The position numbers and the translations under genes were made by a program. 64,000 bases of DNA from Desulfocapsa sp. (lineage in GTDB: Bacteria > Desulfobacterota > Desulfobulbia > Desulfobulbales > Desulfocapsaceae), in the NCBI GenBank assembly GCA_024763035.1, contig JANTGG010000001.1, forward strand, positions 1-64,000, given 5' to 3'. Position 1 is the stretch's first letter; each line of letters opens with the position of its first letter. This document shows positions 1 to 64,000 of this stretch, in pieces. Below the pieces are notes generated by a model. That model was given only the letters and a program-made list of their open reading frames with translations, ran no database searches and was not told the origin of the DNA.

Positions 1-800
1 TTTTTCATGGACCAGTGGATGGCAACGGCATGACCGCCGTTATCCCGCATAACCCCTTTGGGCATGCCCGTTGTTCCGGAAGTATACAGAATATAGAGGG
101 GATCTGTAGCAGCAACGGCAACGCAGTCTGCAGGCTCACTTGTGCGGCAGAGTTCTTTCCAGTCGAGATCCCGCCCCTCCTGCAGCTCAGCCTGAATCAC
201 GTCACGCTGAAAGATGATGCATTTCTCAGGTTTGTGGTCGGATTGCTCAATGGCTTTGTCCACCAGGGGTTTATAGGCTATGGTCTTTTTTCCCTCGACG
301 GCACCGGACGCGGTTACCAGCACCTTGGGTTGGGCATGGTCGATGCGGATGGCAAGCTCACTTGCGGCAAAGCCTCCGAAAACAACGGAATGCACAGCAC
401 CAAGACGTGCACAGGCAAGCATGGCGACGGCGGCTTCCGGGATCATGGGCATGTAGATAATAACCGTATCCCCTTTTTCCACACCCTGGGCCTTCAGGGC
501 ACCTGCAAACTGTGCCACCTCGCTCTGCAGCTCTTTGTATGAGATCTTACGAATGGTGTCCGTTACCGGAGAATCATAGATGATGGCAGTCTGCTCTCCG
601 CGTCCACCCTCCACATGCCGATCCACGGCGTTGTAACAGGTGTTGAGCTCAGCTCCCGGATACCAGCGGTAATGGGGAGGATTTGAAGCATCAAGGACTT
701 TGTCCCATTTCTTAATCCAGCTGATACCTTCTGCAGCTTTTGCCCAGAATTCTTCAGGCTGTTCAATGCTTTGTCTGAATAAATCGTCTAGTTGTCCCAT
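1..800 (-). CDS. prpE: Propionyl-CoA/acetyl-CoA synthetase (acyl-CoA ligase), N-terminal part; C-terminus runs off the window
   Basis: Minus-strand reading from ATG at 800 gives MGQLDDLFRQ...NTCYNAVDRHVEGG...IIYDSPVT...YILYTSGTTGMPKGV, the AMP-binding motif; no stop before base 1. PrpE versus Acs not certain. Confidence 0.85.
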   Translation of the reverse strand, partial: MGQLDDLFRQSIEQPEEFWAKAAEGISWIKKWDKVLDASNPPHYRWYPGAELNTCYNAVDRHVEGGRGEQTAIIYDSPVTDTIRKISYKELQSEVAQFAGALKAQGVEKGDTVIIYMPMIPEAAVAMLACARLGAVHSVVFGGFAASELAIRIDHAQPKVLVTASGAVEGKKTIAYKPLVDKAIEQSDHKPEKCIIFQRDVIQAELQEGRDLDWKELCRTSEPADCVAVAATDPLYILYTSGTTGMPKGVMRDNGGHAVAIHWSMK

Positions 801-1085
801 GGTGTCCTCGAATAAATGTAGTATGGCGAGAAGGCGTTCTCTTTCTGTTACAGTGCCAGATTATGTATACCTAAAAGGAGTCCGTTGTTCAAGTTCTCCA
901 CAGAAGAGAGAACTCTTTTTGCATTCTTTCTTCAATTTTTTTCCACCGTATAGTATGCTTTAGGTGGTATTTGCATATGGAAGGTGTTGGAATCGATACG
1001 CTCTTGTGAATTTTATCGGTTACGATTATACGAAGGCTCCCAACACATTAGATGCTTCTTTTTTACGGTGATTTATAATCTTGGC

Positions 1086-2738
1086 ATGGGCGATAATCAA
1101 AAACAATCCATATTGCTGGTTGGCAAAGACACAGTCAGCCAGAAAGCCATCAGGAAAATACTGGCTGATCTTGACGTTGAGGTGGTAACAGCCGAATCCG
1201 TTGACGATGTTATGGGGCTTGTGATGGGATATGATTTTGCCCTGATCCTCTTTGATGTGGATCCTCCTGATACCCGCCCCTTTCAAACCGCAAGAATCCT
1301 TGCCGGCAATGAAAAAACCTGGTTTGTGCCTTTGATTTTTCAGTCTGAGGCGGATGATTTCCTTTTGCTTGAAGAAAAAGGTTATGATGCCGGCGGCGTG
1401 GATTTTCTTACCAAACCTGTAAATGCAACCATCTTACGGGCCAAGGTGAAGGTCTTTCTCGAACTCGACACCCGTCAGCGTCATCTGGCATTTGCCACCA
1501 ACAAGATTCAGGAACAGAATCTAAGACTGGAGCAGCGTGCCATCCGCGATGGTTTGACCGGCTTGTATAACCATAAGCATCTGCAGGAACAACTGGCAAG
1601 GGAGGTGTCACTTGCCAGACGCTACCATGCCCCTCTTTCGGTTTTTCTCATGGATCTGGACTTTTTTAAGGATGTCAACGATTCCTGCGGGCATCCATTC
1701 GGTGATTTTGTCCTAAAGGAATTTGCGGCGAGAGTGAAGGCGGACCTTCGTGTCTCCGATATTTTCGGTAGATACGGAGGGGAAGAGTTTCTTGTTATTT
1801 TACCCAATGTGGATCGTAAAAAAGCAGAAGTTGTTGCCGAAAAAATTCGTAAGGAAGTTGCGTCTGCTGTATTTTCCAACAAGCGGTATTCCCGGTATGT
1901 AACGGTATCCATCGGTGTTTATTCCGGTGTGGGCAACGAAGTCGTTTCTCCAGCTATGATCGTGGAGTATGTGGATAATGCCCTCTATGCGGCAAAGGCG
2001 GAAGGGCGAAACCGAGTGGTTCATTACTGTACGCCAAGAGAGCAGGTACATAGTAATGACGAGCATTTCAGTGATATCGTCGGCGGCTCTCAGCAGAGTC
2101 AGCTGAATAATACCATTGAAAAAGCCCGTGCCATGAGCCTTGCCTCCTTTGAGGCAATGGTGCATTCGCAGACCCGTGAGTACGATATGCTGGTGCAGCG
2201 GAACGATTTATTCGGCAAGGTGTTGCTGCAGGTTGCTGATAAGTTAAACCTTCCTGAGAAATTGATTCATTCCTTCCGGCGGGCGATAAAACTCCATGAT
2301 CTTTTCCGTTGCTATATTCATGATAGTTCCCTTGAAACAGAAGGAGCGCTTAGTAAAGAGCAGGAAGAGATGCTGTTTGATCAGCCGCTGATGCTGCGTG
2401 AGCTTACCACCATGTTTGATTTTTTTGCTTCCGAACGGGTTATTCTTTACTCTCACCACGAACATTACGATGGGACAGGGTATCCGGACGGGCTGAAAGG
2501 GAATGAGATACCCATGGCTGCCAGAATATTTTCGGTTATTGATTCTTTTGTGGCGATGATTGCTCCTGTCGCCAATAAAAAGGGCATGGATGTCGTGGAA
2601 GTGCAAAAAGAATTCCGGACGCATGCCGGAACGCAGTTTGATCCGTTTCTTGTGGATGTGCTGATGCAGGTTATCAGCGATGAGACATTTTTTCTAAGTG
2701 AGGAGGGTGAGGCGGATGCTGGGAAAACAGAATCCTGA
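1086..2738 (+). CDS. Response-regulator-like receiver + GGDEF diguanylate cyclase + degenerate HD-GYP protein
   Basis: Receiver-like N-terminus, RDGLTGLYNHKHL...FGRYGGEEFLVILPN (GGEEF) and C-terminal HHEHYDGTGYPDGLKGNEIP. ORF opens at 984; ATG at 1086 (MGDNQKQSILLVGKD) is the more likely start. Confidence 0.85.
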   Translation: MGDNQKQSILLVGKDTVSQKAIRKILADLDVEVVTAESVDDVMGLVMGYDFALILFDVDPPDTRPFQTARILAGNEKTWFVPLIFQSEADDFLLLEEKGYDAGGVDFLTKPVNATILRAKVKVFLELDTRQRHLAFATNKIQEQNLRLEQRAIRDGLTGLYNHKHLQEQLAREVSLARRYHAPLSVFLMDLDFFKDVNDSCGHPFGDFVLKEFAARVKADLRVSDIFGRYGGEEFLVILPNVDRKKAEVVAEKIRKEVASAVFSNKRYSRYVTVSIGVYSGVGNEVVSPAMIVEYVDNALYAAKAEGRNRVVHYCTPREQVHSNDEHFSDIVGGSQQSQLNNTIEKARAMSLASFEAMVHSQTREYDMLVQRNDLFGKVLLQVADKLNLPEKLIHSFRRAIKLHDLFRCYIHDSSLETEGALSKEQEEMLFDQPLMLRELTTMFDFFASERVILYSHHEHYDGTGYPDGLKGNEIPMAARIFSVIDSFVAMIAPVANKKGMDVVEVQKEFRTHAGTQFDPFLVDVLMQVISDETFFLSEEGEADAGKTES

Positions 2739-3630
2739 ACAGGTACTGCTGTATAAACGGGTTTCGTCCTGTGTCGAAGGGTTTGCTCCGCTACCTTCTG
2801 TTGCCATGCGGGTTCTTGACCTGGTGACCGATCCCGATACCACTGTTGCCGATTTTGAAAAGGTGCTGCAGGGGGATGTATCCCTGGTGGCGGCAGTGTT
2901 GAAGCTTGCCAATTCGGCATTTTACGGGCTGAGAAGGCAGGTAGATTCGTTACGTCATGCTCTCACGCTTCTTGGAAAAAGTGAAGTGCAGAATCTTATT
3001 CTGATGAAGGTTCTGTTCCGGTCATTTAGGGCGACGGACAATCATCAGCAGGGAATTATGACCGCTATCTGGCGTCATGCTCTCGAGACAGCAACTGCTG
3101 CAGAGGCAATAGGTACAGTTGTTGATGAGGAGAGCCCGCTGTTGTTCCTGGGGGGGATGCTCCACGATATCGGCAAAGTCCTGATTGTCAGCGAGTTCTT
3201 TTCGGAGGTTGAAAAACTGGAATCCTACGGCATTCCGGGTGGAATCAGCAATGAGGCTGAGGAACAGGAAATCTTTGGCTGCGGTCACTCTAAACTGGGT
3301 GGTCAGCTGCTCTATCGCTGGCTTTTTCCTGTACACCTGGTGGATATTGTTGCCCAGCATCATGACTACGACACCATTGCTGAAAAGGAGGTGGCGGGAA
3401 GGATCCTGATCCTTGCAAATCTTCTCAGCTGTCTGGTCACCCTTATGGAATGGGAACACACCGTAATGAACAGAGAAGAAGAGCTTGCACAGGTTCGCTC
3501 GCTTCTGCTCAGCTGCGGGGAAGCATCTGGGTTGATCAGGGATGCTGAGAGTCTGGACAGTATTATTGATCTGTACCGGCAGCGTCTTGAAGATCGCAGA
3601 GACCTGCTTGAGCTGATGGCTGCCGGGTAA
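2716..3630 (+). CDS. HDOD domain signalling protein
   Basis: PLPSVAMRVLDLVTDPDTTVADFEKVLQGDVSLVAAVLKLANSAFYGL and LGGMLHDIGKVLI are HDOD/HD hallmarks; start overlaps the end of the GGDEF gene. Confidence 0.85.
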   Translation: MLGKQNPEQVLLYKRVSSCVEGFAPLPSVAMRVLDLVTDPDTTVADFEKVLQGDVSLVAAVLKLANSAFYGLRRQVDSLRHALTLLGKSEVQNLILMKVLFRSFRATDNHQQGIMTAIWRHALETATAAEAIGTVVDEESPLLFLGGMLHDIGKVLIVSEFFSEVEKLESYGIPGGISNEAEEQEIFGCGHSKLGGQLLYRWLFPVHLVDIVAQHHDYDTIAEKEVAGRILILANLLSCLVTLMEWEHTVMNREEELAQVRSLLLSCGEASGLIRDAESLDSIIDLYRQRLEDRRDLLELMAAG

Positions 3631-3703
3631 TTCTGCTGCGGCTGCTTTAAAGAAAGTTCGGAACCCTGCGGCTCTTGAACTGTCTGGAAATAATGTTTGC
3701 TAC

Positions 3704-3741
3704 AAGGGCATACCGTTAAAACCGGTATGCCCTTATCTTTT
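3704..3741. terminator. Bidirectional intrinsic terminator between convergent genes
   Basis: Perfect 12-bp inverted repeat aagggcataccg / cggtatgccctt (3704-3715, 3723-3734) with T-rich flank. Confidence 0.8.
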
Positions 3742-4711
3742 ATTGTTGAAAGCAGTATATACGTTTGTATACATTACATTTGTCGTCTCCCTGACTTGTC
3801 CAGGCACTATTTGTTGCACTAGTCCTGCCCGTCTCTCCATTCCACAGTGATGAAAAAGTTGACCAGTCAGAACATGTTGTGGCAGCAGTTACCGCTCCGG
3901 AGCTAGAGGTGCCCGTCCATATCTCCTCTGTTGCTATTTGCACGTTATGCTCTTCACGGTTTATGGTGTGTTGAATTGTCCCGTCTGTCAGGTCTGCATA
4001 ATTCTCTGCCACTATCGTTGTCAGGTCGGGGAGCATGTATGGTCCCATACTTTTGCTGAATCGTGAGCCTGGAGAGCTGCTGCTTGTGCTGATCCATGCC
4101 TTATATGTTCCCGGCAGACCAGCCGCTGCAGCCAGATTGCTGCATCTGCTGTCTGCTCCACTGGCCCCTTCCATACTCCCGTGATACTTTGTACTGCTGA
4201 CAAACACTATTTTGTGATTGCACTGTATGTTTCCATTGGCGTCAATTCCCACCATTACACTGGATCCGGGACAGTGCTGGCTGGGAGCTACACCCGGAGG
4301 CCCCTGAATTCCCTGCAGGCCTTGAGCTCCCTGCACCCCTTGAGGTCCCTGTGCCCCCTGAGGACCTACGTCTCCGGACTCTCCCGGGATACCTTGAAGG
4401 CCTTGAGAACCGGCTGCTCCTTCCGGTCCAGTAGCTCCCGCCGCTCCCTGTGCTGCCAGGAGATCCCAGTTTGCAGACGGCGGATAGCTGCCGCCGTTGG
4501 ACTGGTGACCCTGCACGCACACATAGCTGCTTCCATTATACTGGACACCGTCGCCGATTTTATAGATGGCAGCGGCGTTCCATGTTCCCTGCCAGTACAT
4601 GTAATGTTGTGCACTGCCCAGGGGAATGACCACAACCTGTGCCGCCGCAGCCATTGCCGGTGCCAGAAAACAGAGGGCGGTAATTGCAGTTTTTACAATG
4701 CGTTTCTTCAT
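3740..4711 (-). CDS. Secreted protein: CBM5/12-like module + collagen-like G-X-Y repeats + DUF1554/endostatin-like C-terminus
   Basis: Signal peptide [50 protein letters not shown]...[44 protein letters not shown]-terminal Cys/Trp-rich domain. Confidence 0.75.
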
Positions 4712-4756
4712 TTTTCTTCCTCATCTGTATGGTGGTATGTGAATGACCTTGTGCTT

Positions 4757-5140
4757 TTATGTTTTATAAAAGAGACCAAGCCGCTGTTTTCTGCGCTCGA
4801 GAATGTCGCCGCTGTTTTTCCAGAGTTCCAGCAGTTCATTCAGTTTTTTTTGTTTGCTCACTTCATTCCAGGGGAGTATTGCCGGATGGTCGCCGGGGGT
4901 GGCATCGATGTTTATTTCCGGCAGGCGCAGCAGGTAGGTGTTTGCTCTGATGTCGAGATGAATCTGGGCGATTCCGAGGTCACCGATCGCTCTTGCAGTG
5001 GCATCGTCACAGCGGAACAGTATGGAAAATCCTCCCCGGTAGGGATTGGGGCGGTTGACAGCACGCAGTACCTGGCATCCCCACTGTTCGAGCTGGAGGA
5101 TAAATGGCTGCAGACATCGTTGGCTCTCCTGATGATTCAT
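4757..5140 (-). CDS. Hypothetical protein
   Basis: 127-aa ORF with plausible composition, same strand as the neighbouring collagen-like gene; no family recognised. Confidence 0.5.
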   Translation of the reverse strand: MNHQESQRCLQPFILQLEQWGCQVLRAVNRPNPYRGGFSILFRCDDATARAIGDLGIAQIHLDIRANTYLLRLPEINIDATPGDHPAILPWNEVSKQKKLNELLELWKNSGDILERRKQRLGLFYKT

Positions 5141-5392
5141 GGTGCTGATTTACCATATTTACTGTGGAAAAGACATGAAAAGTTAAAAAAGGCGGGGACG
5201 GTGGAAAAAAAATCTCCATTACTTGTGCCGCTATATATTTTCAACAGTTACAGCCTTCCTTTGTACGTCATAATAAAGAGAAATTCCTGTGCCCCGGACA
5301 GGAGAGAATTCGGACGTTCATGTGTATCTGTCCGCCATCTGAAAAAGCATTTTTTTTACGAGAGAGGTCAAAAAATGTTTGACGGATTTTTT

Positions 5393-5435
5393 ATATGTGA
5401 TAAATAAGACTTTAAATATCTTATTTATCACATAT
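5393..5435. promoter_or_regulatory. Perfect long palindrome (17-bp arms, 9-nt spacer), candidate operator for Rrf2/cyd
   Basis: atatgtgataaataaga (5393-5409) ... tcttatttatcacatat (5419-5435), 15 nt upstream of the Rrf2 start codon. Confidence 0.65.
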
Positions 5436-5449
5436 GGGAAAGGTTCTGA

Positions 5450-5890
5450 ATGAGACTTACGCGTGCCGGAGAATACGCAGTCAGATGTATGATGTATCTG
5501 TCGCACAAGGGAAAGGGGGTTCTGGTTTCCAAACAGGAAATTGCAGAGCGGGCGGATATCCCTGCCCATTTTCTGGCAAAAATCGCCCAGGATTTGGCTA
5601 AGGCACATCTTATTGCCATCCGCCAGGGTCCCAAAGGCGGCTACAGTCTCAGCAGAAATCCTGATGAAATCACCCTTCTTGAGGTGGTGGAGGTGATGAT
5701 AGGAGAGATTTATCTGAACGATTGTGTGGGACGGCCGACGTCATGTTCTGCGAGTAATCGCTGCAGCGTACATGCGGTCTGGGAAGAGGCGAGGAATCAG
5801 CTGCGCGGCACCCTTGGCGGTGTCAGTCTTGCCGAGCTTTCTGAAAAGGAGTCTTGTATTCCCACTTTTCCTGTGCATAATATACAGTAA
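5450..5890 (+). CDS. Rrf2-family transcriptional regulator with three-Cys cluster motif
   Basis: MRLTRAGEYAVRCMMYLS...KQEIAERADIPAHFLAKIAQDL...GPKGGYSLSR; NDCVGRPTSCSASNRC (Cx6Cx5C). Confidence 0.9.
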   Translation: MRLTRAGEYAVRCMMYLSHKGKGVLVSKQEIAERADIPAHFLAKIAQDLAKAHLIAIRQGPKGGYSLSRNPDEITLLEVVEVMIGEIYLNDCVGRPTSCSASNRCSVHAVWEEARNQLRGTLGGVSLAELSEKESCIPTFPVHNIQ

Positions 5891-5934
5891 CCACTGATTT
5901 TTATTGAGAGGATATAAAAGGAGGAGCTGTGACA

Positions 5935-6161
5935 TGACTACTGCAGCAACACGGGTACTCGACTTTTATCGTGACGGATTCAGGCGGATGACCGTTGGCA
6001 AAACGCTCTGGAAAATTATCATTATCAAGCTTCTGATCATGTTCGCCGTGTTAAAGCTTTTTTTCTTCCCAAATTTCCTGAAGACCAATTTTGAAACAGA
6101 TGAGCAACGGGCCGATTACGTTCTGGAGCAGATAACCAGATCACCGGTTCATAATAATTAA
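5935..6161 (+). CDS. DUF4492-like small membrane protein upstream of cydA
   Basis: MTTAATRVLDFYRDGFRRMTVGKTLWKIIIIKLLIMFAVLKLFFFPNFL; position directly ahead of cydAB is characteristic. Confidence 0.7.
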
Positions 6162-6217
6162 TTGTTGGTCAGCACCTTGCAGCCGACGAACAGACAATAC
6201 TTTTTTAGGAGGAAAAG

Positions 6218-7750
6218 ATGATTGATGTAGATCTCAGTCTGGTGAACTGGTCACGGGCGCAGTTTGCGTTCACAGCCATGTATCACTGGATATTTGTGCC
6301 ATTGACTCTGGGACTGTCATTTCTGTGTGCATTCTATGAGACGATTTATCTCAAAACAGGGGATGAAGAGTGGAAAAAGATCACCCGTTTCTGGATGACG
6401 CTCTTTGGTATCAACTTTGCGATTGGCGTTGCCACCGGCATTATTCTGGAGTTTGAGTTTGGGACCAACTGGTCCAATTACTCCTGGATGGTGGGTGATA
6501 TCTTTGGAGCACCGCTCGCCATTGAAGGGATTTTTGCCTTTTTCATTGAAGCCAGTTTCTTCGCCGTTATGTTTTTTGGCTGGAATCGTGTGTCCAAGGG
6601 ATTTCACTGCTTCTCCACCTGGATGGTGGCGATCGGATCCAACCTTTCAGCGGTCTGGATTCTTGTTGCCAACGGCTGGATGCAGAATCCTGTGGGGATG
6701 GTTTTTAATCCGGAAACAGCCCGGTTTGAGATGGAGAATTTTGCGGCAGTGGTCTTTAATCCGGTGGCTGTGTCTAAATTTACCCATGCCTCTTCATCCG
6801 GCTTTGTGATGGCGTCTGCGTTTGTACTCACCGTTTCCTGCTGGTACCTGCTGCGGGGAAAACATGTGCAGATGGCGAAAAAATCCATCGTTGTTGCCTC
6901 GGTCTTCGGACTTATTGCTTCCGTCTTTGTCGGTTTTACCGGTGATGAGGCCGCTTATGAGGTTGCCCAGAAACAGCCCATGAAACTCGCCGCCATGGAA
7001 GGTCTTTTTACGGGGGAACGTGGTGCCGGGCTTGTGGCATTTGGAATCATAAATAATAGCAAAGGTCCCGGTGACGCTCAGGATGCCTTTCTCTTTGATG
7101 TGAAAATTCCCGGACTGCTCTCACTACTTGCTAATCGTGAATTCGGTTCTTTCGTGCCCGGTATTGATGATCTGGTATACGGCAATGAAAAAGAGGGTGT
7201 CATGGGGGTGAACACCATGATGGAAAAAGGAAAGCTTGCCCTTGCTGATCTTTCTTCCTTCAGGGAGGCGAAGAAAAACAACCTTGAGGATGCTGCAGCC
7301 GATGCTCTGGCAAGATTCGAGGTGAACAAGGAGTTTATGGGATATGGCTATCTGAATACACCGGAAGAGGCTGTACCCCCTGCCAATATTGTTTTTAATG
7401 CCTTTCATCTGATGGTCGTCATGGGAACACTTCTTCCGGCGATCTTTGCTGCATTTCTTTTCTTTACCTTAAAAAACAGTGTTACCAAGCAAAAATGGCT
7501 GCTTCCCGTGGGGCTGTTCACCGCCCTGTTTGCATTTCTGGCTCAGCAGGCTGGATGGGTGACCGCAGAAGTCGGTCGTCAGCCCTGGGCGATTCATGGA
7601 ATGATGCCGGTGAAAATTGCCACAACGAACCTTTCTACCACGTCTGTGCAGATTACTTTTGCAATGTTTGCGGCAGTTTTCACTCTGCTGCTCCTTGCTG
7701 AAATTTCCATTATGCTGAAACAGATAGCCATCGGACCGGAGGGCCATTAA
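6218..7750 (+). CDS. cydA: Cytochrome bd ubiquinol/menaquinol oxidase subunit I
   Basis: RAQFAFTAMYHWIFVPLTLGLSFLCAFYE, GRQPWAIHGMMPV, 510 aa. Confidence 0.97.
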   Translation: MIDVDLSLVNWSRAQFAFTAMYHWIFVPLTLGLSFLCAFYETIYLKTGDEEWKKITRFWMTLFGINFAIGVATGIILEFEFGTNWSNYSWMVGDIFGAPLAIEGIFAFFIEASFFAVMFFGWNRVSKGFHCFSTWMVAIGSNLSAVWILVANGWMQNPVGMVFNPETARFEMENFAAVVFNPVAVSKFTHASSSGFVMASAFVLTVSCWYLLRGKHVQMAKKSIVVASVFGLIASVFVGFTGDEAAYEVAQKQPMKLAAMEGLFTGERGAGLVAFGIINNSKGPGDAQDAFLFDVKIPGLLSLLANREFGSFVPGIDDLVYGNEKEGVMGVNTMMEKGKLALADLSSFREAKKNNLEDAAADALARFEVNKEFMGYGYLNTPEEAVPPANIVFNAFHLMVVMGTLLPAIFAAFLFFTLKNSVTKQKWLLPVGLFTALFAFLAQQAGWVTAEVGRQPWAIHGMMPVKIATTNLSTTSVQITFAMFAAVFTLLLLAEISIMLKQIAIGPEGH

Positions 7751-7752
7751 TA

Positions 7753-8901
7753 ATGATATCAAATTTAGATTATGTAACGCTGCAGCAACTCTGGTGGGTG
7801 CTCTGCTCTGTTGTCGGTGCTCTTTTTCTCTTTCTCACATTTGTTCAGGGCGGTCAGACACTGCTCTGGCAGGTGGCAAAGAATGAAACCGAGAGTGCAC
7901 TTATCATCAACTCTTTAGGGAGAAAATGGGAACTGACCTTTACCACTCTGGTTCTCTTTGGCGGCGCACTTTTTGCCTCTTTCCCTCTCTTTTATTCTAC
8001 CAGCTTCGGTGGTGCCTACTGGGTTTGGATTCTGATCCTCTTCACCTTTATCATCCAGGCAGTAAGTTACGAGTACCGGACAAAACCCGCAAATATATGG
8101 GGTGCCAAGACCTATGAGCTGTTTCTGCTTATTAACGGTGTGGTGGGTGTGTTGCTGATCGGAGCTGCTGTCGGTACGTTTTATACAGGATCCAGTTTCT
8201 CCCTTAATGAACTGAATCAGGTGAGCTGGCAGTATACCCTTGGCGGAGTGAATCTGCGTGGGCTTGAAGCTGCCTTCTCACTCTTTAATCTTTCCCTTGG
8301 ACTGTTCCTGGTTTTTAATGCGAGGGTCCTGGGGGCACTGTACCTGATCAACAATATTGACTTGACAGAAGTTCCTGCCCTTGAAGAACGCTTGCGTAAA
8401 CAGGTGTGGAGCAACTTTGTCTGTTCGCTCCCCTTCCTTCTCTTTGTGGTCGTTGCCATTCTTCTTCGAAAGGGATTTGGCGTTGACGAGAATGGAATGG
8501 TTTCCATGGTTTCTTTTAAATATCTCTTTAATCTGCTTGCCCTTCCCCATCTGCTGCTTATGCTGCTTGTCGGACTGGTACTGGTTATCTGGGGTGTGTT
8601 TGCAGGGGCGAAAAAGGGCAGTACTCAAGGGATCTGGTTTGCCGGACTTGGTACCGTACTCGTTGGTCTCTGTGTTCTGTGTGTGCCTGCCTTCAACTCC
8701 ACGGCATTTTATCCATCGACCGTTGACCTGCAGTACAGCCTCACCATTTATAATGCATCGTCAAGTAAGTTTACCCTGACGACCATGACCTATGTTGCAC
8801 TGGCCATTCCCTTTGTTTTGGGCTATGTGGCGTATCTGTGGAAACAGATGGACTCCAGGAAACTGACCACAGAAGAGGCTATGGACGGTGAGGCATACTA
8901 G
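7753..8901 (+). CDS. cydB: Cytochrome bd oxidase subunit II
   Basis: Multi-TM 382-aa protein immediately downstream of cydA; LQQLWWVLCSVVGALFLFLTFVQGGQTLL...SYEYRTKP. Confidence 0.95.
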   Translation: MISNLDYVTLQQLWWVLCSVVGALFLFLTFVQGGQTLLWQVAKNETESALIINSLGRKWELTFTTLVLFGGALFASFPLFYSTSFGGAYWVWILILFTFIIQAVSYEYRTKPANIWGAKTYELFLLINGVVGVLLIGAAVGTFYTGSSFSLNELNQVSWQYTLGGVNLRGLEAAFSLFNLSLGLFLVFNARVLGALYLINNIDLTEVPALEERLRKQVWSNFVCSLPFLLFVVVAILLRKGFGVDENGMVSMVSFKYLFNLLALPHLLLMLLVGLVLVIWGVFAGAKKGSTQGIWFAGLGTVLVGLCVLCVPAFNSTAFYPSTVDLQYSLTIYNASSSKFTLTTMTYVALAIPFVLGYVAYLWKQMDSRKLTTEEAMDGEAY

Positions 8902-8954
8902 GAACGTGTCTGGAATGCCCTTTCCCGGACAAGCTCCAGGAGGCAGTTGTAACC

Positions 8955-8986
8955 GAATGTATAATATTTTGAATGTATAATATTTT
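8955..8986. repeat. Perfect 16-bp tandem duplication gaatgtataatatttt x2
   Basis: Read directly; each unit contains TATAAT. Confidence 0.9.
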
Positions 8987-9006
8987 TTATCATAAAGGAG
9001 AAAACA

Positions 9007-9099
9007 ATGGCTGCTGTATTACTGATTGCCTATATTGTTGTAATCGTTGTGTCCTATAAGGGGGCTGTGATTGCCCTTGATAAGGCAGGTTTGCTGTAG
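9007..9099 (+). CDS. 30-aa single-TM microprotein at end of the cyd operon (CydX-like role)
   Basis: aaaggagaaaacaATG: strong RBS; MAAVLLIAYIVVIVVSYKGAVIALDKAGLL*. Below the ORF-track length cut-off. Confidence 0.7.
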   Translation: MAAVLLIAYIVVIVVSYKGAVIALDKAGLL

Positions 9100-9122
9100 C
9101 TCCTGTCTGAATAAGAAAGAAG

Positions 9123-9147
9123 CAATGGGAGGCGCTGCCTCCCATTG
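9123..9147 (+). terminator. Strong hairpin after cyd operon
   Basis: Perfect 11-bp arms caatgggaggc / gcctcccattg, 3-nt loop; only a weak T-tract follows. Confidence 0.55.
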
Positions 9148-9181
9148 TGCGTTATTCCCTCCCTTAACTTGTGTGAAAACC

Positions 9182-11446
9182 ATGTCAAATTGTGATCAGA
9201 AAGTGACCCTGCTGGGATCAAATGTAAAAATCAGAAATCTGCCGATTAAACAGGTGAGTCTGCTGGAAGAAGGCAATCTCCCAGCATACGGATATAATCC
9301 CGGAGATCATGTGGAGCTGATGGCGGGCGATATCTCTGTGGAGTTCGGGCGTCTTGAGCAGTTTCTCACCTGGCTCTCTGCCTATGTTGCGGAATCAGAT
9401 CTCTCTCCACGTATTCACTCCGTAACGTACGGGGAACAGAAAGACATCTTTCAGATTTTCAAGAAGTACAAAAATACCAAGATTGAGAGGGAGGATCACG
9501 GTTGGTTTATGGTCAACCAGTATCTGCCGGCGACCGGTCGCTCTGTCTCAGCTGAGAGCTTTGTTGTTGATGATTCCAACCGGGAACTTTTTTCTGAAAA
9601 TAACGGGCTGGTGGTTATAGATGATTCCGGGCATCCGCCGGAATTGACCCGGGAGGATCTTAAGAGAAATCCAAATGCCTGGGCAATTGCGATGGGTATC
9701 AGTGTCGCCCACTGGAGCAGTTGGGCAAAACGGCTTGGAGAACGTTTCACCCTGTTTTGCAGACTTTCGGATCTTGAAACCACCCGTATGGAGATGGATT
9801 GTTCGGTAAACTGGGAGACTATCGTTGCCATGTGTCTGCGGGCATTACGGACAGATGAGGTCGGCTTGTGGGATACTGCGGCGGGTAGATTTCGCTGCCA
9901 TATTATAGTGGAGATGTTCCCCCACGGAATTTTGTATATTGGTCCGGCTGGAAGTTTTTTTCGGCATCGCAGGGGGTGTCTGCCGGAAAAAAGTTCTCCC
10001 CGTCAGCGTGGTTCCGTTCCCTGTTACGATACGCTGGTTCCTGCCATGCTCGCCATGGATTCCCTGCGTTTTAGAGATTTTATTTTCAGCAGGAATTATT
10101 TCTATGACCTGTCCACCAGGGTATTAAATAACTGGGATGATCTGTATCATCACGGATATTATTTTAAAGGAAGCCTGGAATTTCCCAATCTGGATTTTTC
10201 CAAAAGTTTTCCCGGCGGCTATGCCTGTTCATTTATCGATCAGGGACCTCCGGATCCGAGCTTTTTTGAGCTGCCTCCGCTCACTGCTGATTTTGAATCA
10301 GTTCTGGAGCTTGTTGCCAGCCAGGTCTGGTCCAACGAAAAGAAACGTGCCCTCCGGCAGTTCTTTAATTTCAGGAAACCTTCACCTGCCTCTGTTAATC
10401 CATCCCTTGGCAGCACCCACGGCTATATGGATGAGATTGTCTCTGTTTTAAATAATTTAAAAGAAGAGGTAAACCGTAAGACAGGATTTGAAAACCTGCC
10501 AATTTTCCAGGTCGGGCATCTGCGAACAACAGATCCGGCAGAGATCGATCCGGTGATCACCCTGCAAAATGTGATGGATTCCTATGTTTCCAAGGAAAGC
10601 GTACTGCGTCCCCTCTGTCTGGGTGTTTTTGGTCCTCCGGGATCCGGCAAATCCTTTGCGGTAAAACAGGTGGCAGAGGTGATTGGCAGGAAATGTGAAG
10701 GTGATCCCTTTGACTTTTTTGAATTTAATCTCACTCAGTTTGCTTCCCCCGATGAGATCAACTCCGCCATTGAGCCGGTGCGTGCTTCTGTTGCGAGGGG
10801 AAAGGTTCCCATTGTTTTCTGGGATGAATTCGACTGTCGTTATGACGATTATGAGTTCGGATATCTGCGTTATTTCCTCCCCTCAATGCAGGACGGAGTG
10901 ACTTATGTTAACGGAATTCCTCATTTTATCGGCAGGGCGATTTTTGTTTTTGCCGGTGGGGTGAAGGCGAGCTGGTCGGGCATGGAGAGGCTGATTGATC
11001 AGTCCGACCGGGAAGAGCTTGCTCTGATGAAAACCTTGAAAATTCCGGATTTTATGAGTCGTTTGCGGGTGGTTCTTGATATTGACGGAATCGATCTGCC
11101 GGATATTCTGCTTCGTGATTCCGCCAACAGTGATGATCTTGAAGAGCTGCGCCGGGTTCTTTTAAAACGTGCCTTTATTATTGCCCACCAGATGGATACC
11201 CATTGGAAGACAGCGGCACGTAAGACATCGGGTCTTCTGTTGCGTTTGTTGCTTGGCCGCTATAAATTCGGAGCCCGTTCCATCGAGGCGGTTATTGAAG
11301 CCAGCCGTGCCTCAGACAGGCTGGTGTATGGACTGCCGGAACTGATAGCTCCTTCTGCTGCCAGGATCCATGCGGAGTGGCGTATTGACCTGGAACGTCG
11401 GATCGATCAGCTGCGAAAGCTCGAAGGTATGCGGGCAGTCTGGTAG
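9182..11446 (+). CDS. AAA-family ATPase with large uncharacterised N-terminal region
   Basis: Walker A GVFGPPGSGKSFAVKQV, Walker B-like PIVFWDEFD. ATG at 9182 preferred because the upstream ORF extension runs through the hairpin at 9123-9147. Confidence 0.75.
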   Translation: MSNCDQKVTLLGSNVKIRNLPIKQVSLLEEGNLPAYGYNPGDHVELMAGDISVEFGRLEQFLTWLSAYVAESDLSPRIHSVTYGEQKDIFQIFKKYKNTKIEREDHGWFMVNQYLPATGRSVSAESFVVDDSNRELFSENNGLVVIDDSGHPPELTREDLKRNPNAWAIAMGISVAHWSSWAKRLGERFTLFCRLSDLETTRMEMDCSVNWETIVAMCLRALRTDEVGLWDTAAGRFRCHIIVEMFPHGILYIGPAGSFFRHRRGCLPEKSSPRQRGSVPCYDTLVPAMLAMDSLRFRDFIFSRNYFYDLSTRVLNNWDDLYHHGYYFKGSLEFPNLDFSKSFPGGYACSFIDQGPPDPSFFELPPLTADFESVLELVASQVWSNEKKRALRQFFNFRKPSPASVNPSLGSTHGYMDEIVSVLNNLKEEVNRKTGFENLPIFQVGHLRTTDPAEIDPVITLQNVMDSYVSKESVLRPLCLGVFGPPGSGKSFAVKQVAEVIGRKCEGDPFDFFEFNLTQFASPDEINSAIEPVRASVARGKVPIVFWDEFDCRYDDYEFGYLRYFLPSMQDGVTYVNGIPHFIGRAIFVFAGGVKASWSGMERLIDQSDREELALMKTLKIPDFMSRLRVVLDIDGIDLPDILLRDSANSDDLEELRRVLLKRAFIIAHQMDTHWKTAARKTSGLLLRLLLGRYKFGARSIEAVIEASRASDRLVYGLPELIAPSAARIHAEWRIDLERRIDQLRKLEGMRAVW

Positions 11447-11663
11447 GCAGGAATGATGAACGATTCCCATACTGGCGAATTTCCTTTTTTTTCATTCTGG
11501 ATGGTGTAAGCTGATATGTAGCAAGGACGGAGCCGTCAGGCACAGTTCAGTGTTCCGGTTTTTTATGGGGCGCTCGATAGTCGAAGAGAACAACATGATA
11601 CCGTGGAACACAATGCAGAAACATGGACACTAAGGTATCAATTCAGCTGGAAAAAAGAGGGAA

Positions 11664-12038
11664 ATGGAAGAAAAACAGCAGACCCGTGATGGGGATCGTC
11701 CCGATATGATTGTAGATTTGGAACGACTGAAAACAAATTGTCACGGCAATCTTGATATTGTCGCGGAGCTTGTCGGTCATCTTCTGGAGAAGAGTCAGCC
11801 CAAGTGGACAGCGTCTCTTGAAGAGGGGATACGGGCAAAAGACAGTGGGGCTCTGCGAGAGACCTGTCACGCAATGAAGGGTGCAGCCGCCACTGTATTC
11901 GCCTGGCGTCTTTCTAATCTTGCCGCAGATCTGGGGGGCTATGCCCGGAGTGAAGATTTTACCGCATGTGAGCAGCAGCTGCTCTCCATCCGTGACGCCT
12001 TTACAGAACTCGATCAGTGGAAGAGGGAGAATTTGTAA
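11664..12038 (+). CDS. Hpt (histidine phosphotransfer) domain protein
   Basis: LRETCHAMKGAAATVFAWRLSNLAADLG matches the Hpt HxxKG signature. Confidence 0.8.
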   Translation: MEEKQQTRDGDRPDMIVDLERLKTNCHGNLDIVAELVGHLLEKSQPKWTASLEEGIRAKDSGALRETCHAMKGAAATVFAWRLSNLAADLGGYARSEDFTACEQQLLSIRDAFTELDQWKRENL

Positions 12039-12058
12039 TTCCGGCTTCCAGTATTTTT

Positions 12059-12129
12059 CATGATCAGCACTGACGCTCAGGTAAATGCAAAATGGATCTG
12101 GATCAAATCCAGATTAACTGTGCTTTGAT
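12059..12129 (-). repeat. Dispersed repeat family 1, short form (copy 1a)
   Basis: Reverse complement atcaaagcacagttaatctggatttgatccagatccattttgcatttacctgagcgtcagtgctgatcatg matches both ends of copy 1c. Confidence 0.8.
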
Positions 12130-12130
12130 T

Positions 12131-12631
12131 TTATTCTTTGGTACCGCAGCGTAAAAAGACCGCCTGTATGAGCAGGCTGTTATCAAAGGTTATATCCCCG
12201 CTTCCCAATGAGTCGGCTCCCAGATTGGACATGGTGTCAGCTTGGTCCAACTGGTCAAAACCAAATTTCCAGCCAAGCCATGTTTTCTGGAATGAGTAGG
12301 CATATTCAGGACCGTAGTAGCTAAACTCGTTTTCATCCAGATCTTCCTCTGTCAGTGTCCGTGCCATCCCCACAAGAACAAGATCTGCCCCTTTGGCTTC
12401 CGCTTCCTGAAAGAGTGCAGAAGCGATGTCGTCTCCTGTGGATTTTGCCTTACTGCCCATCACCAGGTGGGCAAACGCCGTACATTCAGGCGGGACACTT
12501 TCTTCCAAAAAAGTGAAAAAGCAATCTTTGGTCTGCGGATAACAGAGTCCATTATAGGTGGGCGTCTCTGAAAAACAGCCGCCAAGGAATGCGGTGAGGA
12601 GAAGGAGGGAAAAAAGTTTTATTCTTTGCAT
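12131..12631 (-). CDS. Putative lipoprotein
   Basis: MQRIKLFSLLLLTAFLGGCFS: signal peptide with lipobox LGGC. Confidence 0.7.
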   Translation of the reverse strand: MQRIKLFSLLLLTAFLGGCFSETPTYNGLCYPQTKDCFFTFLEESVPPECTAFAHLVMGSKAKSTGDDIASALFQEAEAKGADLVLVGMARTLTEEDLDENEFSYYGPEYAYSFQKTWLGWKFGFDQLDQADTMSNLGADSLGSGDITFDNSLLIQAVFLRCGTKE

Positions 12632-12902
12632 AATCAGACTGTAGTATAGAGGAATATCAGTGTCTTATAAATTGTGCTCATGCTTTTTGGGGAAAGTATC
12701 TGCCGCAGGTACTTTTATACCCCGGGGAGAATATTTAAAATAGTGCTGCCTGCCCTTTGTCTCCAATGTCAGGCGGTACTTTTCAAACAAAGGAAAAATA
12801 CGCTATTTTTTCTCTTTTGACCACGATTTTTTTCTGTGAACCGGGGAGACCGGGTACAGGCCCCGGTGATTCCAGAGCTTTTCAGTGATTTTGGGCTGCT
12901 CC

Positions 12903-13415
12903 ATGGTAAATAAAAAAACAAAGGGAATGTGGTGTCTCTGGATAGTCTCGTTGTTGTTGATCCCCCTGCTTTCAATCTTTGGGAGGGGGCTGCAGCTTGC
13001 GCTCTATAAGTCGGTTCCCCTCTCTTTCCTTGCGTGTTGCGTTTATTCTCTTTTTGCTGTTTCTCTTCTCTGTTATCTTCTGTTGTTACGGAGGGCAGGC
13101 AGACTTTCCGACAGCTGGCAGCTGCTCTGGCTTGCCGGGCTGACCTGGTACTGTTATGGAGATCTTCACTTTGTGGAAAAGATTCATCTCCTGCTTTTTG
13201 GTATGTTCGGTTTTTTTTCTTACCTTCTGTTTACCTGGAAAACGGCACTTTTCACAGGGTTTGCCCTCTCCCTGCTCGATGAATTCCTGCAGTATCTCCT
13301 GGCGGCGCGGGTGGGTGACTGGCGTGACGTGCGACTGAATCTGTTTTCTGTATGTATTGGATTGTTCCTGGCGTCTCTTTTGCGAAGAGATGCTAATGAA
13401 GGACAGGTATCATGA
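12903..13415 (+). CDS. VanZ-like membrane protein
   Basis: ALSLLDEFLQYLLAARVGDWRDVRLNLFSVCIGLFLA is a VanZ-type motif. Confidence 0.7.
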   Translation: MVNKKTKGMWCLWIVSLLLIPLLSIFGRGLQLALYKSVPLSFLACCVYSLFAVSLLCYLLLLRRAGRLSDSWQLLWLAGLTWYCYGDLHFVEKIHLLLFGMFGFFSYLLFTWKTALFTGFALSLLDEFLQYLLAARVGDWRDVRLNLFSVCIGLFLASLLRRDANEGQVS

Positions 13416-14293
13416 AGATTTTTGTTACACTGTTAACGGCGGCTGTTTGCGTCTGCACGGGAGGAGAATGCGTGGCTGAGCTGTATGTTGTGGTGTTTGA
13501 TGTGGGTATGGGACAAAGTATCTTTTTGATAGAGGGAGACCATGGCATACTGATTGACACCGGTGTTGCCGACCAGGCGCCTCATGTCCTGGAAAGAATG
13601 AGTGCGGCAGGACTGCAGCAGCTCGATTATCTGTTTCTCAGCCATCTCCATCCTGACCATGCTGCAGGGTATCCACAAATTCGGCAGGCGTGGCCACGGG
13701 CGATGGTGAAGGGGAACTGCCATTCACCGGACGGTGTGCAGTCTTCTGAAAGGGACACGGCTGTGGCACTCACCGGGCTTCTGGAGGGAGATGACCTGTA
13801 TGGATGTCTTGCTGCCGGTGATGTGATGCACTGGCGTGGTCACACGTTCAGCATCCTGTGGCCCGATACAACTGCCGGGAAAACAAACCTCAATGCTGCT
13901 TCACTGGTTATTCTGCTGACCACCCGGGATGGGCGAACGCTGCTCATAATGGGGGATGTGGATACTTCAGTGGAACTTCGTATTGCAGAGGAACTCCGGA
14001 CTGTTTTGCCTGCGGAAGGTGTTGATATCTTTGTCGCCGGTCATCATGGAGCTGCAGACAGCTGCAGTAAAGATCTGTTACGGCAACTCACGCCTCTTTA
14101 TGCGCTTGTCTCGGTTGAAGAAGGAAACCCTTTTGGCTATCCGGACGCACAGTCCATGGCAGTTTTAAGGAAATACAGTCAGCAGGTTTTGAGGACTGAT
14201 GAGGAGGGAGATATCTGTTTTGTTATGGGTGTGGGAGGAATTGTTCCCTGTGAAATGTTTCCGTCAAAGGAAAGCGGCAGGGGAACGGAGTAG
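13412..14293 (+). CDS. Secreted ComEC/Rec2-like metallo-beta-lactamase-fold hydrolase
   Basis: VVFDVGMGQSIFLIEGDHGILIDTG...LFLSHLHPDHAAGYP...VAGHHGA; 4-nt overlap with the VanZ gene. Confidence 0.8.
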   Translation: MKIFVTLLTAAVCVCTGGECVAELYVVVFDVGMGQSIFLIEGDHGILIDTGVADQAPHVLERMSAAGLQQLDYLFLSHLHPDHAAGYPQIRQAWPRAMVKGNCHSPDGVQSSERDTAVALTGLLEGDDLYGCLAAGDVMHWRGHTFSILWPDTTAGKTNLNAASLVILLTTRDGRTLLIMGDVDTSVELRIAEELRTVLPAEGVDIFVAGHHGAADSCSKDLLRQLTPLYALVSVEEGNPFGYPDAQSMAVLRKYSQQVLRTDEEGDICFVMGVGGIVPCEMFPSKESGRGTE

Positions 14294-14334
14294 TGCCCTC
14301 CCCCTGCTGCAGTTCTGATGATTCCGGCGATTGA

Positions 14335-15498
14335 TCAGCCCTGTGCCTCTTTCTGTGCCTTTGCATAAGCAGTGGCAGCACATTCGTTTTTGCCGAGATC
14401 CAGTTCTTCCTCTTTTTCTTCGTCGTACTGTTCCATATTGCCATTGGCAAGCCGGATAAGGGCATACTCTGCAGGTTGCTGCCGCATGTTTGTCTTGATG
14501 TACTCGAGAAATTCTTCTTTGCTGGCAATGTTGTAGACCGACTCGTTTCGTTTCTTTATTGTCCCAAAGTCCATCAGGAAGAGCAGGTCATCTGTTGCTT
14601 CCTGCCAGTCCATATAGTGACCGGGCAGGATGAGCAGATCGTCGGCGAGCTCTTTTTTTATCATAAGCATGGAGTTATAAAGAAGAACTGCCCAGTCCAC
14701 AGCCTGACCGCCGAGGTCGGGACGTCCAAGGGAATCGATAAAGATCATATCCCCTGAGATCAGATATTCTTTATTCACCATGAAACAAGACGATCCGGGG
14801 GTGTGACCGGGGGTGAAGATAACGGTGACTTCTGTGTCACCCTCACTGAATCGGTGAATGTCTCGGTCGACCAGGGGGGTGCAGCCGGCATTTGTGCCCT
14901 CAAAGTCGCTGCCGCCGAAGAATTCTGCGCCGGTTTTATCGGCAATCACACGAGATCCGGAAATATAATCCGCCTGCAGGTGGGTCTCAAAGGTCTTGAT
15001 GATTTTACACCCTTTGGAACCGGCGAAGTTGAGATAGAAGTCACTATTTCTGCTTGGGTCAAAGATCATCATCTCTTTACCGGAAAGAAGTCCATAGCTG
15101 CACGACGCCTTGCCGGGGCGGATAAACTGATAGAGGCTGTACGCGTCAGACTCTTTCACAACTTTCGGTACCAGGAGATTGCCCCAGGTTTTGATGCCTC
15201 CGGTGAGATACCCCACATCGTCAAAGCCGTGTTTTACCAGGATCTCCCCCACGTATTTGGCAGAACCTTCCTGGGCACAGACTATGCGGACGGCACGTCC
15301 TCTGGGAACTTTTGCCACACATTCATCTTCAATTTCCATGAAGTCATAGTAGGAGACGTTCAGCATATCAAAAGGATAGGGGGATTCCACCTGAAACCGC
15401 TTGAAATCCTTTTCGTTTCTGACGTCCAGTACGAGGATATCTTCTTTATCTGTGAACCACTGGAAAAGGTCTTTTGCTTCATAGGAAGTGAGGGACAT
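14335..15498 (-). CDS. Rhodanese-metallo-beta-lactamase fusion protein (ETHE1/persulfide dioxygenase-like)
   Basis: Rhodanese-like N-terminus (VCAQEGSAKYV) and MBL part (THLQADYISG, FTPGHTPGSSC, SGDMIFIDSLGRPD, LPGHYMDW). Confidence 0.8.
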   Translation of the reverse strand: MSLTSYEAKDLFQWFTDKEDILVLDVRNEKDFKRFQVESPYPFDMLNVSYYDFMEIEDECVAKVPRGRAVRIVCAQEGSAKYVGEILVKHGFDDVGYLTGGIKTWGNLLVPKVVKESDAYSLYQFIRPGKASCSYGLLSGKEMMIFDPSRNSDFYLNFAGSKGCKIIKTFETHLQADYISGSRVIADKTGAEFFGGSDFEGTNAGCTPLVDRDIHRFSEGDTEVTVIFTPGHTPGSSCFMVNKEYLISGDMIFIDSLGRPDLGGQAVDWAVLLYNSMLMIKKELADDLLILPGHYMDWQEATDDLLFLMDFGTIKKRNESVYNIASKEEFLEYIKTNMRQQPAEYALIRLANGNMEQYDEEKEEELDLGKNECAATAYAKAQKEAQG

Positions 15499-15544
15499 GG
15501 CAACTCCTTAGGGTAGAGGGTGACAATGAATAAAAAAAAAGCTC

Positions 15545-15574
15545 CTAACAATATCTAACAATATCTAACAATAT
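15545..15574. repeat. Three perfect 10-bp direct repeats ctaacaatat
   Basis: Read directly; lies 47-76 nt upstream of the rhodanese-MBL start codon. Confidence 0.9.
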
Positions 15575-15675
15575 AATAATATCCTGGTTTGGAAAAGCTG
15601 TAATAAAAATCAGAGCTTCCGAATATTTTACATGGCAGCCCGGAGTGGGTGGAACGCCAGGTGCCATTTTATAAT

Positions 15676-15818
15676 GTGATTACCATAAAATCAGGCTGTA
15701 TTTGCAGCAGGAACTCGTCCTCGCCGGAGATTCAGGGTGTTTCCGGGCCTGGAAAATCGCTCGCAAGGGGCGAACTCCTGCAGTTCTATTTTGCATTTAC
15801 CTGAGTTTCAGTGTTGAG
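15676..15818 (+). repeat. Dispersed repeat family 1, long form (copy 1b)
   Basis: gtgattaccat...gcctggaaaatcgctcgcaaggggcgaactcctgcagttctattttgcatttacctgagtttcagtg parallels copy 1c. Confidence 0.8.
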
Positions 15819-15856
15819 TCTTCTTTATAAGAAGGCTGAAAATGACCTGTTATTTT

Positions 15857-16477
15857 CTAGCCATGAAAACCCAGATATGTACCTGCTCCGATCATAATTC
15901 CGCCAGATGTTCGATTTAAGCCTTTTACTGCTCTCCGGGAAGTGAAGAATTTACGTGCTGAAGAGGCACATACAGCTACTGCCATGAGACCTGCCATCAG
16001 ACCAGAAAGAGTAAGTGTTGAAGCTAGAATAATATCAAATGATGTCAGGCTGTTGAGGTCAAGAATGGTCGGTAGAAAGGCTATGTAAAAGAAGATTACC
16101 TTCGGATTGGAGGCGGATATTAGAAATCCCTGCAATAAGCCCTTTGTCAGCGTAAAAGGAACATCGTTCACACCCTTGTAAATAGATGCTTCTGTGGAGG
16201 CATGCCACATTTTCCATCCCAGATACAGAAGGTAAAATGCACCGGTAATACGGATGAGTGTGAACAGTCCTGACCATTGTTCTGCAATGACAGCCAGACC
16301 GCAACAGGCAAAGACCAGATAAATTATATCACTGATTGCCATACCGAATGCCATGCCAACACAGGAATTGGCACCGGAAGACAGAGACCTTGCAATGAGA
16401 GCAAAAACCCCAGGTCCCGGGGTAATGGCAAAGATAAATATGATAAGTAAAAATGATATCGCATTCTCAAGGGACAT
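15857..16477 (-). CDS. LysE/RhtB family amino-acid exporter
   Basis: ISFLLIIFIFAITPGPGVFALIARSLSSG is the LysE N-terminal signature. ORF extends to 16573 but the extension enters repeat copy 1c; MSLENAIS at 16477 preferred. Confidence 0.85.
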   Translation of the reverse strand: MSLENAISFLLIIFIFAITPGPGVFALIARSLSSGANSCVGMAFGMAISDIIYLVFACCGLAVIAEQWSGLFTLIRITGAFYLLYLGWKMWHASTEASIYKGVNDVPFTLTKGLLQGFLISASNPKVIFFYIAFLPTILDLNSLTSFDIILASTLTLSGLMAGLMAVAVCASSARKFFTSRRAVKGLNRTSGGIMIGAGTYLGFHG

Positions 16478-16559
16478 TGAAACCTTACTCCTGATACTGT
16501 TGGTGAGCAATTCTCTTCGTTTGCTCAGGTTACTGCCGGGACTTTTTTTTATAAAATAA

Positions 16560-16710
16560 GTGATTACCATCAAAGCACAGTTAATCTGGATTTGATGTAG
16601 GAGCTCGCCCCTGCGAGCGATTCAAGGTGTTGCCAGACCTGGAAAATCGCTCGCAGGGGTGAGCCCCTGCAGTTCCATTTTGCATTACCTGAGCTTCAGT
16701 GCTAATCATG
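16560..16710 (+). repeat. Dispersed repeat family 1, long form (copy 1c) with REP/BIME-like internal hairpin
   Basis: gtaggagctcgcccctgcgagcgatt ... aatcgctcgcaggggtgagcccctgc imperfect inverted repeat inside arms shared with copy 1a. Confidence 0.85.
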
Positions 16711-16750
16711 TATAAATAACGCAACCCCTACAGTGTTTACCGGTGCCGGA

Positions 16751-17431
16751 TTAGCGGATAAGTTCGTTAAAAAATGCAACAGACGGGTAGTTCTGCGAGT
16801 ATGTCACCGGCAGGCGGGTACTGGGGCGTGCCACCGACAAAAGAAATCCCATCCCGTACAGGCTTGCCGAGTGGAGCACTTTTTCCGTGTCGTCAGCAAG
16901 CAGGGTTCGTGATTTATCGAACTGCAGCATCACCTGCAGTTTTTCCCAGAACTCCGGTTGTTCCTTGGCATATCCAATCTCTTCTGCACAGACAATACGA
17001 TCAAAATGAGGACCGATTGCCGTTTTTCGAAGTTTGATTTCCAGTGTTTTGGAGTGGGCGTTGGTAACCAGATGCACAGTCTTGCCGATTTTTTTGAGAT
17101 ACTCCAGAAAGTCAATAACGTATGGGTGTACTTGAATCAAATGGTCGACTTTGCATTTCAACTCCGGAATATTGAGCCCAAGTTGTTCGGACCAGAAATC
17201 AAGATCGGTCCATTGTAGGGTGGATTCCACGGACTGATACCGTTTGAGCAGGGCTTTTCTCGCTTCCTGCCCGCTGAGATTGTTTGTCCTGGCAAAAACC
17301 TTTGGCACATATTCTTCCCAGAAGTAGTCGTCAAAGTATTTGTCGAGAAGGGTTCCGTCCATATCGAGCAGGATGGTGTCTATTTCAGACCAGGAAAAAG
17401 TTGCTTGTATCTGATGTGTCTGTGAGTTCAT
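16751..17431 (-). CDS. HAD-superfamily hydrolase
   Basis: TILLDMDGTLLDKYFDDYFWEEYVP...HLVTNAHSKTLEIKL...LLADDTEKVL. Confidence 0.85.
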   Translation of the reverse strand: MNSQTHQIQATFSWSEIDTILLDMDGTLLDKYFDDYFWEEYVPKVFARTNNLSGQEARKALLKRYQSVESTLQWTDLDFWSEQLGLNIPELKCKVDHLIQVHPYVIDFLEYLKKIGKTVHLVTNAHSKTLEIKLRKTAIGPHFDRIVCAEEIGYAKEQPEFWEKLQVMLQFDKSRTLLADDTEKVLHSASLYGMGFLLSVARPSTRLPVTYSQNYPSVAFFNELIR

Positions 17432-17490
17432 TGTCGGTGAGGATCGGGTTCGGGGGCAGCTGCCGGCTGTTTGCTTCTTTTGTTTTGCTC

Positions 17491-20400
17491 TTAGCCCTGC
17501 AGGCCCTCAAGCTCCGTTAAAATTTGTTGCAATACATTAAACAGTCGGCTGTTGGAGTCAAGGGCGGCAGAGATAATGAGTCTGCCGTCGGGGGTGATCC
17601 GCGGGGCTGTTTGCTTCTTTTGTTTCCCTTTTTCCTCCAGATAGCTGAGCAGACGGGCTGGGTCAAGGGGAGTGGTCTCGGTGAAAGAGAAGACCAGTGT
17701 ATCTTTTCCTTTTTCAAGCTTTTTGATGCCGAGCTTTTGCAGAGATTTTTTCAGCAGGACTATCTTAAACAGATTGGCTGTCTCCTCCGGCAGCACCCCG
17801 TAGCGGTCAACAATCTCGTCAAGCAGATCGTCGTGACTCTGCTCATCAGCGGTGGAGAGAGCGGAAATCCTACGATAGGCAATGTAGCGCTGGCTGATAT
17901 CGGGGATGAAATCTTCGGGGATATAGGCTGAGAGCTGCAGGTTGATCTCTGTCTCCTCCTGTTCTGCAGGAGCAGAGATGTCTTCTCCAGACAGTGCCTT
18001 TGCCTTCATATCAGCGACAGTATTCTGCAGGAGATCCAGGTAGAGGTCGTAACCGATGGCGGCGATGTGCCCGGATTGCGAGACTCCAAGAAGATTGCCT
18101 CCGCCGCGGATCTGCAGGTCACTCATGGCGAGTTTGAAGCCGCCGCCGAGCTCATTGCACTCCATAAGGGCCCGCAGCCTGTCCTTTGAATCTTTGCTGA
18201 GGCTGTCAAGGGAGGGAACCAGTAGGTAGGCAAATGCCTGGGAGGAAGAGCGCCCAACCCTGCCGCGCAGCTGATAAATGCCTGCCAGTCCAAGCATATC
18301 GGCACGGTTGATGATAATGGTGTTTGCCGTTGGAATATCCAGACCGGATTCGATGATGGTGGTGCAGAGGAGCACGTCAATCTCCCGATTGACAAAACGT
18401 ACCATGATCTCTTCCAGCTCTTTTCCACTCATCTGTCCGTGAGCCACGGCAATTCGTGCCTCCGGGACAAGTTCCTGCACGGTGGTGGCCATTTTATAAA
18501 TGGACTTCACCCGGTTGTGAACGAAAAAGACCTGTCCGTCCCGACGCATCTCTTTGAGTACCGCTTCTTTGATCACCAGACCATCATATTTTGCGACAAA
18601 TGTTTTCACCGGCCGTCTGTGTTCCGGCGGGCTGGAGATGACAGAGAGGTCGCGGATGGAGAGTAGGGACATCTGCAGGGTTCTCGGAATGGGGGTGGCG
18701 GTGAGGGTAAGGATATCCACTTCCGCCTTGATCCGTTTGATCTTCTCCTTGTGGGCGACACCGAAGCGGTGTTCTTCGTCGATGATCAGCAGCCCGAGTT
18801 CGCGATATCTGACATCTTTTGAGAGCAGGCGATGGGTGCCGATAATGATGTCTATTTTACCGGCTGCAAGCTCTTTGATGATTCGTTTCTGTTCGGCTGG
18901 TGAGCGAAAGCGGTTGATGCACTCAACGGTCACCGGAAAGCCCTGCATCCGTTCCCGAAAGGTCTTGGCGTGTTGTTCGGCAAGGACGGTTGTGGGGACA
19001 AGGATTGCCACCTGCAGTCCGTCTTCCACCACCTTAAATGCTCCGCGCACGGCGACTTCTGTCTTGCCGTAGCCCACATCACCGCAGACCAGTCTGTCCA
19101 TGGGCTTATCTGAGGTGAGATCGTCAATGACATCGGTGATAGCCTTATCCTGACCGGGAGTTTCGTCGTAGGGAAAGGATTCTTCCAGTTCGTGATAAAG
19201 TTCACCTGCGGGAGAAAATCGCCTTCCCTCACGCAACTCCCGACGGGCATATATTTCCAGAAGATCCTGGGCAACTTTCCATACTTCTTCTTTAACTTTT
19301 GCCTTTGTGGAACGCCAGGAGCTGCTGCCCAGTTTGTCCACCCGTGGTTCTCTGTCGGAGAGCCCTTCGTAGCGGGTAACGAGATTGAGACGATCCACGG
19401 GCAGATATAATTTGTCGTTATCCCGGTACTCGATAAGCATATAGTCGTTCACAACGCCCTGCAGCTTCAGGGTTTCTATACCCAGATACCGTCCCAGTCC
19501 GTGATCCCGATGGACAACCACATCGTTGTGACTCAGCTCTGAAAAGCGGATGGGATCGTCCTGTTTCTTCTCTTTTCGCCTTCTGTTGCCAAGGCGCATC
19601 TCTCCAAACAGCTCACTTTCAGAGAGAATGTGGACACCCATGCTTGTCAGGCTGAATCCTGCACTGAGCGGACGGTCGCAGAGAAAAAGGGTGTCGGCTG
19701 TTGATTGCCGGGTGAGAAGATTCGGGGGAATGGGGGCTGAAATCAGCTGCACCGTATGCTCATGTTTGCTGAGGAGCTCGGTAAGTGTTGCCGCCTGACG
19801 ACTGGAGCGACAGCAGAGGATGACCTGTTCCTCCTGTTCCTGCCAGTTTCGGATTTGCTCGGAAAGGGGTGGGATAAGGCCGCTTTTCCGGCGACGGCGG
19901 CTGATTTCCTGTCTCAGTATCTGGTGATTACCCGATGCCAGAGGGTGGATTTGCTCCTGCCCGGCATGGCTGGAGCAGGAAATGGAGGCAAAGGATGCAG
20001 CCGTGCGGCGGATATCTTTTGCTGGAAGGAAAAGTGTTTCAGGTGGGAGAGCAGGGGTTTTCACTCCTTCTGCCTCCTGAAAATTATTGCTGATCCGTTC
20101 GTGCACAAGTTCTACTGCCTGGTCTTCAATGTCCGGGGAAAAATGGATCAGGCAGGTGTCGGATGGCAGAAAGCTGTAGACGGAGGCGAGTGTTTTCTCC
20201 TCGGGATAAAAGAGGGGGAGAAAAAATTCCATCCCCGGAAAACGGATACCGGAACTGACCTTATCGAGAATATCGGCTGTCTGCTCACTGTCCCAGGAGA
20301 GTTCTTTTGCAGTTTCTCTAAAATGGCGGCTGATTCGGGAGATCGTTTTTGCAGTCGGAGAATAGCAGATATCGCTTGCCGGCAGGAGCACAGCCTCTGC

Positions 20401-21036
20401 AATTTCCGAGATTGACCGCTGTGTATTTGGATCAAATCCTCTGAGAGACTCAACGGTGTCGCCAAAAAAGTCCAGTCTGATGGGCGTGGTGTGCAACGTG
20501 TCGTTTTCCAGAAAAGACGGGGGGAAGATATCCATGATGCCCCCCCGGATCGAATATTCACCCACACCCTGAACAAGCGGTGTCTGCTCATACCCGCACT
20601 GGAGCAGGTGCTGCACCAGCTGGTCCCGGTCACATTCTTCTCCTGCCAGGAGGAGTTCGGCATTATCCGAGAGAACAGCGGGGGGGAGTGTTCGCCGCAT
20701 CAGGGCTTCTGCCGAGACAACAAGGATAAAGGGGCTGTTGCTCTCCTGGATGCTATAGAGGGTGGAGATTCGTCTGGCGGTGGTCAGTGGATCTGGAGAG
20801 AGCGGTGTGTAAGGTGGAATCTCATAACCGGGATAGGTGAAGACAGGAAGGTCGGTGAACAGTTTCAGGTCTTCTTCGACCCGTTCCACCTGGTCTTCGT
20901 CAGGTACAATACAGCAGCAGGGCTGAGATTTTGCCTGGACGGCGGCAAGCAGTGCCGGTGCACCGCCCCGCATGGCAGGGTAGTCCAGATGGGTTGTCGT
21001 GGTGAGCAGGTTACTTGTGAACAGGGTCTCTAGCAT
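17491..21036 (-). CDS. mfd: Transcription-repair coupling factor Mfd
   Basis: UvrB-interacting N-terminus, CarD-like NDVVVHRDHGLGRYLGIETL, RecG-like helicase GDVGYGKTEVAVRGAFK, DEEHRFGVAHKE; about 1180 aa. Confidence 0.97.
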   Translation of the reverse strand: MLETLFTSNLLTTTTHLDYPAMRGGAPALLAAVQAKSQPCCCIVPDEDQVERVEEDLKLFTDLPVFTYPGYEIPPYTPLSPDPLTTARRISTLYSIQESNSPFILVVSAEALMRRTLPPAVLSDNAELLLAGEECDRDQLVQHLLQCGYEQTPLVQGVGEYSIRGGIMDIFPPSFLENDTLHTTPIRLDFFGDTVESLRGFDPNTQRSISEIAEAVLLPASDICYSPTAKTISRISRHFRETAKELSWDSEQTADILDKVSSGIRFPGMEFFLPLFYPEEKTLASVYSFLPSDTCLIHFSPDIEDQAVELVHERISNNFQEAEGVKTPALPPETLFLPAKDIRRTAASFASISCSSHAGQEQIHPLASGNHQILRQEISRRRRKSGLIPPLSEQIRNWQEQEEQVILCCRSSRQAATLTELLSKHEHTVQLISAPIPPNLLTRQSTADTLFLCDRPLSAGFSLTSMGVHILSESELFGEMRLGNRRRKEKKQDDPIRFSELSHNDVVVHRDHGLGRYLGIETLKLQGVVNDYMLIEYRDNDKLYLPVDRLNLVTRYEGLSDREPRVDKLGSSSWRSTKAKVKEEVWKVAQDLLEIYARRELREGRRFSPAGELYHELEESFPYDETPGQDKAITDVIDDLTSDKPMDRLVCGDVGYGKTEVAVRGAFKVVEDGLQVAILVPTTVLAEQHAKTFRERMQGFPVTVECINRFRSPAEQKRIIKELAAGKIDIIIGTHRLLSKDVRYRELGLLIIDEEHRFGVAHKEKIKRIKAEVDILTLTATPIPRTLQMSLLSIRDLSVISSPPEHRRPVKTFVAKYDGLVIKEAVLKEMRRDGQVFFVHNRVKSIYKMATTVQELVPEARIAVAHGQMSGKELEEIMVRFVNREIDVLLCTTIIESGLDIPTANTIIINRADMLGLAGIYQLRGRVGRSSSQAFAYLLVPSLDSLSKDSKDRLRALMECNELGGGFKLAMSDLQIRGGGNLLGVSQSGHIAAIGYDLYLDLLQNTVADMKAKALSGEDISAPAEQEETEINLQLSAYIPEDFIPDISQRYIAYRRISALSTADEQSHDDLLDEIVDRYGVLPEETANLFKIVLLKKSLQKLGIKKLEKGKDTLVFSFTETTPLDPARLLSYLEEKGKQKKQTAPRITPDGRLIISAALDSNSRLFNVLQQILTELEGLQG

Positions 21037-21088
21037 AACGAATATACAAAAAAACAAAAAACAGAAAACAGAAAACAGAAAACAAAAT

Positions 21089-21119
21089 TGCCGTCTGCAT
21101 TACAAACATGCAGACGGCA
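21089..21119 (-). terminator. Intrinsic terminator downstream of bamA
   Basis: Perfect 12-bp arms tgccgtctgcat / atgcagacggca followed on the minus strand by a T-rich (ttttctg)n tract. Confidence 0.8.
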
Positions 21120-21143
21120 GAAAAGAAGATGTCAGGGGAAGGT

Positions 21144-21210
21144 CAGGCTTTTATATCCCTTAATGGGGTACTGAAAAGAGTACCGGCTTACCATTCTTCA
21201 CCAGTGTTAG
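21144..21210 (-). repeat. Dispersed repeat family 2 (copy E)
   Basis: Reverse complement ctaacactggtgaagaatggtaagccggtactcttttcagtaccccattaaggg; overlaps the bamA stop codon. Confidence 0.75.
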
Positions 21211-23900
21211 AATGATCCACCGATGGAAAAATCCCAGACTGACTGGTCTTCGTCAGGATCGGGGTCAAGATTGTATCCCCATACCAGGCGAAGTGGACCC
21301 ATGGGTGATAACCAGCGGAATTCAACGCCGGCGGCTTTGTTGATACTGTCGATGGTAAATTCCTCGTCTCCGGCGATAACCTTACCGGCGTCGAAGAAAA
21401 GCACGCCGCGAATACCCGCTTCAGGCATAATGGGAAAGACGTATTCGATATTTGAGTACCACATCTTGTCGCCGCCAATACGGTCTCCGGTGTCGGGGTC
21501 GATGGGGCTTGCTTTGCCATATTCAAAACCACGGATGGTGTTCATTCCGCCAAGATAAAAACGTTCATAAACAGGAAGTTTTCCCGTCTCATTTTCCCAG
21601 ATTTTTCCACCCGCCAGTTTAAAGTGGAACACTGTTGTCCATGGCATGGGAAAATACCAGGAGGTGAATGCCTCCAGTTTTGTGAACTCGGCATCACCGC
21701 CCAATGCACCACCCGCATATTTGAGTGTAATAGAGTTCTGTGAACCTCTGCTTGCACCGCTTATGCGGTCACGGGTATCACGAACCAGGGCAAACTTGAC
21801 AGCGCTGGTCACCCGAATATCCATGGAATCAAGGATGACTTGAGATGCCGTGGGGAGAACGTTTGTCAGTAAGGTGTCTGTATAGCTGTAACTGCCGTAT
21901 CCTCTCCACTTTTCATAAATAGGATAGCCGAAACGAAGTGCGCCACCCTTTGATTCTTTGTCATAGTCGTCATATTCCCGGGACCAGTTGAAGAGGTCGA
22001 TTCCGGCGGAGAGTTGCGAGTCGCGAAGGTGCGGATTGGTGTATCCCAGGTTGAAGCGGGTGGAAACACCGCTGAGATTGGCAGTAAAGGAGAGCTTGTC
22101 ACCCCGTCCGAGAAAGTTGTTCTCAGAGATATTACCCATCAGCATAAACGAATCAACGGAACTATATCCGGCGCCGATACTGAATTGTCCGGTACTTTTT
22201 TCCTTTACCTTGATGGTGACATCCATTTTGGATGGATCCATTGCCGGTTCGGGGATAATGTTTACCTCGTCAAAGAAATCAAGCCGCTGCAGACGCTGCG
22301 TACTGACGCGAAGGGCTTTGGAGTCAAACACACCGCCTTCAGCAATTTTCAACTCCCGGCGGATGACATTGTCCCGTGTCCGGCTGTTGCCCTTAATGAC
22401 TATGCGCTGAATGTACACCAGGTCACCTTTATTGATGTCGATGACGATATCCACTCGATTGCCGCTTTTGGAGCGGTTCATCCTGGGAGTGATTTCAGCG
22501 AAGGCATATCCGTGTTCAGCATAGTAGTCTGTGATTTTTAAACGGTCTTCCCGCAGGATTTTACTGTTCAGGAATTCCTGATCCTGGATCTTGAGAAGGT
22601 CACGCAGCTGCTGGGGATTGCTCAGCAGGTCTCCGCTGAAGCTCACTGTTCCCACGCGGTAGCGAGGGCCTTCTTCGATGGTGAAGGTGATGTAGAGCCA
22701 TTCATCTTTCTGCTCCACCATGGGGTCTGCAATCTTTACATTGAGAAAGCCGTTGTTGTGATAGAATGAACCCAGCCGGGCAACATCCTGGTCGAGCATC
22801 TCCTGCTTCATCAGTCCGGATTCCGTCAGCCATGAGAGCCAGTTTCTGGTGCTGGAGCCGATAATATCTTCGAGTTCGTCGGCATCATAACTCTTGTTGC
22901 CAACAAAGTTGATCTCTTTAATAAAGATCTTATCACCCTCGTCAATAACAAATCGCAGTTCGGCATGCCCCTCGTCGGGGTAACTGATCTGGGCAGTGAC
23001 CTGAGTGTTGTAATAACCCTTTGATTTGTAAAATGCCTTGATGGCAGCAGTGGCATTGTTGACCTTTGTCGTGTTGACAATGGAATTTACATTGATATTG
23101 GCAGCTTCCTGAACATCTTTTTCGGTCAACTCGCTGATGCCGGAATATTCAATCCGTTTAATCAATGGTTTCTCAACAACATGGAAGGTGACGATCTTTC
23201 CTTCATTGCTGTTTTCAACTTCGATGGAGACATTTTCAAAATATCCCATTCTGAAGATGTTTTTCAGGTCGGCACGTAACTGGTTCCGGTTATAAAAATC
23301 TCCGGCTTTTGTCTTGATCTTGAGGGAAATTGCACCGGAGTCGATGCGTTTGTTACCGCTGGGTTTAATGGAGGCGATGATGAATTCACGACTGGTGTAA
23401 GAAATCACGTCCCGCACAATCTCAGAGAGGGTACCTGTAAGTTCTTCCTTTGATTGTCCGTCACGGTAATAGTATTGCGGTTTATCCGGAGTCAGCAGAT
23501 CAAAAACCTTGATGTCGGCACTGATCTGATCGCCGATGACGGTAATACTGCCTGCAGCGACATAATCAAGTCCGGTAGCGGCGGCGATCTTTTCGAGCTG
23601 CGCCTGGGTGGGTGGCCATGAAGAAGAATAGTCTACGATTTCGGCAGCTTTTTCCCGGTCCATCATGGTGAAACCGGAGGGCAACAGGGCATCACGGAGT
23701 GCCTTGTCCGCCTGTCTGGTAAGTGCTGTTCTGTCGCCGGAGCTGTTTATCTTCAGGGGAAGGAAGGTGGTGTTTTGCTCAACGGCGTATGCGGGAAGGG
23801 AGAAGAACAGAGCAAAGGCGACCGCAGCAATGAGGATGCCGAAGAGGGAACTGCCTGCACTGCCGTTCAGCAGGTTGGTTGATTTCCTGAAATACTTCAT
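21207..23900 (-). CDS. bamA: Outer membrane assembly factor BamA (Omp85) with extra N-terminal TolB/CsgG-like region
   Basis: Repeated POTRA segments and beta-barrel (FYLGGMNTIRGFEYGKASP, VLFFDAGKV). Confidence 0.93.
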   Translation of the reverse strand: MKYFRKSTNLLNGSAGSSLFGILIAAVAFALFFSLPAYAVEQNTTFLPLKINSSGDRTALTRQADKALRDALLPSGFTMMDREKAAEIVDYSSSWPPTQAQLEKIAAATGLDYVAAGSITVIGDQISADIKVFDLLTPDKPQYYYRDGQSKEELTGTLSEIVRDVISYTSREFIIASIKPSGNKRIDSGAISLKIKTKAGDFYNRNQLRADLKNIFRMGYFENVSIEVENSNEGKIVTFHVVEKPLIKRIEYSGISELTEKDVQEAANINVNSIVNTTKVNNATAAIKAFYKSKGYYNTQVTAQISYPDEGHAELRFVIDEGDKIFIKEINFVGNKSYDADELEDIIGSSTRNWLSWLTESGLMKQEMLDQDVARLGSFYHNNGFLNVKIADPMVEQKDEWLYITFTIEEGPRYRVGTVSFSGDLLSNPQQLRDLLKIQDQEFLNSKILREDRLKITDYYAEHGYAFAEITPRMNRSKSGNRVDIVIDINKGDLVYIQRIVIKGNSRTRDNVIRRELKIAEGGVFDSKALRVSTQRLQRLDFFDEVNIIPEPAMDPSKMDVTIKVKEKSTGQFSIGAGYSSVDSFMLMGNISENNFLGRGDKLSFTANLSGVSTRFNLGYTNPHLRDSQLSAGIDLFNWSREYDDYDKESKGGALRFGYPIYEKWRGYGSYSYTDTLLTNVLPTASQVILDSMDIRVTSAVKFALVRDTRDRISGASRGSQNSITLKYAGGALGGDAEFTKLEAFTSWYFPMPWTTVFHFKLAGGKIWENETGKLPVYERFYLGGMNTIRGFEYGKASPIDPDTGDRIGGDKMWYSNIEYVFPIMPEAGIRGVLFFDAGKVIAGDEEFTIDSINKAAGVEFRWLSPMGPLRLVWGYNLDPDPDEDQSVWDFSIGGSF

Positions 23901-24090
23901 GTTGTATTCTGTTGCTCCAGAGAAAGGAATGATTTGTTAACTGCTTGAAAATGGGTACCAGCATCACCAGTTGCTGGGAATGAAACATTATGCCATGTTT
24001 ATATAGTTTTGCAAAGAGCGGAACACCATAAAAATGTTTGAAAAAGTGAAAAAGAGGCGGGTGGCTGCTCTGTTCGGCTGGTTCACCGTG

Positions 24091-25314
24091 TTATCGTGTG
24101 ATTAAATCGCGGAAGGGGGCAGTGGAATCGGCGTGAATGGTTTCGAGGAATTTCCGGGGGGTTTGCTCGAACTCACCGGCCATGGAGCTGTTGTCGATGA
24201 TGGACTCATTAAAGGTGGAGATGAGGTTCTGGTGGGTCCAGCGGGTCAGGTAGTAGACGACCAGTTCCGGCAGTTTGGTGTAGATTGTCTCAGTGGGCAT
24301 GGGGTCGACAAAGCTTGATGCCCGTAATTTTTCGGATGACAGGGTCTGGGTTTTGTAAAAGTTTTCAAGAAACATAAGTTCTGCCGGCAGTCCGCCCTTC
24401 ATGCCGATGCGGGAAAATACCTTCAGCAGCATCTCCAGGGCTTTCTTGCCAAAAGTTGCCATGGAATAGGGAACGTAGATTTCCCTTGGTGTGCTGAGTT
24501 CCAGATAGGATTTGATGGTCAGAATCAGGTCTGCCAGTTCCACCGGGTTTTTATCTACAAAGTGATAGGTCTCCCCGCTGAACTCTTCCCGGTTTTTTAA
24601 AATGTGGTGAACAAAATAAGGGAATTTGTTGGCATTTGAGTAAGAATGCATAACCTTTTTCTTGGTAAAGAGAACAGGCATGGATTCGTCGGCAATGGAG
24701 AAAAACAGGCGGTGAAAGCCCTGGATTTTATGATCATGTTCGCCATAGACTACAGCAAGGCGAATGGCGGTGTAGTCCAGACCGACATTCTTGTACATAT
24801 ATTTCAGAGTTTGCTCTGCCATGAGCTTTGATTTCGCGTAGTTATTGAGCTTTGGCGAAATCTGCAGCTGGTCGTCCTCGACGAGGTCTTCACCATTTGG
24901 CAATGTGGCGGCGGAACTTACGTGAATATAAGGAATTTCCAGAGCAGCGGTGGCACGGGCAAGGTTCAGTGTTCCGAGATAGTTTATTTCAAGGGCAAGC
25001 TGTGAATCAGAACCGATATTGGCAATGGCTGTGTTGATAACAAAGTCCGGTTTGACACGTTTAAGATAGTCCCGGATATCCTGGGCGTTTCGAATGGAGA
25101 GCTTTTTTGAGCTTGGTGCCCGCAGTTCAATCTCATCCGGGGTTTTAGTCTTGAAGTAGTGGGCAAGCGTACCGCCGATCAGACCGGAACCACCGATTAA
25201 AACACCTAAAAGTTTTTTGGGGCTGGAGTTGTTGTGTGCCACAGAGTATATCTCTTTGAACCAGGACGAAAAGTTGACAAGTTGAGTAAAAAAAGTAAAA
25301 AAGCATTTTAGCAT
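24091..25314 (-). CDS. NAD(P)-dependent sugar epimerase/dehydratase (extended SDR)
   Basis: GVLIGGSGLIGGTLAHYF Rossmann motif and YAKSKLMAEQ (YxxxK). Start uncertain. Confidence 0.75.
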   Translation of the reverse strand: MLKCFFTFFTQLVNFSSWFKEIYSVAHNNSSPKKLLGVLIGGSGLIGGTLAHYFKTKTPDEIELRAPSSKKLSIRNAQDIRDYLKRVKPDFVINTAIANIGSDSQLALEINYLGTLNLARATAALEIPYIHVSSAATLPNGEDLVEDDQLQISPKLNNYAKSKLMAEQTLKYMYKNVGLDYTAIRLAVVYGEHDHKIQGFHRLFFSIADESMPVLFTKKKVMHSYSNANKFPYFVHHILKNREEFSGETYHFVDKNPVELADLILTIKSYLELSTPREIYVPYSMATFGKKALEMLLKVFSRIGMKGGLPAELMFLENFYKTQTLSSEKLRASSFVDPMPTETIYTKLPELVVYYLTRWTHQNLISTFNESIIDNSSMAGEFEQTPRKFLETIHADSTAPFRDLITR

Positions 25315-25529
25315 GGATTATTTCAAAAAACACTAAATTTACATGGGTATGCGTGAAAAAAGTAGCACAACAGAATTTGGTGGTGAGTAGAGAGGGGCAG
25401 ATGGCGACTCCTGGTTAAGGCGTGACAGATCTTCTTTCGCGACAGGTTGGGGGGCACCTGAAGCGCTTGCACAGGTTTTATGTCTTCTTTTTCAGGGGGG
25501 CAGAGGCTGAGTGGATGTCAAGGGTATTG

Positions 25530-26273
25530 TCAGACGAACTTGTCTGCCCGACATACAGTTAAGACATCGACTCTTTTTGCTCCGGTCGCTTTGAGTGCTT
25601 TTGCACATTCGTTTGCCGTGGAACCAGTGGTGAAAACATCATCAATGAGCACCGCTTTTTGCCCAGCTATCTTGTAAGGATTCCTGACACTGAAAGCATT
25701 CTTCAGATTTTTCCGACGTTCTGTGCCGCTTAATCCGGTCTGGTTTTGCGTGTTTGCCTTACGAGCAAGAAGGTCGACCCGTATTTTTTTCTTGTCATTG
25801 GGGAAAAGTTTCTGTGCCAGTATCAGAGATTGGTTGAATCCACGCTGCTGCAGGCGCTTTTTGTGAAGCGGAACGGGGAGGATAATATCGGGGGAATCGA
25901 AATCCTGTAATAAAGCACTTTGTGCACATATCCATTCAATGGTGTCAAGCCCGTTCATATCTCCTGCATATTTCAGATTGTGAATCAACCCCGCGATAAT
26001 TTCTTCATAGGCAAAAAGGGAACGGACCATGTCAAAAGCCCAGGATGATTTCAGGCAATCCCCGCATAAATGATTGTCGCCACAGCCAGAGAATACCTTG
26101 CCGCAGCAGGAGCAGTATGGTGCCGTGATATATTGAAGTTTAGAGTGACATTCCCGGCACAGGGGACGGTCGTTGTCTCCTGTCATTTTCTTGCAACACG
26201 GGCAGGATGGTGGAAAGAGCAGATCCAGACCAGCTGTCAGCATTTCGTTCATTTTGTCTTTCAGGGTCATCAC
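25530..26273 (-). CDS. comF: ComF family phosphoribosyltransferase
   Basis: Cys-rich N-terminus CPCCKKM...CRECHSKL...CSCCGKVF and PRPP loop AVLIDDVFTTGSTANECAKALKATGA. Confidence 0.9.
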   Translation of the reverse strand: MMTLKDKMNEMLTAGLDLLFPPSCPCCKKMTGDNDRPLCRECHSKLQYITAPYCSCCGKVFSGCGDNHLCGDCLKSSWAFDMVRSLFAYEEIIAGLIHNLKYAGDMNGLDTIEWICAQSALLQDFDSPDIILPVPLHKKRLQQRGFNQSLILAQKLFPNDKKKIRVDLLARKANTQNQTGLSGTERRKNLKNAFSVRNPYKIAGQKAVLIDDVFTTGSTANECAKALKATGAKRVDVLTVCRADKFV

Positions 26274-26344
26274 GATAGGAGCATACCCTTTCTTTTGATT
26301 CTCTTCTGCATGCTCATAATTGCCTGAAATAACAATGTATGTGC

Positions 26345-26614
26345 TTATTTTTCTGCCAGTCTACCTGATACGTATTTGTGAAGAACACTGGTGATTAATG
26401 TTTGATATGGAATACCTTCTTCCAGTGCTTTAAGTTGCATTGCGTGGATGTCTTTGCTCGACATTCTGATATTTATTCGGCTATCTTTTTTGAAAGTGCT
26501 TTTAGCTATTTGTTGATATCTTGAAATTTCACTTTTCTTATTTTTTACAGATTGCCATTCGTCTCTTTCGTATGATTCAAGAAATGCTTTTTCTTCTTTA
26601 GTGTAATCAATCAT
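26345..26614 (-). CDS. Antitoxin of a BrnT/BrnA-like toxin-antitoxin pair (RHH/CopG-like)
   Basis: SRINIRMSSKDIHAMQLKALEEGIPYQTLITSVLHKYVSGRL; overlaps the upstream gene by 8 nt. Confidence 0.75.
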   Translation of the reverse strand: MIDYTKEEKAFLESYERDEWQSVKNKKSEISRYQQIAKSTFKKDSRINIRMSSKDIHAMQLKALEEGIPYQTLITSVLHKYVSGRLAEK

Positions 26615-26891
26615 TTGCCTTACCTTGGTTTAGATATTTTTTGGTTGCTTTTCGGCTAGGGATAATTGTTTTAAGAAATATCTCATCTTCTCTTTCCACG
26701 AAAGGAACTTGCCATACATAGTCATGCATTTTGATAATGAATATTTTTTGATTTTTGTATTTTTCTTTGTTTTTATGCTCAATTACATCGAGTAATAATC
26801 CATGTTCAATAGACCAGACAACCTCTTCAAATGAGATTAGTCTCTCTTTTTTTAAGAGTTCATTCTTTTCATTATTCCAATTAAAATACAT
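26607..26891 (-). CDS. BrnT-like toxin
   Basis: FNWNNEKNELLKKERLISFEEVVWSIEHG...IFLKTIIPSRKATKKYL resembles the BrnT fold pattern. Confidence 0.7.
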   Translation of the reverse strand: MYFNWNNEKNELLKKERLISFEEVVWSIEHGLLLDVIEHKNKEKYKNQKIFIIKMHDYVWQVPFVEREDEIFLKTIIPSRKATKKYLNQGKAND

Positions 26892-26948
26892 ACTTCAAAT
26901 GTAACCATGTTGTGTGCCTTTTGTCAACATGTAGGTGCTATGGATTGA

Positions 26949-27176
26949 ATTGCCAATCTTTTGAAGATATCATCTGCCGAAGTGCTGGTCGGCGGCAAGA
27001 AAAGACAAACTGTTGCGGTCCGGAGTTTATTGTGTTTTAGGGCGACAGGAGAGTTGGGATTAAGCCAGGCCTGGTTGGCTCGTAGGCTTGAAATATCGCA
27101 ATCCGCTGTCAGTTTAGCGGTTGAGCGTGGTGGAAATCTTGCTGGAGAAAAGGGGGTCACTCTCGTTGATCAATGA
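26949..27176 (+). pseudogene. C-terminal remnant of a REP-associated (IS200-like/RAYT) tyrosine transposase
   Basis: IANLLKISSAEVLVGGKKRQTVAVRSLLCFRATGELGLSQAWLARRLEISQSAVSLAVERGGNLA resembles the C-terminal HTH of RAYT-like transposases; in-frame stop just upstream and no catalytic N-terminus. Confidence 0.6.
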
Positions 27177-27587
27177 GAACTTATAATCTGAAGAACGTCC
27201 CCTGTTGCCTCCCTTTGAATTACGTTGATAGGGCAACAAACTTTTGCTACTTCCCTGTTTGGTGACAACTATGATTACTTTTATGGCAATTCACCCACAG
27301 ATTGGTCGGAAGATCCATATTTCTAAAATCTGCATGTAACATTTACCGGTTACTTTCTTTTAAGACCTCTACATATTGCACTCATCGCGGGGCACCATGA
27401 ACGAGTGTTGCAGAGTTCTCCTTATTGTCGGAGTACAGGAGAACTCTTTGCTCATTTTTGCCGGGTTAAGGGGAGACCTTTTGCAAAAAACTCGTTTCAA
27501 TATGGCTTTGCCTCCGAAAATCGTCTATAGTAGCACCCTTAAAAATAAAAACCGGGTATCAGTTGCAAGGTATCGAAACGAAATTGA

Positions 27588-29918
<2,331 letters not shown>

Positions 29919-29944
29919 CTTTTTCGTATCATTAAAAAAAACTC

Positions 29945-29990
29945 TCCTCCGTCGGCTGTTTTTTGCAGCTGACGGGGGATTTTTTTTGCT
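29945..29990 (+). terminator. Intrinsic terminator downstream of idh
   Basis: ctccgtcggctg-tttttt-gcagctgacggggg followed by attttttttgc. Confidence 0.8.
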
Positions 29991-30723
29991 CTTTCCCGGA
30001 AAAGGATGGGTAGGGCAGGAAGCAGCAAAAAAACAGGTGATAATTGCATGATTGCCTTGTCAGAAAACGGGATTGTTTCCCATTTTCTGCTGTTACAGCG
30101 GTAAAATCAGAGCTTGGAATAATTGGATTCCGGTGTTGGAAAGAATAGTGCTGCAATTGCAAAAAATGAGAAAAAATAAAAATAAAAAAAAGATTTTTCC
30201 GGGAATGCCACGGAAACATTGATTCCATGGCATTCTTGATTCTTTGTGTTAGAAAATTGAAGGTATCTTTCAATATATTGACTTTTGTTGAGTAATATAG
30301 AGTTTAATAATAATAAAAAATTGTTGATAACTTCGGCTCAACTGCTCTAAAGACCAGAGGTGGCAAGGGAATGAGTTAAGGAATTTTACACGCCTGTAAA
30401 CAAAGGCTTTCAGCCCTGTTGAATTTGTAACTCCTTGTCTTTAGGGGGGAGGCGATGGGGTGTGGTAATCTGTGGTACTCTTGATAAAATTTGGATTTAC
30501 GGACTTTGACCAAATTGAGAATCCGGAGTCTATTGCTCCCCATGATTTGCAGAGACGGCTTCCTGTCGGCTCCCTTTTTTTACCGGGGGAATGCAATCCT
30601 TTGTTGTGTCTCGTACTGCCTTTGTTTTTCACTGGTTGTCTGGGTCTTAAAGAATAAAAGAAATGCTTTAATAGCTTGATTTGGTGAAATTTCACCGACT
30701 ATCGTATGCGTTGAGGGAAGATT

Positions 30724-32046
30724 ATGATGTGGGAAAAAGCAAAAGAAGTTCTGAAAGAGAGCCTTGGTACATCTATTTATGGACTCTGGATAGAACCTCT
30801 TGAATGTGTTTATGCTGACGCTGAACAGATTCAACTTGCCTGTCCCGATCGTTTTTACCGGGCACATCTGGGGCGTACCCATTTTTCCACCATCCAGGAG
30901 AAGGTTAATCAGATAAGCGCTGTTCCCTGCAAGGTAAGCCTGTGTGACAAAGAGAGTGAGAAACTTCCGCCGGTACGTCCTAAAGGACAGCTGCGTCTTC
31001 CTCTGATGGAGAAGAGAAAATCTGTTGTCCGTGCTCTTCATCCGGGTTACACCTTCGATTCCTTTATGGTGGGTGAGTCCAACCTGCTGGCACAGTCTGC
31101 CTGTGCTTCCATGATCAGAAATGAAGATACCGTCGGTTCCTGTCTCTATATCAACAGTTCTACCGGGCTTGGCAAAAGTCATCTGACCCACTCCGTCGCC
31201 CACTGGCTGCTCTCCGAATCCCCCAGGACTCGTCTGCGCTATGTGACAGCTCAGCAGTTTGCCTCCGAGATGGTTCGTGGTATCCAGTCAAAATCCATGG
31301 AGCAGTTTAAGGCAGGCTATCATGAACAGTGTGATTTTCTGCTTGTGGAAGATATTCACGCCCTGAAGGGTAAGAAAAAAACCCAGGAAGAGTTGAACGA
31401 ATTGCTGGATTCTCTTATTAAGTCCGGAAAACGGGTTATCTTTACGGCTAATTCAACTCCGCGTGATTTGAAAGGAATAGACAATGAATTTCGCTCACGG
31501 ATGAGTTCGGGACTTGTCACCACCATTCAGGCACCGGATCTTGATACCCGGTATCGGATAGTGGTGCATAAGGCTGCTCATTTCGGCATGGATCTCAGCG
31601 AAGAGGCAGCGACACTTATCAGTGAACAGATAAAGGGTGATGTCCGTCGTATCGAATCCGCACTCCTTGCACTGCGGGCAAAGGCCGCCCTTGCGGACGG
31701 ACAGATAGAGATGGCGATGGTGCGTGAAGCAGTTGAAGACATTGTCGGACCTGTGAGCGATCTTACCACTGCTCTGATCGGCGAGATCGTCTGTCGTGAA
31801 TTCCAGGTAAGTCTTAAGGATCTTAAGTCACGTTCCCGTAAAAAGAACATCAGTTTTCCCCGGCAGGTTGCCATGTATATGGGACGCAAACACACCAGGG
31901 AATCCCTTGCCGATATCGGCCAGACCTTCAACCGGAATCATGCGACAGTTCTCCACGCCGTGAAGGTGATTTCAGATCATTGCCTGCGCGACACCTCTAT
32001 TCGTCGGCAGATGGAAATCCTTGACCGGAAGATGCTGGAGCGATAA
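30724..32046 (+). CDS. dnaA: Chromosomal replication initiator DnaA
   Basis: YTFDSFMVGESN, STGLGKSHLTHSVAHWL, FRSRMSSGLVTTIQAPD, C-terminal FPRQVAMYMGRKHTRESLADIGQTFNRNHATVLHAV. Confidence 0.93.
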   Translation: MMWEKAKEVLKESLGTSIYGLWIEPLECVYADAEQIQLACPDRFYRAHLGRTHFSTIQEKVNQISAVPCKVSLCDKESEKLPPVRPKGQLRLPLMEKRKSVVRALHPGYTFDSFMVGESNLLAQSACASMIRNEDTVGSCLYINSSTGLGKSHLTHSVAHWLLSESPRTRLRYVTAQQFASEMVRGIQSKSMEQFKAGYHEQCDFLLVEDIHALKGKKKTQEELNELLDSLIKSGKRVIFTANSTPRDLKGIDNEFRSRMSSGLVTTIQAPDLDTRYRIVVHKAAHFGMDLSEEAATLISEQIKGDVRRIESALLALRAKAALADGQIEMAMVREAVEDIVGPVSDLTTALIGEIVCREFQVSLKDLKSRSRKKNISFPRQVAMYMGRKHTRESLADIGQTFNRNHATVLHAVKVISDHCLRDTSIRRQMEILDRKMLER

Positions 32047-32133
32047 CGGGAGAGGATTTGCCTGTCGGCTCGCTGTGCTCTGTTTTACCTGAAAAAACAA
32101 ATGACTGCAGTGCTGGCAGGTATCGCTTCATGA

Positions 32134-32178
32134 TCATTAAAGCATGGTTCTATTTCGCATTTACCTGATCTTTAGTGG
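32134..32178 (+). repeat. Dispersed repeat family 1, minimal form (copy 1d)
   Basis: cattaaagcatggttctatttcgcatttacctgatctttagtg aligns to the two ends of the long form, lacking the middle. Confidence 0.6.
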
Positions 32179-32196
32179 GAGTCACCTATATTTTGC

Positions 32197-33600
32197 CTAG
32201 AAATAGATCTTCTTTACCTCTTGTGCTGCCTCTGTTTTGTCCTGAAGGCCTGCAGCAATGGCGTCACTTACCCGAAAGGCAGTTTTGATCATCTCGTTCA
32301 GCCCGATTCCCTCCCAGCCAAACCCCGTGATATAAAGACCTTTTTTCTGCTGCATCAGCTCGTTTCGCCATGCGAGAAGGGCGGGGTAACCCGCTTCCAG
32401 CTGGGGGATGCCTCCTTTTGGGCGCAGAACTTCAGCGTAGGCCGGCTCTCCCGGAAGATTGAGTAGTTGCTTCATGTCGCTGACGGCTTTACTGATAAGT
32501 GTATCGTCGTCAAGATTCAGGCGTTCCGGATGTCTGCGACCGCCAACCAGGGATTCGAGAAGAATATGACCCTTTGGTGCACGTCCCGGAAACATATTGG
32601 AGGAAAAGAGGGCTCCCAGGCAGAAACGTTTTTCCTGTTCCGGAGCAAGATAGCCGAAGCCCGGCGGCAGGCTGGCATCTTTACCAAAGCCCAAGGCAAT
32701 GGTGACGATTTTCCCTTCCGGAATTGCTGTCTGCGGAGCATTGTCGCTTATTGTGTTCAACAGTGAAAGGGCGGCGTTAACGGGAACTGCCAGTACCAGA
32801 TTACTGCTGCGGAACTGTCCTTTGCCTGTGCCCACAAGCCAGTGACTACCATCTTTTCTACAGCGGCTTACTCCGCAGCTGTGCAGGATCTCCTTTCCTT
32901 CACGCAGATCTTCGCCAAGTCTCTGCACCAGCCGCTCCATTCCTGCCGGGAAGCTGGTCATGGCAGGCAGTCCCTTTTTTTTGCCTTTTGGGGATCCTTT
33001 CCGGGCGACCTTCTTCTTTTTCACCAGTCCGCGGATAACAGAGCCGTGTTCTTTCTCAACCTGCCGTACTCCAGGCATCACAGCATCAATAAGCAGTCGT
33101 TCAAAGTCTCCGGCATAGGTTCCTGTAAAAACAGCATCAACGTAGGGGAGCAGGGCCTTCCCGAAACGGTACTGGACCCATTCACTCACCGTCGGTTCTC
33201 CGGTGAGCGGTTTTTTCCAGAGATCTGCCAGGACACGCAGTTTTGCAAGGGGAGAAATCAGGGGTGCGGCTATAATTTTAGGGGGGGACTGGGGAATACA
33301 TTTCAGGTCACCGTCAATGCACACATAGCGGACAAAGTTTGCAAGGGGTGCTTTTATACATTCCTTGTCAAGCCCGGTTTCCTGAAGCAGCTGCCTGCTT
33401 TGCCGGCAGTTATCCAGGTATCCGTGCGGACCTGCTTCTGCCTGATAGCCTGCTTTACTGCAGCTGACAACGGCCCCACCTGTTCTCGTGGATTTCTCCA
33501 GCAGAAGAAAGGAGTGATCCGGGATCTGCCGCAGCTTCCAGGCGACGGTGAGTCCGGAAATACCTCCGCCGATGATGATGGTGTCAAGTGTTTGCGTCAT
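32197..33600 (-). CDS. hemY: Protoporphyrinogen oxidase (HemY/PPOX type)
   Basis: TIIIGGGISGLTVAWKL FAD motif, TGGAVVS, AGPHGYLD, TGFGWEGIGLNEMI. Confidence 0.9.
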   Translation of the reverse strand: MTQTLDTIIIGGGISGLTVAWKLRQIPDHSFLLLEKSTRTGGAVVSCSKAGYQAEAGPHGYLDNCRQSRQLLQETGLDKECIKAPLANFVRYVCIDGDLKCIPQSPPKIIAAPLISPLAKLRVLADLWKKPLTGEPTVSEWVQYRFGKALLPYVDAVFTGTYAGDFERLLIDAVMPGVRQVEKEHGSVIRGLVKKKKVARKGSPKGKKKGLPAMTSFPAGMERLVQRLGEDLREGKEILHSCGVSRCRKDGSHWLVGTGKGQFRSSNLVLAVPVNAALSLLNTISDNAPQTAIPEGKIVTIALGFGKDASLPPGFGYLAPEQEKRFCLGALFSSNMFPGRAPKGHILLESLVGGRRHPERLNLDDDTLISKAVSDMKQLLNLPGEPAYAEVLRPKGGIPQLEAGYPALLAWRNELMQQKKGLYITGFGWEGIGLNEMIKTAFRVSDAIAAGLQDKTEAAQEVKKIYF

Positions 33601-34295
33601 TGTACCGAGGCACTCACTTTTCCCTTGTCGTCCACAAGCACTTCCACCCAGCCGCCGTCTGCGATCATGCCGGGATTGAGAACCAGCGTCTCTCCTATTC
33701 TGTCATTGCCTTTTGCCTCATGGATATGACCGGTGATACAGAGTGGAGGCTGGTTTTTTTCGATAAAATCGCGAACTGCACTGGAGCCCACATGGCTGCC
33801 GTTGGGCAGGGCATCAACCCGTGTGTTCAGGGGCGGTGTGTGAGAGACGAGAATTAAGGGGATCTCATGGCGCTCAAGGGGTTCGGTCAGTTCAATATAG
33901 GTTCTTGCCTGAAAAAATCCGTTTTCCAGGATATCTGCAAGTTCATTCTCTTTGAATTCCGTGGGGGTGGCAAAGGGGGTGATGTTTGATCCACCGCAGC
34001 CCATAATGCATACCGAACGCCGGAAAAGGCGGGCCTGGGCATGGATATTCATGTTCAGGGCGTCCAGGTAGGCGTTGATGGAAAAATCATCCAGGTTGCC
34101 CACCTGTGCCAGAACGTGCGGGTTAAGAGAGAGAACCCGGTTGAGGATATCCCTGGCATCTGTGATCTTCCCGTAGTTGCTGAGGTCGCCGGTGAGCAGG
34201 ATCAGATCGGCTGATGCAATATCGGGTATTTCATTGAATGCTCCAAGTGACATATGGATATCACCAAAGGCTATAATTCTCACTGTATCCTCCAT
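33597..34295 (-). CDS. Calcineurin-like metallophosphoesterase
   Basis: IIAFGDIHMS, LTGDLSNYG, VGNLDDFS, LVSHTPP, CITGHIHEAKG. Confidence 0.88.
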   Translation of the reverse strand: MEDTVRIIAFGDIHMSLGAFNEIPDIASADLILLTGDLSNYGKITDARDILNRVLSLNPHVLAQVGNLDDFSINAYLDALNMNIHAQARLFRRSVCIMGCGGSNITPFATPTEFKENELADILENGFFQARTYIELTEPLERHEIPLILVSHTPPLNTRVDALPNGSHVGSSAVRDFIEKNQPPLCITGHIHEAKGNDRIGETLVLNPGMIADGGWVEVLVDDKGKVSASVQ

Positions 34296-34507
34296 TTCCA
34301 AAGATGCACCTGCGGGGCAGCCGGCAAAGGGTCTGACCGGGGTCGAAAAACGGTACGCCTGTAACTGCAGACTTGACAGCGGGGCAGGCATGTTTATCAT
34401 TTTCGCCGACTTTAGGAAAAAAAGCAACGGAATTGGGTGAGTGGGCTCCCATCGCCCTGTTCGTGAAGCTGTTGCATAAATTGAATAATGAGAAGGAGGG
34501 GCTTGTT

Positions 34508-36364
34508 ATGAGCACACATGAGTTTCAGGCAGAAACTAAAAAATTACTCGATATAGTTATCCATTCGCTCTACACCGAGCGTGATATTTTTCTTCGTGAG
34601 TTGATTTCCAACGCATCAGATGCCCTGGAAAAAATGCGGCACGAAAGTTTGACGGCAGAAGATGTCTTTGATGCCAAAGTACCCCTTGAGATCTCCATTG
34701 ATCTCGATGAAGATAAGCACACCCTGACCATCATCGACACTGGTGTCGGTATGACCAGAGAGGAGCTTGAAAAGAACCTGGGAACCATTGCCCACTCAGG
34801 TTCGGGGAATTTTCTGGCAGATCTTGCTGAAGCGGCACAAAAAGATGTGAACCTGATCGGTCAGTTCGGTGTTGGGTTTTATGCTGCTTTTATGGTAGCG
34901 GGCAAGGTTACCGTGCAGAGTCGCTCGTGGGATGGAAGTGAAGGAAATGAATGGGTTTCTGATGGTACCGGCAGCTTTACCATAGCGGATTGCCCCGGAC
35001 TGCATCGCGGCACGCGGCTTATCCTTGAACTGAAAGAAGATGCCCATGAATATGCGACGAAGTGGAAGATTGAGAATATCATTAAAGAGTATTCGGCTTT
35101 TGTTCCCTTCCCCATTAAACTCGAAGGGGAAACGGTCAATACCGTCCAGGCTATCTGGACACGCAGTAAGTCCGAGATCTCCGAAGACGAATATAACGAG
35201 TTCTACAAGTTTATCGGAAACGCGACGGATGAACCGCAGTTTCGACTTCATTTTTCAGCGGACGCCCCCCTTGCCATCAACGCCCTTCTTTTTGTTCCCA
35301 AGGAGAATTTTGAGAGTATGGGCTTTGGCAGAGTTGAGTCCGGTGTCAACCTGTACTGTCAGCGCATACTCATCGATCAGCATTCCGAAAATATTCTGCC
35401 GGAATGGCTGCGTTTCCTGAAAGGGGTGGTTGACAGTGAAGATCTGCCTTTAAATATTTCCCGGCAGTCACTGCAGGATAATGCCCTGGTCATGAAACTG
35501 CGTAAGGTTATTACCAAACGGTTCCTGAAGTTCCTGAAAGAAGAGGCAAAAAAAGATGAGGATTCCTATCTGGATTTCTGGAATACTTTTGGTATCTATC
35601 TGAAAGAAGGGGTTACCTCTGATTTTGAGTTTCAGAAGGAACTTGCCGAGCTGGTACGGTTTGAATCATCCCGTTCAGAGGATGGGAAGCCGACTTCCCT
35701 TGCAGAGTACGTGCTGCGAATGGGTGCAGATCAGGATACCATCTATTATATCAACGGTGCCAACCGGGCTGCCATTGAGGCGGGACCCTATGTGGAGATG
35801 TTCAATAAAAAAGATATTGAAATCATCTACACCATGGAACCCATTGATGACTTTGTCTTAAATCATCTCGGCGAATTCGACGGCAAGAAACTTGTTTCAG
35901 CAGATCGTGCCGATCTGGATTTGTCCGCCGATGGAGACAAGGAAAGTCAGGAAGAAAAAGATGATAAACTGGAGAGCGGTGCTTCCGGCGAGCTTATTGA
36001 CTGGCTGAAGAAGACTCTGGAAGATCAGGTGGCAGATGTTATCGAGTCGAAACGACTGGTTGACTCTCCTGCCATGATTGTGAACCCGGATGGCTATATG
36101 ACCTCTTCCATGGAGCGGGTCATGGCTGCAAGCCGCATGGAAAAGGGGCTGCCCCTTGAAAATTCCAAGAAGAATCTGGAAATCAACCTTGCCAGCCCGC
36201 TGATTAAACAGCTTGCGGAGTTGAGCAAAAGCGACGAGCCCTTTGCCGCCGAAGTTGCCGCCCAGATCTATGATAATGCCATGATCCAGGCAGGTCTGGT
36301 GGTGGATCCCATGGTAATGGTTGAACGAAACTATAAGATCTTGAATAAGGCCGTGGGGGTCTGA
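34508..36364 (+). CDS. htpG: Chaperone HtpG (Hsp90)
   Basis: FQAETKKLLDIVIHSLYTERDIFLRELISNASDAL; GQFGVGFYAAFMVA. Confidence 0.98.
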   Translation: MSTHEFQAETKKLLDIVIHSLYTERDIFLRELISNASDALEKMRHESLTAEDVFDAKVPLEISIDLDEDKHTLTIIDTGVGMTREELEKNLGTIAHSGSGNFLADLAEAAQKDVNLIGQFGVGFYAAFMVAGKVTVQSRSWDGSEGNEWVSDGTGSFTIADCPGLHRGTRLILELKEDAHEYATKWKIENIIKEYSAFVPFPIKLEGETVNTVQAIWTRSKSEISEDEYNEFYKFIGNATDEPQFRLHFSADAPLAINALLFVPKENFESMGFGRVESGVNLYCQRILIDQHSENILPEWLRFLKGVVDSEDLPLNISRQSLQDNALVMKLRKVITKRFLKFLKEEAKKDEDSYLDFWNTFGIYLKEGVTSDFEFQKELAELVRFESSRSEDGKPTSLAEYVLRMGADQDTIYYINGANRAAIEAGPYVEMFNKKDIEIIYTMEPIDDFVLNHLGEFDGKKLVSADRADLDLSADGDKESQEEKDDKLESGASGELIDWLKKTLEDQVADVIESKRLVDSPAMIVNPDGYMTSSMERVMAASRMEKGLPLENSKKNLEINLASPLIKQLAELSKSDEPFAAEVAAQIYDNAMIQAGLVVDPMVMVERNYKILNKAVGV

Positions 36365-36409
36365 TAGATATAAACATTGAAAAAAGCGGTTTGTTAGGCT
36401 ATAGAGCGG

Positions 36410-36865
36410 TTGAAAATAATGGTTTTACGGTTGTTTTTGACCGCTCTTCTTGGTTTTGGAGGTTTTACGCTCATGACTGTTCGTTCCCTGTGTGTTCTCT
36501 TTGTGCTGATGTTTTTTTCCGGTATGATTGCCGGCTGTTCCAGTGGACCGACCCGCTATCTTGCTTCCGATGTCTGCATGATAAAAGCAGGGCAGACCAG
36601 TCGTCAGGAGGTGCTTGAGCTTATGGGAGAGCCGGATGCCAGAAGGATGGTTGCCAAATCCACCGAGCAATGGGTCTATTATGAGGAAGATCGCTCGGCA
36701 CTGCAGGCAACACCGTTTGTGGGCGGAGCGTTTGATCCCAATGGTTTTCATATGGTTGTGGTTACCCTTTCGGGCGACACCGTTGCCACCTGTAAATACA
36801 GTGCGTATGACGAGGATGAGTTTGACTGGCAGGATGATTATTCCTGGCAGGAGATCGAAAAATGA
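36410..36865 (+). CDS. SmpA/OmlA (BamE-like) domain lipoprotein
   Basis: Lipobox [31 protein letters not shown]. Start could be 36473. Confidence 0.7.
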
Positions 36866-37521
36866 TAGATGCGTTTGTCATGGTACGGGAGCGCATGGTC
36901 CAGGAACAACTGCTGGCTCGTGGTATTACGGATCAGGGCGTGCTGCGTACTATGGCAGAAGTGCCCAGGCATCTGTTTGTGGATGATGCCATGCAGGCAC
37001 GGGCCTACGGCGACCATCCTCTCCCCATTGCTGCAGATCAGACCATTTCCCAACCTTATATTGTTGCCGCAATGACCCAGGCCCTCCATTTGCAGGGGCA
37101 TGAAAAAGTTCTTGAGATCGGTACGGGATCGGGATATCAGGCGGCGGTTTTATCAAGACTCTGCGAACGAGTCTATACGGTCGAACGAATCAACGGGTTG
37201 CTTGCCGGGGCACGTAAGGTTTTCGATCAGCTGCATTACTACAATATACTCTCCCGTCTCGATGACGGCACCATGGGCTGGGAGGAACATGCCCCATTTG
37301 ATGCAATTATTGTCACCGCAGGTGGTCCCTCTGTTCCCGAATCTCTGGTACGTCAGCTTGCCGACAGTGGACGAATGGTGATCCCGGTCGGTGAGCGGGA
37401 GGTGCAGCAGTTGCAGCTTGTTAGCAGACATGATGGTGAAATTCAGATAGAACATCTTGAGAATGTTCGTTTTGTCAGCCTTATCGGTGAACAGGGCTGG
37501 GATGAATCAAGGGTTGTATGA
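36862..37521 (+). CDS. pcm: Protein-L-isoaspartate O-methyltransferase
   Basis: [52 protein letters not shown]. Confidence 0.96.
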
Positions 37522-38126
37522 GTGAGGGAGTGAAAAAGAAAGGGATGATGCACAGGCTGTACGATGGGTGTATGGAATGGCTGCAGACCCCTTATGGTAC
37601 ATGGGTGTTATTCCTGATCGCCTTTGTTGAATCGTCGTTCTTTCCTATTCCTCCCGACGTATTTCTGATTGCTCTGTGCATTGCTGCCCCTGCAAAATCT
37701 TTCAAATATGCCGCTGTCTGTGCCATTGGCTCTGTGCTGGGCGGTGCCCTGGGGTACGGGCTTGGCATGTGGTTTATGGACAGTCTCGGACAGTCCATCA
37801 TGCAGTGGTACGGGCTCAGTGAAAAATATCTCACCGTGCAGGAGCTTTATCAGCAATACGATGCCTGGGCAGTTGGTGCCGCCGGGTTCACGCCGCTCCC
37901 CTATAAGCTGTTTACCATCACCGCAGGGGCGTTTCACATTAACTTCCCCACCTTTATGCTGGTTTCCCTGGTCGCCCGTTCCGCCCGATTTTTTCTGGTG
38001 GCCGGCTTTATCTGGAAATTCGGTGCTCCTGTGAAGGTGTATATAGAAAAATATTTTAATATCCTCTCCATCCTCTTTGTCGTCCTCCTGATCGGCGGGT
38101 TTGTGCTGATCAAATATCTGCTGTAA
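37518..38126 (+). CDS. DedA/YqaA (SNARE-associated) family membrane protein
   Basis: [19 protein letters not shown]...GAALGYGLG-type pattern and [19 protein letters not shown]. Confidence 0.85.
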
Positions 38127-38227
38127 TCCTCACCTCTTCCTCTGAAGTCAGACAAAAGTGCCACTTTGTAACATTTACCTTGACTCTCCTGTTGATAATA
38201 AATATTATTAATTATGATGGTGTGGCT

Positions 38228-38378
38228 GGTAAGCCGGCGCTCTTTCAGTACCCCCGAGGGGGAGAGTGCCTCAAGATTTCGTACCTTGCCATCTGCTGAT
38301 GTTTGTACCGTTCTGACATAAAACTGAATAGGGAACTTCGTGTTTTTTATTACTGCTTTTCAGGAGTAGGGCTCTGAC
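38228..38378 (+). repeat. Dispersed repeat family 2 (copy B)
   Basis: ggtaagccggc...gtgcctcaagatttcgtacc...gggaacttcgtgttttttattactgcttttcaggagtagg matches copy A. Confidence 0.85.
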
Positions 38379-38414
38379 AGGTCCGGAATAATATTCTCAA
38401 ACGGGAGGTGTACC

Positions 38415-38810
38415 ATGCTGAGTGTCAAAGACTTGCAGAAAGACAGAAATCTTGTGAACAGTATCGATTGGACAATGACTCCGGAAAAGGCAGTGGAGAT
38501 GTATCTGGAGTGGGGGACAGGCTGGACCCGCGGCAACGATTTTGTCGCAAGTGACAGCGATGAATCCTTCTATTTCGTTATTTTTGACTGGGAGACAGAT
38601 CCGCCGGTTGCCACCCTTATTCACAGAACCGTGGAGGGGGCGGATGAACTGGCAAAGATTGAAGTCCCGAAAGAACTCTTCGATGCCTCCTGTGCCGAGG
38701 ATGGCAAAAGACCGGGCGGGACAGTGCATCCGCTGAACAGAAAGCTGAAAGAGTGGGTCAACGACATCATCCAGGGACCGCCCATCGAGTATTTTACCAT
38801 GACTCACTGA
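38415..38810 (+). CDS. Conserved protein, possibly DVU0772-like (sulfate-reducer-associated)
   Basis: MLSVKDLQKDRNLVNSIDWTMTPEKAVEMYLEWGTGWTRG...DESFYFVIFDWETDPP; assignment from memory. Confidence 0.55.
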   Translation: MLSVKDLQKDRNLVNSIDWTMTPEKAVEMYLEWGTGWTRGNDFVASDSDESFYFVIFDWETDPPVATLIHRTVEGADELAKIEVPKELFDASCAEDGKRPGGTVHPLNRKLKEWVNDIIQGPPIEYFTMTH

Positions 38811-38873
38811 GGAGTTGCTTTGTTCCCCCTGTCAGCAGGGTAAAGGGAATGGCCAGGTGTTTAAGGATGCTGG

Positions 38874-38914
38874 AATCCGTGACTGCACTTTCGGGTGCGC
38901 TCACGGATTTTTTT
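38874..38914 (+). terminator. Intrinsic terminator
   Basis: aatccgtga...tcacggatt followed by tttttttg. Confidence 0.8.
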
Positions 38915-39147
38915 TGTGAGGGAGAGTAATTCATTAATCGCTGCGGATTCCATGTCGATGCGGATATTTCCTGAAACATTTTCTGCAGCAGGTACAGAAA
39001 AAATGCTCCTGCATCAGCTCACTCTCTTTTCGGTGTTCTTGAAGGCTGCCATGGCATCGGGGGGCAGTGCTTTTATAAAAAAAACGTATTCCATGCGGCA
39101 GTTTGGGTAGATGCGAAAGGACGTACTGAACAAATAGGCTTTTTGTA

Positions 39148-40443
39148 TTAGATTCCTACAGCAAGCTGCCGCACCCTGTCCATACATTCCTGTATCTCAA
39201 AACTGAGCAGTTTTCTGTTTTTCACCACCACTTTTCCGTGGACTATGACGGTGTGTACATCACTTCCGCTACAGCTGTACACGAGCAGGTCTTTGTTGTA
39301 CAAAGGCTGCAGGTGCGGTTTTTTCAGGTCGAGCAGGATCAGGTCGGCACTGTTGCCCTCTCTAATCCTGCCAAGGGCAGGGAGACCGAGTATCTTTGCG
39401 TTTTGTTCTGTAGCTGTCGCCAGGACAGCATGTGCAGGCATGGCGGTGGCGTCAAGTGTTCGAGCCTTTTGGCTCTTGGCGAGCATATCCATCTCGCGGA
39501 AGAGGTCGAGGCTGTTGTTGCTTGCACAGCCGTCAGTGCCAATGCCCACAGGTATTCCCTGTGCCATCATCTCCGTTGTCCGGGCAATGCCTGATGCGAG
39601 TTTGAAATGGCTCTGCGGACAGACGATAACTCCTGCTCCGCTTTCTGAAATAATCTCCCTGTCCCCGTTGTCGAGCCAGACACAGTGAACGAGGACACTG
39701 TCTGAGTCCAGCAGGTTCAGGGCGAAGAGGTGGCGGATGGGACTTGTACCCTGCGGGTTTGCAATGAGCTGCTGTTCCCGGCTGGTTTCTGCGACATGAA
39801 TACAAAAGGGGACGTTGTAATTTTTCGCCAGCTGTTTTGCCTGTGTCAGGGTTTTCGGGGAGCAGGTGTAAGGGGAGTGGGCAAATATTCCGGGGGTTAT
39901 CCGTTCGTCCCTTCCCTGCCATTCCTGTAAAAATGTTTCTGCCGCTTCGATATTGCGGGCAGGGTCGGGGACTCCGGGGGCGGGGAAATCGATAATGCCC
40001 TGACAGGGGACTGCCCGCATACCGGCGTCACATAAGGCCCTTGCCGTGTGGGTCTCATGAAAATAGCCGTCGGCGACACAGGTTGTCCCTGAAAGCAGCA
40101 TCTCGGCGGCGGCAAGTTTTGAGCACTGGTACACCATCTCCGGATTCACATGTTTTGCTTCAGCGGGGAAGATATGTTCGTTCAGCCACTGGCCAAGCTC
40201 AAGATCATCGGCCAGTCCGCGAAAGAGGGTCATGGCACAGTGATTATGGCCGTTGATCAGACCGGGCATCAGCAGTTTGTCCGTGCCATCGATGGGGATG
40301 GCTGCCGGTATGTCCGGCATCTCTGCCATTGAGCCGAAGGAGTGAATCCGTTTGTCGCAGCAGAGCAGCCACTGGTCATCGACAATGCCGGCATTGGAGT
40401 CAGTGAGCAGTGCTGTGTTGGTGATGAGAATTGGTCTGGTCAT
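39148..40443 (-). CDS. mtaD: Amidohydrolase; 5-methylthioadenosine/S-adenosylhomocysteine deaminase family
   Basis: LLMPGLINGHNHCAMTLFRGLADDLELGQWLNEHIFPAE; GIGTDGCASNNSLDLFREMD. Confidence 0.88.
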   Translation of the reverse strand: MTRPILITNTALLTDSNAGIVDDQWLLCCDKRIHSFGSMAEMPDIPAAIPIDGTDKLLMPGLINGHNHCAMTLFRGLADDLELGQWLNEHIFPAEAKHVNPEMVYQCSKLAAAEMLLSGTTCVADGYFHETHTARALCDAGMRAVPCQGIIDFPAPGVPDPARNIEAAETFLQEWQGRDERITPGIFAHSPYTCSPKTLTQAKQLAKNYNVPFCIHVAETSREQQLIANPQGTSPIRHLFALNLLDSDSVLVHCVWLDNGDREIISESGAGVIVCPQSHFKLASGIARTTEMMAQGIPVGIGTDGCASNNSLDLFREMDMLAKSQKARTLDATAMPAHAVLATATEQNAKILGLPALGRIREGNSADLILLDLKKPHLQPLYNKDLLVYSCSGSDVHTVIVHGKVVVKNRKLLSFEIQECMDRVRQLAVGI

Positions 40444-40631
40444 TTGGATCTCCGGGACAGCAAATGAAAAAAAAGGGCATTTTCTCTTTGGTCGGGGTAT
40501 ACTATTTTGTTTGTTGTCTTACAAATAATTTTTTTTCGGGTTGTTTGCCGGAAGAAGATGATCATCGGGAGTTTTGCACGGTTTGCCGTCTGGTGGGCTG
40601 TGAATATATATTTGTTCTGAAGGAGTGTTTC

Positions 40632-41729
40632 ATGGGGTTTCGTTGCGGTATAGTCGGTTTGCCAAATGTTGGCAAGTCTACTATTTTTAATGCATTGACA
40701 GCAGCAGGAATTGATGCGGAAAATTATCCGTTTTGTACCATTGAGCCAAATGTGGGGATCGTTCCGGTTCCGGACAAACGGTTGGATGTGCTGGCGGAAA
40801 TGGCAAAGACAAAGTCCAAGGTTGCCACCCAGATGGAATTTGTTGATATTGCCGGTCTTGTGAAGGGAGCCAGTCAGGGTGAGGGGCTGGGCAATCAGTT
40901 CCTCGGTCATATCCGCCAGGTTGATGCACTCGTCCATGTTATCCGCTGTTTTGCAGATGAGAACATTGTGCATGTGGACGGCTCCATTGATCCTGCCCGT
41001 GACCGGGAAGTGATCACCATGGAGCTGGTCCTTGCCGATCTTGATACCGTGGAAAAGAGGCTTAAGAAGGCACAGTCCATGGCAAAGTCCGGAGACAAGG
41101 AACTGAAGGCTCAGGCACTGTTTCTGGAAAAACTGAGAGATGTTCTGGACAGCGGGGCGTCTGCAAGAAGCCTCACTCCAGAAAACGATATGGAAAAAGA
41201 AACCATGCGTGATCTCTGTTTGCTCACCGACAAACCGGTGCTGTATGTGGCAAACGTTCTTGAAGATGACGTGACAGACGGCAATGAATATGTGCGGGTG
41301 CTGGAGGAGCAGGCGGCTTTAGATGGTGACGGAGTGGTTATTATTGCCGGATCCATCGAGCAGGAGCTCAGTCAGCTCGATGCTGAAGAGCAGCAGGAAT
41401 TTCTCGAAGATATGGGAATGACGGAGCCCGGTCTCAATCGTCTGATTGCTGCAGGATATGAGTTGCTGGGGCTTATCACCTATTTTACTGTTGGTGAAAA
41501 AGAGACCCGTGCCTGGACCATCAGGAAAGGTACAAAAGCCCCGGGTGCCGCCGGGAAGATTCATTCTGATTTTGAGCGTGGCTTTATCCGTGCCGAGACT
41601 ATCAGTTATGACGATTTTGTAGCCTGCAACGGTGAAGCCGGAGCGAAGGAAAAGGGCCTGATGCGTTCGGAGGGAAAAGAATATACGGTTGCTGACGGCG
41701 ATTGCATGAACTTCCGCTTTAATGTCTGA
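40632..41729 (+). CDS. ychF: Redox-regulated ATPase/GTPase YchF
   Basis: MGFRCGIVGLPNVGKSTIFNALT; NYPFCTIEPNVGIVPVPD. Confidence 0.97.
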   Translation: MGFRCGIVGLPNVGKSTIFNALTAAGIDAENYPFCTIEPNVGIVPVPDKRLDVLAEMAKTKSKVATQMEFVDIAGLVKGASQGEGLGNQFLGHIRQVDALVHVIRCFADENIVHVDGSIDPARDREVITMELVLADLDTVEKRLKKAQSMAKSGDKELKAQALFLEKLRDVLDSGASARSLTPENDMEKETMRDLCLLTDKPVLYVANVLEDDVTDGNEYVRVLEEQAALDGDGVVIIAGSIEQELSQLDAEEQQEFLEDMGMTEPGLNRLIAAGYELLGLITYFTVGEKETRAWTIRKGTKAPGAAGKIHSDFERGFIRAETISYDDFVACNGEAGAKEKGLMRSEGKEYTVADGDCMNFRFNV

Positions 41730-41762
41730 GGTTGCAAACTGTTACGAGACAAGCATCTATCC

Positions 41763-42776
41763 ATGAGTGCTGAGAAACAGATACCTGAGGGAGAAGAAGA
41801 GTTGCTGTTTATCGGCGGCAAGCAGCTCCTCGGGCAGAAACAGGCAGTCGGGCTTCTTACGAAGTCCATGGCTTCCGGGCGATTGGCACATGCGTACCTT
41901 TTTCGCGGACCGGATGGTGTCGGTAAACAGCTGCTGGCACGGATTCTTGCCGCGGCCGTTAATTGCGGGCAGGCTAAGGGGATGGCAGCATGCGGAAAAT
42001 GTTCGAGTTGTAAAAAGTTTGCCCTGTCGGCTCATCCTGATTTTGAGATTGTTTCCCCGGAAAAGGGTGCGATCAAAATTTCCCAGGTTCGTGAACTCAT
42101 AAAAAAACTCTCCTTTGCTCCCTATGAGGCGAAGATGCGGGTCGTCCTCATTGAAGATATTCATACCATGCGGCAGGAGGCGGCGAACAGTCTGTTGAAA
42201 ACCCTTGAAGAGCCGCCTGCAGACAATCTTCTGATCCTGACGGCTGATTCCTCCCGCACTGTTTTGCAGACGATTCTTTCGAGATGTCAGACCATTCCCC
42301 TGTATCCATTGAATGCGGAGGAGAGTGTCGAGGTGATCCTTCGTGAGAACAGTGAAATAGGACCTAAGGTTGCAAAGACCCTTGCCAGGTTGTCCGAGGG
42401 GAGTCCCGGAAGGGCTCTTCTGCTGCACCAGCAGGAGATTGTTCCCTTTTGTGAGAAGGTCGTCGGTCTGATTTGTGATCGGGAAAAGACAGCAGATCAG
42501 TATGCAGGGCTTGTCCTGCAGACCGCAGAACAGATGGCAGAGTTGAAAGAGGATTTACCTGTACTGTTTGGATTGCTGCGGCTGTTTTTTCGGGACGGGC
42601 TGGTCCATCACTGCTCTCCGGAATTGGACGGAGAGGGGGGTAAATATCGGAAAGACTGGAATTCTGATGATTATTTTGTTAAATTACAAGCAATTGATCG
42701 GGCGGAAAAGGAACTTGGTCGAAATTGTAACCGGCTCCTCGTCTGTGAGATACTTCTTTTTACATTACAGAAATAA
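41763..42776 (+). CDS. holB: DNA polymerase III subunit delta prime
   Basis: LAHAYLFRGPDGVGKQLLAR, CGKCSSCKKF, NSLLKTLEEPPADNLLIL. Confidence 0.9.
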   Translation: MSAEKQIPEGEEELLFIGGKQLLGQKQAVGLLTKSMASGRLAHAYLFRGPDGVGKQLLARILAAAVNCGQAKGMAACGKCSSCKKFALSAHPDFEIVSPEKGAIKISQVRELIKKLSFAPYEAKMRVVLIEDIHTMRQEAANSLLKTLEEPPADNLLILTADSSRTVLQTILSRCQTIPLYPLNAEESVEVILRENSEIGPKVAKTLARLSEGSPGRALLLHQQEIVPFCEKVVGLICDREKTADQYAGLVLQTAEQMAELKEDLPVLFGLLRLFFRDGLVHHCSPELDGEGGKYRKDWNSDDYFVKLQAIDRAEKELGRNCNRLLVCEILLFTLQK

Positions 42777-42806
42777 GGGACAAGAGAAATCTTTTTCTCT
42801 GAAAAT

Positions 42807-43736
42807 ATGACAGAAGTGCAGGAAGATAACAGCGGCAAGTCTGAAAAGCAGACGGTCTTTTTCTATCGCTTTCGTTTCCGTGAACAGGGACAGGAGTTTA
42901 CTGCCCAGGCCACACTGGACGATTTGAAACGCGGTGATGTGGTGATGATTCGTGGTGAGTTTGGTCTTGAGCCTGCCTGTATCAGCGGTTCTGCCCCGGC
43001 ATGCCGGGATTCTGAGACTGTTCGCAAGGCGAGCTACGAGCTGATACGGCGGGCGGCACCGGAGGAGTGTAACCGTTATGCAAATATCCCTAAGGAAGAA
43101 GAGTCGGCTGAAAATTTCTGTAAAGAGTTGATTGCTAAACATTCTCTGCAGATGCGTCTGGTTCGGGTCGAACGGTTTTTTAACGGAAGTAAGATGATTT
43201 TTTACTTTACCGCCGATAAACGGGTGGATTTCAGGGCACTGGTAAAGGATCTTGTACAGGAATTTCGTACCCGGGTGGAGATGCGTCAGGTGGGCGTGCG
43301 TCACGAAACCAAGATGCTTGGCGGAATTGGAACCTGTGGTCGTGAATTATGCTGTTCCGGTTATATGAAAAAGTTTGATTCGGTTTCCATCAAGATGGCA
43401 AAGGAGCAGGATCTTCCCTTGAATCCTTCCAAGATATCTGGTGTCTGCAACCGGCTTCTCTGCTGTTTGACCTATGAATTTGAAACCTATAAGCGGGAAC
43501 GGAAGGGAATGCCCAAGCCGGGGAAGAAGCTGCAGGCGGGAAATACTGTTTACCGGGTAAAGCGGCAAAATCCCCTGCAGTCCAGGCTTCTGGTTATTGA
43601 CCAGGAAGGGGAACAGCATCTGCTGACCCGCGAAGAATGGCAGGAATGTACGCTGGTGAAACCGGAACCTGCACCCAAAAGAAAGAAGCAGGGCGACAAA
43701 GAAAAAAAGGGACCTAACACCGGTGATGAACGGTAA
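42807..43736 (+). CDS. PSP1 domain protein (RicT/YaaT-like)
   Basis: DFRALVKDLVQEFRTRVEMRQVGVRHETKMLGGIGTCGRELCCSGYMKKF; NPSKISGVCNRLLCCLTYE. Confidence 0.92.
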   Translation: MTEVQEDNSGKSEKQTVFFYRFRFREQGQEFTAQATLDDLKRGDVVMIRGEFGLEPACISGSAPACRDSETVRKASYELIRRAAPEECNRYANIPKEEESAENFCKELIAKHSLQMRLVRVERFFNGSKMIFYFTADKRVDFRALVKDLVQEFRTRVEMRQVGVRHETKMLGGIGTCGRELCCSGYMKKFDSVSIKMAKEQDLPLNPSKISGVCNRLLCCLTYEFETYKRERKGMPKPGKKLQAGNTVYRVKRQNPLQSRLLVIDQEGEQHLLTREEWQECTLVKPEPAPKRKKQGDKEKKGPNTGDER

Positions 43737-43857
43737 GCCGGCATAAGTGCCTCGAAGGTCTCGTGCCTCGCTATTTGCTTATGTTTGTAACATTTTGTCA
43801 TTAAAGCGAGTATGGAACTTCGTGTTTTTTGTTACAGCTTTTCAGGAGTAAGGCACT
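43714..43857 (+). repeat. Dispersed repeat family 2 (copy A)
   Basis: ctaacaccggtgatgaacggtaagccggcataagtgcctcg...ggaacttcgtgttttttgttacagcttttcaggagtaaggcac; spans the RicT-like stop codon and the metG 5-prime region. Confidence 0.85.
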
Positions 43858-43885
43858 AAAGAGTAATATCTTCAAGAATACAGCC

Positions 43886-45826
43886 ATGACAACCTATATA
43901 ACCACCCCCATATATTACGTGAATGCGCAGCCGCACCTCGGGCATGCATATACTACCATTATTGCAGATACCTACAGCCGTTTTCGCAGGTTGGAGGGTG
44001 ATGATGTCCGCTTCCAGACGGGAACGGATGAGCATGGGGATAAAATTGCAGAGGCGGCAGAAAAGCAGGGGCTAAGTCCCAGGGAGTATGTGGATCGGAT
44101 CAGCGCCATGTTCCGTGATACCTGGCCGCTTTTACATATCACTCCGGATAATTTTATTCGCACCACCGACACCGGTCATATCGCTCTGGTACAGAAGCTT
44201 CTGCAGCAGGTATATGACAAGGGAGATATTTATTTTGACGAGTATTCCGGGAACTACTGCAAGGGCTGTGAGCGTTTCCTCACTGAAAAAGAGCTTATGG
44301 ACGGCAAATGCCCGGACCATCAGACAGTACCCGAAGAGATTACAGAGCAGAACTATTTTTTCCGGATGTCTAAATATCAGCAGCAGCTGATTGACCATAT
44401 TCAGACCAATCCCGAGTTTATCACCCCGGAGAGATATCGGAACGAAGTACTCTCATTTTTAAGCGAACCACTGGAAGATCTCTGTATCTCCCGGCCCACC
44501 TCCCGACTCACCTGGGGGATCCAACTGCCCTTCGACTCCTCATTTGTCACCTATGTCTGGTTTGATGCCCTTATCAATTATCTCACCGGTCTTGGATACC
44601 CCGATGATGAAAAATTTGCCAGATACTGGGGCTCGGCAGAGCATCTGATAGCAAAGGATATCCTGAAACCCCACGCGATTTTCTGGCCGACCATGCTCCT
44701 TTCCATGGAGATCCCCCTCTATAAAAAACTGCACGTCCACGGGTACTGGAACGTGGATGAGACGAAGATGTCCAAGAGCATCGGCAATGTGGTGCGTCCG
44801 GCAGAGCTTGTGGAGGAGTACGGAGCGGATTGCCTGCGCTACTTTGTTCTGCGGGAGATGTCCTTTGGGCTCGATGCCTCATTTAGTTCCGATGCCATTG
44901 TTGCCCGTAAAAACTCTGATCTGGCAAATGATCTCGGCAATCTTTACAGCCGTTCAATGGCGATGCTGGTAAAATATACCGGTGGTGTCGTGCCCGATCC
45001 CGGCAAGGATGACAGTGATGATACCCTGCTGCGGGATCTGGCGGCATCGGTGTTGATCCGTTACCGGAAGGCCATGTCGAATTTTGAATTCCACCGTGGA
45101 CTGCAGGCGGTGTGGGAGCTTATCAGCCTTGCCAACAAGTACATCGTCAGTAATGAACCCTGGACCCTTGTGAAGGATCCTGCCATGGAGGGGCGTCTGC
45201 ATGCGGTGCTTTATAACCTGATTGAGACCCTGCGCCTGCTGGCACTTATGCTTCAGCCGGTTATGCCGGAGACCTGTGCGAAGATGACTACGGGGCTGGG
45301 GCTGCCTGTCGATAGTCCGTTTGTAACGGATCTTGCTCAGGGGGGAGACTGGGGGCTGTTTCCGGCGGGTACGGGTCTTGTGGCAATTGACGCCCTTTTT
45401 CCGCGTATGGAGAAAAAGAAGGTTTCAAAAAAACAGCAAAAAAAAGGGAAGCCCGCAAAGAAAAAGAAAAAAGTGGTGGAGGAATCCCTGGAAGGCATGA
45501 TAAGCTTTGAGCAGTTTCAGGGTGTGGATCTGCGGGTGGCGGAGATTGTGGCTGCCGAGCCTGTAAAGAAATCTGACCGGTTGTTAAAGCTCACGGTGAA
45601 AGCACCGCAGGAACGGGTGATTGTTGCCGGAATTGCCGAGTATTACAGTGCCAGTGAACTGATCGGGATGCAGGTCCTGATTGTTGCTAATCTGAAACCG
45701 GTTCGCCTGATGGGCGTTGAGTCGCAGGGAATGGTGCTTGCCGCTAAAGAGGAAGTGGATGGCAGGACGCAGCTGGTTTTATCCACGGTGAGTGGAAAAG
45801 TTGCACCCGGCTCACGGGTGGCATAG
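43886..45826 (+). CDS. metG: Methionyl-tRNA synthetase with C-terminal tRNA-binding domain
   Basis: YITTPIYYVNAQPHLGHAYTTIIADT; MSKSIGNVV; C-terminal EQFQGVDLRVAEIVAAEPV. Confidence 0.97.
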   Translation: MTTYITTPIYYVNAQPHLGHAYTTIIADTYSRFRRLEGDDVRFQTGTDEHGDKIAEAAEKQGLSPREYVDRISAMFRDTWPLLHITPDNFIRTTDTGHIALVQKLLQQVYDKGDIYFDEYSGNYCKGCERFLTEKELMDGKCPDHQTVPEEITEQNYFFRMSKYQQQLIDHIQTNPEFITPERYRNEVLSFLSEPLEDLCISRPTSRLTWGIQLPFDSSFVTYVWFDALINYLTGLGYPDDEKFARYWGSAEHLIAKDILKPHAIFWPTMLLSMEIPLYKKLHVHGYWNVDETKMSKSIGNVVRPAELVEEYGADCLRYFVLREMSFGLDASFSSDAIVARKNSDLANDLGNLYSRSMAMLVKYTGGVVPDPGKDDSDDTLLRDLAASVLIRYRKAMSNFEFHRGLQAVWELISLANKYIVSNEPWTLVKDPAMEGRLHAVLYNLIETLRLLALMLQPVMPETCAKMTTGLGLPVDSPFVTDLAQGGDWGLFPAGTGLVAIDALFPRMEKKKVSKKQQKKGKPAKKKKKVVEESLEGMISFEQFQGVDLRVAEIVAAEPVKKSDRLLKLTVKAPQERVIVAGIAEYYSASELIGMQVLIVANLKPVRLMGVESQGMVLAAKEEVDGRTQLVLSTVSGKVAPGSRVA

Positions 45827-45845
45827 ACACGTATGGAGTTTCCAG

Positions 45846-46145
45846 ATGTTTGTTGTAAATAATTTTATGATGGCTGTGGCGCAGCTGATAGATTTTCTTC
45901 TCACTGCCTATATGTGGGTTATTATAGGTCGGGCCGTTATCTCCTGGGTCAGTGCAGATCCTTCCAATCCCATTGTCCGGTTTTTATATGAGGCAACAGA
46001 GCCTGCGTTGAGTCGTATCAGAAGGTTTCTGCCCATGAGCATGGGTGGTATCGATTTCTCACCCATGATTCTGATTATGGCAATCATGTTTCTGCAAAGT
46101 TTTCTTGTCCCCACCTTAAAACAGCTTGCCATGGGAATGGGCTGA
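45846..46145 (+). CDS. YggT family membrane protein
   Basis: LLTAYMWVIIGRAVISWVSADPSNPIVRFLYEATEPALSRIRRFLP. Confidence 0.92.
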   Translation: MFVVNNFMMAVAQLIDFLLTAYMWVIIGRAVISWVSADPSNPIVRFLYEATEPALSRIRRFLPMSMGGIDFSPMILIMAIMFLQSFLVPTLKQLAMGMG

Positions 46146-46199
46146 GTTGTCTGGAACGGAACTTATTAATCTGCTGATAGAAAAAAGGATGGATTCACC

Positions 46200-47222
46200 A
46201 TGTCTATAACTCCGCAAATGATTAAGGATCAGGAATTTGAAGTAAAGTTCAGGGGGTTTGACCCCATTGAGGTGCGTGATTATCTCGAAGTCATCGCCAA
46301 TGAGTTTTTTGCGATGCAGGAGGATTTTAAGGAGCAGCTCGAAGAACTTGACGAATTGCGTGAGGAGAAGGCAAATTCCGAGTCGCAAAACAGTTCTCTG
46401 GAAACGGACATGGAGTTCACCCGGAAGGTCACCGATGAACTTAAAGAGAGTTGCGCCCAGAAAGATGAGACCATTGAAGAGCAGCAAAAAGAGATTGAAG
46501 AGCTGCAGCTGCGTATAGCCGACATTGAGCAGGAAAAGGTGGAGCAGGAGGAGGAAGTCAGTGCGGCAGAGGCGCGAATTGAAGAGATGGAGAATGCTCT
46601 TGCCGCAGCACAGGAAGAAAAGGAAAGAGTTGAACGCAAGGCTGCTCTTCTTCAGGATAAGAACGAAGAGTTGCAGAAGGAGGAGGTCGATTTTAAATCC
46701 ACCCTTGCTGCTGCCCAGCATTTCGCTGAAGATTTGAAAGAGAAAAGCAGGGTTGAGGCAGAAGAGATGATTGCCGCAGCCCACGCCGAAATCAACACGA
46801 TCCGTGATAATGCCAAGGAGGAACTCGAACGACTGCCAAAAGAGATTGAGATCCTGAAATCCAAGAAGGGCAAGGTGAAAAACGAGTTGAAGGGTATCCT
46901 TGAAACCTACCTGGAAACGCTTGATGTCTTTTATCCTGAGGGGGAGGAACCACGGGGAGAGGACAGTAATGAGGCGGCAGATGAAAACGAGCTCTTTCAA
47001 AAAGTGGAGATCGGGGAGGATGGAACCATTACCCAGGAAGATCTTGATAAATTTGATCTTAATGGTGAAGATCCTGTTCTGAAGGGACCCGTGGATGATG
47101 AGGCACTTGCCACCCTGTTTGGTCAGGGGGACGAAGAGGAATCGGAATCAGATGAAGGGAATGATTTGCTGAAGGCCCTTGATGACGACATTGAAGGGGA
47201 TGGTGAAAAGGGGAGTTTCTAA
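46200..47222 (+). CDS. DivIVA domain coiled-coil protein
   Basis: ITPQMIKDQEFEVKFRGFDPIEVRDYLEVIANEF; long coiled coil. Confidence 0.92.
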   Translation: MSITPQMIKDQEFEVKFRGFDPIEVRDYLEVIANEFFAMQEDFKEQLEELDELREEKANSESQNSSLETDMEFTRKVTDELKESCAQKDETIEEQQKEIEELQLRIADIEQEKVEQEEEVSAAEARIEEMENALAAAQEEKERVERKAALLQDKNEELQKEEVDFKSTLAAAQHFAEDLKEKSRVEAEEMIAAAHAEINTIRDNAKEELERLPKEIEILKSKKGKVKNELKGILETYLETLDVFYPEGEEPRGEDSNEAADENELFQKVEIGEDGTITQEDLDKFDLNGEDPVLKGPVDDEALATLFGQGDEEESESDEGNDLLKALDDDIEGDGEKGSF

Positions 47223-47523
47223 GGTGCCCTTTCTTTCCCCCTGGAAGGATGGACGAACTCTCCTCAATCTGCACGTACAGCCAAAAGCATCCGCCAACCG
47301 CATGGTTGGTATCCACGATAATCGCCTGAAACTGGCACTCACCGCAGCACCGGTGGACGGCAAAGCAAACAGTGCTGTTATTGCATTCCTGGCCTCATTT
47401 CTGGGGTTGAAAAAAAAAGACATTGAGATCCGGCACGGCATGCATTCCCGCAGGAAAGCTGTGCTTCTTGATTGCCCGGACAGTGGAGAAATACGGGCGA
47501 AGATTATGTCTGCACTTCAGTAA
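47200..47523 (+). CDS. DUF167 (YggU) family protein
   Basis: LNLHVQPKASANRMVGIHDNRLKLALTAAPVDGKANSAVIAFLA. Confidence 0.9.
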   Translation: MVKRGVSKVPFLSPWKDGRTLLNLHVQPKASANRMVGIHDNRLKLALTAAPVDGKANSAVIAFLASFLGLKKKDIEIRHGMHSRRKAVLLDCPDSGEIRAKIMSALQ

Positions 47524-47573
47524 ACACGTGTGCCAGCTACGGTATTATATGATAGTATTCCAAGGAGATGTGC

Positions 47574-48272
47574 ATGAAAAAGTATGTTGTCGGGAACTGG
47601 AAGTGTAATAAGGGGCGCCGGGAGGCCCAGAAGTGGTTCGCAGAATTTGCAGATTGTTATACGCCAGTTTCCAGTCTTGAGGTCATCGTTGCCCCATCCC
47701 TTGTCTGTCTCCTCACTCTGTCGCAGTATGTTGAAGCGCTGCAGCTCGAAAATGTTTCCCTCGCCGCCCAGGATGTTTCTCCCTTTCCCAAAGGCTCATA
47801 TACCGGTGCCGTGGCAGCTGATATGCTGAGAGGTCTTGTGGATTACGTGATCATCGGTCATTCGGAACGGAGAAGATACTTCCATGAGACGTCTCTGGAA
47901 ACGGCGAATAAGATGGCAGAATCTGTGGATGCCGGTCTCAAACCCATTGTCTGTATCGATCAGCCCTACGCCATGTCTCAGCTCACTGCTTTAAATGATA
48001 TCGACTGTGATGATATGCTCCTTGCCTATGGTCCGGTTGATGCGGTCACTGCACGTGTGCCTGAGGAGGTAAGCCGGGTTGCTGAAGCAGTTGATTTTAT
48101 CAAGCAGGTACAGCCCAAGCGTCCCGTTTTGTATGGCGGCTCTCTTCGCCCTGACAATGCGGAGGAGTATGTTGCCCTGTCCCAGCTCTCCGGACTGTTT
48201 GTGGGAGAGTCCAGCCTGGATGCGGGAACATTTGCTTCTATCTGTGCAATTGTTGGAAAAACCCTGGGCTAA
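47574..48272 (+). CDS. tpiA: Triosephosphate isomerase-like protein with altered catalytic loop
   Basis: GNWKCN, IGHSERRRYF, LYGGSLRPDNAEEYV present; YEPVWAIGTG region reads YGPVDAVTAR. Confidence 0.85.
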   Translation: MKKYVVGNWKCNKGRREAQKWFAEFADCYTPVSSLEVIVAPSLVCLLTLSQYVEALQLENVSLAAQDVSPFPKGSYTGAVAADMLRGLVDYVIIGHSERRRYFHETSLETANKMAESVDAGLKPIVCIDQPYAMSQLTALNDIDCDDMLLAYGPVDAVTARVPEEVSRVAEAVDFIKQVQPKRPVLYGGSLRPDNAEEYVALSQLSGLFVGESSLDAGTFASICAIVGKTLG

Positions 48273-48291
48273 GGGCTGTTCCTTGAATGGC

Positions 48292-49986
48292 TTACTTCTC
48301 CTTTTTCTTGGGAAGAAGAAAAGATATGACAAAACCGGCAGAGTAGAGCCCGGCACCCACCAGCCCGACAATCCCGAGTATCCCCAGAAATCCGGGCTTT
48401 TTAGAGAGTGAATCTGCCAGAATAAGGATGGATGAGCCGACGATGAGAGCCGATATAATCATTGATATTCCCATCAGTCTGCTGGAAAGTTCTACCTTAT
48501 CAGCGAGATGCTCAAAACGTCTCATCTCCAGGTTGAGGGTGAAGCGACCGCTTCGTATCTGATCGAGAATTCTCTGCAGGTCTCCCGGCATATTTTCAAA
48601 GAGCTCGATGTAACCGGTCATGCTCTTCTGCATGCGGTGACGAAGTGCCTCGAAACCGTATCGCCTGGTCACAACTTCTTGTATCTGCGGCTCCACATGT
48701 TCCAGGACGTTGAATGTGGGGTCGAAGTATTCTGCCACCCCTTCGATGGTGGTGAGGGCTTTGGTGAGAAAGAGCAGGTCGCCCGGACAGACGATATGGT
48801 ATCGCTGCAGCATGGCAAAAAAATCAGAGAGCAGCTTGGAGATATCGAGCTGTTTCAGGTTGGCATCCTGAAAACTAGCTGTAAACTGCCGTAGTTCCAC
48901 CCTGAAGTCGCGTCTGTCTGTGATTGCCGGATCCATGTCGGTGAGTTCAATGATCACCCGGCAGAGCTTGTCGATGTCGTCCTGACTGACTGCCGCCACC
49001 AGATCAATCAGCTGCTCTGCTGTTTTCTTGTCCAGATGACCTGTCATACCGCAGTCGATAAAACAGAGTCTTTGTCCGGGCAGCAGAAAGATATTTCCGG
49101 GGTGCGGGTCGGCATGAAAGAAACCAAAGCGGAGACACTGCTTAAAAACAGCATCTGTTCCGTTTTCGACGATTGTTCTCCGTTCTTTGGCAGTGAGTGC
49201 TTTGGGGTCAACCGAGGAGAGAGGCTGCCCCATTATTTCTTCTAAAGTAAGAATGTTTCTGGTGGATGCTGTTTCGTAGACTTTTGGAAAGCAGATATTG
49301 GGGTCATCCTCAAAGTATCGTCTCAGTCTGTTGGTTGCCTGAGCCTCCTGGTTCAGATTCATCTCTTTAGAGAGTTCTTTTGAAAACTCGGTGGAGGCGG
49401 CAATGGGACTGTAGCCCAGGTCCGAAAAGTAGGCTTCCACGAACTGGGCGAGTCCTTCAAGCAGTGCCATATCTTCTTCCACAATCCGGCGGACACCGGG
49501 ACGCAGCACCTTGATGACCACCCGTGTATTATCTTTCAGTCTCGCCCTGTGCACTTGTGCCATGGATGCGGCAGCAAGGGGTGTTTCTTCGATGGAGGAG
49601 AAAAGCAGCTCCAGGCGTCCGGGAAATTCGTCGGTCAGCACCTTTTCGATGTCTTCAAACGGGACAAGGTTACAGTTGTCCTGCAGCCTTTTGAACTCTT
49701 CCGCCCATTCCGGTGGAATAAGATCCGGGCGTGTGGCAAGGATCTGCCCCAGTTTGATAAATGTGGGACCCAGTTTCTCAAGAACCATGCGCATCCGGAC
49801 AGGACGTGCCAGCTGCAGATCCACCTCTTTTTCAGCGGATTCACTTTCAATCTTTTTATGACTGGTGAAGTTCTCCAGTCCAATATCTGTCAGAACCTCC
49901 TGGAAGCCAAAGCTTGAAAGCACCCTGATGATTTCTGTCAGTCGTTTGGTGCTGCGAATGTTCTTCTTGATATTAATAATTTTCAT
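48292..49986 (-). CDS. ubiB: ABC1/AarF/UbiB family atypical kinase
   Basis: LGPTFIKLGQILATRPDLIPPEWAEEFKRLQD; PLAAASMAQVHRA; GFFHADPHPGNIFLLP. Confidence 0.92.
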   Translation of the reverse strand: MKIINIKKNIRSTKRLTEIIRVLSSFGFQEVLTDIGLENFTSHKKIESESAEKEVDLQLARPVRMRMVLEKLGPTFIKLGQILATRPDLIPPEWAEEFKRLQDNCNLVPFEDIEKVLTDEFPGRLELLFSSIEETPLAAASMAQVHRARLKDNTRVVIKVLRPGVRRIVEEDMALLEGLAQFVEAYFSDLGYSPIAASTEFSKELSKEMNLNQEAQATNRLRRYFEDDPNICFPKVYETASTRNILTLEEIMGQPLSSVDPKALTAKERRTIVENGTDAVFKQCLRFGFFHADPHPGNIFLLPGQRLCFIDCGMTGHLDKKTAEQLIDLVAAVSQDDIDKLCRVIIELTDMDPAITDRRDFRVELRQFTASFQDANLKQLDISKLLSDFFAMLQRYHIVCPGDLLFLTKALTTIEGVAEYFDPTFNVLEHVEPQIQEVVTRRYGFEALRHRMQKSMTGYIELFENMPGDLQRILDQIRSGRFTLNLEMRRFEHLADKVELSSRLMGISMIISALIVGSSILILADSLSKKPGFLGILGIVGLVGAGLYSAGFVISFLLPKKKEK

Positions 49987-50016
49987 TATTTGCCTGTGGC
50001 AGTTTTTCGTACGTAT

Positions 50017-50865
50017 TTACAGTGTCTTGATTGCACTGAGTCGTTGAATCCGCTCGGCAATGGGAGGGTGGGTGGAAAACAGATTTGCAAAATTGCCTCC
50101 GGCAAGGGGATTAACGATATACATCTGTGCCGTTGCCGGATTCACCTCCATGGGGCGGCGGCGATTGTAGTTCTCAAGTTGCTGCAGGGCTGTGGCAAGG
50201 GACATGGGATGCCCGCAAATGGCGGCTCCTGTGGCATCTGCTTGAAACTCCCTGCTTCTTGAAATTGCCATCTGAATAAGGGATGCTGCTAATGGGGCAA
50301 GAAACATCATCAGCAGGCTGCCGAGAAGTCCTCCACCGTCATCATCATCAGAACGTCCGCCGCCGAAGATCATAGCCCACTGGGCCATGGATGCCATATA
50401 ACTGATGGCTCCCGCCATGGTGGCGGCTATGGAGCTGATCAGGATATCACGATTTTTTATATGACCCAGCTCATGTGCCAGTACTCCTTCCAGTTCGTCG
50501 TGTTTGAGAATGTGCATCAGACCGGTTGTCACTGCCACTGCTGCATGCTCGGGATTTCTGCCGGTGGCGAAGGCATTCGGGGTATCCTGATGGATAATAT
50601 AGACCCGCGGCTTGGGCAGGCCGGCACGTGAGGCAAGCATGGCAACCATGGCATGCAGATCCCCCGCCTCTGCGGGAGAGACCTCTCTGGCACCACTCAT
50701 TTTCAGTGCCATTGTATCACTGTACCAGTAGGCAAAAAAGTTCATGCCCAGGGCAAGAATAAGGGCAAATACCATTCCGTTGCTGCCGCCGAGAAGTTGC
50801 CCCGCTACCATAAAAACTGCTGTCAGAGCTGCCATCAGCATCCCTGTTTTGATCATACTTGTCAT
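50017..50865 (-). CDS. htpX: Zinc metalloprotease HtpX
   Basis: LEGVLAHELGHIKNRDILISSIAATMAGAISYMA. Confidence 0.96.
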   Translation of the reverse strand: MTSMIKTGMLMAALTAVFMVAGQLLGGSNGMVFALILALGMNFFAYWYSDTMALKMSGAREVSPAEAGDLHAMVAMLASRAGLPKPRVYIIHQDTPNAFATGRNPEHAAVAVTTGLMHILKHDELEGVLAHELGHIKNRDILISSIAATMAGAISYMASMAQWAMIFGGGRSDDDDGGGLLGSLLMMFLAPLAASLIQMAISRSREFQADATGAAICGHPMSLATALQQLENYNRRRPMEVNPATAQMYIVNPLAGGNFANLFSTHPPIAERIQRLSAIKTL

Positions 50866-50970
50866 AATGTTCTCCAGGCTGTTGTGTGTTTCCTGTCGTT
50901 CCTCCTCCTGTTTTATCGAAGAGATACGATAATAATGGACAGGATGCTGTCAAGCATTGCGGTTTTGTGG

Positions 50971-51687
50971 CTACAGGTTTTTCACGTCAAAATCGGGATG
51001 CAGTTTGCAGGCTCTGTTGGCAAGGGCGGTGAGCTCTGCCTTTATGCTGTCTCTTTCCGGTAGCTGTGGCAGCACCGGCAGGATCTTTTCCACTGGTTCC
51101 GGCGGATGCACCCGCATCTTCTGTTCCATATCCACCCCACTGTTACTGGTGATTCCACCGGACATGGGGCCGGATGTGGTGCCGCCTCCGTCCAGGTCGC
51201 GCAAAAACAGCATGATACCGCTGATATCGTTTTTCCTGTAGAACAAGTCAATTTCTTCGGCGATGACCTCATGGTCTTCTGCAAGATCAGCAATGCGTAT
51301 CCGGTAGTCGTTTATATGATCCCGCAGAGTTTTGTAGATGGCAAAAAACATATTCCTGAATCGGGATTTTCTGAAAAATCCGTGAACCGGCTGTTCAGCA
51401 AGGAGGCGTTTACGGATGGTGGGAGATTCACTCACGTAAGAGTCGAAAAAGAGGACATCACCCAGTTTGGTCAGCTGATAAAATTCCTTTATCAACTGGT
51501 CATCCTGGAGCAGGGTGTATATGCGGAGCAGGTCAAAGCCTATGTCCTTCTCCAGGGCGATGGCAGCGTCGATAATCTCCTGCTGATAGTTGCTTGAATC
51601 CTCTTCTATGATTTTCCGAAAGCCGAAATAGCGGTCAGCAATCTCTTTTTTAATCTCAAATGCCAGATTTGTTGCGAAATCTTCCAT
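50971..51687 (-). CDS. Hypothetical protein
   Basis: 238-aa ORF, no competing ORF of better quality, starts just upstream of repeat copy C; no family recognised. Confidence 0.65.
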   Translation of the reverse strand: MEDFATNLAFEIKKEIADRYFGFRKIIEEDSSNYQQEIIDAAIALEKDIGFDLLRIYTLLQDDQLIKEFYQLTKLGDVLFFDSYVSESPTIRKRLLAEQPVHGFFRKSRFRNMFFAIYKTLRDHINDYRIRIADLAEDHEVIAEEIDLFYRKNDISGIMLFLRDLDGGGTTSGPMSGGITSNSGVDMEQKMRVHPPEPVEKILPVLPQLPERDSIKAELTALANRACKLHPDFDVKNL

Positions 51688-51723
51688 GGTGTCTCCAATA
51701 CTGCCTCTTGCTTAGATCCGTGG

Positions 51724-51837
51724 TGTTTAGTACCTTACAGATAATTTTCTTGTTTTTTCCGCAAGAAAATTTCTAATAAGGTACTTATGCCGGCTTACCG
51801 TTCATCACTGGTGTTAGTAACTTACAGATAATTTTCT
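51724..51837 (-). repeat. Dispersed repeat family 2 (copy C) with long hairpin
   Basis: gtaccttacagataattttcttg ... gcaagaaaatttctaataaggtac hairpin plus head gccggcttaccgttcatcactggtgttag. Confidence 0.85.
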
Positions 51838-51983
51838 CGGAGTCTTCGCTTACCTGTTTTTTGAAAAGAATTCATAAGGGCACGTCTCCCTCTCCGGTAA
51901 GTCCGGGAAAATGGATGGTTATAAGATATGTCAACCTCTTGTATAGTACAAGTTGTATCTTTTCTTTTTTGATTGGAACATGT

Positions 51984-53807
51984 ATGGGATATTCGGAATC
52001 AGGTGACGGAATTGCCGCTCGTGTAAAGGAGCAGGCTGATATTGTGCAGGTTATTGGGGAATACGTAGAGCTTAAGAAGGCGGGGGTGCGCTATCTTGGG
52101 CTTTGTCCGTTTCATGGTGAAAAGACACCCTCTTTTTCTGTGCACCCCGGACAGCAGTTTTTTTACTGTTTTGGCTGTGGTGCCTCCGGGGATGTCTACT
52201 CTTTTCTGATGAAGTATCATAACCTGGATTTCCCGGAAGCCCTGAAAAACCTGGCAGCTCGATATCAGATCGAACTTCCCGAGCGCAGGCAGTCGGCACA
52301 GGAAAAGGAGCGGGAACGGCTGCGAAAACGAATGTTTGCGGTGAATGAAAAAGCGGCTGCAATCTTTCGTGAATTCCTGATTCAATCACCCCGGGCGGCA
52401 ACTGCCAGGCGGTATCTGGAAAAAAGGCAGATTCCCCCGGAAACCCGGGAGCAATTTAAGCTTGGCTATGCACCGTCTCCCGACAGCGGCGGCTGGGATT
52501 TCCTCGGCAGTCAGCTCAATCGTGAAGAGTCGCAGATAGCCGAACAGCTCGGGTTACTGGTAAAAAAAGAGACTGGTGGAACCTATGACCGGTTTCGGGA
52601 CAGGGTGCTTTTCCCGATTTTTGACAGGCAGGGCAGAACTATTGGTTTTGGCGGCAGGATTCTCGGCGACGGGCAGCCGAAATATATGAACTCTCCGGAA
52701 AGTCCGATCTTTAACAAGAGTCGTTCTCTGCTTGGACTGTACCAGCAGGGTGATGCGATTCGTCGCAGACACCAGGCTGTACTAGTGGAAGGGAACTTTG
52801 ACCTGGTCTCCCTTGTTGTGCACGGATGCCCCAACGTGGTTGCACCCCTGGGCACTGCGCTGACCGTTCAGCAGTTACAGCTCCTGAAGCGATATGCAGA
52901 GGAGTGTGTTCTGCTTTTTGACGGAGATGCTGCCGGGGTGAAGGCTGCCATTCGTTCCGTGCCCCTTTTTCTCAGCGAACAGATGGCGGGCAAGGTTGCC
53001 CTGCTGCCTGCAGGACACGATCCGGATACTTATATTCAGGAAGAAGGGCTGGCAGCCCTGGAGGAACTTCTTGAAAAAGCCATGCCGCTGCCGGAATTTG
53101 TGCTTGCTCAGCTGGTGGAGGAACATGGTCTGACCCTTGACGGGAAGAACAGGATTATTCAGGAGCTTCGCCCCCTTCTGCAGGCAGCGGCGTCTCCGTT
53201 GCAGCGCTCTCTCATGCTCTCCCACTTCAGTGAAACCATAGGGCTTCCTGCAGAAGAGCTGGGGGCTGCTGTCACAGTACAGGATTCTGTTCCTCTGCCT
53301 CCCGAGCCGGAACGGCCGCAGGCAGCATCCCGGCAGATACTTGTGCCGCTGAGGTCTTCCCAAAAGCGACTGCTGACTTTTATGATCCTTTATCCTGCAT
53401 ACTTTAATAAACTTGAGGAGGCAGGGATTCGCTCCTGTCTGCGGGGAACGGTTGGAGAAATCCTTTTTCTGCAACTGATGGATCTGCTGAAGAAAAACAG
53501 TGAAGTCGAACCGGAAGAACTGCTGGCGGGCTTGCCGGAGGGAGGGGAACGGAAGATCGTGGCGGAGATCCTCCTGGAGTCATCTTCTGGAAACAATGAA
53601 CTTGGCTGTCAGGGAACAGATGCGGAGTTGAGTGAGTTGCTTCTGTGGTTGCAGAAAGAGGAATTGGGAGAACAGTCAAAAAAGTTAATGGAACAGATCA
53701 CAGAATGTTCCAGGCAAAATAAGGGAGTAGAATTGCAGGAATGTCTTCGCCAGAAAATGGAAGTGGATAAAAAGCTGCAGTCCCTTCGTCCCAGAATTCT
53801 CGAATGA
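51984..53807 (+). CDS. dnaG: DNA primase
   Basis: CPFHGEKTPSFSVHPGQQFFYCFGCGASGD zinc finger; toprim VEGNFDLVSL / LLFDGDAAG. Confidence 0.97.
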   Translation: MGYSESGDGIAARVKEQADIVQVIGEYVELKKAGVRYLGLCPFHGEKTPSFSVHPGQQFFYCFGCGASGDVYSFLMKYHNLDFPEALKNLAARYQIELPERRQSAQEKERERLRKRMFAVNEKAAAIFREFLIQSPRAATARRYLEKRQIPPETREQFKLGYAPSPDSGGWDFLGSQLNREESQIAEQLGLLVKKETGGTYDRFRDRVLFPIFDRQGRTIGFGGRILGDGQPKYMNSPESPIFNKSRSLLGLYQQGDAIRRRHQAVLVEGNFDLVSLVVHGCPNVVAPLGTALTVQQLQLLKRYAEECVLLFDGDAAGVKAAIRSVPLFLSEQMAGKVALLPAGHDPDTYIQEEGLAALEELLEKAMPLPEFVLAQLVEEHGLTLDGKNRIIQELRPLLQAAASPLQRSLMLSHFSETIGLPAEELGAAVTVQDSVPLPPEPERPQAASRQILVPLRSSQKRLLTFMILYPAYFNKLEEAGIRSCLRGTVGEILFLQLMDLLKKNSEVEPEELLAGLPEGGERKIVAEILLESSSGNNELGCQGTDAELSELLLWLQKEELGEQSKKLMEQITECSRQNKGVELQECLRQKMEVDKKLQSLRPRILE

Positions 53808-54100
53808 AAGAAAAAAAGTGAATTTTAACGTATTATTAAATTGTTAGCGGTGAAGTATGTCTATCTCTTCTTATCTCCTTGAATTACCTTTGCTTTGTTC
53901 GTTTTTGCCGCCGGCCTTCCCTGTCGCCGCTCTTTGCTGATAACTGATATTGTCCTTTTTTTTTAATTATTTATCCCGAAAAAGTTGAATATCATTACGA
54001 TTTTGTTATAGTACGAAACTGGGTAAACGGGAAATGGCTATTTGTGTTATACAGTTCGTTCTCAGGAACAGTTGAAAATGTGCTGCCAGGGTGAAGGGAA

Positions 54101-55723
54101 ATGATGGTATCTGAAAATAAGACAGTTGGGGGATCGTCCACCCAAGACAAAGGTGTTTCTGATCTTACGGGCATATTTGATGCCGGTGAACAGGTCAAGT
54201 CTGTTGGACTGCCCACGGGGGTGGAAGAGGATCGCCGTGACCAGAGCGCTCGTGATCGTCGTTCGGGACCCTTCTCAGATAGAAGGCGCAATCAGCGGCG
54301 ACTGGCCAGGGGACCTGCGAAACAGGCAGATCAGTCGGCTGATCCCATGAGTATATATCTTCGGGAGATGGGGACGCTTACGCTTCTCAGCCACGAAGAG
54401 GAGCTTGAACTTGCACGGATGATGGAAGAGGGGCTGATCCGGGTGCAGGATGCAGTATTGTCTACTCCCCTTGCTATTCCGGCATTGCGGCATGTTGCTG
54501 ACGATCTGCGTGCAGGGAACATAAAGATATTCCAGATTATCAGGGGTATTCAGGATAATCAGCCGGGAGTGGTGGAAAAGGAAAAAAAGGCTTTCCTGGC
54601 AAAGATCGATCAGGCGCTTGAGTTGGAGGAAAAACGGGTACTCCTGCAGGAACAGCTTGTACTGTGCGGTGAGGATGTTGAGCCAGCGGATGAGCTTACC
54701 GCTCAGATGCTGGCAATCGGCACGAAAATTTCACAGTTGTTTCGGGACCGGATCATCTGTACCCGTTGTATTAACGGAGTTGCCTCCAATCTGAAAGATC
54801 TGCAGAAGCGTTTCCGCAAGGTCAGGGTGGAGGTTTTAAAAGAGCATAAATTTGCCGGTGCGGATAATGGACAAGCGAATTTAAGTCCGGCGGAGCTTGA
54901 GCGGCGTATCAATATCCAGATGAAGGAGGATGCCGGGATCGGGTATCAGGCTTTAAATGCCATTTTGCATGAGCTTGAGACCGGGCGCGACATCAACAAA
55001 CATGCCAAGGAATCACTGGTGCGTGCCAACCTGCGGCTGGTTATCTCCGTTTCCAAAAAGTTTGTGAATCGCGGACTGCAGTTTCCCGATCTTATTCAAG
55101 AGGGAAATATCGGTCTGATGAAGGCCGTAGAGAAATTTGATTATCATCGCGGCTATAAGTTCAGCACCTATGCCACCTGGTGGATCCGCCAGTCCATCAC
55201 CCGTGGTATTGCCGATCAGGGGCGCACCATTCGTCTTCCTGTACATATGATAGAGACCGTTAACCGCCTGCTCAGGGTTTCCAAGGATTTTATCAGAGAG
55301 GAAAACAGGGAACCGAGTCCGGAAGAGATGGCAGAGCAGCTGGGTACTGACATCGAAAAGGTGAAGGCGGCCCTGAAAACGGCAAAAGATGCAATCTCCC
55401 TCGATACTCCGGTGGGAGATGACGAAGAGACCTTCCTTGGAGATTTTATTGAAGACTGCTCCACCCCCGGTCCCCATGAGGCCAGCATGGTTGAGAGTCT
55501 GAAGGAATGTCTCTGCAAGGTCATGTCATCCCTTTCTCCCCGGGAGGCAAAGGTTGTCCGTATGCGCTACGGTATTGATGTGGGCTGCGATCATACCCTC
55601 GAAGAGGTCGGCAAGTGTTTTGCTGTTACCCGAGAGCGTATTCGTCAGATTGAGGCACAGGCCATTAAAAAGCTGAAACATCCCTCGCGCATTGACGAAC
55701 TGCGGGTGTTTATGACCGATTGA
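54101..55723 (+). CDS. rpoD: Primary sigma factor RpoD-like
   Basis: [88 protein letters not shown]. Confidence 0.95.
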
Positions 55724-55752
55724 CCTTTTGTTTATTGATTAAAGGTATTTAT

Positions 55753-55782
55753 ATCTCCCGGGCTCAGCCCGGGATTTTTGTT
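55753..55782 (+). terminator. Intrinsic terminator after rpoD
   Basis: tcccgggctcagcccgggatttttg. Confidence 0.85.
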
Positions 55783-55804
55783 TGTTTATCCTGTGTAGTG
55801 TCCC

Positions 55805-56908
55805 ATGGCAAATAACTCTCTGATTCATTGGCTTGCCTTAAGTCTTGTCCCCGGTTTGGGGAGCAAGTCAATCAGGCAGCTGGTGGACCGCTTCGGCGGT
55901 GCGGAGGAGGTCTTTGCCGCCTGTGTTCCCGGAAGTGAAAACAGTGAGAAGATCCGTGCCAATGTCTTTACTGCCCTTGGCACTCCCGAATCATTATACG
56001 AAGAAGCTGAAACGCAGCTGCAAGCCCTGAAAAAGCACGGGGCAGCAGTTGTCTGTCCCGATGATGCGGAGTATTCCCGGCTCCTGGAAACAATAAGCGA
56101 TCCGCCGCCTGTTCTCTATCTGCAGGGACGGATTGATCTCCTCTGCTCCCAATGTGTGGCGATGGTTGGTTCGCGCGCTGCCACAAGCTATGGCAGGCGC
56201 AGTTCCTTTACTCTGGCAAAGGGGCTTGCCGCTGCCGGTGTTACCGTGGTGTCCGGTCTTGCCCTGGGTGTGGATGGTGAGGCACACCGGGGAGCTCTTG
56301 CCGCAGGGGGAGCGACCGTGGCTGTCCTGGGCTGCGGTCTTGATGTCGTGTATCCACGGCAGAACGCAAAACTCCATGCAGCTATACGTCGTGACGGTCT
56401 GCTGGTCTCTGAGTATTTCCTGGGCACGCGACCGGACAGTTATCGCTTTCCTGCCCGCAATCGTATTATTGCAGGGTTGAGCAGTGGGGTTGTGGTGGTG
56501 GAGGCGGCTAAAAAATCCGGTTCCCTGATTACTGCTGAGATGGGGTTGGATGAAGGGAGAGAAATATTTGCAGTTCCGGGGCAAATCGATTCTTTTAAGA
56601 GTGACGGTACCCACTGGCTCCTGCAGCAGGGGGCGAGGCTGGTCTCTTCTGCAGACGATATTCTTGCCGGGCTGGATATTTACCGGTCAGCAGGTGGAGA
56701 GGCGGTCGAAAGTGGGGCGGTTGAGCAAAATGTGGATCCGGATGCGAGAGCACTCCTTACCGGAATAGATGTCTATCCGGTCCCAAGAAATGAGTTGATA
56801 GCCGCTTCCGGTCTTGATGCTGCAAAAGCGGCGGAACTGCTGCTTCTCCTCGAGCTTGAGGGGCTGGTGGAGATCCTTGCCGGTGACAGGGTACGGCGAA
56901 TACATTGA
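55805..56908 (+). CDS. dprA: DNA processing protein DprA
   Basis: VAMVGSRAATSYGRRSSFTLAKGLAAAGVTVVSGLALGVDGEAHRGAL. Confidence 0.96.
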   Translation: MANNSLIHWLALSLVPGLGSKSIRQLVDRFGGAEEVFAACVPGSENSEKIRANVFTALGTPESLYEEAETQLQALKKHGAAVVCPDDAEYSRLLETISDPPPVLYLQGRIDLLCSQCVAMVGSRAATSYGRRSSFTLAKGLAAAGVTVVSGLALGVDGEAHRGALAAGGATVAVLGCGLDVVYPRQNAKLHAAIRRDGLLVSEYFLGTRPDSYRFPARNRIIAGLSSGVVVVEAAKKSGSLITAEMGLDEGREIFAVPGQIDSFKSDGTHWLLQQGARLVSSADDILAGLDIYRSAGGEAVESGAVEQNVDPDARALLTGIDVYPVPRNELIAASGLDAAKAAELLLLLELEGLVEILAGDRVRRIH

Positions 56909-56942
56909 GCCTGCAGGCTCGAACAGATCAAAAACACAAAAA

Positions 56943-57638
56943 ATGAGGACGGAAATGCTTGATATCCAGTTTGCCCCATCCATTTTATCTGCCGATTTTG
57001 CACGGCTTGGCGAAGAGATCCGGGCTGTGGACGAAGCCGGTGCCGAGGTTATTCATATCGATGTGATGGATGGACATTTTGTGCCAAATATCACCATAGG
57101 GCCACTGGTGGTGAAAGCGGCACGACCTGTAACCGATAAGATCCTTGATGTGCATCTGATGATAGAAGACGCCGATACGTATATTGATTCTTTTGCCAAT
57201 GCCGGTGCCGACTGGATCACAGTGCATGTGGAAGCCTGTACCCACCTGCATCGAACTGTGGCGCGCATCAAAGAGCTTGGGAAAAAGGCAGGGGTTGTGC
57301 TGAATCCGGCAACGTCTCTGACAAGCCTTGATTATATCCTGGAAGAGGTGGATCTGGTCATGCTGATGAGTGTGAATCCGGGTTTTGGCGGCCAGTCCTT
57401 TATTGAGTCGACTCTTGGAAAAACAGACGAACTGAAAAGCAGAATAGACAAGCTGGGGCTGCAGGTCGGAATCGAAATCGATGGCGGTATCAGTCCAAAA
57501 TCAATTAAACGGGTGGCAGAGGCGGGGGCAAATATCTTTGTTGCCGGTTCTGCCATATATGGAAGCAATGATTACCGGGCAGTGATCGCCGAGATGCGTA
57601 CTCTTGCCGAAGAGGGGCGAGGGCTACGGGGAGTTTGA
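56943..57638 (+). CDS. rpe: Ribulose-phosphate 3-epimerase
   Basis: FAPSILSADFARLGEEI; VIHIDVMDGHFVPNITIGP; MSVNPGFGGQSFI. Confidence 0.97.
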   Translation: MRTEMLDIQFAPSILSADFARLGEEIRAVDEAGAEVIHIDVMDGHFVPNITIGPLVVKAARPVTDKILDVHLMIEDADTYIDSFANAGADWITVHVEACTHLHRTVARIKELGKKAGVVLNPATSLTSLDYILEEVDLVMLMSVNPGFGGQSFIESTLGKTDELKSRIDKLGLQVGIEIDGGISPKSIKRVAEAGANIFVAGSAIYGSNDYRAVIAEMRTLAEEGRGLRGV

Positions 57639-57669
57639 AGGCCGGCAGCAGTGACAGTCGGATGATTGC

Positions 57670-59289
57670 ATGAATTGGAAAGGAGTGGAGGACGATATGC
57701 AGCAGTGGAAGGCGATAAGGGAATGCAGGGCGTATACAGAATTGCAACGTTGTGCCGAAAATCTGCCTGATCTGACAGATACAGCAGTGCTCACTTCCGA
57801 GCGGATAGCACACTATGTATGCACAGGACCGGAGTTTCAGCTGTTGTACGGCTGTCAGCATATCAATGAGGAGATACTTGATCATTTCCAGGAAATTGCA
57901 GATGAATCCCGGCTGGTGGAGCAGTTCCGGCAGATGCGACGTGGAGCTGTGTTGAATAAGATTGAAGGGTATCCTTCGGAAGAGCGACAGGTTCTGCATA
58001 CCAGTTGTCGGGATATCTTCAGCACGCAGCCGGCAAGCCCAACGCAGACAGAGCAGGGGAAAGTAGAGTTGCAAAAGCTTAAGGAGTTTCTGCAGGAAGT
58101 GGAAAACGGCACACTTCGCGGCAGTTCCGGTGAGACATTTACAACACTTGTGCATGTGGGCATAGGCGGTTCTGATCTTGGTCCCCGTTCCATCTACGAG
58201 GCACTGCGTGCCTATCGAATAGGTGGACGAACGGTACACTTTATTGCAAATGTGGATCCTGATGATGCGGCGGATGTTCTCCAGGGGCTGGATCTGTCAA
58301 GGACACTGGTTGCAGTGGTCTCTAAGAGCGGGACAACACTTGAGACATTGAGCAATGAGACACTGGTGCGACAGGCATTAAAAGATGCCGGACTGGATCC
58401 TGCCGCACACTGTCTTGCGGTGACCGGTGAATCCAGTCCCATGGATAACCCGGAACATTACCTTCGTTCTTTTTATATGTATGACTATATCGGCGGCCGC
58501 TTCAGTTCCACGTCTGTGGTCGGCACGGTAATGCTTGGCTTTGCCCTCGGCTATTCCCGGGTGGAGTCTTTCCTGAAGGGAGCGGTACGAATGGATGAGG
58601 CGGCTGAAGAGGGTGATGTCCGTAAAAATCTGCCCCTTCTTCTTGCCCTGCTTGGGGTCTGGAATCATACACTTTTGCAAAAGCCCACAGTGGCAGTGCT
58701 TCCTTACAGTCAGGCGCTGCATAGATTTACCGCCCATCTGCAGCAGTGCGATATGGAATCCAACGGCAAGTCTGTACAGCGTAACGGTGAGCCGCTGCAG
58801 GGGCAAAGCGGTCCTGTGGTCTGGGGGGAACCCGGTACAAACGGACAGCATGCCTTTTATCAGCTGCTCCATCAGGGTACAGAAGAAGTTGCTGTGGAGT
58901 TTATCGGCTTTCGCAGGAGTCAGTATGGCAGGGATATGGTCATCAGGGAAACCACATCCCAGCAGAAACTTGTGGCGAACCTTCTGGCCCAGTCACTTGC
59001 CCTTGTGTCGGGCAAGGATGATGAGAACCCCAATAAGCGGTTTGCAGGTAATCGGTCAAATTCGGTCCTCATGGGAGATTGTCTGACACCGGAAAGTATG
59101 GGGGCATTGCTCGCTCTGTATGAGGCGAAGATAGTATTTCAGGGATTTTGCTGGAATGTGAACTCATTTGATCAGGAGGGTGTGCAGTTGGGAAAGGTGC
59201 TGGCTGGTCAGTTCCTTTCTGCAATGGTGGAGAAAAAGGTAGAAAATTCGGTGACAGGGGCATTCCTGCAGAGTGCGGGAATCGCCTGA
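57670..59289 (+). CDS. pgi: Glucose-6-phosphate isomerase
   Basis: VHVGIGGSDLGPRSIYEAL; VVSKSGTTLETLSNE; DYIGGRFSSTSVVG. Confidence 0.95.
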   Translation: MNWKGVEDDMQQWKAIRECRAYTELQRCAENLPDLTDTAVLTSERIAHYVCTGPEFQLLYGCQHINEEILDHFQEIADESRLVEQFRQMRRGAVLNKIEGYPSEERQVLHTSCRDIFSTQPASPTQTEQGKVELQKLKEFLQEVENGTLRGSSGETFTTLVHVGIGGSDLGPRSIYEALRAYRIGGRTVHFIANVDPDDAADVLQGLDLSRTLVAVVSKSGTTLETLSNETLVRQALKDAGLDPAAHCLAVTGESSPMDNPEHYLRSFYMYDYIGGRFSSTSVVGTVMLGFALGYSRVESFLKGAVRMDEAAEEGDVRKNLPLLLALLGVWNHTLLQKPTVAVLPYSQALHRFTAHLQQCDMESNGKSVQRNGEPLQGQSGPVVWGEPGTNGQHAFYQLLHQGTEEVAVEFIGFRRSQYGRDMVIRETTSQQKLVANLLAQSLALVSGKDDENPNKRFAGNRSNSVLMGDCLTPESMGALLALYEAKIVFQGFCWNVNSFDQEGVQLGKVLAGQFLSAMVEKKVENSVTGAFLQSAGIA

Positions 59290-59305
59290 CGGGGTGTTGC
59301 GGATA

Positions 59306-59403
59306 AAAAATGAATAATCATTCATTTTTCAGGATAATCAGATTCGTTTTTTGTTGACAAAGGTTACGTTCAGAGATATTCTCCCTCGCTGAATGACTAT
59401 TCA
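59306..59403 (+). promoter_or_regulatory. Candidate dsrAB promoter flanked by two TGAAT-N4-ATTCA palindromes
   Basis: Palindromes at 59306-59329 (aaaaatgaat-aatc-attcattttt) and 59390-59403 (tgaat-gact-attca); TTGACA at 59354-59359 and TATTCT at 59377-59382 (17-nt spacing). Confidence 0.55.
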
Positions 59404-59576
59404 ATAGTTTCGTTTCATATTCTGTCGTTTTTGTCATTGGCAAATGCAAAAAGCCGGATGACTTGAGGTGGGGTGAATGTTCTCATACTCTCCTTCGGTT
59501 TTTGAAGCAGTCGCTTTTGATGCGTATATTCTGGTAAAGGAAGAAGTATAATCAGTAATTTAAAGGAGGAAAATTC

Positions 59577-60857
59577 ATGGCAAAGCATGATACCCCCATG
59601 TTGGACGAACTTGAAAATGGCCCATGGCCAAGCTTCGTTACCGACATTAAGCGCCAGGCTGAGAAAAATCCAGATTGTTGGGATATCTTAGGTCAGGTTG
59701 AACTGTCTTACAAAGATAGAATCACCCATTGGAAACATGGTGGAATCGTAGGTGTTTTCGGATACGGTGGTGGTATCGTTGGTCGTTATTCCGACGTTCC
59801 TGCACAGTTCCCCGGTGTTGAGCACTTCCATACCGTTCGTGTAAATCAGCCTGCTTCCAAGTATTATTCCACAGAGAATCTTCGTGCACTGATGGATCTC
59901 TGGGAGAAACATGGTTCCGGTATGACCAACATGCATGGTTCAACTGGTGATATCGTTCTGCTTGGCTGTCGTACCGAAGCTCTTGAGCCTTTCTTCTATG
60001 ATCTGACCCATGAAATGGGACAGGATCTCGGTGGATCCGGTTCCAATCTCCGTACTCCTGCAAACTGTCTCGGAGAGTCCCGCTGTGAGTGGTCCTGCTA
60101 CGATACAGAGGAAGCATGTCATCATCTGACCATGCATTATCAGGATGAGATTCATCGTCCAGCTTTCCCTTACAAATTTAAGTTCAAATTTTCCGGTTGT
60201 CCCAACGACTGTGTTGCAGCACTTGCCCGTTCTGACTTTGCTGTTATCGGTAACTGGAAAGATGACATCCAGATGGATCAGGCTGCAGTAAAAGAGTATA
60301 TTGCCGGAAATATTCCATCAAACGGTGGTTCCCATGCTGGCAAAGACTGGGGTCCGTTTGATATCCAGGCTGAAGTTATTGACCTCTGTCCCACCAACTG
60401 TATGTGGATGGAAGGTGATGAACTGAAGATTGACAACTCCGAGTGTACCCGTTGCATGCATTGCATCAACGTTATGCCTCGTGCCCTGCGTCCCGGTAAG
60501 GTTCGTGGTGCTTCCATCAATATCGGCGCAAAAGCTCCTATCTTGGATGGTGCGCAGTTTGCTACCCTTATCATCCCCTTCATCGAAGTTTCTGCTGATA
60601 ACGAGTTTGAGAATGTGATCGAAGTCATCGAGAACATCTGGGACTGGTGGATGGAAGTTGGTAAAAACCGTGAGCGTGTAGGTGAGACCATGCAGCGTGT
60701 TGGTCTGCCCACCTTTATTCAGGTTATGGGTCTTGATCCTATTCCACAGCATGTCCGTGAGCCTCGCTCAAATCCCTACGTGTTTTGGCAGGCTGAGGAA
60801 GTTCCAGGCGGTTTTGATCGCGATGTTGATGAGTTCCGTAAACGTCACGCCGCATAA
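59577..60857 (+). CDS. dsrA: Dissimilatory sulfite reductase alpha subunit
   Basis: HDTPMLDELENGPWPSFVTDIKRQ; CLGESRCEWSCYDTEEACHHLT; FSGCPNDCVAALARSDFAVIG. Confidence 0.99.
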   Translation: MAKHDTPMLDELENGPWPSFVTDIKRQAEKNPDCWDILGQVELSYKDRITHWKHGGIVGVFGYGGGIVGRYSDVPAQFPGVEHFHTVRVNQPASKYYSTENLRALMDLWEKHGSGMTNMHGSTGDIVLLGCRTEALEPFFYDLTHEMGQDLGGSGSNLRTPANCLGESRCEWSCYDTEEACHHLTMHYQDEIHRPAFPYKFKFKFSGCPNDCVAALARSDFAVIGNWKDDIQMDQAAVKEYIAGNIPSNGGSHAGKDWGPFDIQAEVIDLCPTNCMWMEGDELKIDNSECTRCMHCINVMPRALRPGKVRGASINIGAKAPILDGAQFATLIIPFIEVSADNEFENVIEVIENIWDWWMEVGKNRERVGETMQRVGLPTFIQVMGLDPIPQHVREPRSNPYVFWQAEEVPGGFDRDVDEFRKRHAA

Positions 60858-60912
60858 GAAAATTAATCGAGTTGTCAGTTAGCTCGAGTACATATTCAAG
60901 GAGGTTATAATT

Positions 60913-62040
60913 ATGGGTTACGATCCCGAAAATCCCATGGCGGACAGGATTACAGATATTGGTCCCCCACACTATTCAAAAATGCATCCCCCGATTATTG
61001 CAAATAACAAGGGTAAATGGCTGTGGCATGAAATCACCCAGCCCGGTGTACTTGTTCATAAAGCAGAATCAGGAGATGAATGCTGGACCGTACGTGTTGG
61101 TGCTGCCCGTCTGATTTCCATCGAGCTTATCCGCGAAATGTGCGACATCGCTGATGCGCATTGCGAAGGATATCTTCGTTTCACTACCAGAAATAATGTT
61201 GAGTTCATGGTAGATTCCAAAGATAAAGTTCAGCCTCTGCTGGATGATCTTGCCTCTCGCGGCAACAAGTTCCCCGTAGGCGGAACCGGAGCCGGTGTGA
61301 CCAATATCGTTCATACTCAGGGTTGGGTACATTGTCATACTCCGGCTACAGACGCTTCCGGTGTTGTTAAAGCCGTTATGGATGAGCTGTTTGACTACTT
61401 TGTCACCATGACACTTCCTGCACAGGTTCGTATCGCACTTGCCTGCTGTCTGAACATGTGTGGTGCTGTACATGCTTCCGATATCGCCATCCTTGGTGTG
61501 CATCGTAAGCCGCCGATGATCGACCATAGTCGTATCACCGGTGTCTGTGAGCTTCCCCTTGCTATTTCCGCCTGTCCTCTTGGTGCTGTTAAACCTGCTA
61601 AAGCAGAGGTGAATGGCGAAGAGATCAAGACCGTTAAGGTTAACAACGACCGTTGTATGTTCTGTGGTAACTGTTATACCATGTGTCCTGCAATGCCTCT
61701 TGCTGATCCTGAAGGTGACGGAATTGCGATTCTGGTTGGTGGTAAGGTTTCCAACTCCAGATCCCATCCGAAATTCTCCAAGCTGGTTATTCCATTCCTG
61801 CCCAACACTCCGCCACGCTGGCCTGAGACCGTTGAAGCTGTAAAGAATATCCTGGAGACCTATGCAGGAGATGCAAAGAAATACGAGCGTGTTGGCGAGT
61901 GGGCCGAGCGTATCGGTTGGGAGAAGTTCTTTGAAAAATGTAACATCCCCTTTACCGTCAAGTCTGTCGATGATTATCGTCTGGCTTATGACACCTGGCG
62001 TACTTCTACTCAGTTTAAGTACACCAACGCAATCAAGTAA
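60913..62040 (+). CDS. dsrB: Dissimilatory sulfite reductase beta subunit
   Basis: [54 protein letters not shown]. Confidence 0.99.
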
Positions 62041-62054
62041 TTGACCTTATGGGA

Positions 62055-62081
62055 GCAGTCGGAGGCATTACCTTCGGCTGC
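62055..62081 (+). promoter_or_regulatory. Intercistronic hairpin between dsrB and dsrD
   Basis: gcagtcggagg-catta-ccttcggctgc, 11 pairs allowing G-U. Confidence 0.6.
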
Positions 62082-62129
62082 GCCTCTTTGGTTACTTGCC
62101 TGATAACACTTTTTAGAGGAGTATGTGTT

Positions 62130-62375
62130 ATGGGAATGAGTGACGATGAAATTAAAGCTGCTATGATCGAAAAGGCCACGAAGGCCCCGAAACCGCAGCT
62201 GTATGTCAAGGATTTCTACAAATGTGATCCTGACTCCAAAGCTCGTAAGATCAAGAACCTGGCAAATGAGCTGGTTAAAGAGGGAGAGCTGATGTTCTGG
62301 TCCTCCGGCTCCACCACCATGTATGCCCGTCCTGACCGTATCAAGGATGAAGAGGGAGATGAGGGTGTAAACTAG
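62130..62375 (+). CDS. dsrD: DsrD
   Basis: MGMSDDEIKAAMIEKATKAPKPQLYVKDFYKCDPDSKARKIKNLANELVKEGELMFWSSGSTTMY. Confidence 0.95.
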   Translation: MGMSDDEIKAAMIEKATKAPKPQLYVKDFYKCDPDSKARKIKNLANELVKEGELMFWSSGSTTMYARPDRIKDEEGDEGVN

Positions 62376-62402
62376 ACCTTAATCTTTGTTCTCAATTTTT
62401 TG

Positions 62403-62450
62403 AGAAAGGGCACACGATTCTTTGGAATCTTGTGCCCTTTTTTTTTGTAA
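62403..62450 (+). terminator. Intrinsic terminator after dsrD
   Basis: aaagggcacacgattc-tttg-gaatcttgtgccctttttttttt. Confidence 0.9.
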
Positions 62451-62601
62451 CTGTTCAGTGCACTTCGTCTTCGTCCATTCCAGCCTTTTTCGGTAACATT
62501 CGTATGCTTTGAAGGCAGGAACGAACCCAAGGTAATCAGAATAGACACATTCCGTGCTTTATAAACCTTTCCAGCTCCTATGCTGAATGTTTTTTTTATG
62601 T

Positions 62602-63360
62602 ATGAAATCACTACTGCATCTTAAATCCACCAGCTCCACAAACCAGGATGCTTTTCAGCTTGCACTTGCCGGTAAGGCAGAGCACGGTTTTGGTGTTATC
62701 GCTGACAGCCAGCGTGAAGGCAGAGGACGTCTTGGCAGAGCATGGTCCTCCCCGGTCAATAGCGGGCTTTACTGCTCCATTATCCTTCGTCCCGATCTTC
62801 CCCTCTCTCAATTTCCGCAAATCACGCTTACTGCCGGTCTTGCTCTCTGCCAAATGGTTGAGTCCCTCGATATTCCAGACTTTGGCGTTAAATGGCCCAA
62901 TGATCTGTACTGTCTCGGAAAGAAATGTGGGGGGATCCTTGTTGAAAGCTCACCCCTTGCAGCGGATAGTGAAAACCTGTTTGTTGTTGTAGGGACAGGG
63001 CTGAACGTGAATACCGATGTGGCAGATTTTCCTGATGCACTTGTCCGGAGCGCTACCTCCCTGTTTCTGGAAACGGGGAAACGATGGCAGGTGCACACAT
63101 TGTATGAAAAATATCGTACACTTCTGTTGCAGAATATGAAGATTCATGAGGAGATTGGATTTTCAGCAATCCTTGAGGAGTGGAGGAAGAGAGATGTGCT
63201 TTTTGGCAGGGAAATGCAGTGGGTAACACGTGATAAAAAACTGATAGTCGGGAAGGGACTGGGACCGGATGCTGAGGGTCGGTTGCTTGCTGAAGATTCT
63301 GCCGGACATATCCATGAGATACTGTCAGGAGATGTGAGTCTCGTTGTGACAGAGGAATAA
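62602..63360 (+). CDS. birA: Biotin--[acetyl-CoA-carboxylase] ligase
   Basis: STSSTNQDAF, ADSQREGRGRLGRAWSSP, VKWPNDLYCLGKKCGGILVE. Confidence 0.95.
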   Translation: MKSLLHLKSTSSTNQDAFQLALAGKAEHGFGVIADSQREGRGRLGRAWSSPVNSGLYCSIILRPDLPLSQFPQITLTAGLALCQMVESLDIPDFGVKWPNDLYCLGKKCGGILVESSPLAADSENLFVVVGTGLNVNTDVADFPDALVRSATSLFLETGKRWQVHTLYEKYRTLLLQNMKIHEEIGFSAILEEWRKRDVLFGREMQWVTRDKKLIVGKGLGPDAEGRLLAEDSAGHIHEILSGDVSLVVTEE

Positions 63361-63361
63361 A

Positions 63362-63412
63362 AAAAGGGGAATCTGCCCTCGTGCGTGATGCCCGGGCAGT
63401 ATTCCCTTTTCC
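63362..63412. terminator. Bidirectional terminator between birA and ahcY
   Basis: aaaaaggggaatctgccc...gggcagtattccctttt between convergent genes. Confidence 0.75.
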
Positions 63413-63443
63413 TGATTGCTGAATTTAAGCAGCCTTCCTGGTC

Positions 63444-64000
63444 CTAGTAGCGGTAGTATTCCGGTTTGTATGGTCCTTCAACGGGAACACCAATGTAATC
63501 CGCCTGCACTTTACTAAGAGTTGTGAGGTGAACGCCGATCTTGGCAAGGTGGAGTCGGGCTACTTTTTCATCAAGATGCTTGGGCAGGAAGTATACCTTG
63601 TTCTCGTATTTGTCAGAGTGCTGCCATAATTCAATCTGGGCAAGAACCTGATTGGTAAAGGAGTTACTCATAACAAAGCTTGGATGACCGGTGGCACAGC
63701 CAAGATTTACCAGGCGACCTTCTGCAAGGACAATAATTTTCTTTCCGTCGGGGAAGATGACATGATCAACCTGCGGTTTGATGTTCTCCCAGGGAAGATC
63801 CTTGATCCCGGCAATATCGATCTCAGAGTCAAAGTGTCCGATATTGCAGACAATGGCTTCGTCCGGCATCTTGTCCATGTGGGCACGGGTGATAACGTTG
63901 AGGTTCCCCGTACAGGTGACGTAAATGTTTCCCTCAGGAGCAATCTCATCCATTGTCACAACCTGATATCCTTCCATGGCAGCCTGCAAGGCACAGATGG
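63444..64000 (-). CDS. ahcY: Adenosylhomocysteinase, C-terminal part (N-terminus beyond window)
   Basis: [55 protein letters not shown]-terminal YKPEYYRY. Confidence 0.97.

Follow-up and report, generated by a model that had tools for sequence, protein, structure and literature searches.

Why a member of the triosephosphate isomerase (TIM) family should be maintained without the glutamate on which the isomerase depends is the question raised by tpi2 (47574–48272), a 232-residue TIM paralogue encoded in the window, the 64,000-nucleotide stretch of Desulfocapsa sp. DNA analysed here. The open reading frame is genuine, with an ATG at 47574 and a stop codon at 48270–48272, and like all other window features placed below it lies on the forward strand. 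PF00121 covers the protein over its full length (E = 5.7e-48; 164 bits against a cut-off of 20.1; profile positions 2–243 of 245), and the motifs NWKC (residues 8–11), GHSERR (95–100) and YGGS (187–190) are intact, so that the Asn, Lys, His95 and Glu97 of the TIM enzyme and the Gly-Gly of loop 7 are all present. The loop-6 region reads AYGPVDAVTARVPEE; here AYGPVDAVTAR (48024–48056) replaces AYEPVWAIGTG in both the translation and the alignment of homologues. Within it, G153 (codon ggt, 48030–48032) is aligned with the catalytic Glu165, and in place of the lid motif PxWAIGTG stands PVDAVTAR, without the IGTG tip. Both the translation and the PF00121 alignment agree with the first-pass annotation, which had described intact motifs but an absent catalytic Glu. 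Scored against the TIM equivalog TIGR00419, tpi2 reaches 93.6 where the cut-off is 130.6, and the other NCBIfam TIM models that match it all likewise remain under their cut-offs. The AlphaFold model of Tpi2 is confident (pLDDT 89.0, pTM 0.89), and the solved structures nearest to it are all TIMs, with TM-scores of about 0.8–0.9 (0.86 to 6bve), from which we infer that Tpi2 adopts the TIM barrel fold.

To place this copy among its relatives, residues were counted over three sets: 124 distinct tpi2 proteins, 32 canonical TIM copies of the same order and 79 TIMs from outside it. Glu165 is kept in 32/32 canonical copies and 79/79 outside TIMs, and is replaced in 123/124 tpi2 proteins (Gly 69, Thr 41, Cys 8, Ser 3, Asn 1, Asp 1, leaving Glu in 1). 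The sole Glu belongs to L129 from genome G034, a degenerate copy with H95Q and GSE for GGS; L207, from the same genus, has the normal tpi2 motif. The proposed paralogue without catalytic Glu and loop 6 is supported, with the Glu lost across the whole clade. Because the equal loss recurs in homologues of independent genomes, a sequencing error at the Glu site is excluded, and a Glu merely displaced in the fold, also raised earlier, finds no counterpart in the alignment of tpi2, which has no Glu at or beside position 165.

The remaining substitutions follow a pattern. Position 168, a Trp in canonical TIM, is acidic in 107/124 tpi2 proteins (Glu 62, Asp 45), E129 is left in 5 of the 124, the loop-6 tip is variable, and both Ser96 (86/124) and Ser211 (75/124) are relaxed. 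In the normal enzyme, S96 is hydrogen-bonded to Glu165, W168 and E129 form a pair, and loop 6 is held by the side chains of S211 and Y208 (PMC12874384); with residue roles described in this way for both the lost and the retained positions (PMC12874384, PMC3431843), the tpi2 losses, Y208 apart, fall on base and lid. Thus, the base E165 and its helpers, namely the loop-6 tip I170–G173, the W168–E129 hinge pair, S96 and S211, are lost or relaxed together, whereas the ligand-facing part (N10/11, K12/13, H95, E97, Y208, G209–G210 and G232) is near-fixed. The retained Asn-Trp-Lys (N8, W9 and K10; 47595–47603), which supplies the substrate Asn and Lys12/13, shows N in 122/122 and K in 121/122 scored sequences; the electrophile His95 and Glu97 (H96 and E98 in tpi2; 47859–47867) show H in 123/124 and E in 118 with D in 5 of 124; and the phosphate-binding YGGS of loop 7 (48132–48143) shows Tyr208 in 122 and Gly209 and Gly210 each in 123, with Gly232 at 114 and Cys126 at 124 of 124. 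Among columns invariant in the canonical copies, 9/12 pocket columns are at least 90% kept in tpi2, compared with 1/10 base/lid columns (Fisher p = 0.004) and 16/51 others (p = 0.008 against pocket), in counts that ignore relatedness and with pocket and base/lid sets chosen by hand from known TIM structures. Judged from these alignments, the kept residues are mainly ligand-facing. A new acidic residue has meanwhile appeared at the end of strand 5, where D129 (47958–47960) occupies canonical position 128: this position is Gly in 32/32 canonical copies of the order and Asp (106) or Glu (13) in 119/124 tpi2 proteins, making it a candidate relocated acid/base.

A search profile (A1) built from 36 members returned a tpi2-level match in 135/243 genomes of the order, taken to be Desulfobulbales from named relatives (Desulfocapsa, Desulforhopalus, Desulfobulbaceae), in which the scores of tpi2 (at least 169 bits) and of canonical copies (at most 137 bits) do not overlap. 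In a sample of 345 genomes from the whole phylum, no tpi2 was found outside this order, and scores above 159 bits came from order members only. In a quick tree, the sampled tpi2 proteins all fall on one side of a branch with SH-aLRT 99, and the order's canonical TIM copies lie beyond another branch, also with SH-aLRT 99. By sequence, tpi2 is an old, order-specific TIM paralogue forming one supported clade, which may have arisen either as a second copy of the resident tpiA or from a short TIM acquired by transfer. Pairwise dN/dS between close relatives is 0.03–0.12, with some pairs saturated at synonymous sites, and by this measure tpi2 is functional and under strong purifying selection. As would fit a pseudoenzyme or ligand sensor, a catalytic residue has been lost clade-wide from a gene on which purifying selection acts. 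Two tpi2-level matches each were seen in genomes G023, G065, G094, G101, G137 and G169, with two internal stops in one G169 copy. In G033, a single-contig genome, the tpi2 reading is divided between two overlapping frames (L134, G033:C1:26736-27403) and so looks like a broken copy.

The first-pass annotation had also considered that tpi2 might be the only tpiA of its genome, with glycolysis then depending on a non-standard TIM. This idea was rejected, as a canonical tpiA containing AYEPVWAIGTGK is present in the same genome (G000:C68:12495-13232), flanked by pgk and a secG-like gene, both neighbours identified by visual inspection of their sequences. Within the genus a second TIM gene is the norm: 18/20 genomes searched, the genome of the window included, gave two matches. 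In ten genomes only tpi2 was found, and the six examined for PGK (G086, G134, G214, G245, G240 and G177) contained no full-length PGK gene (none at all in five, a fragment in one), so that these assemblies probably lack the linked pgk-tpiA segment; we therefore did not accept a real loss of tpiA. G086 is rated 99% complete and yielded neither PGK nor canonical TIM, probably through a missing contig. In the genome paper of Desulfocapsa sulfexigens, the passage on these genes lists two TIM genes, UWK_00786 and UWK_01623, the former adjoining the PGK gene UWK_00787; both are given as TIM there, and that passage makes no mention of a missing residue (PMC3739170). From this gene order, UWK_01623 is probably the tpi2 of D. 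sulfexigens.

Upstream of tpi2 lie metG (43829–45826), yggT (45792–46145; a listed ORF with PF02325, its start overlapping metG), a divIVA-domain gene (46200–47222; PF05103) and, immediately adjacent, yggU (DUF167; 47179–47523; a listed ORF with PF02594, its start overlapping divIVA). This order, metG-yggT-(divIVA)-yggU followed by tpi2, is conserved in the window's family (f1) and in many members of f12. In the other families sampled, tpi2 is located elsewhere and no common neighbours were seen, and most of the genomes checked that lack tpi2 have yggT and/or a divIVA-like gene close to yggU. Since the block with tpi2 is limited to two families and its other genes also associate without tpi2, it is a local arrangement and tells little of function. 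The neighbourhood hints only weakly that tpi2 takes part in cell division or polarity, and the candidate functional link to DivIVA is weakened on the same grounds.

What, then, does Tpi2 do? Our preferred reading, to which we give roughly an even chance, is that Tpi2 is a functional non-isomerase that binds triose phosphate or a similar phosphorylated ligand and acts mainly as a sensor or regulator. Under this reading, which draws on residue conservation and the predicted structure, the protein would no longer run the Glu165 proton shuttle, its pocket is predicted still to take triose phosphate or a similar anion, and acting chiefly as a sensor or regulator would be the simplest function for it. 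A milder change at the Glu165 residue already entails a 420-fold loss in kcat/Km (PMC12874384). Against this interpretation, the near-perfect retention of His95 is equally expected of an enzyme, and the acidic residue now standing at 128 could itself have become catalytic.

The latter leads to the strongest competitor, in which the active site was relocated, the carboxylate having shifted between strand ends, from 165 on strand 6 to 128 on the neighbouring strand 5, in an enzyme acting on another phosphorylated substrate or in a slow isomerase. The exchange of G128 and E165 in all 32 canonical copies for D/E128 in 119/124 and Gly, Thr, Cys or Ser at 165 in 121/124 tpi2 proteins speaks for such a move, as do Cys126, which is two residues before 128 and close enough to a Glu165 oxygen for van der Waals contact (PMC3431843), and the enzyme-like retention of His95, Lys, Asn and Glu97. 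However, loop 6, which provides the phosphate grip and desolvates the base, has no conserved replacement in tpi2, and a CPR TIM from Nealsonbacteria (L066) has D128 alongside E165, so that D128 is not tied to the loss of Glu; we consider the relocation possible but appreciably less probable than a binding role. Glu168 was also considered as the replacement base, a proposal weakened because the archaeal TIM hinge has Glu at 168 (PMC12874384). Slightly less probable again is a pair of more specific outcomes, in which either the migration of the carboxylate from strand 6 to strand 5 created a new enzyme, or a TIM-derived triose-phosphate sensor came to be encoded beside DivIVA and YggT genes in two families.

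Loop 3, through which Thr75 docks on the other subunit of TIM dimers, would suit a prozyme-like partner that pairs with TpiA and alters its activity. Thr75 is kept in 121/124 tpi2 proteins, and as the six genomes that yielded only tpi2 also lack a full-length PGK gene, they provide no clear counter-example to such pairing; yet Glu77 of the same loop is Ala in 106/124, and canonical tpiA occurs without tpi2 in many genomes of the order, which leaves this option improbable. The PF00121 match far above its cut-off would equally fit an ordinary divergent TIM with a merely misaligned Glu165, but the conserved flanking residues Tyr164 (117/124) and Pro166 (123/124) fix the register of the alignment, and with the score short of the TIGR00419 cut-off we regard this as very unlikely. 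Least credible is a decaying pseudogene or assembly artefact, already refuted by the data for the window copy: a few decayed copies do exist (L129, that of G169 with internal stops, the split one in G033), but nearly all 135 genomes with a tpi2-level match have an open frame, dN/dS is low and the pocket is near-fixed.

TIM is the model enzyme for the interplay of a carboxylate base with a lid that closes, and a natural clade that lacks both, with the remaining site under selection, offers a ready test of which residues serve binding and which chemistry. It also implies that TIM-annotated genes of these sulfur-metabolising bacteria may not encode isomerases. Within the open-access literature, no account of a TIM clade without the catalytic base or of TIM pseudoenzymes came to light, which does not prove absence, and nothing relevant on the TIM of cable bacteria.

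Compared with known systems, tpi2 resembles TpiA (EC 5.3.1.1; PF00121) in fold, in the Asn-Lys-His-Glu97 site, in phosphate loops 7 and 8 and in length coverage, but differs from it by the missing Glu165 and IGTG tip, the replacement of W168 and E129, a shorter chain after strand 5 and scores under the NCBIfam equivalog cut-offs. Archaeal TIMs (PRK04302), which retain the catalytic Glu, are matched only weakly by tpi2 (40.6 bits, cut-off 132). Their PPE hinge resembles tpi2 in its acidic residue at 168 (PMC12874384). A short chain is shared with the TIMs of Patescibacteria (CPR) and with short TIMs in the PDB (7r9b, 7r7m); unlike tpi2, the CPR TIMs checked have Glu165 and a largely intact AIGTG tip, and 7r9b, the best PDB sequence match of tpi2, has Asp at the Glu165 position, AYDPKEAIGTGK, and hence still carries a carboxylate there. 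A change of role within the family has a parallel in L-erythrulose-1-phosphate isomerase (PDB 11ef), a TIM paralogue turned to another substrate, which retains the catalytic Glu and is only distantly similar to tpi2.
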